Assembly: GCA_902500995.1 (NCBI GenBank)
Contig: CABVSR010000025.1
Coordinates: forward strand, 1-58,577
DNA from: an uncultured Nitrospira sp.
GTDB taxonomy: Bacteria; Nitrospirota; Nitrospiria; Nitrospirales; Nitrospiraceae
DNA: 58,577 nt
Direction of reading: 5' to 3'
Shown here: one piece after another, positions 1 to 58,577 of the stretch
Numbering within the stretch: position 1 is the first letter of the stretch
Layout of the letters: every line of letters begins with the position of its first letter
Notes under the pieces: model-generated
The model's input: only the letters and a program-made list of their open reading frames with translations
Told to the model about the DNA's origin: nothing
The model's database searches: none
Translations under genes and position numbers: made by a program

Positions 1-3000
1 TGACCGTGATGGGCCTCTTCGGATCGTTCGTCGTCGAACCGAAGGGATCTGAATATCTCGAACCGCTGGGAACCGGCGACCCGCAGCCGACCAAGAGCGG
101 CTGGCAGGCGATCATCAAGAACGGCAGCGGCCCGGACTTCCGGGAATTCGTGCTGTTCTACCATGAAGTCGGCGACGAAGCCTTTCGGCCGTTGAACAAG
201 AAGGGCGACTTCATTCCCCAGCGCGATCCGCTCACCGACGTGTATCGTCCGGTGGCCCGCGCCCTGAACTATCGCAGCGAGCCGTTCGGCGTCGACAACA
301 TGCAGACGCAGCACGAGTATTTCGGCTTCGAGGATGAGTCGATGGCCTACAGCGCCTATACGTTCGGCGATCCGGCCACGACAATTCCGCGCAGCTACCT
401 CGGCGACCCGGCCAAGTTCCGGCTGGTGCACGGCGGCTCCGAAGTGTTCCATTCGCACCATCCGCACGGCGGCTCGATCCGTTGGCCCCGCAGCCCGCGG
501 GCCATCGACGAGATGCCACTGTGGCATACGGCGAAGAACGGTCCCGTGAAATATCCCGTGATCCGGACGAAGTCCGATCGCGTCGATGTGGAAGTCATCG
601 GGCCGTCCGAGACCATGGATCTGGAAACGGAGTGCGGATCCGGTCTTTGCCAGCAGTTGGCCGGGGATTTCCTCTTTCACTGCCATGTGGCCCATCACTA
701 CATCGCCGGCATGTGGGGCTACTGGCGCGTCTACAACACGATTCAGCAGGGTGCGAATCACAACGACGTGATGCCGGACCTGCTGGAGTTGCCGGACAGG
801 AAGGGCCGCATCAAGACGGGCGTGACGTCGGACGAGCTGATCGGCAAGACCGTCGATTGGTTCGGTAAGCAGTTCAAGATCGTCGAAAAGGGCAAGACCG
901 ATTGGAAGGCCGACCCGGCCGTCGTGACGCTCAAGGATTGGGTCGACATGCAGTTCCCTCCGCAGGGACTTCCGGGCCACAAGAAGGATGAGCGCGACCA
1001 GACCAGATCCTATGACGCGAGCGTGTTGAACTGGAGCTGGCAGGGGCAGCGCGCCATGACTGAGCCGGAGAACACAGTGCCGAATCCGCGATATCAATCG
1101 GCCCATCCGGGCGAGCGGCTGCCGATCGTGTTCGAGCCGTTGACCGGCAAGGTCTCCTGGCCGCATTTGAAGCCGCACTTCGGTCGCCGTGTGCCGTTCT
1201 CGAAGAGCCACAATCCGTCCCCGTGGTTGGAGATGATCCACCTCGATGAAGACGGCCAGCCGAGTTCCTATCCGGCCAAACCGGGTGAGAACGGGCGCTG
1301 GAGTCTCTGTCCGGAAAATGCCGGCACGAAGAAATACAACGTGCACTTCATCCATACGCCGATGATGCTCGCCGACAAACAAGGCGATACGCCGGCCATC
1401 ATGGATGAAGGCGGGTTGATTTATGTGCTGCATGAAGAGGAAGCGGCCATTCGGAAGAACAATGACCTGCGCTTCCCGTTGGTCGTGCGGTCGAACATCT
1501 ACGATTGCGTCGATTGGATGTTGACCAGCGAGTGGGACGATGACGACTTCGGCAATTTCCATGCGTCGAAGGTCAACACCCACTGGCACTTCCTGCAGTT
1601 CGACAACCAGTCGTCCGACGGCGTGATCACCGGGTTCTCCAACGAACAGTCGGTGCGCCCGTTCACGATGCTGGAGAAGAAGACAGACAAGGGCTTGCCC
1701 TTGCCCTTGAATACCACGTTCACGAAGGCGGGCAAAAAGGGTGACCGCGTGATCACTCTGAAGAACGCCGCCCAATATCATCCGGGTATCGAGATCCTGA
1801 TCGGCGCGGATAACGTCGGCGGCAATGAAGTCGGGCGGATCCACTCGATCAAGGGCAACGAGATCACGCTCGTGCGGCCGTTGAAACACGATCATCCCGT
1901 GAAAGATATCGTGACGGTGGAATTCGTGCGGCAGCGCTTCTGGGTGGATTCCGATGTCGGCACCGTGTTCTGGCACGACCATGCGCTGGGCCGGATCACA
2001 TGGGGGCACGGCGGATTCGGCACGATGATTGTCGAGCCGGTCGGATCGACCTATCACAATCCGAAAACCGGGGCGCCCATCCGGAGCGGTCCGTTGGCGG
2101 ACATCCGCACCGCGGAGCCGGTGGGCTACGGGGTCAACGGCAGCTTCCGTGAGTTGCTGGTGCAGTTGAACGACAGTGTGCCGCACACGATCAACATCGT
2201 GACGGCGGGCAATCCTCCGGGCCAGCCGGTGGAAGTGGCACTGGAAGCAGGCAAGACGATCTCGTTCCCGATTCCGGACCATATCAAGATGACGCCGATG
2301 CCGTTCTTAAACGGCGGCACCCACACGACGGGCGGCAGCCTGAATTTCCGGGCGGAGCCGATCAGCGGCCGTTTGAAGGCCAATCCGGATCCGTCGAAGC
2401 TCTTCAGCAGCAGGGTGCACGGTGATCCGTACACCCCGATGGTCCGGGCCTATCTGGGCGACACGGTTGTGTTCCGCTTGTTGCAGACCATGACCAACGA
2501 AAGCATGGTCTGGACATTGTCCGGTCATACCTATCTGACCGAGCGGTATGCCGGCGACGCCAACCGGAAGAACTCCATCCATGTCGGTATCGCGGAGCGA
2601 TACGATCTGGTGGTGCCGCAAGCCGGCGGCCCGCGGCTGCAGGCGGGCGACTATATCCACTTTAACGGGCGCTCGTCGAAGTTCTCGGAAGGCGCTTGGG
2701 GCATTTTGCGTGTCCTCGACAAGGACACGGCGGATCTGCAGAAGTTGCCGGCCGGCTACAGCGGCCGGAACGAGATTCCTGCCGCACCGGCGGTCTGTCC
2801 TGCCGGTGCGCCGGTGAAGAGCTTCAATGTGTCGGCCATCGATTTCCCGTCAATGAAGTTGAACCCGAAGGCGCCTGACGCCATCGAGGTCGACTTCGAG
2901 CGGACCATCCAGATGGTCAATCCCGAGGCCAAGATTTACGTCTTGGACGAGGATGTCGCGACGGTGGCGTCCGGCCTCCAGCCGATGCCGTTGACGTTGC

Positions 3001-3989
3001 GCGCGAACGTCGGAGACTGTCTGAAGGTGAAACTCACCAACAAGATGAAAGAGGGCCGGGCGTCGTTCTCCGCGCTGGGTCTTGCGTTCGATCCGAAAGA
3101 TTCCCTGGGCGCGAACGTGGGCAACAATCCGGGCGAGCAGACGGTCGCTCCGGGTGAGAGCCGCGTCTATACCTATTATGCCGATCCGTTCATCGGGGAG
3201 ACCGCGTCCCTGGTGTGGGATTGGGGGAATGTCATGACCAATCCGCGCAACGGCCTGTATGGCGGTATCGTGATCGGTCCCAAGGGGGCCACCTATCGCG
3301 ATCCGAAGACCGGCGCGGACATTTCCACCAAGAACAGCTGGGTCGCCGATGTCATCGTGGATCGGACGATCCAGGGGTATGAACATCGCCAGAACTACCG
3401 CGATGTGGCCCTGTTCTTCCAGGATGAAGACAACATCATCGGCACGAGCTTCATGCCCTACGTGCAAAACACGGCGGGACTGACGGCCGTGAACTACCGT
3501 TCGGAACCCTACAAGTTCCGTGAAGCCAGCGGATGCTCCCTGGGCAAGGTCTTCCAGCCCTGCTCGGTGGACAAGCCGGAAAGCATTGCGACCCCGCTCA
3601 TCGAAGCGCATGCGGGAGATCCCGTGCGCATCCATGTGTTCGGGGCGAGCAATGAACAGAACGGGATGTTCAGCGTGGAAAAACATGAATGGCCGATCGA
3701 GCCCTTCATGCGCGGCGCCGATCAAATCAGCGTCGTGGAGTTCTCCGCGTCGGAATCGCTCGACGCCTTTATCCCCGCCGCGGGCGGAAGTTTCCGGCTG
3801 CCGGGGGATTATGTCTGGAGTAATCAACGGTTGCCCTATGCCCAATCGGGGCAATGGGGTCTCTTGAAGGTGCTGCCCACCGATGACCAACGAATCCTCC
3901 CGTTGAGTCAGCAGGCGCCTTCAATTAAGCGGGCGGGGTCGGAGGCGGGAGATCCCATTGTCTCTCGCGCATCGAATCCCATCCAATAA
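1..3989 (+). CDS. Giant multicopper oxidase-like protein, 5' truncated by window edge
   Basis: The frame is open to the window edge, and the first residues (GLFGSFVVEPKGS) match the end of a cupredoxin domain seen again inside the protein, so the true start lies upstream. Counting from the GTG at 6, an HCH-x3-H-x4-M copper motif is complete (H225, C226, H227, H231, M236), preceded by a His-rich HSHHPHGG stretch near residue 147. A second module has HWH near 525 and FWHDHALG near 657, followed by a GGFGTMIVEP domain end. A third module ends GLYGGIVIGPKG, but at the place of FWHDH it reads VWDWGNV, so copper ligands look lost. At least 1327 residues remain, far above the usual 500-600 for the family. 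Likely exported and redox-active; substrate unknown. A strong terminator follows. Confidence 0.85.
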   Translation, partial: TVMGLFGSFVVEPKGSEYLEPLGTGDPQPTKSGWQAIIKNGSGPDFREFVLFYHEVGDEAFRPLNKKGDFIPQRDPLTDVYRPVARALNYRSEPFGVDNMQTQHEYFGFEDESMAYSAYTFGDPATTIPRSYLGDPAKFRLVHGGSEVFHSHHPHGGSIRWPRSPRAIDEMPLWHTAKNGPVKYPVIRTKSDRVDVEVIGPSETMDLETECGSGLCQQLAGDFLFHCHVAHHYIAGMWGYWRVYNTIQQGANHNDVMPDLLELPDRKGRIKTGVTSDELIGKTVDWFGKQFKIVEKGKTDWKADPAVVTLKDWVDMQFPPQGLPGHKKDERDQTRSYDASVLNWSWQGQRAMTEPENTVPNPRYQSAHPGERLPIVFEPLTGKVSWPHLKPHFGRRVPFSKSHNPSPWLEMIHLDEDGQPSSYPAKPGENGRWSLCPENAGTKKYNVHFIHTPMMLADKQGDTPAIMDEGGLIYVLHEEEAAIRKNNDLRFPLVVRSNIYDCVDWMLTSEWDDDDFGNFHASKVNTHWHFLQFDNQSSDGVITGFSNEQSVRPFTMLEKKTDKGLPLPLNTTFTKAGKKGDRVITLKNAAQYHPGIEILIGADNVGGNEVGRIHSIKGNEITLVRPLKHDHPVKDIVTVEFVRQRFWVDSDVGTVFWHDHALGRITWGHGGFGTMIVEPVGSTYHNPKTGAPIRSGPLADIRTAEPVGYGVNGSFRELLVQLNDSVPHTINIVTAGNPPGQPVEVALEAGKTISFPIPDHIKMTPMPFLNGGTHTTGGSLNFRAEPISGRLKANPDPSKLFSSRVHGDPYTPMVRAYLGDTVVFRLLQTMTNESMVWTLSGHTYLTERYAGDANRKNSIHVGIAERYDLVVPQAGGPRLQAGDYIHFNGRSSKFSEGAWGILRVLDKDTADLQKLPAGYSGRNEIPAAPAVCPAGAPVKSFNVSAIDFPSMKLNPKAPDAIEVDFERTIQMVNPEAKIYVLDEDVATVASGLQPMPLTLRANVGDCLKVKLTNKMKEGRASFSALGLAFDPKDSLGANVGNNPGEQTVAPGESRVYTYYADPFIGETASLVWDWGNVMTNPRNGLYGGIVIGPKGATYRDPKTGADISTKNSWVADVIVDRTIQGYEHRQNYRDVALFFQDEDNIIGTSFMPYVQNTAGLTAVNYRSEPYKFREASGCSLGKVFQPCSVDKPESIATPLIEAHAGDPVRIHVFGASNEQNGMFSVEKHEWPIEPFMRGADQISVVEFSASESLDAFIPAAGGSFRLPGDYVWSNQRLPYAQSGQWGLLKVLPTDDQRILPLSQQAPSIKRAGSEAGDPIVSRASNPIQ

Positions 3990-3999
3990 GGTGAGGAGG

Positions 4000-4033
4000 G
4001 CGGCGGTCTCTCCTTAGGGGAGGCCGCCGCTTT
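4000..4033 (+). terminator. Rho-independent terminator after the multicopper oxidase
   Basis: A GC-rich stem (GCGGCGGTCTCTCC, loop TTAG, arm GGGAGGCCGCCGC with G-T pairs) starts 10 bases after the stop codon and is followed by TTT. Confidence 0.7.
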
Positions 4034-4061
4034 GGATGCAGTGCCGGTCCTAATCACCCAA

Positions 4062-4085
4062 GGGGGGAGCCTTCCGGCTCCCCCC
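4062..4085 (-). terminator. Terminator of the DsbA-like gene (convergent)
   Basis: A perfect 10-bp stem (GGGGGGAGCC / GGCTCCCCCC, loop TTCC) lies 12 bases beyond the minus-strand stop codon at 4097. With the stem at 4000-4033 it separates two convergent genes. Confidence 0.65.
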
Positions 4086-4096
4086 TTGTCGTTCGC

Positions 4097-4858
4097 CTAT
4101 CTCGCGCGCTTCTGAGCCACCAGGTCCTGCAGCATGTGCAGATCCAGGGCGCCCGGCACCAGTTCGTTGCCGACGATGAACGCCGGTGTTCCGCTGATGC
4201 CGAGTTGTTTGGCCAGGGCCCGGTTCCGATCGATGATCGGTTGCCACTCAGGACTGTTCATATCCCGGTCGAGCCGATCGATATCCAAGCCCGCCGCTTG
4301 CGCAACGCGAAACAACTGGTCTTTGGTCAGGTCATCCTTCAGGGCCAGCAAGGACTCGTGAAAGACTCGGTGTTTTCCTTGCCGATGTGAAGCCAGCGCC
4401 GCCTTGGCTGCGAGTTCGGATGCTTCGCCGAGAATCGGGAAGTCCTTATAGACCACACGCACGCCGGAATCCATCTGCTGTAACTGCGTCAAGGCCGATG
4501 CCGCTCGCTTGCAATACCCGCAGCGGTAATCGAAGAATTCGATCACCGTCACATCTCCTGCCGGGTTTCCGCTCACCGGAGAGTCTTGATCGTTGAGCAG
4601 CTCCTGTTGATGGGTGGCGATCGCGGCTTTCTGGCGCTGCTGCTCTTCCGCCGCACGCTTGTTCTCCAGCGCCTGCAGCGATTGTTCGATGACTTCGGGG
4701 TGGGTTCGAATGTACCGCTCGATGGCCTGGTCCAGCGAGAGTGCCGGGTCATGGCCGTCAGTCGTATCTGCCGGCCAGGCGTTGAGAGGGAGCAAGAGGC
4801 AGCCTGCGGTCAGAGCGAAGGTGAAGAAACGGGCAATCCGATCGATGTCTACGGTCAT
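4097..4858 (-). CDS. DsbA/Com1-like thiol:disulfide oxidoreductase, exported
   Basis: 253 residues with an N-terminal signal peptide (FFTFALTAGCLLLPLNAWPA) ending near residue 30. A helical Com1-type N-terminal segment (about 35-95) is followed by a thioredoxin fold whose active site reads FDYRCGYCKRA, a CxxC motif as in DsbA/DsbG/ScsC proteins. The cis-Pro loop appears as GISGTPAFIVG near the C-terminus. Expected to act in the periplasm on disulfides of exported proteins; whether it oxidises or isomerises cannot be told. It converges on the multicopper oxidase gene; a shared role in maturing exported metalloproteins is only a guess. Confidence 0.88.
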   Translation of the reverse strand: MTVDIDRIARFFTFALTAGCLLLPLNAWPADTTDGHDPALSLDQAIERYIRTHPEVIEQSLQALENKRAAEEQQRQKAAIATHQQELLNDQDSPVSGNPAGDVTVIEFFDYRCGYCKRAASALTQLQQMDSGVRVVYKDFPILGEASELAAKAALASHRQGKHRVFHESLLALKDDLTKDQLFRVAQAAGLDIDRLDRDMNSPEWQPIIDRNRALAKQLGISGTPAFIVGNELVPGALDLHMLQDLVAQKRAR

Positions 4859-4989
4859 TCTGCCTCCATGGTGCCAGGATGGACAGGTGGATGCTTCACA
4901 GGTGATTGCGAGGCATTATACAGAATCGCTGGACCAAATCCTCGCGGCAGGCGCTGGTGGAGGACTCCCGTGAACGAATGGACGGCGGT

Positions 4990-5361
4990 TTAGTTTGCCG
5001 GGTCCGTCGGCAGCTTGGTGATCTTGACCAGAGTCTGTTCCTGATTGAGTTCGAATGTGACATGGTCGCCCACGCTGAGGCCCTGGAGGAGGCGGGAGTC
5101 ACGGACCGGAAGCGGGCGAGATTCGCCCGTGGGAAAAAGAATGGTGACGGTCAGGGCTTGCTGATCGATCGAGACAATCGTGCCGCCGACAAGGGCGGCC
5201 TCTGCGGAGGGGGCCGCTCCAGCAGCGCCCGAGGGCATGGTGGAAGAAAGCACCAGAATGTTGAAGGCGAGCAGGAGGAACAACATCCAGGGAAGATAAA
5301 GGAGGAGAGACGGGCGGGGAACTAGCAATTTCCCTGTATCGCATTGGCGCAGAAGACCCAT
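4990..5361 (-). CDS. Small membrane-anchored protein with a C-terminal beta domain
   Basis: 123 residues: a basic N-terminus, one hydrophobic segment (about 20-40, LLLYLPWMLFLLLAFNILVL), a Pro/Ala-rich linker, then about 65 residues patterned as beta strands (GGTIVSIDQQALTVTILF, LLQGLSVGDHVTFEL). The latter resembles small OB-like or CusF-like domains, but the Met/His/Trp copper ligands of CusF are not obvious. Probably anchored in the inner membrane and facing the periplasm. It may be co-transcribed with the DsbA-like gene downstream (131-bp gap). Function not recognised. The overlapping plus-strand frame at 4906-5325 lacks any protein-like pattern. Confidence 0.6.
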   Translation of the reverse strand: MGLLRQCDTGKLLVPRPSLLLYLPWMLFLLLAFNILVLSSTMPSGAAGAAPSAEAALVGGTIVSIDQQALTVTILFPTGESRPLPVRDSRLLQGLSVGDHVTFELNQEQTLVKITKLPTDPAN

Positions 5362-5434
5362 GAACCGGCACTGGAAACGGGCCTGAGGATTTTCCGGTTG
5401 CGCTCATCGTATGGCCGATCTATGGTGAGAGGGC

Positions 5435-6655
5435 ATGAGGCAATCCACCAGCGAACTGCCGGCCATCTTGGTTGTGAATGCCGGGTCGTCGAGCGTTAAA
5501 TGGGCATTGTTCGAAGCCGGCACCTCGCCCGTTCGCGTGGCAGCAGGGCGGATCGAGCGCATCGGGCTGGCCGACGGCATCGTAACCATGACCCAGGGAG
5601 GCACGGGGCAGGACCAGCGGCGTCACGCGCAGATCCCGAACCATGCGGCCGCGGTGCAGGTGCTGATCGAGCAACTCGCGCAGACCGGCCGGGGAGAGTC
5701 GCTCCAGGCCATCGGGCATCGAGTCGTTCACGGAGGCAGCCGCTATGCGAATCCCGAGCATATTTCGTCCCCGGTGATGGAAGAGCTACGCCGGCTCAGC
5801 CCCTACGATCCGGAGCATCTGCCGGCCGAACTCAACTTGATCGAAGCCTTGGGGCAACGATACCCGAACATCCCGCAGGTGGCCTGTTTCGACACCGGAT
5901 TCCATCAGCATTTGCCTCCGGTGGCGCGCCTGATCGCGATCCCGCGCCGGTACGAAAAACTCGGCATCAGACGGTACGGATTTCATGGCCTGTCCTATGC
6001 CTTCCTGATGGAGGAATTGGAACGGATCGCGGGACGTGAGGCGGCACGCGGCAAGGTGATCCTTGCTCATTTGGGGAACGGCGCCAGCATGGCCGCCGTG
6101 CGGGACGGCGTCAGCATCGATACGACGATGGGGTTCACCCCGGCCTCCGGGTTGCCGATGAGCACCAGATCCGGTGACCTGGATCCCGGGCTCGTGTCCT
6201 ACCTGTCCAAAACTGAAGGTATGACGGCGGAGCAATTTCATCGTATGGTCCATGCGAAATCAGGCCTGCTGGGATTGTCCGAACTGAGTCCCGACTTGCG
6301 GGACCTGCTGGCGCAGGAAGGCCGCGATACCCGGGCCGCGGAGGCGGTGGCGGTCTTTTGTTATCACGGGAAAAAGTGGATCGGCGCCTATGCGGCGGCG
6401 CTCGGCGGACTGGACCAGCTCGTCTTCAGCGGCGGCATCGGCGAACATGCTTCCGCCGTGCGGGCGCGCATGTGTGAAGGCTTGGAATTTCTCGGTATCG
6501 ATCTGGACCATGCCCGCAACGAGGCCCATGCCCCGGTTATCTCCGGGCCGGGCAGCCGGGTGACCGTGCGCGTGATCCCGACGGATGAAGAGCGCCACAT
6601 TGCGCAATCGGTCTGCCGGCTGTTGGCTTTGCCTGCACGCTCCGGCACGACGTAA
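5435..6655 (+). CDS. ackA: Acetate kinase
   Basis: 406 residues, normal family length. Makes ATP and acetate from acetyl phosphate and ADP (reversible). The ASKHA-fold signature is present: N-terminal VVNAGSSSVKW, central ACFDTGFHQHLP and GFHGLSYAF, HLGNGASMAAV, and the C-terminal SGGIGEHA. A GAGAGGG-type ribosome site precedes the ATG. Next on the same strand is phosphoketolase, the enzyme that makes acetyl phosphate, so the two form a sugar-phosphate to acetate/ATP route. The stop codon TAA lies at the left boundary of a 203-bp repeat element that separates it from phosphoketolase. Confidence 0.95.
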   Translation: MRQSTSELPAILVVNAGSSSVKWALFEAGTSPVRVAAGRIERIGLADGIVTMTQGGTGQDQRRHAQIPNHAAAVQVLIEQLAQTGRGESLQAIGHRVVHGGSRYANPEHISSPVMEELRRLSPYDPEHLPAELNLIEALGQRYPNIPQVACFDTGFHQHLPPVARLIAIPRRYEKLGIRRYGFHGLSYAFLMEELERIAGREAARGKVILAHLGNGASMAAVRDGVSIDTTMGFTPASGLPMSTRSGDLDPGLVSYLSKTEGMTAEQFHRMVHAKSGLLGLSELSPDLRDLLAQEGRDTRAAEAVAVFCYHGKKWIGAYAAALGGLDQLVFSGGIGEHASAVRARMCEGLEFLGIDLDHARNEAHAPVISGPGSRVTVRVIPTDEERHIAQSVCRLLALPARSGTT

Positions 6656-6855
6656 CAGGATGCGGAAAAAGTCCGCCAGCGGCGTTCTCGCATCATTCAG
6701 AGGCTCACCGTACGACACGAGTACGACTCGCCTCTTCGTTCGCTGCGGCCTTGCTGGACGGTCTTTTTGCGCATCCTGCGGGCTATCCTGGCGTGAGACG
6801 GCTCGTGTGTGAAACACGACCTATGACGCAATCATCGAGTTTTCGCAGCCTGCTG
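6653..6855. repeat. MITE-like inverted-end element, copy 1
   Basis: 203 bp. Left end TA-ACAGGATGCGGAAAAAG; right end CTTTTTGCGC-type inner arm at 6763-6778 and outer arm GTTTTCGCAGCCTGC followed by TG instead of TA. The left TA is part of the ackA stop codon. The first 40 bases are nearly identical to copy 3 at 27263. Nested dyads could also act as a transcription terminator between ackA and phosphoketolase. Confidence 0.7.
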
Positions 6856-6920
6856 AACACTTTCGCCCCGGCGGCGGGCAGTCGGCGACCCGGCTGGGCT
6901 TATTCTGAAAGAGGACCCTC

Positions 6921-9296
6921 ATGACACAGACGACCCGCGCGAATCAGCCGCTCAGTTCCGAGATGGTGCAACGGATCCACGCATACTGGCGAGCGGCCAA
7001 TTATCTCTCCGTCGGCCAGATCTACTTGTATGACAACCCTTTGATCAAGGAACCCTTGAAGCGGGAACACATCAAGCCGCGCCTGCTCGGCCATTGGGGG
7101 ACGACGCCCGGGCTGAATTTCATTTATGTCCATCTCAACCGCATCATCAAGGCGCAGGATCTTCCCGTGCTCTACATTGCCGGCCCGGGGCACGGCGGTC
7201 CAGGTCTGGTCGCGAACGTCTATCTCGAAGGCACCTACAGCGAAGTTTATCCGAACATCTCGCAGGACGAAGAGGGGCTCCAGCGCCTGTTCAAACAGTT
7301 TTCTTTTCCCGGCGGCATCCCGAGCCACGTCGCGCCGGAAACCCCCGGCTCCATCCATGAGGGCGGGGAGTTGGGCTATTCGCTGGCCCATGCCTACGGC
7401 GCGGCCTTCGATCATCCCGAGCTGCTGGTGGCCTGCGTCATCGGCGACGGTGAAGCGGAAACCGGTCCGCTGGCGGGCAGTTGGCATGCGAATAAATTTC
7501 TCAATCCGGTGCGGGATGGCGCCGTGCTGCCGATTTTGCATCTGAACGGCTATAAGATTGCCGGCCCCACGGTGCTTGCCCGCATGCCGCCGGATGAACT
7601 CGAATCCCTGCTGATCGGATATGGCCATCAGCCGTTTTTTGTCGAAGGCGATGATCCCGAGACGATGCATCAGCTCATGGCCTCCACGCTGGACGACATC
7701 GTGGTTTCTATCCGGCGCATTCAACAGGACGCGCGCACGAAAGGATTTACGTCCCGGCCGCGCTGGCCCATGCTCGTCTTGCGGACGCCGAAGGGCTGGA
7801 CCGGGCCGAAAGACGTGGACGGCAAATTGACCGAAGGCACCTTCCGATCCCACCAGGTGCCGATGGCTGAGATGGATAAGCCCGGGCATGTCGAATTGTT
7901 GGAACGCTGGCTGAAGAGTTACCGGCCCGAAGAATTGTTCGACGAGACAGGCAAGTTGCTGCCCGTACTTGCGTCGCTGGCCCCGACGGGGGAGCGGCGC
8001 ATGGGCGCCATCGCTTGCGCCAACGGCGGCAGCCTCCTGCGAGATCTGCACATGCCGGATTTCCGGCAGTATGCGGTGCCGGTCGTCAAGCCGGGCGCGG
8101 ACGAGGCGGAAGCGACCAGAGTGCAGGGCCTTTTTCTGCGGGATGTCTTGAAACTGAACCGGCAAAACTTCCGCATCTTCGGGCCGGACGAGACGGCCTC
8201 CAACCGTTGGGGCGCCGTCTTCGAAGTGACCGACCGTTGCTCGACGGAGGAGATTCTCGCCACCGACGAACATGTGGCCCATGACGGGCGGGTCATGGAA
8301 ATCCTGAGCGAACACCTGTGCCAAGGCTGGCTCGAAGGGTATTTGCTCACTGGGCGCCATGGGTTCATGAATTGCTACGAGGCCTTTATTCACATCGTGG
8401 ATTCCATGTTCAACCAGCATGCGAAGTGGTTGAAGACCTCGCGCGAAATTTCCTGGCGGCGGCCGATCGCCTCGCTCAACTATCTGTTGACGTCCCATGT
8501 GTGGCGGCAGGACCACAATGGATTCAGCCACCAGGATCCGGGGTTCATCGACCATGTCGTGAATAAGAAGGCGGAAGTGATCCGCGTCTACCTGCCGCCA
8601 GATGCCAACACGCTGCTGTCGGTCACCGATCACTGCCTGCGCAGCCGCAACTATGTGAACGTGGTCGTGGCGGGAAAACAGCCGGCCCCGCAATGGCTGG
8701 ACATGGAGTCGGCCATTCTCCATTGCACCGCCGGCATCGGCATCTGGGAATGGGCCAGCAACGACCGCGGCAGCGATCCCGATGTCATCATGGCTTGCTG
8801 CGGCGACGTGCCGACGATGGAGACGCTGGCGGCGGTGGAAATTCTCCGTGCGGCTCAGCCCAATTTGAAGGTGCGCGTCGTCAATGTGGTCGATCTCATG
8901 AAACTGCAACCGGCGAGTGAACATCCGCACGGTATGTCCGACAAGGAGTTCGATGCGCTGTTCACCACCGATAAGCCGATCATTTTCGCCTTCCATGGGT
9001 ATCCCTGGTTGATCCACCGGCTGACCTACCGCCGGACGAATCACCACAACCTGCATGTGCGCGGCTACAAGGAAGAAGGAACAACGACGACGCCCTTCGA
9101 TATGGTCGTGCTGAACGATCTGGACCGGTTCCACCTCGTGGCCGACGTTGTGGACCGGGTGCCGCAGCTCGGGGCGCGCGCAGCGTATCTCAAGCAGGAA
9201 ATGCGTGATAAACGCATGCAGCACAAGCAGTACATCGAGCTCCATGGGACCGACATGCCTGAGATCAGGAATTGGAAATGGAGCGGAAAGCGGTAA
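6921..9296 (+). CDS. xfp: Phosphoketolase (xylulose-5-P/fructose-6-P)
   Basis: 791 residues, the usual length for the family. A thiamine-diphosphate enzyme that cleaves xylulose 5-phosphate (and often fructose 6-phosphate) with phosphate to acetyl phosphate plus an aldose phosphate. Seen: N-terminal [47 protein letters not shown], the ThDP/Mg motif [23 protein letters not shown], and the C-terminal [22 protein letters not shown] precedes the ATG. Acetate kinase lies upstream and a HAD hydrolase starts 3 bases after the stop. Dual versus single substrate specificity cannot be decided here. Confidence 0.95.
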
Positions 9297-9299
9297 GAC

Positions 9300-9986
9300 A
9301 TGGCGGATCCGACGGTGGTCGTGCTGTTCGATGTCGATAATACGCTGCTGGACAATGACCGCATCGCGGCCGATCTCACGCAACACCTGGATGAGGAAAT
9401 CGGCCCGAAGGGAGAGCGGCAATACTGGGTGATCTTTGAGGAACTGCGGGAAAAGCTGGGCTACGTGGATTACCTCGGTGCGCTGCAGCGCTATCGCCAG
9501 GAGTATCCCCGTGATCCCCATCTGTTCGCCCTGTCCCGCTTTCTGCTGAATTACCCCTTCGCCGAGCGGCTGTTTCCGCAGGCCAGGGATGTGATTCGTC
9601 ATACGGCGCGGTGGGCGCAGACGGTGATTCTTTCCGATGGCGATGTCGTCTTTCAGCCGCACAAGATCGACCGCTCCGGTCTGTTTGAAGCGGTCGGAGG
9701 CCATGTGCTGGTCTATATTCATAAGGAGCAGGAACTCGACGATGTCGAGCAACGATATCCCGCCGACCACTATGTGCTCGTCGATGACAAGTTGCGGATT
9801 CTCACCGCCGTCAAAGCCTCCTGGGGTCCGCGAGTGACGACGGTCTTCCCGCGCCAGGGACACTATGCCTACGATCCAGAGGTACTGCGGACTTTTCCTG
9901 CCGCCGACCTGACCGTCGATCGGATCGGCGACCTGCTGACCCTCGATCGGGATTCGCTCCTGGCCGCGGCTCGGGCCTCCGGATGA
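9300..9986 (+). CDS. HAD-superfamily hydrolase
   Basis: 228 residues. Motif I is FDVDNTLLDND near residue 10 (nucleophile Asp and general acid Asp); motif II is the ILSDGD segment; a conserved Lys sits in PHKIDRSGLF; motif IV is LVDDKLRIL. The large insertion after motif I indicates a C1 cap. The gene starts 3 bases after the phosphoketolase stop, so it is almost surely co-transcribed and may handle a sugar phosphate linked to that pathway, for example clearing a side product. Substrate unknown. Confidence 0.85.
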   Translation: MADPTVVVLFDVDNTLLDNDRIAADLTQHLDEEIGPKGERQYWVIFEELREKLGYVDYLGALQRYRQEYPRDPHLFALSRFLLNYPFAERLFPQARDVIRHTARWAQTVILSDGDVVFQPHKIDRSGLFEAVGGHVLVYIHKEQELDDVEQRYPADHYVLVDDKLRILTAVKASWGPRVTTVFPRQGHYAYDPEVLRTFPAADLTVDRIGDLLTLDRDSLLAAARASG

Positions 9987-10042
9987 TGACGCAGTCGAAT
10001 GGTTGTCGCTGAAGCATCCACCTCTAACCAGGCAGGTGATCC

Positions 10043-11101
10043 ATGGCACCCAAAACACCCGAACAGGGAATCTGGTCCGCAAGGCTTGGCCGCCGGCAGT
10101 TGTTGAAGGGATTAGGCGCGGCCGGGTCGCTCATGGCACTCGGGGGGGCCGGCCGTTTGGCCGAGGCCTTGGCGGCAGACGCACCAGCCGGCCGTTCCCC
10201 CGGCGAGATCCCGCAGCGCGCCTTGGGGAACACCGGCCTAACAGTGTCGGCCATCTGTTTCGGAGGGGCCCACTGGGGCCGTATCGAGAATGATGCGGAG
10301 GCCATTCGTCTGCTCCATGCCGCGATCGACGCGGGGGTGAACTTCCTGGACAATGCCTGGGAATACAACGGCGGGCGATCCGAAGAACTGATGGGCAAGG
10401 CCTTGCAGGGCAAACGGCAGCAGGTGGTGCTCATGACCAAGGTCTGCTCCCACGGGCGCGACAAGAAGGTGGCGCTCCAGCAACTCGACGACTCGCTGCG
10501 CCGGTTGAAGACCGACTATCTCGATCTCTGGCAGATTCACGAGGTGGTCTACGAAGACGATCCCGACCGGCACTTCAAGCCCAATGGCGGCGCGGAGGCG
10601 CTGCTCGAAGCCAAACGGCAGGGGAAGGTGCGGTTCATCGGGTTCACCGGGCACAAGCACCCGAGCATCCATCTCAAGATGTTGTCACACGATTTTCCCT
10701 TCGACACCTGCCAGATGCCGTTGAACGTGTTTGACGGGACCTATCGCAGTTTTGAGCGGGAGGTGCTCCCGGTGCTGAACCAGCGCGGGATTGCTCCATT
10801 GGGCATGAAGAGCTTGAGCGGCAATGCCGAGCCGATCAAGCAGAAGATCGTTCAGCCGGAGGAAGCGATCCGGTATGTACTGAGTCTGCCGATCGCCTCG
10901 CTGGTCAGTGGCATCGACTCGCCGCAGGTCCTGAAACAGAATCTGGACATCGCACGGCGCTTTACGCCCATGACCACGGCCGAGATGGAGGGTCTGCGCG
11001 CGAGGGTGGCGATGTACGCGATGGATGGACGATACGAACTGTTCAAATCCACGAACCGCTATGACGGGAGTATCGGTCGCGCCCAGCACAACCTCTCTTG
11101 A
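10043..11101 (+). CDS. Aldo/keto reductase with Tat signal
   Basis: 352 residues. The N-terminus carries a twin-arginine signal (LGRRQLLKGLGAAGSLMALGG), so the enzyme is probably folded with its cofactor and exported. The mature part is an AKR (beta/alpha)8 barrel: RALGNTGLTVSAICFGG, the Asp/Tyr pair in FLDNAWEYNGGRSEE, Lys in VVLMTKV and His in LWQIHEVVYED give the Asp-Tyr-Lys-His tetrad. NAD(P)H-dependent carbonyl reduction is the family reaction; an exported member would need another electron source or a different role. It stands 56 bases downstream of the HAD gene and converges with the DUF3943 gene. Confidence 0.88.
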   Translation: MAPKTPEQGIWSARLGRRQLLKGLGAAGSLMALGGAGRLAEALAADAPAGRSPGEIPQRALGNTGLTVSAICFGGAHWGRIENDAEAIRLLHAAIDAGVNFLDNAWEYNGGRSEELMGKALQGKRQQVVLMTKVCSHGRDKKVALQQLDDSLRRLKTDYLDLWQIHEVVYEDDPDRHFKPNGGAEALLEAKRQGKVRFIGFTGHKHPSIHLKMLSHDFPFDTCQMPLNVFDGTYRSFEREVLPVLNQRGIAPLGMKSLSGNAEPIKQKIVQPEEAIRYVLSLPIASLVSGIDSPQVLKQNLDIARRFTPMTTAEMEGLRARVAMYAMDGRYELFKSTNRYDGSIGRAQHNLS

Positions 11102-11145
11102 GCAGACCGATGAAAGAGGCCGCCGGCGGCGTTCTCGCTCGCACG
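11098..11145. repeat. Degenerate left end of the MITE-like element
   Basis: TGAGCAGACCGATGAAAGAG followed by GCCGCCGGCGGCGTTCTCGC resembles the first 45 bases of the elements at 6653 and 27263, and it too starts on a stop codon (TGA of the aldo/keto reductase). No matching right end is visible before the convergent gene at 11158. Confidence 0.4.
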
Positions 11146-11157
11146 CCTGTCGATTCC

Positions 11158-12669
11158 TCACCGCCACTCGACGGCGCCGAAGCCGGAATCCCCCAGGATG
11201 ACATACATCAAGCTGACGGCCGCGACCGTCTGGTTGCGATATTCCACGTTCGGATAACGGGCATCACGCTGAGAGACGGTGTAGCGGAGCGCGATGCCGT
11301 GCCGGTCGAAGAGCCGGAGGGTGAGGGACGATTCTGCGCGCAGGATGTTTTCCTGCCCGTTCCGTTCAGGCGAGAGAAAATCGCTGACATAGTATTCCCG
11401 TCCCGTAATATCGAACATGGCACGATTGGCATAGATCAGCCGGAGCGCGACCAGGGCTTGCGGCGTCGCGCCATAGTGATAGTCCCGTTCTTCCGTACGC
11501 TGGATGCTTCCGGCCGCGCCATACCCCGCGCCACCCAGAATAGTTCCTTGAAGTGCGAGGTTGTCCGACAACCAGGACTGCCAGACGGTCCCCAGCGAGA
11601 GGGCGGTGCTGGAGACCCGGAACACCTGCGGCGAAATGTAATCATAACTGCCGAACAGTCCCCAGATGCCCCGCGTCGTGTCGCCTGAGGCATAACTCCG
11701 ACCGGCCAGCAGCCCGCGGGTGGTGATGGTTTCCAGCGTATTGGCCGTGGCGGCGGAGATATGAAAATCGAAATAGTCGAAGGGCCTGGTGTAGCCGTAC
11801 TCTTCCTTGCCGGGAAGCCCGTAGGTCAAGGTGAGTTCGCCCACGGCGCCACGCTGATTCACGTTGGATGACACATTGTTGCTGCTCGACGTCAGCGTGC
11901 CTCCGCCGGCCAGCCGCAGGAATGTCGCGGGGCGATGACTTGGATAGACGGCGTCGAAGCGATTGCCGAACAGCAAACGATTGAACCCCGTGGGGGGTGA
12001 AATGATGGCGGCGCCGAGTTCGCGCCAGAACCCGGGGCGGCCATCGTCCGATTCGAGCAGCAAATTGGCCATTCGGAAAAGCGGTTCGCCAAGAAACGCC
12101 CCGCCGATGGGTGTCGTGATCATGTCGTTGATCGAGGGTGGCGTCCGTTCTCCGCCGATTTCCCACAGGAAACTGCCGGCGACGCTATACAGGGACGATT
12201 CCCAGAAGTTCAATCCGGCTGAACGGGCCAGCCCGAAATAGACGCTGCCGCCGTAGGGATGCAGAAACTGATTGATGGAGAACTGGTCGTTGTCGAGAAC
12301 CCATTTCGAATCGGTGAGGTTTTGGCGAATAGTGGTGCCGGTGGTGCGGTATTCCTCCATCGGTTGGGTGAAGTGCCGATTGAATTGGTTCAGCAGGAAG
12401 AGATACGTGAGCACCTCCGCCGCCGGAATCAGATAACTGCGGCCCTCTCTCGTCTCCCAATTGAGCGTAAAGGAACGATCCGGATTCTTGGCCGGAGCTT
12501 CTGTCTGACCGGCGTGATTCACCGGCCCGATCAGTTCGCGGTCACTGATTTCCGCAGGGTGCTGAGGGGGTTGATCCTGGGGCATGCCCAGGCGGGGCAC
12601 CATCAAGACCAACGCTGATACCAGTGAAACGATTCGGACAGTCTGATTGGTCAACCACATGGCGATCAT
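11158..12669 (-). CDS. DUF3943 outer-membrane protein
   Basis: 503 residues with an N-terminal hydrophobic signal (about 8-28). The 110-200 region carries the DUF3943 signature: DNDQFSINQFLHPYGGS, YFGLARSAGLNFWESSLYS, FLWEIGGERTPPSINDMITT and IGGAFLGEPLFRMANLLL. The C-terminal 300 residues alternate short beta strands, as in an outer-membrane barrel. Function of the family is not known to me. No other gene sits close in the same direction. Confidence 0.8.
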   Translation of the reverse strand: MIAMWLTNQTVRIVSLVSALVLMVPRLGMPQDQPPQHPAEISDRELIGPVNHAGQTEAPAKNPDRSFTLNWETREGRSYLIPAAEVLTYLFLLNQFNRHFTQPMEEYRTTGTTIRQNLTDSKWVLDNDQFSINQFLHPYGGSVYFGLARSAGLNFWESSLYSVAGSFLWEIGGERTPPSINDMITTPIGGAFLGEPLFRMANLLLESDDGRPGFWRELGAAIISPPTGFNRLLFGNRFDAVYPSHRPATFLRLAGGGTLTSSSNNVSSNVNQRGAVGELTLTYGLPGKEEYGYTRPFDYFDFHISAATANTLETITTRGLLAGRSYASGDTTRGIWGLFGSYDYISPQVFRVSSTALSLGTVWQSWLSDNLALQGTILGGAGYGAAGSIQRTEERDYHYGATPQALVALRLIYANRAMFDITGREYYVSDFLSPERNGQENILRAESSLTLRLFDRHGIALRYTVSQRDARYPNVEYRNQTVAAVSLMYVILGDSGFGAVEWR

Positions 12670-12992
12670 GCCGGATGGGGCACCTTCCTTCCTGAGTTCA
12701 TCGCACCGGCCCCGTTCTGGACACTCGGGGAATCCCTAGCTGCCGGATCAGAACCGCCTAGCCCGCATGATTCATGATGACTTCTACTGCAACCGCCGAT
12801 ATGCCGCTACGACAAGGTTGGCTGCGCCTGAAGGGCAGCCAACCGGGCGGGCTCGCTGCTCACCCCCTCAACATACTGTTGCAAGTATGCCTCGGGGTCT
12901 CGCAGCTCCGCACGTCCGTCTCGCGTGGCATCTCCGCGGTTTCGTCACGAACTCTCGTGAATAATGAGGGCTTGAAAGTGGCGAGTGACGGC
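12670..12992. other. Intergenic region, 323 bp
   Basis: No convincing gene on either strand. It holds the upstream region of the DUF3943 gene (a purine-rich GGAAGGAAGG on the minus strand about 17 bases before its start) and the stem-loop at 12816-12844. Confidence 0.5.
12816..12844 (-). terminator. Possible terminator of the transglycosylase-like gene
   Basis: Perfect 10-bp stem (GGTTGGCTGC / GCAGCCAACC) with a 9-base loop, 149 bases beyond the minus-strand stop at 12993. The T run after it is short, so the call is weak. Confidence 0.35.
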
Positions 12993-13892
12993 CTAACGAG
13001 GTTTCACGAGCCGTTGAAGGTTGCTGCCGCTGGCGAGCCGGGCGAACTGCAGCCGCAAGCCGTTGACCCTGGCGAGATAGGTGCCGGCGTTGTGGTCGCC
13101 GCATTTCTGGTGGGCAGTGAGGTGGAAGCCGCGAGCGGCGAAGGCGTGGCCGGCTCCCGCCCCGCAGAGGTGGATGACGGCAGCGAGGTCTTGTTTCTGT
13201 TGTCGGGTTATGGAGGCAAGTCGTCGGGGGCCGATCGCTGCAGCGACTTGACGATCGAGCAGAGCGGCAGTCAGTTCGATGGCATGGCTCGGAACGATGC
13301 GCGTATAGAGGCTGTTGAACCAGCAGGAATGCACATCGTTCCACGGGCCGTCCTCAACCACCACATGGTCGTGCACGCAGTACCGCTTCGCTTCGCGGAA
13401 TGTGCCATCGGTCAGTTGGAACATCCCGACTGCGCTGGAAGCCGGTCGGTACCAATCGAAAGGGTTCCAGGAAAAGCGCCAGCGCCAATAGGTCCGTGCC
13501 ACGGGATTGCCCGCTCCCTCCACCTGGGCCAGTGCGGCGAGAAGATCCGGCGTGATCACCGCCGTCGAATGTTCACGAAACAGCGACCCATATTCCCGCC
13601 AGGTTGCGGTGGGATGTTTATCCAGCGCCTCCTCCAACGGAAACAGCATTTCGGTCGGCTTGTTGATCGTGTGATAGGTCCAGTTCAAGGTCAACCAGAG
13701 ACAGCTCAGGAGGATGGCGCCGATGAACAGGCGCGGGACGGGGGCCGTCCGTCCCCACGCGCGGAGGAGCGCGCGGATCTCGCGCCAGCGGCGCCCCGCG
13801 AATCCGCGCATTGAAGCAAGGGCAGACCGGCGGGAGCGATGTCTGGGGGAAGAGTAGGCGCCGGCGCGATGAGTCACTCTCGAAGCCATCAC
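12993..13892 (-). CDS. Membrane-anchored lytic transglycosylase-like protein
   Basis: 299 residues. A very basic N-terminus precedes one membrane segment (about 53-72, PRLFIGAILLSCLWLTLNWTY). The outer part looks like an SLT/lysozyme fold: LLAALAQVEGAGNP offers the catalytic Glu at the place of the ES/EG motif, and SSAVGMFQLTDGTFREAKRYC matches the GLMQL segment of transglycosylases. Four Cys in the C-terminal half (including AKRYC, HSCWF, IHLCGAG) may form disulfides in the periplasm. Expected role is cleaving peptidoglycan glycan strands; specificity unknown. The start could also lie a few codons further in. The long plus-strand frame across this locus is a shadow. Confidence 0.7.
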   Translation of the reverse strand: MMASRVTHRAGAYSSPRHRSRRSALASMRGFAGRRWREIRALLRAWGRTAPVPRLFIGAILLSCLWLTLNWTYHTINKPTEMLFPLEEALDKHPTATWREYGSLFREHSTAVITPDLLAALAQVEGAGNPVARTYWRWRFSWNPFDWYRPASSAVGMFQLTDGTFREAKRYCVHDHVVVEDGPWNDVHSCWFNSLYTRIVPSHAIELTAALLDRQVAAAIGPRRLASITRQQKQDLAAVIHLCGAGAGHAFAARGFHLTAHQKCGDHNAGTYLARVNGLRLQFARLASGSNLQRLVKPR

Positions 13893-13997
13893 CTCACTAT
13901 AACTGAAATGGACGCGCGGGCGATCGGGTTATTATTAAGGGAGACCGGTCTCGCTCAGCGACGACATTCCTGCCGGCGGATGCCCGGTGGGGATTGT

Positions 13998-15224
13998 TTA
14001 CCGCCCGCGCCGGGCGCCATTGCCGCGGGAAGAGCCACCTTCACCCGGCTTGCCACTGCCGCCGAATGACTGCGGTGCCATGCTGACCGGGGGACTGTGC
14101 TGCGGCAAAGAAGGGAGGGATTGAATGTTGGGTGGAGTCGGCCTCCAGAAATGGTTGGGGTGAACCTGGTAGGGCTGCGCCTGCGGAACGGACTGACTTG
14201 CGACGGGCGGGACCGATCTTGGTGCGGGAATCACCACCACGTCACCGACCTTGGCCGGCAAGCCCTGCTGGTTGAGCAGCGGCGGAACCTGCGCATAGGG
14301 TGCGGAACCCGGCTGGGGAGAGGGGTGCCGTTGGCTCATCGGCTCATGAGGGTGGCCGAGAGAAGGGGCCCTCCCGTGAAGGCCCTTCATACCGGGGACC
14401 GCTACGGAGGGAACAGAAAAGGGAACAGAAAAGATGCCCATTGTCGGATAGGTCCAGCTCGTCCACGCCTGAGCCCTCAGCGTATTCGCCTGCAACTCAT
14501 CAAACATGTCCTCGCGCTCCCGCGTGAACTGCTGTACCTCTTCTGCCGTGGATGCGCGGTCCAGGGCTTGGGTCGCGGTCTCCAATTGCTGCTGCAACCG
14601 CTCAGTTGCCGCCTGGAGGGCGATTAGTTCATGCCGCGCGCTTTCGTTTTCCCGCAGCGCCGCAATGGCTTGGACGACTTCTTTTTCGTCTATTTCAGCC
14701 GTCAGCTCGATCCGAATCACGACCCTGTCCTGCTCCAGTCTGCTGGTGAGGCGCTGCTCCGCCACCGTGACGATGCCCGCCGTAAAGCTGCGGATCTCGT
14801 CGCGCGTGACCTGCCAATCCCGCACTTCGGTCAGACGCTCGACATAGGACGCGACCTGTTCCAACGCATCGGCTTTGGCGGCTTCGACCGCCAGCTTGAC
14901 TGCATCGGCCCTGGTGTCGTGATCGCCCATGCGATATTCCGCGGTCCCGGTGACGACTCGCCGGCGATCGGAGGGTATGGAAGGGGGCGTAGCGGCAGGA
15001 GCCATCTGCGGCTTCGAAGGCGATTCCAACTCGTGCGGCGCAATCTGCCCGCGATACTGTTCGGGGATGGAATCGAACTCGTTCGTGAATGTTTGGACTC
15101 CGGCCTCGTCGAGATAGGTATAGATCGGAGTGGAGGCGGAAGCGGCTGTTGCGATGAGCGCCGGAGCCGTGATCCAGGCGACGAACCACGCGAGGATGGT
15201 CACATATGTGCGGGAGTCGTGCAT
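13998..15224 (-). CDS. DUF4124-type exported protein with coiled coil and Pro-rich tail
   Basis: About 408 residues from the Met chosen here (MHDSRTYV), which leaves a clean signal peptide (AWFVAWITAPALIATAASA). Next is a short DUF4124-like segment (YTYLDEAGVQTFTNEFDSIPEQYRGQI), common in exported proteins of this kind. The middle (about 95-215) has AEYRMGDHDTRADAVKLAVE, the pattern of LPP20/FlgT-like proteins, then a coiled coil (about 215-270). The last 130 residues are rich in Pro, Gln and Ser and end in a Gly/Arg tail. Likely periplasmic or surface-associated. Function not recognised. Confidence 0.65.
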   Translation of the reverse strand: MHDSRTYVTILAWFVAWITAPALIATAASASTPIYTYLDEAGVQTFTNEFDSIPEQYRGQIAPHELESPSKPQMAPAATPPSIPSDRRRVVTGTAEYRMGDHDTRADAVKLAVEAAKADALEQVASYVERLTEVRDWQVTRDEIRSFTAGIVTVAEQRLTSRLEQDRVVIRIELTAEIDEKEVVQAIAALRENESARHELIALQAATERLQQQLETATQALDRASTAEEVQQFTREREDMFDELQANTLRAQAWTSWTYPTMGIFSVPFSVPSVAVPGMKGLHGRAPSLGHPHEPMSQRHPSPQPGSAPYAQVPPLLNQQGLPAKVGDVVVIPAPRSVPPVASQSVPQAQPYQVHPNHFWRPTPPNIQSLPSLPQHSPPVSMAPQSFGGSGKPGEGGSSRGNGARRGR

Positions 15225-15336
15225 GATGAAGCCCCCCGTCATCCGGCCTATTCAGCATAACACAGCGAAACCGGCAGGAAGGTGGCCGCAGCTTGGACAA
15301 GTTTGCGGCGGAGGTGGAGGCTTTGTCGGCCCTGCA

Positions 15337-18105
15337 TCAGGGAACGGGCATCCTTCCCGGGGCTGCGTAGGAACCGGAGCGAGTCATGGTACGCGTAAAC
15401 CACTGGTCCACGACCTGTTCGAGTTCTTTCGGGTCGAAGGGCTTGAGCACATAGGCCTGGGCGCCGAGGCTGATCGAGCGAACGGCCAGATCCTTCGATT
15501 CGGCCGCGGTGATGATTACGATGGGAAGTTGCTGGTTCGACTGTCTCACACGGCGCAGCACTTCGAGGCCATCCATCCTGGGAATCCCGATGTCCAGGAG
15601 CGCGCCCGAAAAATCGCCCTCCTGAAGCCTGGACAACGCCTCGGGGCCGTCGGCGGAGGTTTCGACTTCGAACCCATCGGCGTTCAGGCGATCGGCCAGC
15701 AGTTGCCTGATGTCGGGATCGTCATCGACGACGAGCAGGCGTTTCTTGCCGGTAGACGGAGCGCTCGGTTCGGGAGAAGGCGGGATGACCGGCAGCATGA
15801 CGGAGAACTCCGTCCCGACTCCGGGCTGACTCCGCACCGCCAGTTGGCCGTGATGAAGATCGACCAGCGTTTTGACGATGGACAACCCGAGCCCCAGGCC
15901 TTTCGAACCGCTGCGCGGGTCCTGCTCCATCCGGAAAAAGGGGTCGAACACCTTTTCGAGAAATTCGGGCGGAATGCCGGGACCGGTATCGCGGACACAG
16001 AGAGTGGCTTGCGTCGGCTGGTCCGTGGCGACGTGCACGGAAACGAGGCCGCCGCGCTGCGTGAACTTGATGGCGTTGTGGAGGAGGTTGGTCACGATCT
16101 GAATCAGTCGATCCCGGTCCGCCCAGACGATGATAGGGGACGGCGGATAGTCGGCCGTGAGGATCTGCTCTTTTTCCATGGCCAGGGGACGCAGTTGTTC
16201 GACCACTTCGGCGATGCAGCGTTCGAGATCGACTTCGGCGGGTGACAGCGCCAACTGCCCGGTTTCGATCCTGGTGCGATCCAACAGGTCGTTGATCATG
16301 CGAATGAGGCGGCCGACATTGTCCACGATGCGGCCCAAGTATCGCTGTTGTTTTTCGTTGAGTGAGCCGGTCAGGCCGTCGAGCAGGTTTTCGACAAACC
16401 CTTTGACCGAGGTCAGCGGCGTTCTGAGTTCATGGGAGACATGCGAGAGAAAGAGCGAGCGTGACCGGTCGGCCCGCTCCAACTCGGCGGTGCGTTCGCG
16501 GACTTTGGACTCCAGCCCGACGTTCATCTCCTCGATCTGCGCATAGGCCGCGGCATTGTCGAAGGCGATCGCGACCTGGTTGCCGATGGTCACCATCAAC
16601 TCCAAGTCTTCGCCCGTCAAGGTGTTGGGCGCCGTGCGATCGACCGTGAGGGTGCCGAGAATCCGGCCCTTGGCAATCAGCGGCACCCAGATCAGCGATC
16701 TGGTGCCGGTCAGCAGCGCCAATTCCTGATTGGACGGATGCAAGTGCTCCCAGATGGCGGCGATATCCTGGATGAGCAGCGGTTTGCCGTCGCGCAGGGC
16801 GGATGCCGGAAATCCATCCGGATCCGAAACCGGCAATTCCCGCCGCCGGACGAATGCGGCAATCTCGTCCGAGACACCGAGGACACGTCCGCCGTGCAAG
16901 ACTTGGCGGTCGGCGTCATAAAAACTGATCATGGCGCGGTCGTAGTGGAGATCCTGGATGAGAGTGCCCAGGACGGTTTGCACCAGCGATTCGCGGTCCA
17001 GCGTGGAATTGAAGCCCAGCCCTGCTCGGTTCAGCGCAGTGAGTTGACTGATTTTCCGCCGGAGTTCCACCCGGGTCTGCTCCTGCTCCACGAACGCCAC
17101 CCGCAAATCTTGGTACCGTGCGTCCACGAATTGCATTTGTTCTTGAATCAGCGATTCGCGCCGGCGCGCCAGACTGCGTTGCCGGAGCTCTGTCACGAGC
17201 GCCGTGAAGGTGACAGGCACCGCAAGAAGGAGCAACGCCTCGAGCGCCGACATGGCGGGATAGTAGCGGCGGAGATAGGTCCATGCCAGCAGGGCGGGCA
17301 GCAGCGCGCCCAGAAACCAGTAGGACAATGCCGGCTCGGGTTGCCACCGGACTTCCCATTCGCACCAGGGATCTCCGTTGACGATGCAGGCGCGATCGGT
17401 GACGGTGGCGGGCGGACCGCCGTGCACCATTGTGGGGGCGGCGACCATGCGGCCTTTCGTGGATGCGCAGACCTGGTGCGCGCAGGCTTTGAGATACGGG
17501 CCGAATTGCCGGAGCGTATGCTCGGTAAACCGCAGGCGGTAAATCATCGAGTGATCCGTCACCTCCGCCACTTCACACTCGACCGTGCCTTGGGTATAAC
17601 GCTGCGCCCAGTAGAGCGCCAGCCGGGAGAACTGGGACAGCGAAAACGGCCTGGCCAGGACGCGGAAGACCGGCGAAATCACCTTGGTCAAGCCGGTGTT
17701 GAAATGAAAGTCCGGATCGCCCGAGAGTTGTTTGCACAACTCCCGCAAGTAGCTGAGGAACTCATAGGAGTAACTGTTCCATTCTTTTCTGAGAAACGCG
17801 GGGGTGACGTAGTATGCCGAGTCCGGTATGCGATCGTTCAACAGGCGACACAGCTGTGCGACGGCTTCCTCCGCCGCTTCCCGCCCGCCGGTCTTTTCCA
17901 AGCATTTTTCCAGGTGTTGAATGCTGGATACCACGAGGGTGCCGCTGACATCCGCGATCTTGTGCCCCTGCTCATCGAGGCCGAAGGGACGAAACGCCAT
18001 CACCGGGCGTTCCAGAATGGTGTGCTCTTTCGTCAGCAGCGTGCAGGGCTCCTCCTCGATTCCTGGGCGACGGTCGGGTCTGTCAGCCGGGGTGTCCTTA
18101 GGCAT
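15337..18105 (-). CDS. Membrane hybrid sensor histidine kinase with V4R-like input, GAF and receiver
   Basis: 922 residues. Residues 30-255 form a cytosolic input region ending VNGDPWCEWEVRW, the pattern that closes V4R/XylR-N-type small-molecule-binding domains. Two membrane segments follow (about 261-303), then a coiled coil (305-355), a GAF domain (355-525), HisKA with HELRTP (His558), HATPase (NAIKF, DTGPGIP, GLGLGLSIVK) and a C-terminal receiver (VVDDD, acceptor Asp in LLDIGIPRMDG, Lys in LKPFD). The start codon overlaps the end of the lipoxygenase-like gene by 8 bases, so translation is coupled. That suggests it senses the substrate or product of the two upstream oxygenases. V4R assignment is by motif only. 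Confidence 0.82.
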   Translation of the reverse strand: MPKDTPADRPDRRPGIEEEPCTLLTKEHTILERPVMAFRPFGLDEQGHKIADVSGTLVVSSIQHLEKCLEKTGGREAAEEAVAQLCRLLNDRIPDSAYYVTPAFLRKEWNSYSYEFLSYLRELCKQLSGDPDFHFNTGLTKVISPVFRVLARPFSLSQFSRLALYWAQRYTQGTVECEVAEVTDHSMIYRLRFTEHTLRQFGPYLKACAHQVCASTKGRMVAAPTMVHGGPPATVTDRACIVNGDPWCEWEVRWQPEPALSYWFLGALLPALLAWTYLRRYYPAMSALEALLLLAVPVTFTALVTELRQRSLARRRESLIQEQMQFVDARYQDLRVAFVEQEQTRVELRRKISQLTALNRAGLGFNSTLDRESLVQTVLGTLIQDLHYDRAMISFYDADRQVLHGGRVLGVSDEIAAFVRRRELPVSDPDGFPASALRDGKPLLIQDIAAIWEHLHPSNQELALLTGTRSLIWVPLIAKGRILGTLTVDRTAPNTLTGEDLELMVTIGNQVAIAFDNAAAYAQIEEMNVGLESKVRERTAELERADRSRSLFLSHVSHELRTPLTSVKGFVENLLDGLTGSLNEKQQRYLGRIVDNVGRLIRMINDLLDRTRIETGQLALSPAEVDLERCIAEVVEQLRPLAMEKEQILTADYPPSPIIVWADRDRLIQIVTNLLHNAIKFTQRGGLVSVHVATDQPTQATLCVRDTGPGIPPEFLEKVFDPFFRMEQDPRSGSKGLGLGLSIVKTLVDLHHGQLAVRSQPGVGTEFSVMLPVIPPSPEPSAPSTGKKRLLVVDDDPDIRQLLADRLNADGFEVETSADGPEALSRLQEGDFSGALLDIGIPRMDGLEVLRRVRQSNQQLPIVIITAAESKDLAVRSISLGAQAYVLKPFDPKELEQVVDQWFTRTMTRSGSYAAPGRMPVP

Positions 18106-19696
18106 TGATATTGGCCTCGAGATCGGCCGGGTACAACGCCCACGGCGCCCACGGCTTCCGTTCCATCTTGCGTTGGAGACGCGTCAGGTCTTGCCGGAAT
18201 CGCGCGAAGACGGCTTCCGCTCGCGGCTGACGGTCCGGACGTCCTGGTTCCGCCAAGGCCAGGCGAGCATAATCTTGAAGCAGGGGCGCCCGTACGACAT
18301 TGAGCACATAATTCGAGTTGACCAGCCGCTGGTACACATCCTCCGGCAGCCGGCGGGCGTTACGATAGACCCGCACGGGATGCGTCTCTGCCCACAGTTG
18401 ATAGTTCCATAACTGGGTGCCGAATTGTTCATGCTGCACGGACGCCAGATAGATCAATCGGGCCACCACTCGTGCTAATGCCGCACAGGTCAGCGGAGTC
18501 GATGCGACGCCGGTCCCGTTCGGCAACCAGCGATCCAGTTCAGCCAACCAGCTGCGGATCGACTGATCCAGCGCGATCTCCTCGTCCGTAAAGTACAGCC
18601 GCAGATATCGTTCTGCGTGAGCCTGGAACAGCCGAAAGATTCGCCGGCAGTTCGAGAACGTCGGCATGGGGAGGCCGCTGTCGAGCAGGCCGCGGTGGCG
18701 CGCGTCCTCCTCCGGATCGCATGAGCGTAGAGTGAAGTGCTCACTGGTTTTGTCGATCAGCTGGCACAGCCCCGAATAGGTCAGGCTGTAGATGGCCTCA
18801 AAGTCGCCCTCGGGCATCAGTTGCCCGAGGATGGCCAGCCGATTACTCGCATGCGTGCCGACCATGTGGGGCCACAGCAGCCGGCACAGGGCATGATCCG
18901 GTGCCAGGTGATTGCGGGTGGCGGCTGAGAAATATTCCCCTCCGACCATGTGCGTCCAGGTCCAATGCCGCACCAGCGCCGTGTGGGTCGTGGCGGCGCA
19001 GAGGGCAATCCGCGTCGCCAGAGGCCAGTTCGCGTCGCCGGGGCGGATGGACCCGAGTTCACAGCGTATCCGCAGGGGATGGAGTGCGGCGCGCCGGGAA
19101 TCTGCCCGGAACAACACATGGGCCCAGGGCGCATAGAGGTCCGGCTGGTGGCTGTATGAACTGAGCTCTTGCAAATCCCATTCGAAGTCATTGGAGCTGC
19201 CCTGCACCCGGCGGAGATAGCCCGCATAGGGGCCCCGGAGGGCCAGCGTTCCCAGATCGGGAAGGCCTTGCAGTTCGATCGGCAAGGCCGGAGGACGCAG
19301 CATCCGTTGCGGATCGAGTCGGAGCGCAGACGCCTGTTGCAGGACTGTCTGACGATGGCCTCGGCTGTAGGCCTTGTCCAGGGCCTGCTGGGGATTGACG
19401 GCAATCCCGGGCCTTCCCGCTTGCATAGGAGAAATCCACGCGCACAGCTGCGCAAGAAAGCGCATCATTCCCTCGGCACCCGACTGCCGTTCATCGTGCG
19501 GGACCTGCTCGGCGATGCGTAAGCCCGAAACGGGGATGGCGGGAAAGGCGTCCGTGAGCGGAATCAGGGTCACTGGTGATCGCCGCGGAGCCACCATCGT
19601 CACGTCTTGGGGACGAGTCTTGCGAAATTTTATTCGGGTGATGCCGTTCCAAAGACCGTTACGGATCATCCATTGCAACGATGTGATCAGGGACAT
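18098..19696 (-). CDS. Lipoxygenase-like protein with altered metal ligands
   Basis: 532 residues from the Met at 19696 (AGAGGATG before it); a start at 19732 is possible. The LOX core is clear: RHWTWTHMVGGEYFSAATRN, then HALCRLLWPHMVGTHASNRLA, matching the family's HWLxTH...RxLxxxHPxxxLLxPHxxxT...N. His244 and His249 are the first two iron ligands; His422 in YLASVQHEQFG is the third. The fourth ligand (Asn, His or Ser four residues on) is Gly426, and the C-terminal Ile that binds iron is Ala. It may bind metal differently or have another activity. The gene sits between a cyclooxygenase-like gene and a sensor kinase, pointing to fatty-acid oxidation. Shorter than plant LOX, with no PLAT domain. 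Confidence 0.75.
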   Translation of the reverse strand: MSLITSLQWMIRNGLWNGITRIKFRKTRPQDVTMVAPRRSPVTLIPLTDAFPAIPVSGLRIAEQVPHDERQSGAEGMMRFLAQLCAWISPMQAGRPGIAVNPQQALDKAYSRGHRQTVLQQASALRLDPQRMLRPPALPIELQGLPDLGTLALRGPYAGYLRRVQGSSNDFEWDLQELSSYSHQPDLYAPWAHVLFRADSRRAALHPLRIRCELGSIRPGDANWPLATRIALCAATTHTALVRHWTWTHMVGGEYFSAATRNHLAPDHALCRLLWPHMVGTHASNRLAILGQLMPEGDFEAIYSLTYSGLCQLIDKTSEHFTLRSCDPEEDARHRGLLDSGLPMPTFSNCRRIFRLFQAHAERYLRLYFTDEEIALDQSIRSWLAELDRWLPNGTGVASTPLTCAALARVVARLIYLASVQHEQFGTQLWNYQLWAETHPVRVYRNARRLPEDVYQRLVNSNYVLNVVRAPLLQDYARLALAEPGRPDRQPRAEAVFARFRQDLTRLQRKMERKPWAPWALYPADLEANINA

Positions 19697-19775
19697 CGGA
19701 CATCCTCTCTGAGGAAGCGAGAACGGCGGCAATCAGCGGGAGAGACCGTCTGTTCGAGCTCCTCCTCCATAGGTC

Positions 19776-19977
19776 TACCAGGATGTTGAAAAAGCCCTCC
19801 AGCTTTGTTCTCGCGTCGTTCAGCGGCTCAACGTACCCAGAGTACGCTTCGCCGCTTCACTTGCTGCGGCCGCGCTGGACGGCCATTTTGAACATCCTGA
19901 GCGCAGGCCTGCACGTTCTCACACGGTGGAGTCTTGCTTTCCAGAGACCCTCCAAATAGCTTTTCAACAGCCTGTTA
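19776..19977. repeat. MITE-like inverted-end element, copy 2
   Basis: 202 bp flanked by TA on both sides. Left TA-CCAGGATGTTGAAAAAG, right CTTTTCAACAGCCTGT-TA. The right TA forms part of the stop codon (TAA, minus strand) of the haem dioxygenase. It separates that gene from the lipoxygenase-like gene, whose start is 80 bases away. Confidence 0.7.
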
Positions 19978-21810
19978 GTGCGTCGCCGGCTGATGAACGT
20001 TGTGCCAGGGGAGGAACGGATTCCCGAGGCCTCGCAGGGCCGGCGCGAGCGACGGATAGTGACGCAGCAACACGCTCGTCAAGTCCTGGTTCTGCACCCA
20101 GTCGATGCCGGCTGGCGTGTAGACCTCCGGTCGAAAGTCCGCGGTGAAAAACCGATCGCTTTTGAGACGGCGCGGAGCCATCAAGGTAAAAATTCGGAAG
20201 GCCGTGTCGCTGATGGCAAAACCGGGCGGCGGTTCCTCGGCATAGAGGCCGACCATGAGATCCAGCCGTTCAAGGTCGCCTTGATACAGATCGTTCAGCT
20301 TTTTGGCCCATTCGAGATTCAATGCTTCGAAACTCTTGATCGGTTTCATGCGAAGCATGCGCCGGAAGGCATTGTAGCGAGGCACCCCGCGTTCCCGATC
20401 GCGGAAGATGTCGATGGCGGCGACGTCGAGGATCTCCGGATCCCCGTTCGGCAAGGGCTTGATGCGGCGAATCTCCTGCAGAAAGCGCGGGAAGTTGCCG
20501 AGCGTCAATTGCCCCGGATGAGCCAGGCCGAAGGAAAACCACACATTGTCGATGCCGACCTCGTCGATCGTGGATCGCGTCTGGTTGCCTTGGATGTCGG
20601 GGAACGCTTTGTAATGACTGAAGGTCGAATCGGTCAACGAATAGAAGCGGTACTCATCGGGGATTAGCGGGTGCAGCCGATAGACCGCGGCAAATTCCTC
20701 CGTCATCGAAAAGGGCGCCGCATGATGCTCGGTAGGGGAGCCGGGAATGCCGCTCCATACTTCGCTGTTGCTGAGCCGCCCCATGCGAGTCCGGATCTGT
20801 TTGCCGAGCAGCCCCCACCAGTTGGCCTTCATGCCGCTGTCGAGCGTGGGATGTTGCAGCAAGGCCGGCGTCCACTCCACGGTATGAATCTTTGCGATCA
20901 GGGCGGCATTGATCAGGCGAGCTTTCTGAAACAGTTGCTCATCCGTCCAGGAGGGATAACGCTGGAGCAGCATCTCGCAGATGGCGTTGTGTTCCAAGGC
21001 GAAGAGCGTATGAAACAGGCTGAGGCCGATCCAGTAGTTGTCGTTGAATCCGGTGAGGTCGATGCCCGGGAGCGCCCCGTCGAGCGCCTCCATGGAAGGC
21101 AGCCGTCCCTGGGTCACCGTGAGCTTTCCCTCTCGGTGTGAGCGGACATCCAGTTGCCGCTGCGCGCTGCTGCCATATAGCTGCGACGCATCCCACCAAT
21201 GGGTTTCCGTGTTGAGAAAGATGGGCACCTGTGCCGGGCATCCGGCTCGTGCGCGCTGGGCTGCCTTCGTGCGGCGCACCTTCATGGGATGGTCATGCCA
21301 TAGATCGCCTTCGGCCAAAGCGATCGGGGCGGAGGCGTCATCTTCCTGCTCGTGGCCGAACCAGTCGTGAACCTGAAATTGGATCCAGGCGGCGGCCAGG
21401 AGATTCAGAGAGGTGGCCGGAATAAATTGGGTCCGGGTCATGAGCAGCCGGCTGATCTCGCGCGGGCTCGGTGTGTCGAGGCCCGGTTCGGGAGACGCGG
21501 AGATGAGGTCGAGCGGCGCATTTCGGCCGAAGGGACATCCAGCCTTACCCATCGAAGGAGCCTGAAGATCGTTGTGTGATCCGTCGGCCCGCCGTTCCTC
21601 GAGGTCCTTACGGTGAAACGGGCAGGGGGCTGCCCCGGTTCCAGCGACGAGGGGGCCTGTGTCGAACAGGTTCCAGCGCCGCAGGTCATGCCGGAGCGCG
21701 ATCAAATTGCCGATGCCGAGATACTTCGGAAGACGATGCCAGGGGAGAACGCGGTTGAGCTGCCGGTAGCACCATGCCAGGATGTGTAACGCGCGATCCT
21801 TGCGCTTCAT
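19975..21810 (-). CDS. Animal-haem-peroxidase family fatty-acid dioxygenase (COX/alpha-DOX-like)
   Basis: 611 residues. Haem peroxidase fold of the cyclooxygenase/alpha-dioxygenase type: distal His148 in IQFQVHDWFGHEQ, HWWDASQLYG, FALEHNAICEMLLQRYP, proximal haem His380 in VYRLHPLIPDEY, and GVPRYNAFRRMLRMKPIKSF. Tyr377 lies three residues before the proximal His, exactly as the catalytic Tyr385 of cyclooxygenase (YxxH), so a tyrosyl-radical dioxygenase is more likely than a simple peroxidase. Expected substrate is a fatty acid. A Cys-rich patch (APCPFHRKD, AGCPFGRN) in the N-terminal 100 residues is unusual. Same strand as the lipoxygenase-like gene and kinase; the repeat element between them may limit read-through. 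Confidence 0.85.
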   Translation of the reverse strand: MKRKDRALHILAWCYRQLNRVLPWHRLPKYLGIGNLIALRHDLRRWNLFDTGPLVAGTGAAPCPFHRKDLEERRADGSHNDLQAPSMGKAGCPFGRNAPLDLISASPEPGLDTPSPREISRLLMTRTQFIPATSLNLLAAAWIQFQVHDWFGHEQEDDASAPIALAEGDLWHDHPMKVRRTKAAQRARAGCPAQVPIFLNTETHWWDASQLYGSSAQRQLDVRSHREGKLTVTQGRLPSMEALDGALPGIDLTGFNDNYWIGLSLFHTLFALEHNAICEMLLQRYPSWTDEQLFQKARLINAALIAKIHTVEWTPALLQHPTLDSGMKANWWGLLGKQIRTRMGRLSNSEVWSGIPGSPTEHHAAPFSMTEEFAAVYRLHPLIPDEYRFYSLTDSTFSHYKAFPDIQGNQTRSTIDEVGIDNVWFSFGLAHPGQLTLGNFPRFLQEIRRIKPLPNGDPEILDVAAIDIFRDRERGVPRYNAFRRMLRMKPIKSFEALNLEWAKKLNDLYQGDLERLDLMVGLYAEEPPPGFAISDTAFRIFTLMAPRRLKSDRFFTADFRPEVYTPAGIDWVQNQDLTSVLLRHYPSLAPALRGLGNPFLPWHNVHQPATH

Positions 21811-22178
21811 GGGGGCCTCGTGCCGGGGAGGGCGTGACGGTTACGGTGGTGATGCTTGAATCTGCGTGATCATCTACTCAGCTCTTTTTGAAAAGGTGCG
21901 CTCGTTCATGAAATCTGTTTGGTCGGAAGGCAAGGGACGTACCTCGTCTTCGACGCCGCAGCAGCACCAGCGCCGGGATCGGACTCGTGAGTTCTGACAG
22001 GGGCTTAGGAACGGCCGTTTGTCTCAGGGCGCTAGAGCCGGATAGGCCGAGCCCTTCTGCTCGGCAGCGCGAGGTATCCGTTTTGATACAGGCTCAGTCT
22101 AAAAGGATACAGCGGGGACGATCGCTTTGAGCGACGAGAACCTGCCCGCGTGCTGCAAGGAAGCTGAGGAGGTCTGAC
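21811..22178. other. Intergenic region, 368 bp, between divergent genes
   Basis: Divergent upstream regions of the haem dioxygenase (minus) and the Nudix gene (plus). A perfect 7-bp hairpin (GCCGAGC/GCTCGGC) is at 22046-22065 and a dyad at 22074-22110. No gene seen; the minus-strand frame crossing it reads as a shadow of the Nudix gene. Confidence 0.45.
22074..22110. promoter_or_regulatory. Dyad with weak promoter match before the Nudix gene
   Basis: GTATCCGTTTT and AAAAGGATAC pair with one bulge. TTGATA at 22083 and GATACA at 22106 are 17 bases apart, a weak sigma-70 match inside the dyad. Confidence 0.25.
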
Positions 22179-22643
22179 ATGTCCAAGAAACTCAGTGCGG
22201 GGCTCCTGCTCTATCGCCAATGCGAAGGACGATTGGAAGTTTTCTTGGTTCATCCTGGCGGCCCGTTTTGGGCGAAGAAAGATGCCGAGGCATGGTCGAT
22301 TCCAAAAGGTGAATATGAGGAAGGTGAAGATCCGGAGGCAGTCGCGCGGCGTGAATTTACCGAAGAAACGGGCGGCGAGCTGCCGGGCCTCCTTCAACCT
22401 CTGGCGCCGGTCAAGCAACCAAGCGGCAAGCTGATCTCGGCCTGGGCCGTGGAAGGCGACTTCGATCCGGCGACCCTGAAAAGCAATACGTTTCCGCTCG
22501 AATGGCCACCCCGCTCCGGCAAGGTTCAACAGTTCCCCGAAGTCGACCGCGGCGCATGGTTCGATATCCCTACCGCGTGTGAAAAGATTCTTGCCGGGCA
22601 GCGGCCGTTTCTTGAGCAATTGCTGCACGTGGCGAAGCCGTGA
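22179..22643 (+). CDS. Nudix hydrolase
   Basis: 154 residues. The Nudix box is complete: GEYEEGEDPEAVARREFTEE plus TGGE, fitting Gx5Ex7REUxEExGU, near residues 46-68. The N-terminus SAGLLLYR and WSIPKGEY resemble the NTP pyrophosphohydrolase/diadenosine polyphosphatase type. Family reaction is hydrolysis of nucleoside diphosphates linked to another group; substrate not predictable. A GAGGAGG ribosome site precedes the ATG. It stands alone, divergent from the haem dioxygenase. Confidence 0.9.
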   Translation: MSKKLSAGLLLYRQCEGRLEVFLVHPGGPFWAKKDAEAWSIPKGEYEEGEDPEAVARREFTEETGGELPGLLQPLAPVKQPSGKLISAWAVEGDFDPATLKSNTFPLEWPPRSGKVQQFPEVDRGAWFDIPTACEKILAGQRPFLEQLLHVAKP

Positions 22644-22797
22644 GTTTCGGGTGGTAGCTACTGATGCCTGCCGCCGGGGGAGCGACACACTCAGGCCTCT
22701 CCAGCTACAGCCGTAGATCGCCCGATTGCTTCTGCCCATTCGCGCTGCGTATCTTGCTCCGGACACCGACCTGCATACAGATTCCTGAGAGGGCAAC

Positions 22798-23148
22798 ATG
22801 GATTTGGAGAATAAATCCGACGCGGAAATTCTGGCGATTGCCGATCCCATCATGGACAATCTGATGGAGGCCTCGACCGCCATCGACCACGAACGCCATG
22901 TCCGGGACTTTACCGATCGGCTGAAAGCGATTGTGACGAAAGACTATCTGGAGCGAGTGTGCCGGCAGTATCAAGCCGAAAAGGGGTTCTTCGGGGCGAG
23001 AGAACTCGTCGCCATCTTTCGCCGCCCCGGTTCCATCGCCATCGTGTGGAAACAGCAGTTCTCAAACTCGCCCGGTGACTACGTCGCCGAAATGGTTCTC
23101 GTGCAGCAGGGCTCCCGCTACCTCGTCGATCATGTGTTTGTGCTGTGA
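22798..23148 (+). CDS. Small uncharacterised soluble protein
   Basis: 116 residues, no signal or membrane segment. The N-terminal half is helical and acidic (DAEILAIADPIMDNLMEAS), and the C-terminal half looks like beta strands (ARELVAIFRRPGSIAIVWKQ, DYVAEMVLVQQGSRYLVDHV), similar in layout to small alpha+beta NTF2-like folds. The ATG is preceded by GAGAGGGCAAC. I do not recognise the family. Protein-like composition and start context make it likely real. Confidence 0.6.
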   Translation: MDLENKSDAEILAIADPIMDNLMEASTAIDHERHVRDFTDRLKAIVTKDYLERVCRQYQAEKGFFGARELVAIFRRPGSIAIVWKQQFSNSPGDYVAEMVLVQQGSRYLVDHVFVL

Positions 23149-23259
23149 GTTGCCCATCTCGACTATACAGGCATTTGTCCTGGGTGATGTATTCACCTGT
23201 GCGTGGAAGGGTTTAAGCTGGTCGTTGCGGCAAAGATCATAAACAGGTAGATTAAGCGA

Positions 23260-23481
23260 ATGATGTTGGACCGAATTCAGATAGATCCGCGTGTGTGTGG
23301 TGGAAAAGCCACGATTCGGGGTCTTCGCATCACAGTAGATTTTGTACTCAAGTTGTTAGGTGATGGGTACACGGCTGCTGATATTGCGCGGGAGTATCCA
23401 GAACTCCAAGTTGAGGATGTGTATCAGGCGGCGAAGTATGGCGCGTGGCTTGCCAGCGAGCGCATCTCCGCTGCTTCATGA
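23260..23481 (+). CDS. DUF433-family antitoxin
   Basis: 73 residues. The sequence RIQIDPRVCGGKATIRGLRI, then VDFVLKLLGDGYTAADIAREYPEL, is the DUF433 signature (winged-helix DNA-binding antitoxin, VapB45-like). Such genes are normally followed by a DUF5615 PIN-like toxin. Here an ATGA overlap leads into a 26-codon remnant of such a toxin, so this antitoxin is probably orphaned. Confidence 0.85.
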   Translation: MMLDRIQIDPRVCGGKATIRGLRITVDFVLKLLGDGYTAADIAREYPELQVEDVYQAAKYGAWLASERISAAS

Positions 23482-23558
23482 GGCTATTGGCCGATCTGCA
23501 CATCGCTCCCCGGTTTGATAGAGATAACATCCTGCTATCATGTCGGTCTTATAATTAG
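23478..23558 (+). pseudogene. Truncated DUF5615-like toxin remnant
   Basis: Starts with an ATGA overlap on the DUF433 stop codon, the usual arrangement for this pair. The first residues MRLLADLHIAPRF match the family's opening (M-x-LLADxxIxPR), but the frame ends after 26 codons at a TAG, just before the ribosome site of the next antitoxin. The rest of the PIN-like toxin is missing. It is too short to rely on family matching alone; the overlap and position support it. Confidence 0.5.
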
Positions 23559-23567
23559 GAGGCCGTT

Positions 23568-23801
23568 ATGGCTCAGGTCCTTGTGCGGCAACTTGATAGC
23601 AATGTCATTGGTCGGTTGAAGAAACGGGCGAAGGAGCATGGCCGCTCTTTGCAGTCCGAAGTGAAGACGATTCTAGAAGAAGCGGTGCCGGACTATGAAG
23701 CGGCCTGGAAGCGAATCGAGAGATTTCGTGTGCGACTCAGGAAGTCCGGAAAGACATTCAAGAATAGTGCTGACCTTATCCGGGAAGACCGCGATCGGTG
23801 A
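23568..23801 (+). CDS. Ribbon-helix-helix antitoxin (FitA/VapB-like)
   Basis: 77 residues. The N-terminus is an RHH DNA-binding domain of the FitA type: MAQVLVRQLDSNVIGRLKKR then HGRSLQSEVKTILEEAV. The C-terminal 30 residues (FRVRLRKSGKTFKNSADLIR) should wrap the toxin. A perfect AGGAGG ribosome site is present, and the stop overlaps the toxin start (GTGA). It probably represses its own operon. Confidence 0.88.
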   Translation: MAQVLVRQLDSNVIGRLKKRAKEHGRSLQSEVKTILEEAVPDYEAAWKRIERFRVRLRKSGKTFKNSADLIREDRDR

Positions 23802-24220
23802 GCGGCTATGTCGTCGATGCCAGTGTCGCGATTAAATGGTTCATCCCTGAAATTCATTCTGATGCCGCACTCCTCGTGACTCGCCTTCATGAACACCTTC
23901 ATGTTCCCGCTTTCATGGTCATGGAACTTGGCAGCGTTATCGCCAAGAAGATTAGGCGAAAAGAGCTCACTCGTGCGGAGGGAAGCACCATCCTCAAGGA
24001 GTTGCGGCATCTTCCGCTCCAGCGACATGCCGACGAGCGACTGTTTCCGGCTGCCTACGAACTCGCATTGGATACGCAGCAGAGTCTGTACGATTGCCTC
24101 TACCTTGCCCTCGCAGAAGTCGTTGAGGGACGATTGATCACGGCCGACCGGAAGTTCTATAAGGCGTTGGCTGCTCACCCGTTGCATGACCGTCTCCTGT
24201 GGGTGGAGGATCTGGAGTAA
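23798..24220 (+). CDS. VapC-type PIN-domain toxin
   Basis: 140 residues, GTG start overlapping the antitoxin stop by 4 bases. PIN-domain acidic residues are visible: Asp in YVVDASVAIKWF, Glu in VMELGSVI, Asp in SLYDCLYLALAE and Asp in LITADRKFY. Family activity is Mg-dependent RNase; target RNA unknown. Forms a complete toxin-antitoxin pair with the gene at 23568. Confidence 0.9.
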   Translation: MSGYVVDASVAIKWFIPEIHSDAALLVTRLHEHLHVPAFMVMELGSVIAKKIRRKELTRAEGSTILKELRHLPLQRHADERLFPAAYELALDTQQSLYDCLYLALAEVVEGRLITADRKFYKALAAHPLHDRLLWVEDLE

Positions 24221-24245
24221 CAGACCAAGCCCACCCTCTCCCTTC

Positions 24246-24893
24246 CTAATCCGCCTTGTTCCCTTGATCGCAGGACAGAGCGGGGCTCATGCGGCCTGCG
24301 TCCCATTTCCAAAACATGCAGAAGTCGGTGCGGTGCGGTTCGTGAAAAATATCCCGGTAGCACACCGCTCCATGGAAGTAGAGCGCTGATTTGGCGGTCT
24401 GGATCGCCGTGATCTCCTCGGCGGTGAAGGGCGTCTCCCGCGCCGTTTCCGCTCGCGGCACCTTGCCCAGGAACCACCGCCGTTTGTCCGGCTGTTGATC
24501 GTCGGGCGGGCAGGTGACCCGTTCAAAGTTCTTGATCAGCGGGTAATCGGCCACGGTGACAAAGGTGTGGATGGCATCGTTGTACGCCGGCGTTCGCCCG
24601 CTGTTTAGTATCGTTTCCCGGACGCGAGGGGGTACACCTTCCTTCAGGGCCCCAGGCCCGGCCGCGCGGACGTTCACGTAGGCTCGTAGTTCGAGTTTGG
24701 CTTCCTGCTGCGAGACGTATTCCTGCCAGGTGGGATACCCCACGAGCGCGCCGACCACCGCCGCAATGACCACACCAGCAAAGATCGCGACCCTGATGTG
24801 AAAACTCCGCTCGTCGGCAGCGGTTGGCGGAGAAGCGGGTTCAGACAACAGGGCGTCCGGGGAGGAAGGGCGGCTCGACTGGTCGGCATCCAT
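24246..24893 (-). CDS. Single-pass membrane protein of unknown function
   Basis: 215 residues from the Met at 24893, chosen because GAGGAGG lies just upstream; the frame is open for 61 more codons but those look non-coding. A Ser/Pro-rich cytosolic N-terminus (about 40 residues) is followed by one membrane helix (about 43-63, VAIFAGVVIAAVVGALVG) and an outer domain with an AKLELRAYVNV strand and three or four Cys (TCPPDD, AVCYRD, DFCMFW, LSCDQG) that could pair as disulfides. The layout resembles many proteobacterial small membrane proteins of unknown role. It is divergent from the amine oxidase gene. Confidence 0.65.
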   Translation of the reverse strand: MDADQSSRPSSPDALLSEPASPPTAADERSFHIRVAIFAGVVIAAVVGALVGYPTWQEYVSQQEAKLELRAYVNVRAAGPGALKEGVPPRVRETILNSGRTPAYNDAIHTFVTVADYPLIKNFERVTCPPDDQQPDKRRWFLGKVPRAETARETPFTAEEITAIQTAKSALYFHGAVCYRDIFHEPHRTDFCMFWKWDAGRMSPALSCDQGNKAD

Positions 24894-25038
24894 ACGGCAC
24901 CTCCTCGTTGAAGGCCGTAGCCTAGCGATTTTATGAGGTCTGATCAAGCAAGGATCCGGAGCGCGGGAGGACTGAACTTGTACCACCAGCGTGAGCACGG
25001 CTTTCCCCGGCTCGCCGAATCGCGTATCGTTGAACGTT

Positions 25039-26412
25039 ATGGGCAACAGCGGCGTACTACGCGGCAGGTCGATCATCGTGGCGGGAGCCGGGCTGGCCGG
25101 ATTGACCGCTGCCGTTCAGCTCCAGCGGCGCGGCGCGCGGGTCACGGTCGTGGAAGCGCGTGATCGCGTCGGTGGCCGGGTGTGGACAAGGCGTGACGGA
25201 TTTTACGACGGACAACATGCCGAGGCGGGGGGCGACCTGATCGACCCGGATCAGGAGGCGATTCGGAGTTTGGCTCACGACCTGGGACTGACACTGTCAC
25301 CGATCTTGCGTGGCGGGTTTGCCTATGTCCGTAAGGCCTCGCGCGCGCCGGTGATTGAGCGGGCGGCGGCGTCCGGCGGCCTGTGGGCGCAATTGGCGCG
25401 CGCAGCGGAGCCCTGGGTGCAGGCCCACGTGGCGAACGAACGCCGGTGGGAAGGCCCGATTGCGCGGCGACTGGCGGACCGGTCGGTTGCGGAGTGGCTC
25501 GACGACATCAAGGCCGACCGGCAGCTCCGCGCGCGGCTCAACGGCATGCGTGGATTTTTCCTGGCCGATCCCGAACAGCTGTCGCTGCTCGCCCTCATCG
25601 ATCAACTGGCTGCGGAATCGTTTGCGTGGGACCATTTTTATCGCATCAAGGGCGGCAACGATCGTCTCGCCGCCGCGCTCGCCGGTGCACTGCGAGAACC
25701 GGTTCACTTCAATTCCATGGTGCAGGCTGTGGCGCAGCGCGGGAGCCAGGTCCGGGTCACCCTTCGCTGCTGCGGCGGGCAGGGCCACATGGCCGCTGAT
25801 GCAGTGGTGCTGGCGCTCCCCGCCACCATCGTCCGGCGGCTCGTCTTCACGCCGCCCTTGCCTGCGCCTCAACGCCACGCCTTCCGAGATCTGCCTTACG
25901 GACCGGCGACGAAGACCCTCCTGCAGTTCGATCGGCGATTCTGGCGACGCGCGGGAAAGCCCCTGGCCTATGGAACCGATTTGCCGATCGGCGCGCTCTG
26001 GGACGGAAACGAAGCGCAGCGGGGACGCAGCGGCATCCTGACCTTGCTCGCGGGCGGCTCCGCGAGTCGTGACACGCAGGACCTCATTGCCAAAGGAGGC
26101 CCGGAAGCGCTGGCGGCGAAGTTGCGGTGGTTGGGAGCGAAGAACGCCGTTTTACGCGCCTCGCATCAGGTGACCTGGGAAGACGATCCATTCGTGCGCG
26201 GTGGGTACGCAGTATTTCCGCCGGGGTATGAGCCGGAGCAACGAGCCTGGTTGTCCAAGCCGCATGGCCGGATCTTGTTTGCCGGCGAACATACCAGCCT
26301 GCGTTGGCAAGGGTATATGAACGGAGCCGTTGAGAGTGGACAGCGGGCCGCGGAAGAAGTCACGATTCTCTTGGTGGAGGCTCGCCGTCGATCACCGGGC
26401 GGCACGCGATAA
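25039..26412 (+). CDS. Flavin-containing amine oxidase-like oxidoreductase
   Basis: 457 residues from the ATG at 25039. The Rossmann motif is SIIVAGAGLAGLTAAVQLQR (GxGxxG) followed by VTVVEARDRVGGRVWT, the GG-doublet motif of the amine oxidase family. The C-terminal FAD contact GRILFAGEHTSLRWQGYMNG is also typical. Family members oxidise amines, or act as desaturases or protoporphyrinogen-oxidase-like enzymes; substrate unknown. The last 53 bases overlap the end of the convergent GNAT gene. Confidence 0.87.
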   Translation: MGNSGVLRGRSIIVAGAGLAGLTAAVQLQRRGARVTVVEARDRVGGRVWTRRDGFYDGQHAEAGGDLIDPDQEAIRSLAHDLGLTLSPILRGGFAYVRKASRAPVIERAAASGGLWAQLARAAEPWVQAHVANERRWEGPIARRLADRSVAEWLDDIKADRQLRARLNGMRGFFLADPEQLSLLALIDQLAAESFAWDHFYRIKGGNDRLAAALAGALREPVHFNSMVQAVAQRGSQVRVTLRCCGGQGHMAADAVVLALPATIVRRLVFTPPLPAPQRHAFRDLPYGPATKTLLQFDRRFWRRAGKPLAYGTDLPIGALWDGNEAQRGRSGILTLLAGGSASRDTQDLIAKGGPEALAAKLRWLGAKNAVLRASHQVTWEDDPFVRGGYAVFPPGYEPEQRAWLSKPHGRILFAGEHTSLRWQGYMNGAVESGQRAAEEVTILLVEARRRSPGGTR

Positions 26413-26944
26413 ACTCCTGTCGCAACAGACCATACATCTCCACATCGATGCGTGTGCCGAAACGAAGATAATGTTCACGCAATCGGCCTTCGTGCGTCAT
26501 CCCTACTTTCTGCAATACCCGCCCGGAGGCCGGATTGGTATGGAAATGCGGCGCGTAGATGCGATGCAACTTCAGACTGGTAAAGCCGTAGTCCAGTAAC
26601 GCTCTCACGGCTTCCGTGCCATAGCCCCGGTTCCAATAGGTCTTGCCCAGCCAATAACTCAAGCGGCCCTGTTCATGCGCGAGTACGAGCTCTAGGCCGA
26701 TCGAGCCGATGACCTGCCCGCTCTCCGCCAAGGTCACCGCAAAGGTCACGCTCGTACCGGCCGACTGGTCTGTCAGCCGACCCGTGACCCAGTCGTGAGC
26801 CGCCTGCCGGTCCATCGGATGCGGGAGAAAAGTACCGGCGGCCACGTCGCGAGATCCGGCCAGGTGGTGCACGGCTTCCGCGTCGGCCGGTTCAAACGGC
26901 CGGAGCAGCAGCCGGCTGGTGTGGAGGGTCATCGCAACAGCCAT
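26360..26944 (-). CDS. GNAT acetyltransferase, RimJ/RimL-like
   Basis: 194 residues. Opens TLHTSRLLLRPFEPADAEAV as in the RimJ/RimL group, then VIGSIGLEL, WLGKTYWNRGYGTEAVRALL (the acetyl-CoA pyrophosphate loop, R/QxxGxG/A form) and LHRIYAPHFHTNPASGRVLQ with KVGMTHEGRLR. Transfers an acetyl group to a protein N-terminus or a small amine; target unknown. The 3' end lies inside the end of the amine oxidase gene on the other strand. Confidence 0.88.
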   Translation of the reverse strand: MAVAMTLHTSRLLLRPFEPADAEAVHHLAGSRDVAAGTFLPHPMDRQAAHDWVTGRLTDQSAGTSVTFAVTLAESGQVIGSIGLELVLAHEQGRLSYWLGKTYWNRGYGTEAVRALLDYGFTSLKLHRIYAPHFHTNPASGRVLQKVGMTHEGRLREHYLRFGTRIDVEMYGLLRQEFIACRPVIDGEPPPRES

Positions 26945-27058
26945 GTCTCGATCTCACCATATCGCCCGGCCGTGACACAACTGCCGGCTTTTGCCTTGAT
27001 TCTTGACGCTCCGCTCTCTCGCGCGTAGGGTGGCCTGGCATTTCCGTAAGGGGATTCC

Positions 27059-27265
27059 ATGGACGTGGCGCAGGTGTTGATAGCCATTGTAGGGTGCGGG
27101 GCGTCGGTGACGACCTACTGTCTCATGCGGTTTCCGCACATGCGCCGGGAGCCGTTCAGGCAGTATCCCGCCTGCTCGGTGTGGATCTCCGGCTTGGCAG
27201 CGCTGGCGGTGTTATGCCTCTGCCTGCTGGCGCTCATCGCGCAATATGCCTGGCAGTCGGCTTAG
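27059..27265 (+). CDS. Small two-helix membrane protein
   Basis: 68 residues with two hydrophobic segments (about 3-23, AQVLIAIVGCGASVTTYCL, and 41-64, VWISGLAALAVLCLCLLALI) and a basic loop between them (RFPHMRREPFRQ). Four Cys lie in or beside the helices. The ATG follows AAGGGGA. No family recognised. Its TAG stop supplies the left TA of repeat copy 3. Confidence 0.5.
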   Translation: MDVAQVLIAIVGCGASVTTYCLMRFPHMRREPFRQYPACSVWISGLAALAVLCLCLLALIAQYAWQSA

Positions 27266-27464
27266 CAGGATGCGCAAAAAGTCCGCCAGCGGCGTTCTCG
27301 CATCGCTCAGAGACAACGTACTGAAGCGTACGCCTCGCCTCTTCGCTTGCTGCGGCCTTGCTGGACAGCCTTTTTGCGCATCCTGCCTGGCTATTCAGCT
27401 CGTCTCACCCCTCGATAGTTACAAGGGCTACAGAGGGCAAAATGAGTTTTTCCGCAGCCTGTTA
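27263..27464. repeat. MITE-like inverted-end element, copy 3
   Basis: 202 bp, flanked by TA on both sides: left TA-GCAGGATGCGCAAAAAG, right CAGCCTGT-TA. The inner dyad CAGGATGCGCAAAAAG at 27266-27281 pairs perfectly over 16 bp with 27370-27385; the outer arm at 27445-27462 repeats the end sequence again. The left TA is part of the TAG stop of the 68-residue gene. Confidence 0.75.
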
Positions 27465-27632
27465 GTGTGGCGCCGGCGAGGCTGTGTTTTTCCTTAACGG
27501 ATGGCAGGCGCGCACACCCGATGGCATGGGCTGAGACAGCCCGCCCTCGCATCAATCCGTCCGAAGGATTACAATCCCTCTCAATGCCGACCAGTCGCAT
27601 GGCTACCACCATCGAACCGAGGAGTGATGCCG

Positions 27633-28655
27633 ATGTTGAAACCGGAGCCGGCCGGGGGACCGACCCCGCAGTTGTTTTTCCAGACGGCCAACGCTTATCA
27701 ACGTTCGCAGGCGCTGAAAGCTGCCGTCGAACTCGATCTGTTCACCTCCATCGGGTTGGGCCATGATCAGGTGCGGGATTTGGCCGAACGGTGCGGCGCG
27801 GCCCAGCGCGGCGTGCGCATTCTGGCGGACTATCTGACCATCCAAGGTTTCTTGGCCAAAGAAGGCGATCGGTACAAATTGACGCCGGACAGTGCCGTGT
27901 TTCTCGACCGGCGCTCGCCGGCCTACATGGGCTCCGTGTTGGGCTTTCTGCACGCGCCCAAGTTTCTCGCCGCATTTGAGAATCTGACCGACGCGGTACG
28001 GAAAGGCGGCACGGTGGCAGGGGCAGCGGGCACGGTCACGCCCGAGCATCCGCTCTGGGTGGATTTCGCGCGCTCCATGATTCCGATGATGGCCAAGCCG
28101 GCGGAAGAGATCGGCATGTTCGTGCGGCAGTCGCAGCCGAACGTGAAAAAGGTGTTGGACATCGCTGCGGGGCATGGTCTGTTCGGGGTCGAGATCGGCA
28201 GCCGTTGCCCGCAGGCGGAGATCGTGGCGTTGGATTGGCCGAATGTGCTGACCGTGGCAAAACAACTCGCGCAAGAGGCCGGGATCGCCTCGCGTTATCG
28301 GACGATCGCCGGCGACGCATTCCAGCAGGAATTCGGCGAGGGCTACGATCTCGTCCTGCTCACGAATTTTCTGCATCATTTCTCCGTGCCGACCTGCGAA
28401 TCATTGTTGCGCAAAGTCCATCGATGCCTCGCGCCGGGCGGCCGGGTCATCACGCTGGAGTTCGTGCCGGACGACAATCGCGTGACGCCCCCGCCGGTCG
28501 CGGAGTTTAGCTTGATCATGCTGGCGACGACACCGGAAGGCGATGCCTATACCTTTCGGGAGTATGAGCAGATGTTCGCCGCGGCGGGATTTTCCAGGAC
28601 GGAACTCCATCCCGTCGCCGGTTCGATCGAGCAGGTCCTCGTCTCGTCGCTGTAA
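27633..28655 (+). CDS. SAM-dependent O-methyltransferase-like protein
   Basis: 340 residues from the ATG at 27633, which has GAGGAG 8 bases upstream; longer starts are possible but look non-coding. The N-terminal winged-helix dimerisation domain (ANAYQRSQALKAAVELDLF, QRGVRILADYLTIQGFL) and the SAM motif VLDIAAGHGLFGVEIGSRCP place it with plant-type/CrtF/acetylserotonin O-methyltransferases. Motif IV is LTNFLHHFSVP, with a His pair near the usual catalytic position. Substrate unknown. Stands alone, just after repeat copy 3. Confidence 0.85.
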   Translation: MLKPEPAGGPTPQLFFQTANAYQRSQALKAAVELDLFTSIGLGHDQVRDLAERCGAAQRGVRILADYLTIQGFLAKEGDRYKLTPDSAVFLDRRSPAYMGSVLGFLHAPKFLAAFENLTDAVRKGGTVAGAAGTVTPEHPLWVDFARSMIPMMAKPAEEIGMFVRQSQPNVKKVLDIAAGHGLFGVEIGSRCPQAEIVALDWPNVLTVAKQLAQEAGIASRYRTIAGDAFQQEFGEGYDLVLLTNFLHHFSVPTCESLLRKVHRCLAPGGRVITLEFVPDDNRVTPPPVAEFSLIMLATTPEGDAYTFREYEQMFAAAGFSRTELHPVAGSIEQVLVSSL

Positions 28656-28873
28656 TTTCACGGGGGCGACCTGCGGGCAGTCCCCTCACCCCGTCGCCGG
28701 CTGACCCGGCAAGATTCCTGACCCAGCGTCGCCTGCTGCACACAGCCATCCAACACATCGGACCAACGCATCGTACCTGCCCGGCCAGCGGCCAGACGCT
28801 TTTTCCTTCACTAGGGTTTTAGGAAGGCGCGTGCCGGGCCCTGCCATTGTCTAATGAAGCGGTTGGTATGATG

Positions 28874-28889
28874 ACCGATGATCATCGGT
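28874..28889. promoter_or_regulatory. Perfect 16-bp palindrome before the repair operon
   Basis: ACCGATGATCATCGGT is perfectly self-complementary and ends 13 bases before the ATG of the first gene, covering the ribosome-site zone. It may be an operator or a translational control hairpin. It does not match the usual LexA box. Confidence 0.45.
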
Positions 28890-28902
28890 GGATAACCATG
28901 TC

Positions 28903-29895
28903 ATGACCGATCTGATCCGTTTGCAGCCCGAAGGGCTCGCTGGTCCCGGCAGCCGGTTCCACATCGATGCTTGGGGAAAGGCTGCCGTCAATCTGATCAC
29001 CCATGCCCATGGCGATCATGCCCGTGCAGGCAGTGCCGAATATTGGTGCGCGGAGCCCTGCGCGGCGATATTGCGCCACCGGCTGGGACCGGAGGCTCGC
29101 ATCCGACCGGTGCCGTACCGGGAGCCGGTGCGGCTCGGCGATTGTTGGATTTCGTTTCATCCTGCCGGACACATTCTGGGCTCGGCGCAAATACGTGTTG
29201 AACAGGCGTCTCGCGTCTGGGTCGTGACGGGCGATTACAAGCGCGACGCCGATCCCACCTGCGAATCGTTCGAGCCCGTGCCCTGCGATACGATGATCAC
29301 GGAAGCAACGTTCGGCTTGCCCATCTACCGCTGGGACTCCGCCCATGAGGTCACGCGGCGCATCGTCGAATGGTGGCAGCGTTGCCGCGAGGACAATGTG
29401 ACGGCGCTGCTGTTTTGTTACGCCCTGGGTAAGGCGCAACGCATTCTCGCCGAACTGGCGCGCTTCACGCGTGACGAGGTGCTGCTGCACGGAGCGGTGG
29501 CGTCCCTGACGCAGATCTACCGTGAGCAGGGCGTCGCGATGGTGCCGACCAGGCTGGTGAGTGATGCAGAAGGTCCTACCGAAGGGCGGCTGGTCCTGGC
29601 GCCTCCGTCCGCCCATCGCAGCCCTTGGATGAAGCGGTTCCGCCAGGTTTCCACCGCCTTTGCGTCGGGCTGGATGGCGGTGCGCGGCATCCGGCGACGG
29701 CGCGGGTATCACCGGGGATTTGTCTTATCCGACCATGCGGATTGGCGGGGGCTGCTGGAGACGGTCGAACAGTCGCGCGCGTCCCGCCTCTTGGTCACGC
29801 ACGGCAGCTCCGACACCCTGGCCCGTTATCTTCGCGAGGTGAAGGGCATGAAGGCTGAGGCCCTGACGACGCATTTCGGAGAGGAGGAAGCGTAG
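28903..29895 (+). CDS. DNA-ligase-associated exonuclease (metallo-beta-lactamase fold)
   Basis: 330 residues from the ATG at 28903. The beta-lactamase/beta-CASP metal motif HAHGDH is at residues 34-39, with FHPAGHILGSAQ and VTGDYKRDADP following, and FVLSDHADW near the C-terminus. The layout matches the putative exonuclease of the ligase-associated repair cluster, related to Artemis/SNM1/CPSF nucleases. The TAG stop overlaps the GTG start of the ligase by one base, so the four genes to 34828 are a tight operon for DNA end processing and joining. Confidence 0.88.
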   Translation: MTDLIRLQPEGLAGPGSRFHIDAWGKAAVNLITHAHGDHARAGSAEYWCAEPCAAILRHRLGPEARIRPVPYREPVRLGDCWISFHPAGHILGSAQIRVEQASRVWVVTGDYKRDADPTCESFEPVPCDTMITEATFGLPIYRWDSAHEVTRRIVEWWQRCREDNVTALLFCYALGKAQRILAELARFTRDEVLLHGAVASLTQIYREQGVAMVPTRLVSDAEGPTEGRLVLAPPSAHRSPWMKRFRQVSTAFASGWMAVRGIRRRRGYHRGFVLSDHADWRGLLETVEQSRASRLLVTHGSSDTLARYLREVKGMKAEALTTHFGEEEA

Positions 29896-31622
29896 TGCAG
29901 GCGTTTGCTGCCCTGTTCGAGCAACTCGACCAGACGACCGCGACCAACGACAAGGTGCGCATCATGGCGGACTTCTTCCGCTGGGAGGATCCGGAGACCT
30001 GCGCCTGGGTGCTCTATTTTCTCTCCGGGCAGAGACCCAAACAGATCGTGGGCTCGACCAAGTTGCGGCGCTGGGCGCAAGAAAAGGTCGGCTACCCCGA
30101 TTGGTTGATGGAGGAATCCTATGCGGCGGTGGGCGATACGGCAGAACTGATCGCGCTGCTGCTTGCTGCGGGTGAGCAGGCCGCCGATCGGGCGCCTTCA
30201 GAACCCCTGTCGTTGGGCGAATGGATGGAGCAGCGCATCCTCCCGCTTTCAGGGATGGACGATCACGCTCGCCGCGGGATGATTTTCCAATGGTGGAATG
30301 CACTCGAAGTCCGTGAAACATTCATCGTGAACAAGTTGCTCACCGGCTCGTTGCGGGTCGGTGTGTCCGAGACGCTGGTCTATCGAGCCCTGGCGGCCGT
30401 CTATTCTCTGCCCCCGGCGGTGATTGCGTCCCGGCTCGTAGGAACCTGGCAGCCCGGCGCTGAGTTCTTTGCCCGTCTGAGTGCGCCGGCGGAAGAGACA
30501 GCGGATGGGCGGAGCGCGGATGAGAACCTGTTGCCGCTTCCCTTCTGCTTGGCTGCGCCGATGGAGAGCGATCCGGAAGCGCTGGGCGAGGTGTCCGATT
30601 GGCAATGTGAATGGAAGTGGGATGGCATCCGTTGCCAAGTGGTGAAAGCCGGGTCGCGCATCGAAATCTGGTCACGCGGCGAAGAGCGGATCACCGGTTC
30701 GTTCCCGGACCTGACGCGAGTGCTGCTGGCTGTTCCCGGCGATTGGGTCATCGATGGAGAAATTGTCGCCGGCGATTGGCGTCGACCCGGCGCGTTTCAA
30801 TCCCTGCAGCAACGATTGAACCGCAAAAGACCGTCGCTGGCCCTGATCGCCTCCAGTCCCGTCTCGTTCCTCGCCTATGATTTGTTGCACATCGACGGCC
30901 AATCATGCCGCCACCGCCCTCTTGCAGAACGGCGGGCGATGCTCGAAGGGAAGCTGAAGGCCTTCCTCAGTGAATCGCTGGGGATCAGTCCGCTGCTGGA
31001 CCTGTCCTCATGGGAGCAGGCCAAACTCCTCCGCGAAAGGTCGCGAGTGGAAGGGGCGGAAGGTCTCATGCTGAAAGCGAAGGCCGGCGAGTATGTGGCA
31101 GGCCGCAAGCGCGGGGTCTGGTTCAAGTGGAAGATCGATCCGCTGGCAATCGATGCCGTGCTGACGGCCGCCCAACCGGGAACCGGCCGGCGCGCCTCGC
31201 TGTATACCGATTACACCTTTTCTGTCTGGGCTGAAGGCCGGCTCATCCCAGTGGCGAAGGCCTATTCGGGCCTCACGGATGAGGAGATTCGCGAACTGGA
31301 TGGCTGGATCCGCAAACATACGCGCGAGCGCTTCGGTCCCGTCCGCACGGTCGAGGCGCAACGGGTGTTCGAAATCGGGTTCGAAGGCATCAGCCGGAGC
31401 GAGCGGCACAAGTCCGGCTTCGCGCTGCGTTTTCCCCGCATTCTGCGCGAGCGAACGGACAAGCGGGTGGAGGATGCGGACCAGGTCGCCACGTTGGACA
31501 GCCTGATGGAATCGTTGGGCTCGCGAGGAGGCCAGGTGGCGCGCGCCAGGTCGGCACGTGCAGCCTCGGATAATCCCGAGCAATTGCAGTTCGATTTAGA
31601 AAGGGGCGACGCGACTTCATGA
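29895..31622 (+). CDS. ATP-dependent DNA ligase, Lhr-associated type
   Basis: 575 residues, GTG start. An N-terminal DNA-binding region (1-205) is followed by the adenylation domain with catalytic Lys241 in CEWKWDGIR, then IDGEIVAGDW, YDLLHIDG, EGLMLKAKAGEYVAGRK and WFKWKIDP, the ordered nucleotidyltransferase motifs. A C-terminal OB fold has YTFSVWAEGRLIPVAKAYSG. Seals nicks using ATP. It overlaps the helicase start by an ATGA, and the neighbours define it as the ligase of the Lhr-associated repair cluster rather than LigD of NHEJ (no Ku gene is nearby). Confidence 0.93.
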   Translation: MQAFAALFEQLDQTTATNDKVRIMADFFRWEDPETCAWVLYFLSGQRPKQIVGSTKLRRWAQEKVGYPDWLMEESYAAVGDTAELIALLLAAGEQAADRAPSEPLSLGEWMEQRILPLSGMDDHARRGMIFQWWNALEVRETFIVNKLLTGSLRVGVSETLVYRALAAVYSLPPAVIASRLVGTWQPGAEFFARLSAPAEETADGRSADENLLPLPFCLAAPMESDPEALGEVSDWQCEWKWDGIRCQVVKAGSRIEIWSRGEERITGSFPDLTRVLLAVPGDWVIDGEIVAGDWRRPGAFQSLQQRLNRKRPSLALIASSPVSFLAYDLLHIDGQSCRHRPLAERRAMLEGKLKAFLSESLGISPLLDLSSWEQAKLLRERSRVEGAEGLMLKAKAGEYVAGRKRGVWFKWKIDPLAIDAVLTAAQPGTGRRASLYTDYTFSVWAEGRLIPVAKAYSGLTDEEIRELDGWIRKHTRERFGPVRTVEAQRVFEIGFEGISRSERHKSGFALRFPRILRERTDKRVEDADQVATLDSLMESLGSRGGQVARARSARAASDNPEQLQFDLERGDATS

Positions 31623-34180
31623 GTCCCTCGGCTAAAGTCTTACGCGGCATTCAACGGCTCAATCGAACGCGGCCGCCTCGGCCGCGGCCGGATGCCGGGG
31701 AGCAAGCGCGGGTTCGTGCGCGAGTCTGGCCGGCGCTGTCGCGCGAGCAGGCGCAGGAGCAGTGGAACGACTGGTTCAGCCGCCAAGGGTGGACTCCTTT
31801 TCCATTTCAGACCGATGCCTGGCAAGCCTTCGAAGCAGGGCGCTCCGGCCTGGTGGCGGTGCCGACCGGGAGCGGGAAGACCTATGCGGCGGTCGGGGGA
31901 CCGCTTCTGAACTTGATCTCTCGTTCCATGCGCGGCCTCGATCCGGGACTCACGCTGCTGTACATCACGCCCCTCAAGGCCCTCGCGCGGGACATCGCGC
32001 AAGCCATTCAACGGCCGTTGGATGATCTGGGCTGGCCGATTGCCGTGGATCTCCGCACGGGCGATACCAGTCCGGCGGCGCGCCGGAAATTCAAGGAACA
32101 ACTGCCCCACGTCCTTGTGACGACGCCCGAGTCGTTGGCGATTCTGTTGACCGATCAAGGCTGGGAAGCTCGGATGCAGGGCGTGCAGGCGGTCGTGCTG
32201 GACGAGTGGCATGAGCTGATGGGCACGAAGCGAGGCAGCCTGCTCGAATTGACCCTGGCTCGACTTCGTTCGATCGCAAAGGAAGTCCGCGTCTGGGCGC
32301 TGTCCGCGACGATCGCCAACCTGGAAGAAGCCGCGTCGGTGGCCGTGGGAAGCGGCCATCACGCGGAGATCATTTGCGCGGACCTTCCACGGCAGATCCG
32401 CCTCCACTGCCTGCTTCCGGAATCCGTTCAGCGCTGCCCCTGGTTCGGCTATTCGGGATTGCACCTCCTGCCGGAAGTCCTCACGCAGATCGACGTCACG
32501 CGCAGCACATTGCTCTTTACCAACACCAGATCGCACGCGGAGCGCTGGTTTCAGGCGATCCTCGAGGCTAAGCCGGAATGGTCGTATCTGATGGCCCTCC
32601 ACCATGGTTCGTTGGATCAAGATGAACGGCAGCGGGTCGAAGCAGGGATCAAGAGCGGCAGCTTGCGATTGGTCGTCGCGACCTCATCGCTCGATCTCGG
32701 GGTGGATTTCCCGCCGGTTGAAAACGTCATTCAAATCGGGTCGGCCAAATCGATTACCCGCGCGATCCAACGGGCCGGGCGCGCGTTCCACAGGCCTGGG
32801 GAAGCGACGCTGGTGCAGCTCTGCCCGACCAACGTCATGGAGATTCTCGAAGCCTCGGCCCTGCGCGAGGGGATGCAGGACGGTGTGATGGAGGAGCGGA
32901 TCGCGCCGGCGAAGCCGCTCGACGTGCTGGTGCAGTGTCTGCTGAATGCGTCGTTCAACGAAGGATTCGATCCGGCCGATCTCTTTCGACAGATCCGATC
33001 CGCCCGGTCGTTTCGAACCGTCACGAATGAGGAATTCTCCTGGGCCCTGGAGTTTATTCGTTCCGGCGGAGCCCTGGCTTCCTATCCGGAGTTTCGTAAA
33101 GTGGAAGTCGTGGGAGGGCGCTACCGGTTTGTCTCGGCGGAGGCGTCCCGCCGGCACAAGATGAACATCGGCACGATTCTCTCAGACAGCGGCGTGACGG
33201 TGCAGGTCCGCGGCGGAGCCAGGCTCGGCCTGATCGATGAAATGTTCATCGCGAAGCTCCGGCCCGGAGATGTCATCCAGTTCGGCGGACGCACCGTCGA
33301 GTTTCTCCAGATGCGGGACATGACGGCCTATGTGAAACCCGCTCGCCGGCGGAGGCCGGTAGCGGCCGTCTGGAGCGGCACGATCCTTCCGCTCAGCGTC
33401 CAACTCTCCGCCTATCTGCGGCGCGAGGTGGATCGGCTCAGGCAGGCCGTGGAGGGCGCCGCCCCCCCGTCGCCAGAGATCCACGCGCTCCTGCCGATTG
33501 CCCGTGTGCAATCCTCCCGGTCGCGCATTCCTTCGGCGGCGCAGCAGCTGATCGAACGCTGCCGCACGGCGGAAGGGCACCACCTGTTCGTCTATACCTG
33601 GGAAGGCTGGAGCGTCAATGAAGGCCTGGGCCATCTGGCCGCCTATCGCTTGTCCCAGCTTCGCCCGAATACGATTGCCGTGTCAGCGACGAACTATGGC
33701 TTCGAGCTCCTCTCGACCGAGCCGCTCGGCAGCGAGCTGGAGATCCGCCGGGCGCTGACTCTCCTGGAAGGACTGGAGGAGGACATCCACGCCTCCCAGA
33801 ATTTTCCGGAGCTGGCCAAGCGGGCTTTTCGAGAGATCGCGCGGGTGGCTGGGCTCGTCTACCAGGGCACGCCTTCTGCGCGGAAAACGGCGCGGCATCT
33901 GCAGATGAGCGCCTCGCTGCTCTTTGATGTCTTCCGGCAGTACGAACCATCCCATCCGCTCTTGGCCCAGGCCTTTCGCGAGGTCAGCGAGCAACAGTTG
34001 CAGATCGACCGGTTGCGCGGCCTGATGCGTCGGATGGACGAGCAGGAGCTGTTGATCGTGCCCATCGCCCGGCTGACCCCCTTTGCCTTTCCTCTGTATG
34101 TGGAACGGATCAAGTCGAGGCTCTCCACCGAACAACTCGAACAGCGGGTGGCGCGTCTGCAACGGGAGGTCTTTCGCTGA
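31619..34180 (+). CDS. Ligase-associated DEXH-box helicase (Lhr-like)
   Basis: 853 residues. Walker A VAVPTGSGKTYA near residue 80, TPLKALARDIA, DEWHEL as the DEXH box, LSATIANLEEA (motif III), LLFTNTRSHAERW, VVATSSLDLGVDFPPVE and IQRAGRAFHRPGEA (motif VI). The C-terminal 350 residues are the Lhr-type winged-helix and beta-sheet extension. An ATP-driven 3'-5' translocase is expected. It starts with an ATGA overlap after the ligase and ends directly at the GTG of the phosphoesterase gene. Confidence 0.93.
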   Translation: MSPSAKVLRGIQRLNRTRPPRPRPDAGEQARVRARVWPALSREQAQEQWNDWFSRQGWTPFPFQTDAWQAFEAGRSGLVAVPTGSGKTYAAVGGPLLNLISRSMRGLDPGLTLLYITPLKALARDIAQAIQRPLDDLGWPIAVDLRTGDTSPAARRKFKEQLPHVLVTTPESLAILLTDQGWEARMQGVQAVVLDEWHELMGTKRGSLLELTLARLRSIAKEVRVWALSATIANLEEAASVAVGSGHHAEIICADLPRQIRLHCLLPESVQRCPWFGYSGLHLLPEVLTQIDVTRSTLLFTNTRSHAERWFQAILEAKPEWSYLMALHHGSLDQDERQRVEAGIKSGSLRLVVATSSLDLGVDFPPVENVIQIGSAKSITRAIQRAGRAFHRPGEATLVQLCPTNVMEILEASALREGMQDGVMEERIAPAKPLDVLVQCLLNASFNEGFDPADLFRQIRSARSFRTVTNEEFSWALEFIRSGGALASYPEFRKVEVVGGRYRFVSAEASRRHKMNIGTILSDSGVTVQVRGGARLGLIDEMFIAKLRPGDVIQFGGRTVEFLQMRDMTAYVKPARRRRPVAAVWSGTILPLSVQLSAYLRREVDRLRQAVEGAAPPSPEIHALLPIARVQSSRSRIPSAAQQLIERCRTAEGHHLFVYTWEGWSVNEGLGHLAAYRLSQLRPNTIAVSATNYGFELLSTEPLGSELEIRRALTLLEGLEEDIHASQNFPELAKRAFREIARVAGLVYQGTPSARKTARHLQMSASLLFDVFRQYEPSHPLLAQAFREVSEQQLQIDRLRGLMRRMDEQELLIVPIARLTPFAFPLYVERIKSRLSTEQLEQRVARLQREVFR

Positions 34181-34828
34181 GTGAGACTCACTGTTTGTGG
34201 CGAGCAGTTTGAGTTGCTTCCCGAGCGCGCGCTCTTCTGGCCGTCGCGCCGGCTGCTCGTCGTGGCGGACTGCCATCTCGGCAAGGCGGAGACCTTTCAG
34301 CAGCAGGGCTTCTGGCTGCCTTCGCAATCAAGACAGCAGGACCTCAGTCGACTCTCCGCGCTGGCGACGCGGGTAGGGGCCGAGGAGGTGCTCTTTTTGG
34401 GCGACCTGGTCCATGCATTGAGCGGAGTGACGGAGGCGGTCGTCGCGGAGTTCGCGCAATGGCTGCGGGAATTCGACGGATCGGTGCGGATCGTCCTGGG
34501 GAATCACGACGCCGGACTGGCCAAACGGTGGCCGGAGGAATGGCGCCGGGCCGCCCTCTGCGAGCGGGTGGATATCGAGCGATTCCGGTTCCAGCACCAT
34601 CTCGGCGGCGGGCAGGGGGAAGCGGGACTCTTCTATTGGGTGGGGCATGTTCATCCCATGATTCGGTTGGAAAGAGGGCCGGATCGACTCCGGCTTCCGG
34701 CCTTTGTGATCGGCTCATTCCGAGGGTTGCTCCCGGCCTTCTCCAGCATGAGCGGCGGGTATGATGTCTCGCCGCCGGCCGAGGAGCGGGTCTTCGTGAT
34801 CGGGGAAGGCCAGGTCTATGAAGTGTGA
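34181..34828 (+). CDS. pdeM: Ligase-associated DNA endonuclease/phosphoesterase PdeM
   Basis: 215 residues; the GTG start follows the helicase stop with no gap. Calcineurin-like metallophosphoesterase motifs are visible: VVADCHLGKAETFQ (Asp30, His32), FLGDLVHAL, VLGNHDAGL and YWVGHVHPMIRL. The family in this operon is known as a Mn-dependent phosphodiesterase acting in DNA damage response. Last gene of the four-gene repair operon. Confidence 0.9.
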   Translation: MRLTVCGEQFELLPERALFWPSRRLLVVADCHLGKAETFQQQGFWLPSQSRQQDLSRLSALATRVGAEEVLFLGDLVHALSGVTEAVVAEFAQWLREFDGSVRIVLGNHDAGLAKRWPEEWRRAALCERVDIERFRFQHHLGGGQGEAGLFYWVGHVHPMIRLERGPDRLRLPAFVIGSFRGLLPAFSSMSGGYDVSPPAEERVFVIGEGQVYEV

Positions 34829-34850
34829 ATGCGCGGTCGGCGCGACAGGT

Positions 34851-34879
34851 TTGACGCGCATCATCCGGCTCCCTATACT
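34851..34879 (+). promoter_or_regulatory. Strong sigma-70 promoter; likely leaderless transcript
   Basis: TTGACG and TATACT are separated by exactly 17 bases (10 of 12 consensus matches). The expected start of transcription, about 7 bases after the -10 box, coincides with the ATG at 34886. Confidence 0.6.
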
Positions 34880-34885
34880 TCGAGC

Positions 34886-35242
34886 ATGCTCCGGCTCACC
34901 TCTTCCCGGCTGATGGTCGTCGGCTGGCTTGCCGTCCTCCTCAGTCTCGCCACCGCCGCCGACTTCGTCGTCGACCTCGTGTTCGAGGTGCCCGATCTCG
35001 TTGCCGAGGCATCGGTGGAGCTCCCGGAAGGACTTCTCGACCCAGCTGAACATCTGTTGGTGTCCTCCGCTCGTTTCGCGGCCTTGTCACCGGACGCCTC
35101 CACGATTCTGCCCCTCGTCCAATGGTTCGGAAACGGAGGCCTGCTTCATGCAGTACTCTCCGCTCCATTTCCAGTGATTCCATTGAGTCATTCGCCGCCG
35201 CAACAAGCACCCGGCTCCTTCTTTATCCCTCTCCGCATTTGA
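34886..35242 (+). CDS. Small exported or membrane protein, unknown
   Basis: 118 residues from the ATG at 34886. The N-terminus (RLTSSRLMVVGWLAVLLSLATA) is a signal peptide or signal anchor; the rest is acidic then Pro-rich (LVAEASVELPEGLL, HSPPQQAPGSFFIP). No Shine-Dalgarno sequence is visible, but a strong promoter places the transcript start at or beside the ATG. I do not recognise the family; the Omp85-like gene follows 76 bases on. Confidence 0.5.
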   Translation: MLRLTSSRLMVVGWLAVLLSLATAADFVVDLVFEVPDLVAEASVELPEGLLDPAEHLLVSSARFAALSPDASTILPLVQWFGNGGLLHAVLSAPFPVIPLSHSPPQQAPGSFFIPLRI

Positions 35243-35318
35243 TTCGCATCCAGCGTCTCCATGCTCTTCGTGCGTCCTGCCGAAGGATGCGCAGGCTCTT
35301 TCTTGGAGGAGGCTGACC

Positions 35319-36620
35319 ATGCGTGTTGCCGAGTATCCCTGTGCCTGCTGGTGTCGCCTTCTTTCGGTCTGTGTTGCATGCTGTCTGATCGTGCTCTCGG
35401 TCCACGAAGGGTCGGTCGCAACCGCGGCGGACGGTCTAGCAGATGCCGGAACTGTCTTCGTCGAAACGGTCGACATTTCCGGATTGATCCATACGAAGCC
35501 GGAGACGCTTGTCCGGCTGCTGCCCCGGCCGCTTCCGGCCTCGTTCACCAAGGCTGAAATTGAAGAGTTCGAACGTCGCATTCGCAATCTCAGTCTTTTC
35601 GATCTGGTGCGTGTCGGCCGTGAGGGGGATCGTTTGACCCTGGCCGTCCAGGAAAAAATCACGCTGGCTCCGATCGTAGGATTCACGAGCGGCAGCAGCC
35701 TTCAGGATGTGAACGCGACCCTCGGCTTGGTCGAATACAACATCGGCGGAACGGGCACGCAACTCGGCGGGCAATTCAGTTACAGCCAGCGCGGCCCGAA
35801 CGTGGAGCTGTGGCTCGCGCAACATGCGCTCGAACCAGGCCGGTGGGCGAAGGAACTGAAGGGGGCCTATGCATCCAACGGCATTCGCTTTTCCGATTCA
35901 TCGACGTCCTGGACCAGGAACCGTCTCGGAGGAGAGTTTGAGATCAAGGGACCCTACGGCTACGGTTCCCCCCTGCGCTACGAAATCGTGCTCAGGACCT
36001 ACCACGAGTCGGTCCATGACGAAACGGGCGCGTCGAAGCCCCCGGTCGGCTACTATGTCGGCCTGATTCCTGAAATAACCTGGGACCGGTATCATTGGCA
36101 CGACCTGGTCCCCAAGGGCTACCGGATTACGCTGGAAGCTAAACCGGGATTCTTCTTCGGCGCCAATCAACAGCGGCATGAGATCGAGCTGCAATACCTA
36201 CAGGCAGTTCCGCTCGGTGCGACCACCGTCCTGATGGTCAACCAGGTGTTTGAAGCCGTCAATAACAGCGGCAATCCCAATCACAGTCTGCTCATCGGCA
36301 GCATCCGGGGGGTGCGGGGGCTTTCCGACAACCTCTATCGGACTCGCGCGCAAGGCTATGCCAACGTCGAACTGCGGCATGCCGTTCCGATCGCGGCGCG
36401 GTGGGCATTGCAAGGAGTCGTGTTTACAGATGTGGGAGGGTTTCAGTCGTTCGCGCCGGACGGCACAGTGAGGGATTGGAAGACGGCCGTCAATGCCGGG
36501 ACGGGCCTTCGCGTCGTCCCGACCTTCTTGTCCAACACCTTGTTGCGGGTGGATGCGGCCCGGCTCTTTTCGCCGGTCCAAAACTGGCTGGTTCAGGTCG
36601 GAATCACACAGTATTTCTAG
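35319..36620 (+). CDS. Omp85/BamA-like outer-membrane protein with a single POTRA
   Basis: 433 residues with GGAGGAGG before the ATG. After a signal peptide (ending near residue 38), one POTRA-like unit is seen (about 46-115: VDISGLIHTKPETLVRLL, LFDLVRVGREGDRLTLAV). The remainder is a beta barrel with the Bac_surface_Ag pattern (GLVEYNIGGTGTQLGGQFSY, GSIRGVRGLSDN, NVELRHAVPIAARWALQGVVF) and a C-terminal Phe as in proteins recognised by BamA. BamA proper has five POTRAs and about 800 residues, so this is a short relative that may export or insert a specific partner. It converges with the DUF2207 gene. Confidence 0.82.
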   Translation: MRVAEYPCACWCRLLSVCVACCLIVLSVHEGSVATAADGLADAGTVFVETVDISGLIHTKPETLVRLLPRPLPASFTKAEIEEFERRIRNLSLFDLVRVGREGDRLTLAVQEKITLAPIVGFTSGSSLQDVNATLGLVEYNIGGTGTQLGGQFSYSQRGPNVELWLAQHALEPGRWAKELKGAYASNGIRFSDSSTSWTRNRLGGEFEIKGPYGYGSPLRYEIVLRTYHESVHDETGASKPPVGYYVGLIPEITWDRYHWHDLVPKGYRITLEAKPGFFFGANQQRHEIELQYLQAVPLGATTVLMVNQVFEAVNNSGNPNHSLLIGSIRGVRGLSDNLYRTRAQGYANVELRHAVPIAARWALQGVVFTDVGGFQSFAPDGTVRDWKTAVNAGTGLRVVPTFLSNTLLRVDAARLFSPVQNWLVQVGITQYF

Positions 36621-36706
36621 AGAGGCCTGTCGATCGCACAGCAGCCGCGTGAACAGCAACGGCGGAGTATGGGGGGCCGCGGAGGTTCTCAGGTTCAGAG
36701 GGATCG

Positions 36707-38479
36707 TCAGAATCCCCGTCCTCCGCCGCCGCCGAAACCGCCGCCCGACGATCCGCCTCTGCTGAACCCGGAGCCGCCGGAACTGCGGGGCGCCGAGGTC
36801 ATCGTGGAACCGGTCCGTGACGCCATGTCGCTCATGCGGCTCGTGAATCCTCTGGTGTTGAAGTGCGCCAAGTCGCTGCCCTGGTACCAGGCCGGCGCCG
36901 TCAGAACGATCGACTCGAAGGCGCGCGCCCAATTCTTCTCCACGCCGAGGGCCATGGCATAGGGAAGAAATTTCTCGAACAGTTCGGGCGTCTTGATCAC
37001 CCGATCGAACCGGTCGGCCTCGACCCGCGCGAGAAATTCTTCAAACCCCAGCACGCCTTCCAGGGCCGCCGCGCCATGCTGTGTGCGAGCCGGCATGATG
37101 CGCCCGAACCCGGCGACGATCAGTCCCGAGAGCGTGCCGGACAGGAGGAAGGTCAACGGCGCGAGGCCCCAACGGTCGGCCAGCGCGGCGAGGCCGAAGG
37201 TCACAAGCATGCCGAAGATGAGGCCACCCACCAGATAACCCTGCTTCACGCGATCCGGTCGTTGACTGTAGTAGCGGCGAGTCTGCAAGGAATCAAAAAT
37301 CGCGTCGTGAATCGCCGGCAGAGATCTGTAGAACCGGTTTTCGAGTGCACTCAGCGCGACGTCGCCGGCCTCGCTGTCCTTGAACAGGGCTTCCAGCAGG
37401 AGCCGTTCGAAGGCGGGTAAGGCCGCCCAGTCCCCCCGCGGCTTCTCCGGATGAAACACATAATCCATGCTCGACCAGAGCCCGAACAGGTGCTCGGCCT
37501 TGCGCTCGGTGATCCGCAGGTACCCTCGCACCGCCAGGTCCACGAGGGTGGCCGTGAGATCGCGCGTGTCGGGGCTTTCATCCACGAGAGTGCCGACTTC
37601 CGCGGGTGTGAGTTGATCCGGTGGTTCATACCTGGCGGCGATCGGCCGGAGCCGCGGGTCCTTTCCCCTGGTGGACCAGAGGTAAGACATCACGACGAAC
37701 ACGAGCATCGGGATGGCCAAGGGCCAATTGCTCACGAGCGCGATGCGGGTATGGTCGATGAGGGTAGGGGCGGCCACCAGGCCCTTGTCCCAGCCGACCA
37801 CGGCGGTAAGCCCTTCACGAAAGCCGAGCGGGCGCGTCATCCTCATTTCGATGCCGGAGCCGAGAATCGTCACCGTCGCCGCCTGCTCGCGTGCGCCGTA
37901 AGCCCCCGTGAAGGCCTGGGCGCGTACGCCCGTCGCCTGCGGGGGCAGGATGATGCGCACGGAAGCCTGCTCGATGGGCACATCCCACTCATCCCCGGTG
38001 ACGTTCCAATACAACTCGTCGTGGTCTTCAAAGAACTTCAGCCCGTTGCGGACCAGGTATTTCAAGACAAACGTGCGGGTCGCGTCCGTCGCGCCGGGAA
38101 TCCAGATGCGGAAGTTCCGGTAGTGCCGCTCCCGGCCGCTCTCGAATCTGAGCGGAGTGCCCTGTTCGTCCGTGACCGAGACGCGATCCAGCAACAGCCT
38201 ATAGTTAAAGCCTTGCGGGGTGCGGTATTCGATGGGAATCAGCCGCTCGATGCCGTTCCATGATCCTTCGAAGCGTGGGCTGACGGTTTCCGTGACGAGC
38301 AACTCGCCGCCGGACAGGACTTGCAGCTCCACGTCGAAGCGGCTGAGCACGAATGATCGCGCATCCGCCGGAAGCGAGGAGCCGAAGACGAACAGGAAAA
38401 GGAAAGCCACGATGAGGCCGTGAGCGACAGGCCGTGACATTCGTCCGGCATGTCTCATCGGCCCGGCGGGGACGCCCAC
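36707..38479 (-). CDS. DUF2207 membrane protein
   Basis: 590 residues. The GTG start is separated by one base from the LemA stop; an ATG at 38458 is an alternative. A signal peptide (GLIVAFLFLFVFGSSLPADA) is followed by the DUF2207 outer domain (about 45-250: FDVELQVLSGGELLVTETVS, GIERLIPIEYRTPQG). One membrane helix (about 255-275), a cytosolic domain, two further helices (about 425-465) and a glycine-rich tail (SGGGFGGGGGRGF) complete it. DUF2207 and LemA genes are often neighbours; function is not established. Confidence 0.85.
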   Translation of the reverse strand: MGVPAGPMRHAGRMSRPVAHGLIVAFLFLFVFGSSLPADARSFVLSRFDVELQVLSGGELLVTETVSPRFEGSWNGIERLIPIEYRTPQGFNYRLLLDRVSVTDEQGTPLRFESGRERHYRNFRIWIPGATDATRTFVLKYLVRNGLKFFEDHDELYWNVTGDEWDVPIEQASVRIILPPQATGVRAQAFTGAYGAREQAATVTILGSGIEMRMTRPLGFREGLTAVVGWDKGLVAAPTLIDHTRIALVSNWPLAIPMLVFVVMSYLWSTRGKDPRLRPIAARYEPPDQLTPAEVGTLVDESPDTRDLTATLVDLAVRGYLRITERKAEHLFGLWSSMDYVFHPEKPRGDWAALPAFERLLLEALFKDSEAGDVALSALENRFYRSLPAIHDAIFDSLQTRRYYSQRPDRVKQGYLVGGLIFGMLVTFGLAALADRWGLAPLTFLLSGTLSGLIVAGFGRIMPARTQHGAAALEGVLGFEEFLARVEADRFDRVIKTPELFEKFLPYAMALGVEKNWARAFESIVLTAPAWYQGSDLAHFNTRGFTSRMSDMASRTGSTMTSAPRSSGGSGFSRGGSSGGGFGGGGGRGF

Positions 38480-38480
38480 G

Positions 38481-39029
38481 TTAGAACTGCACCTTCGGCG
38501 GCTCGCGTTGACTGGTCTCCGTCAGCTCGAAAAATTGGCGGCCGGTAAAGTGAAACCACCCGGCAATGAAGTTGGTGGGCACTTCTTGTGTTTTCGCATT
38601 GTAGTCGCGAACCACGGCGTTGTAATAGCGCCGGGCGTTCTGGAGGGCGTCTTCGATCTGGTTCAAGCTGCCTTGAAGTTGATTGAATGCCTCCACCGCC
38701 CGCAATTGCGGATAGGCTTCGGCCAGGGCGAAGAGGGATTTGAGCGACTGGCTGAGCTGATTTTCCGCCGCGGCCTTGTCTTGCGGACCCTGGGCCGACA
38801 TGGCCTTGGCCCGGGCGTTGATCACGGCCTCCAAGGCGCCCTTTTCATGGGTGGCGTAGGCCTTGACGGTTTCGACGAGGTTGGGGATCAGGTCGTAGCG
38901 GCGCTTCAACTGGACATCGATGTCGGCCCAGGCGCTGTCGCCGGCGGCGCGAAGCCGGACCAGCGAGTTATACATTCCGATACCGGTAAGCACCAGGAGA
39001 AGCAGCGCGGCAAGAATCATCCAGCCCAT
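38481..39029 (-). CDS. lemA: LemA family protein
   Basis: 182 residues from the Met at 39029 (AGGGAG upstream). One N-terminal helix (WMILAALLLLVLTGIGMYN) anchors it; the LemA signature follows: SAWADIDVQLKRRYDLIPNL, VETVKAYATHEKGALEAVIN, LKSLFALAEAYPQLRA and ARRYYNAVVRDYNAKTQEVP. The N-terminus would face outside and the helical bundle the periplasm. First gene of a two-gene unit with DUF2207. Confidence 0.92.
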   Translation of the reverse strand: MGWMILAALLLLVLTGIGMYNSLVRLRAAGDSAWADIDVQLKRRYDLIPNLVETVKAYATHEKGALEAVINARAKAMSAQGPQDKAAAENQLSQSLKSLFALAEAYPQLRAVEAFNQLQGSLNQIEDALQNARRYYNAVVRDYNAKTQEVPTNFIAGWFHFTGRQFFELTETSQREPPKVQF

Positions 39030-39342
39030 GGGTGGCTCCCTGTGAGATGAGGTGCGAACGATTCGGCGGATGATAACGTGACCGTCGAACCCTGTAAAGC
39101 AACGGAAGGACTTTCGACCGGCCGCCGGCATTCAGTTGCGTCTCGCTTCCGTCCGGAGGTCGTTGTATAATTCTCCTTCCGGTTCTCCTACCGCCTATTA
39201 CGTATACCGGATCCTGTGAGGCAGTTCTCCGGTCGGCGATCCAGGGAGACGAGACCATGCGTTCGCGACTTCGGTTCCAAGGGCCAACGCCCGTTTTCCT
39301 GCCGCATGCCGGCATGCAGCCTATCTGCGCGGAGGGAATGCC
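39030..39342. other. Divergent intergenic region, 313 bp
   Basis: Upstream regions of lemA (minus) and the large kinase gene (plus). A consensus -10 box TATAAT is at 39166-39171 on the plus strand, but no good -35 box sits 16-18 bases before it. No gene seen. Confidence 0.4.
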
Positions 39343-42300
39343 ATGAGCGCCGCACCGAGAGATGACATGGGGGAAGCACATCCAACCGTGCCTGCGCCAC
39401 CGGCTGTTCTGCTGGTGGACGAAGCTGGGGCCAATCTGGCGACGCTGCGCGACGCGGTGCGGAGCGAAGCGGTCGAGCTGCTGTACGCCCAGTCCGCCAC
39501 GGAAGGCTTTCACCTCCTGCGAGATCGCGAGGTGGCGCTCGCGGTCGTGAACCTCTGCCTCCCGGGGACAGACGGGTTCCGCTTCGCGGAGCTGTTGCGA
39601 GGCTCCGAGTGCACGCGCCATGTGCCGCTGATCTTCATCACGGCGAGCGGCGAGGAAGAAAAGCGCACCTTTCAGGGCTATGAGGCGGGAGCCGTGGACT
39701 ACTTGTATCTCCCGATCAATCCCGAGATGTTGCGCGGCAAGGTCCGGGTATTCCTCGATTTGAACCGGCAGCGGCAGGAATTGCTGCGGCAACGCGATGC
39801 CTTGCAGACGGCACTCGATGACCAGCAGCGGACCCAGGCGCAGTTGCAGGCCGGCGAAGAGCGGTACCGGCTTGCGTTGGCCGCCACGCGCGACGCCGTG
39901 TGGGTGTGGAACGTGGAAACCGACAGCCAGGTGTGGAACCAAGCCGGCGCCGACCTGTTCGGATGGACCGATATCGTCGAGCAGCCGCAGTCGGCGCAGT
40001 GGTGGGTCGATCGGGTACATCCGGAGGATCGTGATCGTGTGGGCCGAGTGTTTCACGCAGCGCTCGCTGATCCGTCGGTCACCCGCTGGGCGGACGAATA
40101 TCGGTTTCTCAAGCGCGATGGGAGTTACGCCTGGGTCCTGGATCGCGGGTACTTGGTGCGCGACGAGCGGGGCCTGGCCCTGCGCGCCGTCGGCGCCATG
40201 CAGGACATCAGCGAACGCAAGCGCGCCCAGGAAGTCTCCTCCCATCTCGCCGCCGTGGTCGGTTCGTCGTTCGATGCCATCGTGAGCCAAACTCTGGATG
40301 GTCTGGTCACCAGTTGGAATGCGGCGGCTGAACGCATGTTCGGTTACTCTGCCGCAGAGATGATCGGTCACACCGTCTACCGGCTCATCCCCCCCGAGTT
40401 ACAGAATGAAGAACCGCAGATCCTCGAACGGATATCACGCGGGGAAAGCATTCATCACTACGAGACCCTCCGCGTGACCAAGGACGGCCGGCGCCTAGAC
40501 CTGTCGTTGACCATTTCGCCGATCAAGGATTCCGAGGGCCGCATCACCGGCGTCTCCAAGATCGCGCGGGACGTGACGGAACAGACCAGGCAGCGGGCCG
40601 CGTTGAGTGAAAGCGAGGAACGGTTTCGCGCCCTGGCCGACCAGATGTCCCAGTTGGCCTGGATGATGGACGAAACCGGCTGGGTCTACTGGTTCAATCA
40701 GCGGTGGTATGAGTACACCGGCACGACGTTCGAAACCATGCAGGGATGGGGCTGGCAACAGGTGCACCATCCGGACCACCGGGAGCGCGTGATCGTCGGC
40801 AAACGTCGGTCGATCGAAACGGGCGAGCCCTGGGACGAAACCTTTCCCTTGCGCGGAAAGGACGGCGAGTACCGCTGGTTTCTGACGCGCGCGGTGCCGA
40901 TTCGCGACGGCCGGGGGCGCATCGTCCGCTGGTTCGGCACCAACACCGATATCACCGATCGCAAGCGAGCGGAGGAAGAATTGCGGGCGCGCGAGCGGCT
41001 GTTGAACGCCGTCTTTAAACAGCAGTTCGCCTTCAGCGCCCTGCTGACGACCGAGGGGCGAGTCGTGCGGATCAGCGACTCGGTGGCCCGCAACCATCAG
41101 GGATCGGCCCTGTCGCCGGAACAACTCGTCGGAAGCCGCTTCGTCGATGCGCCCTGGTGGCGGGACGAGCCGGCGACCCTGCAGGAATGGACGCGGCAGT
41201 TGGCCGAAGCGCCGGCCCATGCCGGTCCCGTGCGCGGCGAGGGCGCCTACCGATTGCCGGACGGTACCTGGCGCTATTCGCTGAATAGCGTGACTGCGCT
41301 ACGCGACGAGAAGGGCCAAGTGGAATATTTGCTGGCCGAAGGCGTGGACATCACGCCGCAGAAGCTGGCGGAGCGGGCCTTGCGCGAGAGTGAAACGCGG
41401 TTCCGTGAATTGGTGGACCGGTCGCCCTTCGGCATTTACGTGGTCGATGCGGAATTCCGCATCGCGCACATGAACGAGGCGGGGCAGCAGGGCGCATTCC
41501 ACAACGTGCGGCCGGTGATCGGGCGCGACTTCGGCGAGGCCATGCGCACGCTCTGGCCCGAGCCCGTGGCGGCTGAGATCATCGGATTGTTCCGCCGGAC
41601 GCTCGACACCGGAATCCCGTATCGATCGCGTGACTTTGTGAACCCGCGCGCCGACGTGGATCAAACGGAAGGCTACGAGTGGGAGCTGCACCGGCTGACG
41701 TTGCCGGACGGCCGGCACGGCGTCGTCTGTTACTACTACGATTCGACCAGGCTCAAGATGGCAGAGAGCGCTTTGCGCGAGAGCGGGGAGCGGTTGCGCA
41801 GCGCGATGGCGGCGGGCGACATGGGCGCCTGGGATATCGATCTCGCCACCGGCGCGGTCACCTGGGATGCCCAGCAGTATCACATTTTCGGATTATCGCC
41901 TGAGCGATCGCCCGTGGATATGGACGCCTTCTGGCGGCTCGTACATCCGGACGATCTGGAGCGGGCGAAACAGGCGGCTGCCGAGGCCGAGCGGAGCGGC
42001 CGGTTCGCGGCCGAGTTCCGGATCATCCGACCGGACGGCGGCGTCAGATGGATCGCCGGGCGCGGGGCCGTGGTCGCGCATGGCGGGAATGGCTCGCCCC
42101 GCATGATCGGCATCAATTACGATGTGACCGAACGGAAGCGGCATGAGTCGTTGTCCGCGGAGCAGCGACACTTGCTGGAACTGATCGCCACGAACCGGCC
42201 CATCGGGGAGTGCCTGGAGGCGCTGACAGGCGCGGTCACGCGCTTGGAGCCGAATGCCCGCGCGGCCTTGCTCACGGTGGATGCGGAGCGCTCCGCGATG

Positions 42301-43899
42301 ACCCACACCTTTTCGGCATTCCTGCCGCCGTCGTTTGGCCAGGCGATCAGCGGCGCACCGGTCGGCGAATCGCCGATCGGTACTTGCGGCACGGCGATCT
42401 TCACCGGCCTCCCCATCACCTGCCCGAATGTCGAACGGGAGGGCCCCTGGTCCTCCATGTGGAGGACGCTGTGCCTGGCGCATGGCATCAAAGCCTGCCA
42501 TTCGCAGCCTGTATTCGGCCATGAGGGCAAGGCCATCGCCTCATTTTTCGTCTGCCTGGCCGAGGCGAGGGAGCCGAATGCCTGGGAACGGCGCCTCGCC
42601 GAGTTCGGGGCGCATCTGGCCGGGATCGTCCTGGAACGCGATCGCGTCGCCAAGGCCTTACGCGAGAGCCAGGAGCGATTGCAGGCGGCGGCGGCCGAAC
42701 TGGAAAAGCGGGTTGCGGAGCGAACGAAGGATCTTTCCCGCTCACAGGCCGATCTGCGGGCGCTGGCAACCGAACTGAATTTGGCCGAGCAACGCGAGCG
42801 CAAGCGTCTGGCGGGCGAGCTGCACGACCATTTGCAGCAGATGCTGGTGTATGGAAAGTTGCAGGTGGGGCACGGAAAGCGCCAGGCCGCGGAGGTGCCG
42901 GCTTGCGCCGAAGCGATGGACAAGGTCGACAGCATGTTGTCGGAGGCGCTGACCTATACGCGGACGCTGGTGGCGGAATTGAGCCCGCCCGTCCTGCGGG
43001 AGCATGGACTCGCCGCCGGCTTGCGATGGCTCGCGGAGTACATGGAGCGGCTCGAACTGACCGTCACGGTCGCGGCCCCGGACGAGCCGGGTCCGGCGTT
43101 GCCGGAAGATCGGGTGATGTTGCTGTTTCAATCGGTGCGTGAATTGCTGGTGAATGTGTCCAAACATGCCGGCACGGGGAAGGCTGAATTGGTTGTGTCT
43201 CAGGAAGATGACGCCTTGACCATCGTGGTTCGCGACAGCGGGCAGGGGTTCGATCTCGCGGCTGCCGCGGCGGCGGCTGCCGAACAGCCTCGTGGCGGAC
43301 TCTCCTCGAAGTTCGGGCTGTTCAGCATCAGGGAACGCATGCAGGCCATGGGTGGCGCCTTTACGATCCAGTCCGCGCCCGGGCAGGGGACGACGGCCAC
43401 CTTGATACTCCCTTTCTCATCCGATCGCGCTCAGGATGAACGTGCGGTCGAGACCGCAGGAGGTAGGAGCGCGCGAGCTAACCAGCCCGCCCCGCAGTCG
43501 AGGACGATCCGTGTCCTGCTGGTTGATGATCACAAGATGGTGCGGCAGGGCCTGCGCGCCGTTTTGGAAGCCTATCCCGACATCGAATTGGTGGGCGAGG
43601 CCAGCAACGGCGAAGAGGCGGTCGCGATGGCGGAACGGTTGCAGCCCGCGGCGATCGTCATGGACATCAGCATGCCCAGGATGAACGGGATCCAGGCCAC
43701 CGGCTTGATCACCTCGCGCCATCCCGGCATGCAGGTCATCGGCTTATCGGTGAATGCGGGCGAGGAAAATCAAACGGCCATGCTCCGGGCCGGTGCGTAC
43801 CGGCTGCTGACCAAAGAAGCGGCCGTGGAGCAATTGTATGGAGCGATCAAGGAAGCCGTGACCTCCATCCGACCCCGTCCACTGCGGGAGATGCCGTAA
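39343..43899 (+). CDS. Multi-PAS/GAF hybrid histidine kinase with N-terminal pseudo-receiver
   Basis: 1518 residues, no membrane segments. Order: receiver-like domain (20-140), then about six PAS domains (roughly 165-320, 300-425, 425-550, 550-685, 685-810, 815-930), GAF (940-1110), coiled coil, HisKA_3 with [16 protein letters not shown], a HATPase with a [14 protein letters not shown] box, and a NarL-type receiver ([31 protein letters not shown]). The first receiver has Asn70 where the phospho-Asp should be and Leu123 at the conserved Lys, so it cannot be phosphorylated normally. The last receiver is intact but has no DNA-binding domain. The next gene is a sigma-54 activator; a functional link is possible. 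Confidence 0.9.
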
Positions 43900-43937
43900 G
43901 CCGCCGGTTGAGCCGGCCCACACAACAAGAGGCAGGG

Positions 43938-43968
43938 TTGCGCAAGCCCCAGGGCGGGGGCTTATACT
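43938..43968 (+). promoter_or_regulatory. Possible promoter giving a leaderless transcript
   Basis: TATACT at 43963 ends 7 bases before the ATG at 43976, with TTGCGC upstream at a long 19-base spacing. No Shine-Dalgarno sequence precedes the ATG. Confidence 0.35.
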
Positions 43969-43975
43969 GGTTCCC

Positions 43976-46576
43976 ATGTCTCACACCGTCACAACGCCGG
44001 TGGATCTGCCCGAGTCGGATTACCGCTCGGCTTTGCTCCAGGTGGCGGAGGTCATCGCCACCCATCGCGATCTCCCCTCGCTCTTTCGCGATCTCGCCCA
44101 GCGCCTGCCTGCCGTCGCTTCCTTCGACTTCATCGGGCTCGTGCTCCACGATCAGACCAAGCAGGTCATGAAGGTGCATGTGCTGGAGACGGCCGGGGCG
44201 CAGGGCGTCACGAAGCCCCTCGATGGCATGGAAATTCCCATGGAGGAGTCCGCCAGCGGCTGGGTGTGGGAACACCAGCGGCCCTTGACGATCCCCTCCC
44301 TGGCCCACGAATCCCGGTACAAGCCCGGCATGAGCGCGCTCCTCAGTATCGGCGTCCAGTCCCTCTACCTCTGCCCCCTTACCACCGCCATGCGGCGTCT
44401 CGGCGCCATCGGGTTCGGCAGTGTGCGTCCCGAGGCGTTCAGTGACGGGGATGTAGAGTTTCTCAACCAGGTCGCCAAACTGGTGGCGGTGGCCGTGGAC
44501 AATGTGCTGCATCACCGGGCCTTGCGAGAGGAGAGGGACCGGCTGCAATTGTTGCTGGATGTGACGGAATCCATCGCCTCGCAGCGGGACCTGACCCTGC
44601 TGCTGGAAGACTTGGCGAAGCGGCTGCCCCAGGTGGTTCCGTTCGATTTCATCAATGCCGTGCTCCACGATCCGGCGCGCCAGGTCATGCGGTTGTGGCT
44701 GCTGGTTACCTCGGAGCCATCGACCATCCATCCGGGTCTCGAAACGCCCATCGAGGAATCGCCCGGCGGCTTGGTGTGGAAAACCCAGCAACCGTTGACG
44801 GTGCACGATGTGGAGCAGGAGACTCGTTTCCCCGGCTTGATGGCGCTGTTCCGGGAAAACGGCGTGCGGTCGTTTTGTGTCGTCCCGCTCACGACGGCGC
44901 AACGCCGGCTGGGCGCCATGGGGTTCGGCAGCCTCCAGCCGCGGGTCTATGAGAAACACGAAATTGCCCTCATGCAGCAGGTGGCCAAGCAGGTGGCGGT
45001 GGCCCTCGACAATGCGCTCAACGGCGAGATGGCCCTGACCTATCAGGGAGAACTCACGCGGGAACGCGACCGCCAGCGCCTGCTGCTCGAAGTCAACAAC
45101 GCGGTGGTGTCCCACCTGGATCTCGATCAGCTGTTTCCTGCGGTGAGCGCCTGTTTGCGCCGGGTCATTCAGCACGACGGCTCGAGCCTGCTGCTCTGCA
45201 ATGAGGAGACGGGGCGGTGGCGCATTCACGTGCTGGATTTCGACCGCAATGAAAGCTTCATCGAGGAAGGGCGGATCGAAGAGAGTTCGCGTTCGCCTTC
45301 CTGCCAGGCGATCACGACCGGACAAGCGGCCGTGTTCGGGGAAAATGAGCTCCGCGCCATGGCCGCCTCTTCTCCTATGGCGCAGGAACTGGTGGACTTC
45401 GGCGCCAAGTCGTTTTGTTCCCTGCCGTTGCTATCGAACCGGCATAGCCTCGGCGCCTTGAATGTCTGCCGGCGCTGCGAGGGCGGATTCAGCCCGGAGG
45501 ATGTGCAACTCCTCGCGCAGGTGGCGCAGCAGGTCGCCATCGCCGTGGACAACGCGCTCGCCTTCCGGGAGATCGCCGCGCTGAAGGACAAACTCGCCAA
45601 AGAGAAGGTCTATCTCGAAGAAGAAATCCAGACGGCCTACAACTTCGAGGAAATCGTCGGCGACAGCCGGGTCTTGGAGCAGGTGCTCAAGCAGGTTCAG
45701 ACCGTCGCAGCCACCGATTCCACGGTGCTCATCCTCGGTGAAACCGGCAGCGGGAAAGAGTTGATCGCGCGCGCCTTGCACAATCTCAGCACCAGGAAAG
45801 AACGCACCTTCGTCAAGCTGAACTGCGCCGCCATTCCCACCGGCCTGCTGGAGAGCGAACTGTTCGGGCACGAGAAGGGCGCCTTTACGGGGGCCATTGC
45901 GACGAAGATCGGGCGGTTCGAATTGGCCGACGGCGGGACGATTTTTCTGGATGAGGTGGGGGAAATCCCGTTGGAACTCCAAGTAAAGCTCTTGCGCGTG
46001 TTGCAGGAGCAGGAGTTCGAGCGGCTCGGCAGCACGCGCACCATTCGCGTCAATGTCCGGGTGATTGCCGCGACCAACCGGGATCTCGACCAGATGGTCG
46101 AACAGCAGAAGTTTCGGGGCGATTTGTACTACCGGCTGAAAGTCTTCCCCATTATCATGCCGCCTTTGCGCGAACGGGCGGAGGATGTGCCCGCACTCGT
46201 GCGCCATTTCGTGCAAAAATTTTCGGCGCGGATGAAAAAGCGGATTGAAACCGTTCCGACGGAGGCGATGCAGGCGCTCCGACTGTATCCCTGGCCCGGC
46301 AATGTCCGGGAGCTGGAGAATTTCATCGAACGTGCGGTGATTCTCTCGTCCGGATCGGAACTGTTCGTGCCCACGGCGGAATTGAAACGACCGTCACCCC
46401 TGCCCAACGGGTCGGCCACCACGCTCGAGGCAGCGGAGCGCGACCATATCGTCAAGGCGCTCCAGGACACGCAGTGGGTCATCGGCGGCTCGTCAGGCGC
46501 CGCCGCCCGCTTGGGCATGAAGCGCACCACCCTGCAATCGAAGATGCAAAAACTCGGCATCACCCGTCCCCGGTAG
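43976..46576 (+). CDS. Sigma-54-dependent activator with three GAF domains (FhlA-like)
   Basis: 866 residues. Three GAF domains (about 10-190, 195-360, 380-545); the first two are clearly duplicates (RDLxxLxxDLAxRLPxV, [50 protein letters not shown]). A short coiled linker leads to the AAA+ domain: Walker A GETGSGKE near 588, the sigma-54 contact loop GAFTGA near 635, Walker [12 protein letters not shown], and the arginine-finger region. A Fis-type helix-turn-helix ([20 protein letters not shown]) ends the protein. It has no receiver domain, so control is by ligands of the GAF domains. Its targets are unknown. Confidence 0.95.
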
Positions 46577-46665
46577 TCTTCCGCCTCTTCCTTCACAAGT
46601 TCCATCTTCGTGCCGACTATCAGGCAGATGCCGGAATGTCGGCGCGCCGTGATCGGCACTGACCG

Positions 46666-46704
46666 TTTCGACAGGGCTCAGGATAATCGGAGCCTGTCTC
46701 GAAA
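46666..46704. repeat. REP-like palindromic unit
   Basis: TTTCGACAGGGCTC, a 10-base loop, then GAGCCTGTCTCGAAA form an imperfect stem. The core resembles the TTCGACAGGCTCAGG-type repeats scattered in many bacterial genomes. Lies between the sigma-54 activator and the DedA-rhodanese gene. Confidence 0.45.
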
Positions 46705-46830
46705 TCCCGCATTCCACCGCTGTTTCGTGCTGAACAGGTCCTGCCATTCCTGCTGGAACAACCTGTGCTTATATTCCGCCTGTCCTGCCTGCATCACGGC
46801 GATGTCGAAACAAACCGGCAAGGAGCGGCC

Positions 46831-47805
46831 ATGGAAACGGTAGCTGAGTTGTTTGCGCAACATGGGGCGTGGCTGTTGTTCGGCGGGGTCTTGGCGGAAC
46901 AGCTTGGGTTGCCCTTTCCGGCCTGGCCGCTGCTGGTGATGGCTGGGGTCTTGGTGGGCACCGGCCATCTGACATTAACCGGAGCGGTGGCGGCGGCGAT
47001 CACGGCGACCGTCCTCGCGGACCTGATCTGGTTCATGGCCGGTCGATGGCGCGGCCGCCCGGTCTTAGGCCTGCTTTGCCGGATCGCCTTGGAACCGGAG
47101 GCCTGCGTGCGGCAGACGGAAGACTTCTTCCGGCGGCACGGCGCGCCTTCGCTGGTGGTGGCCAAGTTCATTCCAGGATTGAGCACGATCGCTCCACCCC
47201 TGGCCGGCATCGTGGGCCTGAGTTTGCCGCTTTTCTTGATGTATGACGCGGTGGGAGCGGCGGCCTGGGTCGGCTCCGGTCTGGGGTTCGGAATGCTCTT
47301 CAGCGAGCAGGTGGATCAGGCCTTAGCCTACTCGGCACAAGCGACCCCGGCGGTTCTGCTCGGCGCAGCCGTCCTGCTCAGCCTGTATATCGCCTGGAAA
47401 GCGCGGGTTCGGAGGCAGTTGCGGACTATTCCGCGGATGTCGGCTGAGACATTGCTGCACAGACTTGAGAGCGATCGGGCTCCGTTGTTGATTGACGTGC
47501 GGGCGCGCGCGGCGGTGGCGGAGAGACCGGGTCTGCCGGGCGCGCTCCACTTGCCGCTGGATGAGTGGGACCGGCATCGAGGAACCATTCCCTCTGATCG
47601 CGACCTGGTGTTGTACTGCGCCTGCCCGGACGATGGTGCCAGCGCGTTAGCTGCCACGCGTCTGCAACGAATGGGGATCAAGCAGGTCTGGGTGCTGCGC
47701 GGCGGCTTGGGAGCATGGCAGACGATGGTGCGAGAGGAGGGGCTACGCAAGTCCCTACCCATGCATCCCGTGCCGGAGGGACAATGGACTGTCGCAGCGC
47801 ATTGA
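46831..47805 (+). CDS. DedA (SNARE-associated) membrane protein fused to a rhodanese domain
   Basis: 324 residues from the ATG at 46831, which follows AAGGAG. The N-terminal 200 residues are a DedA-type membrane protein: LFGGVLAEQLGLPFPAWPLL, DLIWFMAGRWRGRPV, FFRRHGAPSLVVAKFIPGLS and TIAPPLAGI carry the conserved Glu, Asp, Arg and Gly-Pro signature linked to lipid flipping. The C-terminal 110 residues are a rhodanese (LLIDVRARAAV, LVLYCACPDDGASA, VWVLRGGLGAWQ) with the active Cys in YCACPD. It could couple sulfur transfer or redox sensing to membrane transport. No operon partner. Confidence 0.88.
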   Translation: METVAELFAQHGAWLLFGGVLAEQLGLPFPAWPLLVMAGVLVGTGHLTLTGAVAAAITATVLADLIWFMAGRWRGRPVLGLLCRIALEPEACVRQTEDFFRRHGAPSLVVAKFIPGLSTIAPPLAGIVGLSLPLFLMYDAVGAAAWVGSGLGFGMLFSEQVDQALAYSAQATPAVLLGAAVLLSLYIAWKARVRRQLRTIPRMSAETLLHRLESDRAPLLIDVRARAAVAERPGLPGALHLPLDEWDRHRGTIPSDRDLVLYCACPDDGASALAATRLQRMGIKQVWVLRGGLGAWQTMVREEGLRKSLPMHPVPEGQWTVAAH

Positions 47806-48044
47806 GGTCGATTCCGCGCGCCGAGAGAGCTGCCGTTATTTCGGCAGGTGCCGAATGGCGGGCAGAAAAGTCTCGTCACTTGGCAAGGCAACAAGTCGAT
47901 CGAGAGATGGATGCCCTGTGGCGACGGCCCTTTGACTGGCCCGGCGTGGCGGGAACGGTCGTTGCCTATACAAGGTATGAGTTGATAGTGGCCGCGTGAA
48001 AGAGCGGACCTGTTCACCGGGAATGTTCGGGAAGGGGAATGATC

Positions 48045-49169
48045 ATGAACCATCGTCGCTGGATCGGACCGACGCTGCTGCTGTTGACCGTGGCCGCATC
48101 GGGCGTCGGGTTGGCCGCATGGAAAATCGGGAGTATCCAGGCTGGCGCGGCGGCCTCGGCGAATCAGCCGGAGCCCATGGAAGCCGTTGCGTTTGCCGTC
48201 GCGAGGGCCGTCGAACATCATCACAGCGCTACGTCGATCGGGACCGTACTGGCGTTGCGGTCGATCACGTTGAAAAACGAGTTGGCCGGCACTGTCAGCC
48301 AGGTCAGGATCGTGCCGGGACAAACGGTGGAAGCCGGGGCCGTGCTCGTGGCGCTCGACGTGTCCGTCGAGGAAGCAGACCTGCGCGCGCAACAGGCCCA
48401 GGCCGTCCTGGCGAAGACCGTGCTGGATCGCAGGCGGGCATTGACGCAAGACCAGGCCGCTGCGCAGGAGGAAGTCGATCGCGCCCGCGCCGACCTGGAT
48501 GTCGCGCAAGCTCAGATCGCCCGCACCAAGGCGCTGATCGCACGGAAGACCATTCGCGCGCCGTTCCGCGCCAGGGTCGGGTTGGCCGATGTGCATCCGG
48601 GACAGTATTTGAATGAGGGCACCCAGCTGACGACGCTCCAGGGCATCGACGAGGCGGTGCATATAGACTTCGCGGTGCCTCAGCATGTGGCCTTTGGATT
48701 GCGGCCAGGGGGGACTGTGGAAGTCTTCACCGGCGCGCCGTCCCCCCTTGCCGCGACCATCACGGCCATCGACGCGCGCATCGATCCGGTGACGCGCAAC
48801 ACGATGGTGCGCGCCAAAATCGAGCATTCCGCCGCCGTCCCCGCGCCTGGCGCCGCCGTGCGGATCAAGGTTCCGGTCGGCGCGCCGCGTCCGGCCATCG
48901 CCATTCCGGTGAACGCGCTCCGGAAAGGGCCGGGCGGCGATCAGGTGTTTGTCATCGAATCCGGCGGCGACAACAAACAGCGCGCCCATGTGCGCCAGGT
49001 GGAAAGCGGCGCGATGCTGGGCGACGACATCATGGTCCATAGCGGCCTCGCGGCGGGCGAACTGGTCGCCGCATCCGGGGCCTTCAAGCTCCGCGACGGC
49101 GTGCTGGTGGTTGCCGCCGGTGAGCCGGCCCAGCCGCCCCAACCGGATCGTGTTCTCAGCCAACAGTAA
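48045..49169 (+). CDS. RND efflux periplasmic adaptor (HlyD/AcrA family)
   Basis: 374 residues; ATG at 48045, with another in frame at 48039. An N-terminal membrane anchor (IGPTLLLLTVAASGVGLAAW) has no lipobox Cys. The biotinyl-lipoyl halves are KNELAGTVSQVRIVPGQTVE and ALIARKTIRAPFRARVG, flanking a coiled-coil hairpin (AQQAQAVLAKTVLDRRRALT); a beta barrel follows (VHIDFAVPQHVAFGLRPGG). Links the inner-membrane pump to the outer-membrane channel. First gene of the efflux operon; the permease starts 10 bases after its stop. Confidence 0.92.
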   Translation: MNHRRWIGPTLLLLTVAASGVGLAAWKIGSIQAGAAASANQPEPMEAVAFAVARAVEHHHSATSIGTVLALRSITLKNELAGTVSQVRIVPGQTVEAGAVLVALDVSVEEADLRAQQAQAVLAKTVLDRRRALTQDQAAAQEEVDRARADLDVAQAQIARTKALIARKTIRAPFRARVGLADVHPGQYLNEGTQLTTLQGIDEAVHIDFAVPQHVAFGLRPGGTVEVFTGAPSPLAATITAIDARIDPVTRNTMVRAKIEHSAAVPAPGAAVRIKVPVGAPRPAIAIPVNALRKGPGGDQVFVIESGGDNKQRAHVRQVESGAMLGDDIMVHSGLAAGELVAASGAFKLRDGVLVVAAGEPAQPPQPDRVLSQQ

Positions 49170-49179
49170 GGAACAGGCC

Positions 49180-52100
49180 ATGCGTTCATTTACCGACATC
49201 TTCATCAAACATCCGGTGCTGGCGGTGGTCGTGAACCTCGTGATCGTCCTCGTGGGCTGGCGAGCCATGACGACGCTGCCGGTGCAGCAATATCCCAAGA
49301 TCGAAAGTTCGTCGATCATCATCACCACCGTCTATTACGGAGCCGGAGCCGAGACCGTGCGCGGGTTTCTCACGACGCCCATCGAGCGGGTCGTGTCGGC
49401 GATCAGCGGCGTCGACTATCTCGAATCCACCAGCCGCGCAGGCATCAGCACCGTCACGGTCCATCTCAAGTTGAATCACAGCAGCACGGCGGCGCTGGCC
49501 GAAGTGACGGCGCGGCTCCAGCAAGTCCGGTCGGAGTTGCCTGCCGAATCGGAACCGCCTGCCGTGGAGGTGCAACGCGCCGACCGCCCCTATGCGTCGT
49601 TTTATCTGAGTTTCACGTCGCCGGAGCGGACGGTGCCGGCGCTGACCGACTGGCTGCTGCGTACCCTGCAGCCGCAATTCGCGACGCTGGCCGGCGTGCA
49701 GCGGGTGACCATCGAAGGCGGGCGGCAGATCGCGATGCGCGTGTGGATCGATCCGGATCGGCTCGCCGCCTACAACCTCTCTCCTGGTGATTTGCAGGCC
49801 GCATTGCGCCGCAACAATTACCTGGCCGCGGTCGGGCGGACCAAGGGCAATCTCGTGCAGGTCAACTTGCTTGCCAATACCGATCTGCGGAGCGCGGAAG
49901 AGTTTCAGGAGCTCATCGTCGCGGACCGGGGCGGCGCCATTGTGCGGTTGCGGGACGTGGCGCGGGTAGAGAACGGCGCCGAAGAGGCGGAGATGGTGGC
50001 GAAGTATAACCGCCTGGAAGGGGTGTACCTCGGCGTCTGGCCGCTGGTCGGCTCCAACGAGATCGAGGTGGCGCACCGGTTGCGGGAGGAGATGGATCGC
50101 ATAAGGCCGACCTTGCCGAAAGACATCGACATGCAGTTGGTCTGGGACGGCACCATGTTCATGGAAAGCGCCTTGAAGGAGATCACCAAGACGCTGGGTG
50201 AGACGATCCTGATCGTGGCGACCGTGGTGTTTCTGTTCATGGGATCGATCCGAACCGCGCTGGTCCCTCTCGTGGCGATGCCCGTGTCGCTGATCGGTGC
50301 CGCCATCTTCATGTATGCCTTCGGGTTCAGCCTGAATCTGCTGACGATTCTGGCGATCGTGTTGTCGGTGGGCCTGGTGGTGGATGACGCGATCGTCGTC
50401 GTGGAGAACGTGGAGCGGCACGTGCGCGCAGGCAAGTCGAGAGTGCAGGCGGCCTTGATCGGCTCGCGCGAATTGGTGGGCCCCATCATCGCCATGACCA
50501 TCACTTTGGCCGCGGTCTACGCGCCGATTGGCTTCCAGGGTGGACTGACCGGATCGTTGTTCCTGGAGTTCGCCATCACCCTGGCCTCCGCCGTCGTGCT
50601 GTCGGGTGTCGTCGCGATTACGCTTTCGCCGGTCATGAGTTCCCGGTTCGTGCATCCGGAAGGCAAGGAGGGCCGGTTGACACGCCTGGTGAACCGTGGA
50701 TTCGATTCTACGCGGGCGGTCTACGGGCGGCTGCTCGACGGAGCGTTGGACATGCGCTGGGCGATCGTGGTGGCCTCGCTGCTGATCATGCTGGCGGCCG
50801 TTCCGCTCTACCTGTTTTCGCGCCAGGAACTGGCGCCCGTGGAAGACCAGAGTCATATCAGTCTGTTCCTGGAGGCGTCGCCTGATTCGACTGTGGCGGC
50901 GACCAACCGTGATTCATTGAACGTGGTGGACGCGATCCGGGCCTTCCCGGAGGCCCGTTTCATGTGGTCGCTGACCTCGTCGTGGGGCGGCTTCGGCGGA
51001 CTGGTTGCCAAGGATTGGCGGGAGCGCACGCGTTCGACCGAGCTGATGTACGGTGAAGTGTATGGGGCAGTCTCCCAAATACCAGGGCTGCGGGTTTTTC
51101 CGCGCCTCGACCCGCCGTTGCCTACGCCCGGTCAATATGACGTGGAATTGATCCTGGCGAGCGAGGCTCCTCCCGAGCAAATGTTGGAGATGACGGCGGC
51201 CGTGCTTGGGGCCGGCTGGCAGAGCGGGAAATTCCTGTACGTCGATACCGATCTGAAAATCGATTTGCCGGAAGCGCGGGTGGTGCTCGACCGCGAGCGT
51301 CTGGCCGACCTGGGATTCGATCTCGCGCGTGTCGGCCAGGAGTTGGGCACGTTGCTGGGCGGCGCCTATGTGAATCGCTTTAATTTCTACGACCGCAGTT
51401 ACAAGGTCATCCCTCAGATCGGAGACAAGGACCGCGCCACGCTGGATCCGCTCCTGGATCTCAAGATCAAGACGCCCGGCGGGCAGCTGGTACCGGTCTC
51501 GACGTTTACGCATATCGAGACGAGCACCGCGCCGCGGACGCTGAATCGCTTTCAACAGCGCAATGCGGTGCGGATCTTCGGCGGGGTGAAGCCCGGCGTG
51601 ACGAAAGAAGAGGGATTACGCGTGCTGGAAACGGCCGCGGCGTCGGCGGTCGGCCCGCGCGTCACGCTCGACTTCGCGGGTGAATCGCGCCAGATCCGCC
51701 ATGAGGGCTCGGCCTTGACGGTCACGCTCGGCTTCGCGGTGGTGCTGATATATCTCGTGCTCGCGGCCCAGTTCAAAAGCTTCCGCGACCCGTTGATCGT
51801 GCTGCTGGGCTCGGTGCCGCTGGCGATCTCCGGCGCGCTGGTCTTCAGCTTTCTCGACCTGACGACGATCAACATCTACTCGCAGGTCGGGCTGATCACG
51901 CTGGTGGGGCTGATCGCCAAGAACGGCATTCTCATCGTGGAGTTCGCCAATACGCTGCAGGAACGGGGGCTCTCGAAGACGGCCGCCTTACGCGAGGCCT
52001 CGTTGACGAGGTTGCGGCCCGTGTTGATGACTTCGGCGGCGACAGTGTTCGGGCACCTGCCTCTGGTGCTGGTCTCCGGACCAGGGGCCGCGGCCCGTAA

Positions 52101-52263
52101 CAGCATCGGCATCGTGCTGGTGACCGGGATGACCGTGGGCACGTTGTTCACCCTGTTCGTCGTGCCGGTGTTTTATTCGTTGATCGCAGCCCGGCATGAG
52201 CCGGCCGAGGAGCCGGAGCTGGCCGACAGGAACACCTGGGAGATGGCCGGGGCGCAGGGATGA
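49180..52263 (+). CDS. RND multidrug efflux permease (HAE1 family)
   Basis: 1027 residues, normal length. Start at 49180 has AAGGAACAGG before it and gives the usual N-terminus SFTDIFIKHPVLAVVVNLVI. Twelve membrane helices and two large periplasmic loops are expected; TM4 has the proton-relay pair in LSVGLVVDDAIVVVENVERH, and the C-terminal half has IGLITLVGLIAKNGILIVEF-like sequence (QVGLITLVGLIAKNGILIV). Exports hydrophobic compounds from the periplasm and inner membrane using proton motive force. Substrates cannot be inferred. The STAS-like gene follows after 40 bases. Confidence 0.94.
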   Translation: MRSFTDIFIKHPVLAVVVNLVIVLVGWRAMTTLPVQQYPKIESSSIIITTVYYGAGAETVRGFLTTPIERVVSAISGVDYLESTSRAGISTVTVHLKLNHSSTAALAEVTARLQQVRSELPAESEPPAVEVQRADRPYASFYLSFTSPERTVPALTDWLLRTLQPQFATLAGVQRVTIEGGRQIAMRVWIDPDRLAAYNLSPGDLQAALRRNNYLAAVGRTKGNLVQVNLLANTDLRSAEEFQELIVADRGGAIVRLRDVARVENGAEEAEMVAKYNRLEGVYLGVWPLVGSNEIEVAHRLREEMDRIRPTLPKDIDMQLVWDGTMFMESALKEITKTLGETILIVATVVFLFMGSIRTALVPLVAMPVSLIGAAIFMYAFGFSLNLLTILAIVLSVGLVVDDAIVVVENVERHVRAGKSRVQAALIGSRELVGPIIAMTITLAAVYAPIGFQGGLTGSLFLEFAITLASAVVLSGVVAITLSPVMSSRFVHPEGKEGRLTRLVNRGFDSTRAVYGRLLDGALDMRWAIVVASLLIMLAAVPLYLFSRQELAPVEDQSHISLFLEASPDSTVAATNRDSLNVVDAIRAFPEARFMWSLTSSWGGFGGLVAKDWRERTRSTELMYGEVYGAVSQIPGLRVFPRLDPPLPTPGQYDVELILASEAPPEQMLEMTAAVLGAGWQSGKFLYVDTDLKIDLPEARVVLDRERLADLGFDLARVGQELGTLLGGAYVNRFNFYDRSYKVIPQIGDKDRATLDPLLDLKIKTPGGQLVPVSTFTHIETSTAPRTLNRFQQRNAVRIFGGVKPGVTKEEGLRVLETAAASAVGPRVTLDFAGESRQIRHEGSALTVTLGFAVVLIYLVLAAQFKSFRDPLIVLLGSVPLAISGALVFSFLDLTTINIYSQVGLITLVGLIAKNGILIVEFANTLQERGLSKTAALREASLTRLRPVLMTSAATVFGHLPLVLVSGPGAAARNSIGIVLVTGMTVGTLFTLFVVPVFYSLIAARHEPAEEPELADRNTWEMAGAQG

Positions 52264-52303
52264 CGGCGAACCGCCTGCCGAAACGGAGGAGGAGAATAGG
52301 CCG

Positions 52304-52615
52304 ATGTTGAAGATTACGTCCGAGCAGACGTCCGGCTCCGCGCGCCTGACGCTCGAAGGCAGTCTGAGCGGGCCTTGGGTGAGCGAGCTTGAACGGGCCT
52401 GGCGGCAGATCAAGGATTCCGGCGCGAGCTTCCCGCTTGTGGAACTCACGGACATTACGTTCATCACGGAAGAAGGCCGGGCCCTGTTGACCGTCATGTG
52501 GCGGGAGGGCGCGGTCTTGATCGCGAACGGCTGTTGCACCAGGCATATCGTCGAGGAAATCACCGGCGCCGGAGGGGGGCCGCCCTCTCCGTCCCTTCAT
52601 TGCAAAACCCCTTAG
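52304..52615 (+). CDS. STAS-like (anti-anti-sigma-fold) protein in the efflux operon
   Basis: 103 residues; GGAGGAGGAG lies upstream of the ATG. The pattern fits a STAS domain: ARLTLEGSLSGPWVSELERA, then FPLVELTDITFITEEGRALL. In phospho-regulated STAS proteins the last segment reads DxSGxxFIDSSGLGLL with a Ser that is phosphorylated; here Glu takes that place (ITEEG), so classic Ser phospho-control is absent. It sits between permease and channel genes, probably co-transcribed, and may bind or regulate the pump. No partner kinase is nearby. Confidence 0.7.
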   Translation: MLKITSEQTSGSARLTLEGSLSGPWVSELERAWRQIKDSGASFPLVELTDITFITEEGRALLTVMWREGAVLIANGCCTRHIVEEITGAGGGPPSPSLHCKTP

Positions 52616-52627
52616 GACGGAGTTCCC

Positions 52628-54082
52628 ATGCCTGTCATTGCGATGTTCATCAGCCTGTTGCTCCTGGCCGCCTGCGCCGCCGGACCGGATTACTCGCGGC
52701 CCGACCTTCCCACGCCCGACCGGTTTCGCATGGCTGAGGCGGCGCAGAATGCCGAGTCGTTCGCCAATCTTCCCTGGTGGGATCTGTTGCAAGACGAGGA
52801 ATTGCGACGCCTCATCCGCGTGGCGCTGGCCGAGAATAAAGATCTGAAACAGGCCGTGGCGGCGGTCGAAGATTTTCAGGCGCGCATGCTGATCGCGAAG
52901 ATGGACTTCGCGCCGAAAGCCGACCTGACCGCCAGTGCGCCCTTGTTCGGCCGGAAGGCAAACTTTCTCTTTCCCGGTTTTCCCAATCCGTTCAACTACT
53001 ATCTGCAGGGCAATCTTTCCTGGGAGCTGGACATCTGGGGACGCATCCGCCGATCGAATGAGGCGGCGAGGGGAGATCTGCTGTCGCGTGAGGAGGCGCG
53101 GCGGGCGGTGGTGCTGCAATTGGTCAGCGGCGTGGCGGAAGCCTATTTCGAGATGTTGCAGTTCGACATGCAGCTGGATGTCGCCCGACGGACGCTGAAA
53201 TCCTGGGACGACTCGGTCCGGATTGCCGAGGCGCGGTTGCGGCAAGGCATGATCTCGAAAATCGATGCGGACCAGTTCGCGGCCGAACGAGCCAACGCGG
53301 CGGCGCGCGCGGCGGAGTTGACGCGGCAGATGGTGCAGAAGGAAAACCAGCTCAGCGTGCTGCTGGGACGCGCGCCTGCGAACATTCCCCGCGGACGGTC
53401 GCTCACCGATCAAGTGATGCCGCCGGAGGTGCCGGCCGGTCTGCCGTCGGATCTGTTGCAGCGGCGGCCGGATCTCGTGCAGGCGGAACAGGAATTGGCG
53501 GCGGCTACGGCGAGAATCGGGGTGGCGAAGGCCGACCGGTTTCCGAAGCTGAGCATCACGGGCCTGCTGGGCGTCGCCAGCCCGCAGCTGTCCAGGCTCG
53601 TGGCCAATGAGACGGCGTTCGGGGTCGCCGGCCCCGGGCTCGCCGGTCCCTTGCTGAATGCGCAGATCCTCGGGTTTCAGCAAGAAGCCGTGGAAGCGCA
53701 GAGCCGCGAGGCGCTCGCGCGCTACGAGCAGGCGGTACTGGTGGCGTTCCGCGAGGTGGAAGATGCGCTGGTCGCCGTTCGGACCGTGCGCGAACAGCGG
53801 GGCGCGCAGAGCGAGCAGGTGGAAGCCTTGCGCTCGGCCCTCCGGCTGGCCAACCTGCGGTACAAGGGTGGACTGGCCAACTATCTCGATGTGCTCGTGG
53901 CGCAGCGAAATCTCTTCGACGCGGAACTTGCGTTGACCAGCACCCATCGGCTACAGCTTGTATCGGTCGTGCAGCTGTACAAGGCGCTGGGGGGAGGATG
54001 GTCTCCTCTCGATCGAGCGCAACAACAGCCGGGGCAGGCGCCGCCCATTCCGGCAGAATCGGCGAAAGCGGAGCGCGGCTGA
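52628..54082 (+). CDS. RND outer-membrane efflux lipoprotein (OprM/NodT family)
   Basis: 484 residues with a lipoprotein signal (MFISLLLLAACAAGPDY, lipid on the Cys in LLAAC). The two repeats of the TolC-like fold are visible: PWWDLLQDEELRRLIRVALA, LSWELDIWGRIRRSNEAARG, GLPSDLLQRRPDLVQAEQEL and GLANYLDVLVAQRNLFDAEL. Forms the trimeric outer-membrane channel of the tripartite pump. Starts 12 bases after the STAS-like gene and ends the operon. Confidence 0.93.
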   Translation: MPVIAMFISLLLLAACAAGPDYSRPDLPTPDRFRMAEAAQNAESFANLPWWDLLQDEELRRLIRVALAENKDLKQAVAAVEDFQARMLIAKMDFAPKADLTASAPLFGRKANFLFPGFPNPFNYYLQGNLSWELDIWGRIRRSNEAARGDLLSREEARRAVVLQLVSGVAEAYFEMLQFDMQLDVARRTLKSWDDSVRIAEARLRQGMISKIDADQFAAERANAAARAAELTRQMVQKENQLSVLLGRAPANIPRGRSLTDQVMPPEVPAGLPSDLLQRRPDLVQAEQELAAATARIGVAKADRFPKLSITGLLGVASPQLSRLVANETAFGVAGPGLAGPLLNAQILGFQQEAVEAQSREALARYEQAVLVAFREVEDALVAVRTVREQRGAQSEQVEALRSALRLANLRYKGGLANYLDVLVAQRNLFDAELALTSTHRLQLVSVVQLYKALGGGWSPLDRAQQQPGQAPPIPAESAKAERG

Positions 54083-54128
54083 TCCGGGCACGTGCAAGGC
54101 GAGCTAAGAGTCGAAGGGATTTCCGGCC

Positions 54129-54683
54129 ATGGAGCAGGAAGCAGAGGCGGGTCCTCTCACGCAGTTCCTCGCAAGCGACCATCGGCGGCTCGATGCCTTG
54201 TTGCAGTCGGCCCTGGCTCAACCGGAGCAAGTCCATCGCGAGGCGTACGATCAATTCCGCGCCGGACTGCTTCGGCATATCGGCCTGGAGGAGAAAATTC
54301 TGTTCCCTGCTTTGCAGCGGTGGCGTGGTGGTGAGCCACTTCCGCTTGCCGCCGATCACCGGCGCGATCATGGCGCGCTCGCCACCTTACTCGTGCCCAC
54401 TCCAACCGCCGCGATCCTGGCAACCCTCCGGCAGCTATTGGCGGACCACAACCAGTTGGAAGAGGGGCCTGATGGTGTCTATGAACTCTGCGATCGGCTG
54501 GCAGGCTCCGAGTCGGCAGCACTGCTGGCCGCTATGCGCGCCGTTCCGGCGGTCACGGTCATGCCACATTCCGACAGTCCCGCGGTGATGACCACGCTGC
54601 GCCATGTGTTGGAGCGGGCCGGCTACGGACTGGAGACAGCTCCAGATCAGGCAGAGCCGGTGACGCCGGCTCAGGAATCCTAA
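54129..54683 (+). CDS. Hemerythrin HHE-domain protein
   Basis: 184 residues. A four-helix di-iron pattern: DHRRLDALL, HIGLEEKILFPAL, DHRRDHGAL and DHNQLEEGPDGVYEL supply the His and Glu ligands of the HHE family. Related proteins bind oxygen or nitric oxide, or repair iron-sulfur centres (YtfE/DnrN). Followed 18 bases later by an NnrS-like gene and then a MIP18-family gene, which points to a nitric-oxide response. Confidence 0.85.
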   Translation: MEQEAEAGPLTQFLASDHRRLDALLQSALAQPEQVHREAYDQFRAGLLRHIGLEEKILFPALQRWRGGEPLPLAADHRRDHGALATLLVPTPTAAILATLRQLLADHNQLEEGPDGVYELCDRLAGSESAALLAAMRAVPAVTVMPHSDSPAVMTTLRHVLERAGYGLETAPDQAEPVTPAQES

Positions 54684-54701
54684 CGGGACAAGCATCCGGC
54701 T

Positions 54702-55802
54702 ATGGTTGTGCGGCATCCCCAACGTCTTCCGCTCCTGGCTCTGGGAATGCTGGCGCTGCTGACTGGTCTCTGGGCGGGTCTCGCGCGTTTGGGGTGGGAT
54801 GTACCCCTGCCGCGATCCGGGTTTTCCTCGTTGCACGGCCCGCTGATGGTCTCCGGGTTCCTTGGGACACTCATCAGTCTCGAGCGGGCCGTGGCGCTGG
54901 GCAAACCATGGGCCTATGCCGCGCCGCTCCTGACCGGGATCGGTAGCGCGGGCCTGATCGCCGGTGTTCCGCTTGCTCCGGCGCAGTGGCTCATCGTTGC
55001 CGGCAGTGTCGGGCTGGTCGCGATCTTTGGGGCGATCATTCTCCGGCATCCGGCGCTCTACACCTTCACCATGGGGGGCGGGGCGATCGTCTGGGCGGCG
55101 GGCAACCTGCTCTGGTGCATTGGCTGGCCGTTATTTCTTGTCGTGTTCTGGTGGATGGCCTTTCTCCTGGTGACCATCGCCGGTGAGCGATTGGAACTGG
55201 CCCGGCTGCAGCAAGTGACCGGCGCCGCGCAGGCGATGTTTCTGCTGCTCATGGGCATTCTGCTTGCCGGGCTGATTGTGCTCGGCTGGTCATTTGACAC
55301 GGGAGTTCGAATCTTCGGCGCAGGGTTGGCGGGTCTCGCTCTCTGGCTGGGACGGCACGACATCGCCCGGCGAACGGTCCGGCAGACCGGGTTGACGAGG
55401 TTCATGGCGGTCTGCCTGCTCACCGGCTATGCCTGGCTGGGCATCAGCGGACTATTTGCCATGTGGTCCGGCGGAGTGCCCGCCGGCCCGCAGTATGACG
55501 CCATGCTGCACGCGTTTTTTCTCGGCTTCGTCTTTGCGATGATCTTCGCCCATGCGCCGGTGATCTTTCCGGCGGTGCTCGGCGCGCGCATGCTCTACCG
55601 GCCGCTGTTCTATGCGCATCTGCTGTTGCTGCAGGCGACGTTGGTGGTGCGGCTGGCCGGTGATGCGGCCGGGTGGGGCGTGGGGCGCCAGGTCGGCGGG
55701 TTACTGAATGCCGCCACGCTGCTGCTGTTTCTCGTCAATACCGTATCGGCGCTGCGGAGTCCGCCGGAGCGGCCCAGTATCGCGGCCCGCGCGACTTCTT
55801 GA
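54702..55802 (+). CDS. NnrS-like multi-pass membrane protein
   Basis: 366 residues, about ten to twelve membrane helices. NnrS features include SSLHGPLMVSGFLGTLISLE and the C-terminal AMLHAFFLGFVFAMIFAHAP followed by VIFPAVLGARMLYRP, carrying the conserved His pair. NnrS proteins bind haem and copper and protect against nitric oxide. Slightly shorter than typical NnrS (about 390-400), so it could be a subfamily. Neighbours support a role in nitrosative stress. Confidence 0.75.
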   Translation: MVVRHPQRLPLLALGMLALLTGLWAGLARLGWDVPLPRSGFSSLHGPLMVSGFLGTLISLERAVALGKPWAYAAPLLTGIGSAGLIAGVPLAPAQWLIVAGSVGLVAIFGAIILRHPALYTFTMGGGAIVWAAGNLLWCIGWPLFLVVFWWMAFLLVTIAGERLELARLQQVTGAAQAMFLLLMGILLAGLIVLGWSFDTGVRIFGAGLAGLALWLGRHDIARRTVRQTGLTRFMAVCLLTGYAWLGISGLFAMWSGGVPAGPQYDAMLHAFFLGFVFAMIFAHAPVIFPAVLGARMLYRPLFYAHLLLLQATLVVRLAGDAAGWGVGRQVGGLLNAATLLLFLVNTVSALRSPPERPSIAARATS

Positions 55803-55851
55803 AGGGCGCGATGGTGAGAGAGAGGTGTCGTGCACGCACAAGGAGTGAGAG

Positions 55852-56175
55852 ATGACGGCAGAGAAAGACGGAGCAGGATCTGACCCGCGCGTGATGGACG
55901 CGTTGCGCCAGGTGGTGGATCCCGAGTTGGGGATCAACATTGTCGATCTGGGCCTGGTGTACGGTAGCGAGGTGCGGGACGGCCTGGTGCATGTCGCCAT
56001 GACCATGACGACGCCTGCCTGCCCGATGGAAGAGCTGCTGATGGAAATGGTGCATCAGGCGATTTTGCGCGAGTTACCCGAGGCGCGATCGGTGGAAGTC
56101 GACCTTGTCTGGGATCCACCATGGAAGCCGGACATGATGAGTCCGGCCGCGAAGGCCCAGTTGGGCCGGACCTGA
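55852..56175 (+). CDS. MIP18/DUF59-family Fe-S assembly protein
   Basis: 107 residues. [26 protein letters not shown] and [13 protein letters not shown] contain the family's DPE and TxxxCP motifs; the Cys is the metal-related residue. C-terminus [15 protein letters not shown] is also typical (PaaD/SufT-like). Acts in maturation or repair of iron-sulfur proteins. Its place after the hemerythrin and NnrS-like genes fits repair of centres damaged by nitric oxide. Confidence 0.9.
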
Positions 56176-56233
56176 CCGGCAGCGGATCGATCACACCGCC
56201 GTGCGAGTCGCGGAACTGAAAGGTGGCCCGAGC

Positions 56234-57493
56234 GTGAGCGAAGTCCAATCACGGCAGGTTCGCGAGGTGGTGGAGTCGGTCTATCGCTCGGACTCCCGCC
56301 AGGTGCTCGCGACCTTGATCCGGTTGCTCGGGGATTTTGATACGGCTGAAGAGGCTTTGCACGAGGCCTTTGCCGTCGCCGTGGAGCAATGGGCGCGGGA
56401 GGGGGTGCCAGCCAATCCGCGAGCGTGGCTCGTGTCGACGGGGCGCTTCAAGGCCATCGATGGCATGCGGCGGCGGGCCAGATTCGATGCCTCTCTGGAA
56501 GAACTAGCCCGGGAACTGGAACGCGAGAGCGGCGACATCCAGACAGAATTGCCGGACGATCCCCCGGTCGATGATGACCGGCTCCGCTTGATTTTCACCT
56601 GTTGCCATCCGGCCCTGACGCCTGAAGCGCAAATCGCGATGACCATGCGCGAGGTCTGCGGGCTGACGACCGAAGAAATCGCGCGGGCGTTCCTGACCAA
56701 ACCGGCCACCGTCGCGCAACGCATCGTGCGCGCCAAGGGGAAGATTCGCGACGCCCGTATTCCCTATGAGGTGCCCTCGGCGGCCGACTTGCCTTCTCGG
56801 CTCGACGCGGTGTTGCGGGTCGTGTACCTCGTCTTCAACGAGGGCTACAGCGCCTCGTCGGGCGGTTCGCTGACGCGGCACGATCTCTCCGCCGAAGCGA
56901 TCCGGCTGGGGCGCCTGTTGATCGAGTTGTTGCCGGAGGCCGAGGCTTTGGGTCTCCTGGCGGTGATGTTACTGCACGACTCGCGCCGTGCGGCGCGCAC
57001 CTCGCCGGAAGGGGATTTGATTCTGCTGGAACATCAAGATCGTGCGTTGTGGAACCAGGCGCAGATGGACGAGGGCACGGCTCTCGTAAGGCGGGCGCTG
57101 GCCTCGCGCCAAGTCGGTCCCTATACGATTCAGGCCGCGATTGCCGCCGTGCATGCCCAGGCGTCCGATGCTGCATCGACGGATTGGTCGCAGATCGTCG
57201 GTCTGTATGACTTGTTGGTCCAAGCCGAGCCGTCGGCGGTCGTTGAGTTGAACCGCGCGGTGGCCGTGGCAATGCGGGATGGGCCGGAGGCGGGGTTGTC
57301 CCTCGTGGATGCGATTCTCTCCCGCGGCGAACTCGGCCACTATCATCTCGCCCACGCCGCCCGCGCCGACCTTTGCCGCCGACTGGGACGCGTGGATGAT
57401 GCGCGCGCCTCCTATGAGCGCGCGTTGAACCTGACGCAACAGGAACCGGAACGGCGCTTCTTGATGAAGCGATTGGGCGAGTTGCCGGGCTGA
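56234..57493 (+). CDS. ECF42-type sigma factor with C-terminal extension
   Basis: 419 residues from the GTG at 56234 (AAAGGTGG upstream); a GTG at 56201 is possible. Region 2 is seen in [20 protein letters not shown] and [15 protein letters not shown] with [16 protein letters not shown]; region 4 in [19 protein letters not shown] and [19 protein letters not shown]. The 230-residue extension ([43 protein letters not shown], then TPR-like repeats) is the mark of ECF42. This group has no anti-sigma factor and is encoded beside YCII-domain proteins, as here: two follow. Confidence 0.92.
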
Positions 57494-57670
57494 GCCGACA
57501 GCACCGGTGGTCATGAGCGCTCGGCGCTCCTGATTCATCGGCCCTGATGGTCTCGACGAGCATGTCATCCATCCGGTGCGTCCGCAGCCGGATTGTAGGA
57601 ACGCCATCGCTGCGGGGTTTAAGCGGCTAACTGTCCGATTACACAAACGATTCACGTATCTGATCGGCTC

Positions 57671-57696
57671 TGTCGAATTTTTCAGTTCCTGACGAC
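57671..57696 (+). promoter_or_regulatory. Candidate ECF42-dependent promoter
   Basis: TGTCGA (57671-57676) and CGAC (57693-57696) with a 16-base spacer, in the 281-bp gap before the YCII genes. This matches the promoter reported for ECF42 sigma factors as I remember it (TGTCGA at -35, CGA/TC at -10). Predicted transcript start is about 70 bases before the ATG at 57775. Confidence 0.6.
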
Positions 57697-57774
57697 TAAC
57701 TTGTGCAACCGGAGATGGGTGAGACGGCGAAACGGGCGCATGCCCGCGAATGAGAAAAGAAGGGAGTGGCCGCC

Positions 57775-58131
57775 ATGAAGTATCTCTGCCTGGTCTATGT
57801 TGAGGAAAAGACGTTGGATGGCCTCTCGCGGGACCAGCGCGTCGCATTGTCCGACGAATCGATGGCCTATTGCGATGAATTGCACAAACACGGGCAGCTG
57901 CTGAGCGCCTCACCGCTGCATCCGGTTGAGACCGCCACGACGGTGCGGGTACGCGCCGGGAAAGTTTCCACGACCGACGGACCGTTCGCTGAGACGAAGG
58001 AGCAATTGGGTGGGTACCTGCTCATTGACGTGAGGGACTTGAATGATGCCGTCCGCATCGCCTCGAAATTTCCGGCCGCGCAGTACGGCAGTATCGAGGT
58101 GCGGCCGCTCAAAGAGGGCGGGTGCGCGTAA
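57775..58131 (+). CDS. YCII-domain (DGPF) protein 1
   Basis: 118 residues; GAAGGGAG precedes the ATG. Ferredoxin-like YCII fold: MKYLCLVYVEE, YCDELHKHGQLLSASPL, then the DGPF motif VSTTDGPFAETKEQLGGYLL and DAVRIASKFP. The first gene after the ECF42 sigma gene and its candidate promoter, so likely its target. Biochemical role unknown; the family is related to YciI hydrolase-like and muconolactone-isomerase-like folds. Confidence 0.92.
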   Translation: MKYLCLVYVEEKTLDGLSRDQRVALSDESMAYCDELHKHGQLLSASPLHPVETATTVRVRAGKVSTTDGPFAETKEQLGGYLLIDVRDLNDAVRIASKFPAAQYGSIEVRPLKEGGCA

Positions 58132-58167
58132 GGGGTGACGGGTCGGGGTGAGTCATGGGAGGCCGGT

Positions 58168-58527
58168 ATGAAGTTTATTTTACTGGTGCATCACGACGAA
58201 TCGGCATTCGCAAACATGAGCGAGGATGTACAGCGGGGGCTGCTGGCCGAATCGGTCGGGCTCTGCCACCAATTGGAGGAAAAGGGGGAGTACGTGCATG
58301 CGTCGCCGGTTCTCCCCGCCGCCACTGCGACCCTCGTACGGGTGAGGGATGGACGCCCGCTCGTGACGGATGGGCCGTTCATTGAAACGCGAGAACAAAT
58401 GGCGGGCTATTTCCTCATTGAGGCGAAGGATCGGGATGAAGCCGTGGCGATTGCCGGCCGGATTCCCGGCGCGCGCATCGGGACAGTCGAAGTGCGACAA
58501 GTGAGGGATGTGACAGGATTGCCGTGA
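58168..58527 (+). CDS. YCII-domain (DGPF) protein 2
   Basis: 119 residues from the ATG at 58168 (GGAGG upstream). A paralogue of the preceding gene: MKFILLVHHDESAF, LEEKGEYVHASPVLP, PLVTDGPFIETREQMAGYFL, DEAVAIAGRIPGA. Lies 36 bases downstream and is probably co-transcribed. Its TGA stop is inside the first unit of the tandem repeat that follows. Confidence 0.9.
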   Translation: MKFILLVHHDESAFANMSEDVQRGLLAESVGLCHQLEEKGEYVHASPVLPAATATLVRVRDGRPLVTDGPFIETREQMAGYFLIEAKDRDEAVAIAGRIPGARIGTVEVRQVRDVTGLP

Positions 58528-58577
58528 AGCGTGAAGCGTGAAGCGTGAAGCGTGAAGCGTGAAGCGTGAAGCGTGAA
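58524..58577. repeat. 7-bp direct tandem repeat (GTGAAGC)n, reaching the window edge
   Basis: At least 7.7 perfect copies of GTGAAGC without interruption; the first copy includes the stop codon of the upstream gene. True length unknown because the window ends inside it. Confidence 0.9.

Follow-up and report, generated by a model that had tools for sequence, protein, structure and literature searches.

Alpha-dioxygenases (alpha-DOX) carry out the 2-hydroperoxidation of free fatty acids, after which shortened aldehydes are released. Enzymes of this type have been described from plants (rice, 4kvj; Arabidopsis, 4hhr) and from cyanobacteria (CalDOX and LepDOX), and bacterial members have been listed for five phyla, Nitrospirota not included (PMC8720084). 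In lipoxygenases (LOX), such as Cyanothece CspLOX2 (5med), Pseudomonas LoxA (4g32) and ALOX15 (1lox), the C-terminal residue is Ile, rarely Val, and the fourth metal ligand is Asn, His or Ser in all LOX (PMC13059375). A bacterial fatty-acid oxygenation pair is known from Pseudomonas aeruginosa, the oleate diol synthase PA2077/PA2078 (PMC5155153, PMC4496055). Its oleate 10S-dioxygenase, PA2077, belongs to the relatives of RoxA (PMC4496055), and the portions of these reports available to us describe no dedicated histidine kinase. In Nostoc, a 10S-dioxygenase of the cyclooxygenase (COX) superfamily works with a separate hydroperoxide-processing enzyme, a catalase-related hydroperoxide lyase; neither a kinase nor a LOX-like pairing is described in the accessible part of a review of that system (PMC13049297). 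The locus analysed here is made of parts of known kinds. The ligand set of its LOX-like protein, the pairing of that protein with a particular kinase family, and the modular arrangement of oxygenase, kinase and FadL appear to be undescribed.

The window, a stretch of 58,577 nucleotides, represents a single contig from a Nitrospirota genome of 3.97 Mb, and its nearest named relatives are Nitrospira MAGs. We verified the three consecutive minus-strand open reading frames that the initial annotation had placed here. They encode a haem protein of 611 amino acids with an ATG start (19975..21810), a LOX-like protein of 532 amino acids (18098..19696) and a hybrid sensor histidine kinase of 922 amino acids (15337..18105); all features given below for these three genes and their proteins lie on the minus strand. 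The LOX-like reading frame extends upstream to a TTG at 19732 (18098-19732, 544 amino acids), but the ATG at 19696 is the likelier start because relatives align from there. The 8-base overlap between the kinase and LOX-like genes that had been noted earlier was also confirmed (18098 versus 18105). The same gene order was found again in other genomes, with proteins at 42-88% identity, and the grouping is therefore not a matter of chance. The haem protein and LOX-like genes are separated by a MITE-like repeat without assigned strand (19774..19975), and in the closest relative the gap is only about 46 bp. With about 41 copies across the genome, including a second in the window at 27263-27385, the repeat was rejected as a component of the system, and the copy inserted here may uncouple the two genes in this genome. 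Directly after the kinase lies a gene with a weak DUF4124 match (13998-15242). A gene of this type also follows the kinase in three other loci (L045, L046 and L050), at 51-55% identity.

The haem protein had been annotated as a COX-like dioxygenase. We found that it matches PF03098 at 2.5e-104 and that, among PDB sequences, rice and Arabidopsis alpha-DOX align with it over the full length at 1e-106 to 1e-116 (best match 4hhr, 1.3e-116 over residues 16-603), compared with 1e-16 to 1e-17 for COX (best COX-1, 1.3e-17). Every residue named as catalytic or carboxylate-binding in alpha-DOX (PMC8720084) occurs in it. In alignment with the rice enzyme, the distal haem ligand is His148 (H157 in rice; 21367..21369), the stretch from His309 to Thr314, which corresponds to the positions that place the fatty-acid carboxylate and alpha-carbon, matches H311 and T316 (20869..20886), the catalytic Tyr and proximal haem His of Tyr377-x-x-His380 match Y379 and H382 (20671..20682), and the carboxylate-binding Arg548 matches R559 (20167..20169). 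F373 and F541 also map onto rice alpha-DOX residues, and H309, T314 and R548 are kept in 14 of 14 homologues compared. The YxxH motif on which the COX reading had been based is thus present, but it is common to alpha-DOX and COX and so does not point to COX. Given the E-values and the full set of rice alpha-DOX residues, we rejected the COX identity and dropped the label; its sequence identifies the haem protein as of the alpha-dioxygenase type. It resembles the plant and cyanobacterial enzymes in its catalytic and carboxylate sites and differs from them in sitting with a LOX-like gene and a kinase. The expected product would be a 2-hydroperoxy acid or a shortened aldehyde. Separately, one in-frame TGA was seen in the alpha-DOX gene of another genome (G224; L060 / L046), reflecting assembly error or decay. 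A longer, separate alpha-DOX-type family of about 1000 amino acids (L054:1995-5177, L055:2533-5685, L068 and L070), which retains the alpha-DOX residues, occurs in about 10 Nitrospirota genomes.

The second protein carries the LOX core HWTWTH...LLWPHM, as reported earlier. Its PF00305 match (3.8e-7) lies over the gathering cut-off, but only around residues 234-309, and a profile built from 16 relatives reaches LOX at 1.6e-19 (11R-LOX). An AlphaFold2 model (pLDDT 79.5, pTM 0.84) matched many LOX chains at Z 25-32, those at Z about 30-32 with 379-449 aligned residues and the best at Z 31.9 with 379 residues aligned and an rmsd of 2.4, and its C-terminus superposed on that of LOX. The protein thus shares with CspLOX2, LoxA and ALOX15 the fold (Z about 30), the HxxxxH motif, the third His and a chain that ends at the metal site, at 15-21% identity. 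The first two metal histidines (H244 and H249, counted from the ATG) lie in HWTWTH (18950..18967) and are invariant in the 16 relatives. The third, His422, lies in HEQFG (18419..18433), which aligns with QHAAVN of CspLOX2. Here Gly426 takes the place of the Asn, His or Ser of LOX, and both His422 and Gly426 are kept in every aligned relative that reaches them; the canonical fourth ligand was found in none of these. Similarly, the C-terminal Ile or Val of LOX was not found: the chain ends exactly at ...NA in all relatives that reach this point, with Ala (18101..18103) at the position of the carboxylate ligand. The three metal histidines and the exact C-terminus argue for a metal site that has been kept, and Gly at the fourth position fits a LOX fold, since an engineered soybean LOX-1 N694G has a crystal structure (1y4k), which was among our structure matches. 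Because of the Gly and the terminal Ala, we call the protein LOX-like and not a canonical lipoxygenase; sequence and model together suggest a divergent LOX-fold family. Classical LOX require polyunsaturated fatty acids, which counts against the preferred reading given below, since this organism may or may not make them; two desaturase-family genes are present in its genome. A frameshift was observed in the LOX-like gene of a further genome (G119; L065 / L050) and represents assembly error or decay.

We then examined whether the genes occur together in 295 Nitrospirota genomes and, more widely, in 84,980 species genomes. Most of the Nitrospirota genomes searched lack the trio; a LOX-like gene was present in 12 of 295, and 22 encoded an alpha-DOX-family protein. 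In 11 of the 12 LOX genomes the immediate neighbour of the LOX-like gene was a kinase of this type, the orthologues adjoining LOX elsewhere being 42-85% identical to the kinase in the window, and in the twelfth, G187, the kinase was one gene away. All 12 LOX genomes also had an alpha-DOX-family protein, compared with 10 of 283 others (Fisher 9e-16, kinship ignored). The alpha-DOX gene adjoins the LOX-like gene in eight of the 12, and fusion of the two in G187 brings the number to nine; this fusion is a single chain of 1741 amino acids in which alpha-DOX is followed by about a dozen hydrophobic segments and the LOX-like part, and it too ends in NA. In two genomes (G085 and G151) the LOX-like gene is linked to the kinase and alpha-DOX lies elsewhere. 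The wider scan revealed a LOX-like gene and kinase side by side in a Nitrospinota MAG, adjoining LOX-like and alpha-DOX genes in Pseudonocardia, and the longer alpha-DOX type adjoining a LOX-like gene in Acidobacteria and Chromatiales (L068 and L070). No related kinase was found near the LOX-like/alpha-DOX pair in the stretches examined of Pseudonocardia, L068 and L070. The Acidobacteria locus (L068:5-12656) encodes a patatin, an alpha/beta hydrolase, a cyclase-AAA regulator, the alpha-DOX type, the LOX-like protein and a catalase-related protein, the last recalling the Nostoc system as far as the available part of that report describes it; the Nostoc 10S-dioxygenase is itself closer to COX.

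Linkage among these genes is therefore conserved in Nitrospirota and beyond, and the consistency with which the LOX-like gene and kinase stay together in relatives suggests that the kinase probably senses the lipid on which the enzymes act. It is very improbable that the three genes are unrelated neighbours or belong to a COX/prostaglandin-like pathway: linkage conserved across families and phyla contradicts the former, and for the latter the YxxH motif shared with COX is outweighed by the alpha-DOX residues and E-values. It could also be asked whether the LOX-like protein is an oxygenase at all. It might instead bind lipids or hydroperoxides and assist the kinase as a co-receptor or isomerase, leaving alpha-DOX as the sole oxygenase. 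Its kinase linkage in G085 and G151, the gene overlap in the window and the loss of the fourth metal ligand in every relative reaching that position are consistent with such a role. We consider it improbable, since the metal histidines and exact C-terminus are retained, the N694G variant of soybean LOX-1 folds, and LOX-like genes pair with alpha-DOX types in the examined stretches of Pseudonocardia, L068 and L070, where no related kinase was found.

The kinase consists of an N-terminal input domain (residues 23-258; 17332..18039), a predicted hydrophobic hairpin of two segments from the hydropathy scan (residues 259-309; 17179..17331), a GAF domain (16564..16998; PF01590, 4.6e-17), HisKA and HATPase_c (15787..16461; PF00512, PF02518) and a receiver (15409..15735; PF00072, 5.6e-29), so that the hybrid histidine kinase domain set is complete. 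No significant Pfam family, V4R/XylR_N included, was found for the input domain in 11 members, and its profile gave no matches to PDB sequences. A model of the domain, of modest confidence (pLDDT 65, Z at most 8), placed mostly H-NOX, the aromatic sensors MopR/PoxR/DmpR (V4R/XylR_N), BET3 and V4R among its top matches, and the BET3 matches included a palmitate-bound chain. Among 71 sequences, C213 and C240 are kept in all, C248 in 70 and Asp or Glu at 237 (D237 here) in 65. DmpR binds zinc through Cys151, Glu172, Cys177 and Cys185 (PMC7264223), and the Cys-x7-Cys spacing of the kinase domain equals that of DmpR. The three Cys and the acidic residue thus form a putative zinc-type site, and a hydrophobic small molecule is the best inference for the input. 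Unlike MopR, DmpR and PoxR, the domain is fused to a GAF-histidine kinase-receiver chain and not to a sigma-54 activator. Two variants were observed among related kinases: in the G009 kinase (L051:4435-7107) the receiver domain looks degenerate, and a protein of 1847 amino acids in G292 (L094:3557-9100) carries about four tandem V4R-like input domains before the kinase part.

Further evidence came from the wider distribution of the kinase. Its input domain is present in 89 of 295 Nitrospirota genomes, compared with 12 for the LOX-like gene, and we therefore rejected the idea that this kinase is exclusive to LOX loci. Of 50 loci without LOX, 37 have the gene for the fatty-acid porin FadL downstream of the kinase, and in 15 the kinase is preceded by a RoxA-like dihaem protein. 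The genome studied here holds a second kinase of the same type on contig 24 (L090), flanked by genes for a RoxA-like dihaem protein and for FadL; the former belongs to the same dihaem class as PA2077/PA2078, and the alpha-DOX and LOX-like enzymes of the window differ from that pair. At one chromosomal site, three genomes without LOX (G110, G147 and G153) have a thiamine-binding gene, kinase, FadL and alanine racemase, and at the equivalent site a LOX-like gene (in G085, G151 and RSF8) or alpha-DOX with a LOX-like gene (in G009) lies in between. In the kinase tree the LOX label was gained or lost at least four times, so a single origin of LOX-linked kinases was rejected. The kinase that accompanies the LOX fusion of G187 branches far away within the family (its branch is long and its exact placement unsure), again indicating that LOX linkage was gained or lost more than once. 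These data suggest a modular arrangement of lipid oxygenase, hydrophobic-ligand kinase and FadL. The best argument that the kinase responds to a hydrophobic substrate or product is that kinases of this one type recur beside FadL and beside differing lipid oxygenases. As to the claim that such a set-up with its own kinase had not been described, our literature searches on Nitrospira and lipoxygenase, bacterial lipoxygenase and histidine kinase, and oxylipin and sensor kinase found nothing relevant. The kinase is a member of an older, FadL-linked family and occurs outside this set-up as well.

The association with FadL and RoxA-like oxygenases in loci without LOX would also be expected if the genes formed a catabolic or detoxification unit for fatty acids or hydrocarbons, in which the kinase only induces uptake and breakdown and no signalling lipid is made. 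Patatin and hydrolase genes close to the enzymes in G187 and L068 are in line with this. In the immediate neighbourhoods scanned we saw no genes for beta-oxidation, for an aldehyde dehydrogenase or for other catabolic steps, and we regard such a unit as rather unlikely. In our preferred reading, which we hold to be probable, the locus is a module that oxygenates fatty acids and has a dedicated kinase to sense the lipid. A fatty acid, the cell's own or imported, would serve as substrate of alpha-DOX, which would add O2 at C-2 of the free acid, and the resulting 2-hydroperoxy acid would lose CO2 to give a shorter aldehyde or be reduced to a 2-hydroxy acid. The LOX-fold protein would be a metalloprotein with a site of three histidines and the C-terminal carboxylate, lacking a fourth side-chain ligand, and would draw on the same pool of lipids, where its most likely role is that of a dioxygenase or of an enzyme using the hydroperoxide. 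Substrate or product would be read by the kinase through its V4R/MopR-like domain with the zinc-type site, which probably lies in the cytoplasm, and the signal would travel onward by phosphorelay. The FadL, patatin and catalase-related genes linked in relatives fit lipid oxidation. Points against this reading are the rarity of the trio among the Nitrospirota genomes searched, the occurrence of the kinase family mostly away from LOX, and the modest model of the input domain, which has no convincing Pfam match. That the pair oxidises a fatty acid, as first proposed, is thus supported by the joint presence of an alpha-DOX-type and a LOX-fold protein and by the lipid-gene context, and is weakened by the missing canonical metal ligand of the latter.

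A more far-reaching interpretation, offered tentatively, is that the locus may be a self-contained bacterial module for oxylipin synthesis and perception, with a lipid oxygenase and, encoded at the same locus, the kinase that perceives what the oxygenase makes. The FadL-served kinase family would then swap its upstream oxygenase, alpha-DOX/LOX-like or RoxA-like, and the LOX-like protein would represent a new enzyme class whose metal site is built from three histidines and the carboxylate of Ala. The role of bacterial lipoxygenases and oxylipins is largely open, and the literature searched gave no receptor kinase for an oxylipin. The LOX-like family would be missed by motif-based LOX screens that demand HxxxN/H. 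Judged by sequence, fatty-acid alpha-oxidation would now extend to the nitrite-oxidising Nitrospira group, and a LOX-like protein and a kinase of the hydrophobic-ligand type, kept together across families, constitute a directly testable enzyme-receptor pair.

Follow-up and report, generated by a model that had tools for sequence, protein, structure and literature searches.

A predicted leaderless small gene and a conserved intercistronic hairpin ahead of an Omp85-like gene in Nitrospira

A conserved two-gene unit was identified in an uncultured Nitrospira sp. (assembly GCA_902500995.1, contig CABVSR010000025.1, positions 1 to 58,577; this whole stretch of 58,577 nucleotides is referred to here as the window). 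A sigma-70-type promoter lies six bases ahead of the ATG of a small gene that lacks a Shine-Dalgarno (SD) sequence and evolves under protein-level selection, and a covarying hairpin lies between this gene and a linked gene for an Omp85-like outer-membrane protein. The explanation that we consider likely as a whole is that the first cistron is leaderless and that the second is initiated from an SD under the control of the hairpin. The promoter would start a bicistronic mRNA at, or within 1-2 nt of, the A of the ATG at 34886, so that the first cistron, encoding a membrane-anchored or exported protein of 118 amino acids, would be leaderless and would be initiated by ribosomes binding the 5'-terminal AUG. 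The Omp85-like cistron at 35319 would be initiated from a strong SD, which the conserved hairpin is predicted to fold onto bases just after the stop codon of the first cistron; with its SD folded back in this way, translation of the Omp85-like protein would probably be gated, and the simplest way to open the gate would be the passage of ribosomes to the end of the leaderless cistron.

The promoter and the predicted transcript start

The promoter consists of a -35 element, TTGACG (34851-34856), and a -10 element, TATACT (34874-34879), followed by a six-nucleotide discriminator, TCGAGC (34880-34885), and by the ATG whose A, at 34886, is the predicted transcript start; all of these features lie on the forward strand. 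The first-pass annotation had described the site as TTGACG-N17-TATACT directly ahead of an ATG without an SD. Both observations were confirmed, the pattern being exact at 34851-34879 and the sequence ahead of the ATG containing nothing that resembles an SD core. With hexamers near TTGACA and TATAAT and a 17-nt spacer within the 16-18 nt expected of sigma-70-type promoters, the site matches at 10 of 12 positions. In the 3.97-Mb genome this exact pattern is unique. When 30000-40000 was scanned for sigma-70 promoters, four promoter-like sites were returned, compared with 1.5 +/- 1.2 in shuffled sequences, and the site at 34851-34879 shares the best score with one other. The real window holds one case of the full arrangement, defined as at least 10 of 12 promoter matches plus an ATG 5-7 nt after the -10 element; among 40 windows generated by a first-order Markov model, three had it (mean 0.075).

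The sequence marks of a leaderless gene, namely a -10 element placed for transcription from the start codon and the lack of an SD, are both present here, with a spacing of 6 nt. Because the promoter is so close, the mRNA of the small gene probably begins at the start codon, and we regard the predicted 5' end and leaderless translation as highly likely from the sequences compared here. Across the family, the first 40 nt of the gene are on average looser than internal stretches (-5.5 vs. -9.0), and those of the window's own gene (-9.1 kcal/mol) are no looser than its internal stretches.

The small protein

The small gene (34886-35242, forward strand) encodes 118 amino acids with an N-terminal hydrophobic helix. 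The AlphaFold model contains a single confident helix (residues 2-34), the rest being poor (mean pLDDT 64.5), and the protein has no match in Pfam, NCBIfam or PDB. A first search detected it in 14 of 61 genomes, counting that of the window itself, and a profile search in 33 of the 175 genomes of the family. The dN/dS ratio of the frame is 0.28-0.51 in the 22 closest pairs, and therefore the small ORF encodes a protein; invariant residues and the C-terminal end are conserved across genera.

Conservation of the promoter and its spacing

Thirty loci of the Nitrospira family, the window included, were tabulated from the 33 genomes bearing homologues (G036, G195 and G196 were left out), and the Omp85-like gene lies downstream of the small gene in 25 of them. 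In 23 of these 25 linked loci, the gap between the end of the -10 element and the small-gene start is 6 nt (4 loci) or 7 nt (19 loci), where the start in the second set of loci was taken as the in-frame ATG or GTG with TANNNT 6 or 7 nt upstream, when present; in six loci of that set the profile match begins at the chosen codon, with no promoter criterion applied. An SD upstream of the small gene is absent from all 23 short-spaced loci, whose start codon is ATG in 22 and GTG in one (L024). In a distance control, in-frame starts at other distances were rare, secondary internal ATGs excepted, and several homologues carry additional in-frame ATGs 9-18 nt inside the gene. The elements themselves are also kept: TTGACA/G-N17-TATA-T is found in 12 of 13 homologous loci in the first set of relatives. 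In 11 others of the 25 linked loci, mostly from other genera, the -10 element has a TG ahead of it instead, the -10-to-start spacing is unchanged and the element is presumably an extended -10. The conserved spacing in the Omp85-linked homologues supports the leaderless mRNA that the first-pass annotation had predicted.

The upstream neighbours differ among relatives and often have the opposite orientation, with the promoter still kept. Because these genes vary, the promoter is taken to travel with the two-gene unit. Upstream in the window, genes for an ATP-dependent DNA ligase, an Lhr-type helicase and PdeM (ligase-associated DNA damage response endonuclease) lie in a row at 29895-34828.

The two remaining linked loci, L026 and L027, have the -10 element 27 nt before the start, and outer-stem bases of their intercistronic hairpin are changed on both arms; judged from these changes, this lineage seems to have gained a leader and kept the hairpin. 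Five loci (L025, L090, L091, L093 and L094) carry small-protein homologues with neither the Omp85-like gene nor the leaderless-type promoter. L025 (genome G030) has an SD before the small-gene start and a different gene downstream. At L095, the ATG nearest the promoter and the homologous stretch lie in different frames, which points to a frameshift or an assembly error.

The Omp85-like second gene

The second gene (35319-36620, forward strand) encodes a 433-residue Omp85-like protein with a POTRA region and a beta barrel. PDB profile searches gave hits to BamA (best 2.2e-07), and Pfam searches of 12 members found Omp85 in 10 and POTRA in eight. Foldseek placed BamA and TamA as the best folds (best 8.2e-15) for a low-confidence model (mean pLDDT 57.8). 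The profile, Pfam and Foldseek evidence is consistent with the POTRA plus 16-strand barrel architecture of the Omp85 superfamily and with a likeness to BamA and TamA in profile and fold; unlike these proteins, the Nitrospira protein has only 433 amino acids and one POTRA-like region, and it falls well short of the score cut-offs for the BamA and Omp85 subfamilies.

The gene is preceded by the SD GGAGGAGG (35305-35312, forward strand), and all 25 linked loci have an SD core at the Omp85-like start, these starts having been chosen in the 30-locus table as starts with an SD core upstream. The sigma-70 scan of 30000-40000 found no promoter-like site between the two genes. Because no such site intervenes and the pair occurs together in most of the tabulated loci, the transcript predicted to start at 34886 very probably extends into the Omp85-like gene.

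The intercistronic RNA element

In all 25 loci, 77-93 nt separate the stop of the small ORF from the start of the Omp85-like gene. A covarying RNA element with no match in Rfam, in which the SD is predicted to pair with the stretch just after the small-gene stop, is newly found in this interval (35240-35318 in the window, forward strand). The 5' (anti-SD) arm of its outer stem lies at 35251-35261 and an inner hairpin at 35268-35294 (both forward strand). When 12 loci were folded singly, the inner hairpin formed, and in most of them so did the outer stem, in which the SD and start of the Omp85-like gene pair with bases located about 10-20 nt past the stop.

The consensus structure was drawn from folds of the same sequences that were later tested, in a MAFFT alignment not fitted to structure; under it, 85.2% of cells are paired, compared with 77.8% in shuffles and 38-45% for slid partners. 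Both-side changes occur in 12 of 19 pairs, compared with 6.3 in shuffles, and none of 500 shuffles, which ignore relatedness, reaches this number. Such changes affect all nine consensus pairs of the inner hairpin and three of the 10 outer-stem pairs; low variation in the outer stem is expected if its SD side is fixed. RNAalifold alone predicts the inner hairpin only. In an alignment-free calculation, the probability that the SD pairs with nt 7-26 beyond the stop exceeded 0.5 in all but one of the 25 loci and averaged 0.89 (vs. 0.21 in shuffles). Pairing of the SD with any partner was 0.94, compared with 0.82 in shuffles, so the specificity lies in the partner only. The folding energy of the window element, taken as a single sequence, is unremarkable (z -0.86). 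Conserved pairing of the SD together with support from covariation, the features expected of an SD-sequestering element, was found.

A covariance model built from the 25 loci recovers its own 25, as it must, and gave no further match in 286,770 bases, which included the five loci lacking the Omp85-like gene. Rfam searches found nothing in 34000-36000 with E values of up to 1 allowed, and nothing in four loci at a limit of 0.1; an Rfam riboswitch or leader was set aside on this ground.

Short promoter-to-ATG spacing in the genome and the phylum

The window's own genome contains 103 matches to TTGAC-N17-19-TANNNT-N4-24-ATG, compared with 25 for the reversed pattern, and the distances peak at 5-7 nt (31 among the 100 matches listed). 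Frames of at least 60 amino acids are opened by 20 of 30 short-spaced sites, vs. 43% for random ATGs (p = 0.007), a moderate separation; 13 of these 20 frames contain a Pfam domain. Of 61 genomes (the window's own and 60 relatives), 57 have more matches of the 5-7 nt form than of the 12-14 nt form, with genus totals of 925 and 289; the same holds for all 78 genomes of a phylum set with completeness of at least 90%, with totals of 2780 and 1254. Some genera of the order (f3/g15, g16, g17, g19 and f4/g12) show little or no excess, with a ratio of 0.8-1.2. For TATAMT without a -35 element, no clear excess was seen 6-7 nt before ATG (21 sites, vs. 17 at 13-14 nt and 16 in the reversed control).

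The same spacing recurs at unrelated genes. It was found in all 24 genus loci read (a 25th is cut by a contig end) of a gene which, from its sequence, we take to be galU, and in all 23 genus loci read of a branched-chain-aminotransferase-like gene, which we take to be ilvE-like; Pfam assigns the two a nucleotidyl transferase and an aminotransferase class IV domain, respectively. In another family, the galU spacing is 8-9 nt in four of five loci, and among seven aminotransferase loci read outside the genus, three have the short spacing with GTG and four lack it. The identical spacing at these genes and the 5-7 nt peak in the genome-wide histogram lend further support to the leaderless-mRNA prediction. 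A second leaderless-type candidate was noticed in the window at 43963-43978, where TATACT lies 7 nt before an ATG at 43976 that opens an 866-aa frame; this looks like a GAF/sigma-54-type regulator, a reading that is our assumption.

Alternative explanations

Three other readings of the start region were weighed against a leaderless start at 34886. The small gene could be read from an in-frame ATG further upstream, at 34829, on read-through mRNA of the ligase-helicase-pdeM genes, the promoter-like site then being incidental. The stop TGA of pdeM abuts this ATG and the open frame would yield 137 amino acids; however, the upstream frames of relatives show neither a conserved protein nor a conserved Met, and the promoter is kept where the upstream genes differ and, in many relatives, are reversed, so we consider this reading very improbable. 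Equally small is the probability that the mRNA starts near 34886 with the small ORF as an untranslated leader and serves the Omp85-like gene only, as might be thought from the sole SD belonging to that gene and from a small protein that matches nothing in Pfam, NCBIfam or PDB; this was set aside on the dN/dS values, and the invariant residues and the C-terminal end conserved across genera also argue against it. Slightly more room, at a probability that is still low, is left for a short leader, with a transcript start elsewhere or initiation at an internal ATG such as 34913. Further in-frame ATGs do exist inside the gene in the window and in several relatives, and two relatives have a 27-nt leader, but the -10-adjacent ATG is the only start common to all 23 short-spaced loci, one GTG excepted, and the internal ATG in the window has no SD. 

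The function of the hairpin is a more even contest. Instead of gating translation in dependence on the first cistron, it may serve in transcription attenuation, in mRNA stability or as a site bound by a protein or ligand, and we give this a considerable, although minority, share of the probability. T-rich stretches follow the inner hairpin in some loci, and static folding with 12-21 nt after the stop blocked, as by a stalled ribosome, freed the SD in none of the 25 loci. Simple coupling was therefore not reproduced, and any coupling would have to rely on active unwinding or on a regulator. Against a function other than gating, the bases that the element pairs are specifically those of the Omp85-like SD and start, and in the window the scan called no terminator-like site there. 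On balance, gating of the Omp85-like SD by the hairpin is somewhat favoured, and the coupling of Omp85-like translation to the first cistron is put forward tentatively, at a little less than even probability.

Comparison with known systems and significance

TA-led leaderless bacterial genes have been described, in the available part of the report, as lacking an SD and having TANNNT some 12 bp ahead of their start codon (Zheng et al., 2011; PMC3160421). The Nitrospira small gene resembles them in its -10-type box near the start and missing SD, read as leaderless, and differs in having a clear -35 element as well; Nitrospirae are not named among the groups with leaderless genes in that part of the text (PMC3160421). 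In Deinococcus-Thermus, according to the passages available, a -10 element directly before the start codon yields leaderless mRNAs phylum-wide and is reported to be sufficient alone (PMC12340547). The conserved adjoining of the -10 region and start codon is shared with the Nitrospira loci; unlike the situation excerpted there, TATAMT without a -35 element is not in excess here and TTGAC-linked sites are (PMC12340547).

For the two-cistron arrangement, E. coli uORFs with a 5'-terminal AUG ahead of SD-led genes, which affect the downstream cistron as far as the accessible text describes them, share the predicted 5'-terminal AUG frame before an SD-led cistron (PMC4965119). Unlike those uORFs, the first frame of the Nitrospira unit encodes 118 amino acids that are conserved as a protein, and the SD of its second cistron is paired, in a covarying hairpin, with the end of the first (PMC4965119). 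The M. tuberculosis PPE2 system, in the portion of the source at hand, requires a translated uORF and involves a B12 riboswitch (PMC11260477); a link between upstream translation and the downstream cistron through RNA structure may be common to both, and unlike that riboswitch the Nitrospira element has no Rfam match (PMC11260477).

The first-pass annotation had also remarked that leaderless translation is little studied in this phylum, consistent with a search of one open-access library, in whose listings for Nitrospira, Nitrospirota, Nitrospirae and Leptospirillum no paper dealt with leaderless mRNAs of the phylum; the one paper with Nitrospira in its title has the word leaderless in a reference only. 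As a broader and more speculative proposal, which we hold with low confidence, leaderless initiation may be a phylum-wide working mode in Nitrospirota that includes core metabolic genes; the operon would join a leaderless cistron to a hairpin-gated SD cistron, and the cell's ratio of leaderless to SD-type initiation would set the amount of Omp85-like protein.

Nitrospira are major nitrite oxidizers and include the comammox bacteria, and their mRNA starts are hardly described in the searchable literature. If leaderless starts are common, many annotated starts and promoter models in the phylum would need revision, and the operon offers a natural test of a leaderless cistron controlling an SD-led one through an RNA element outside Rfam.
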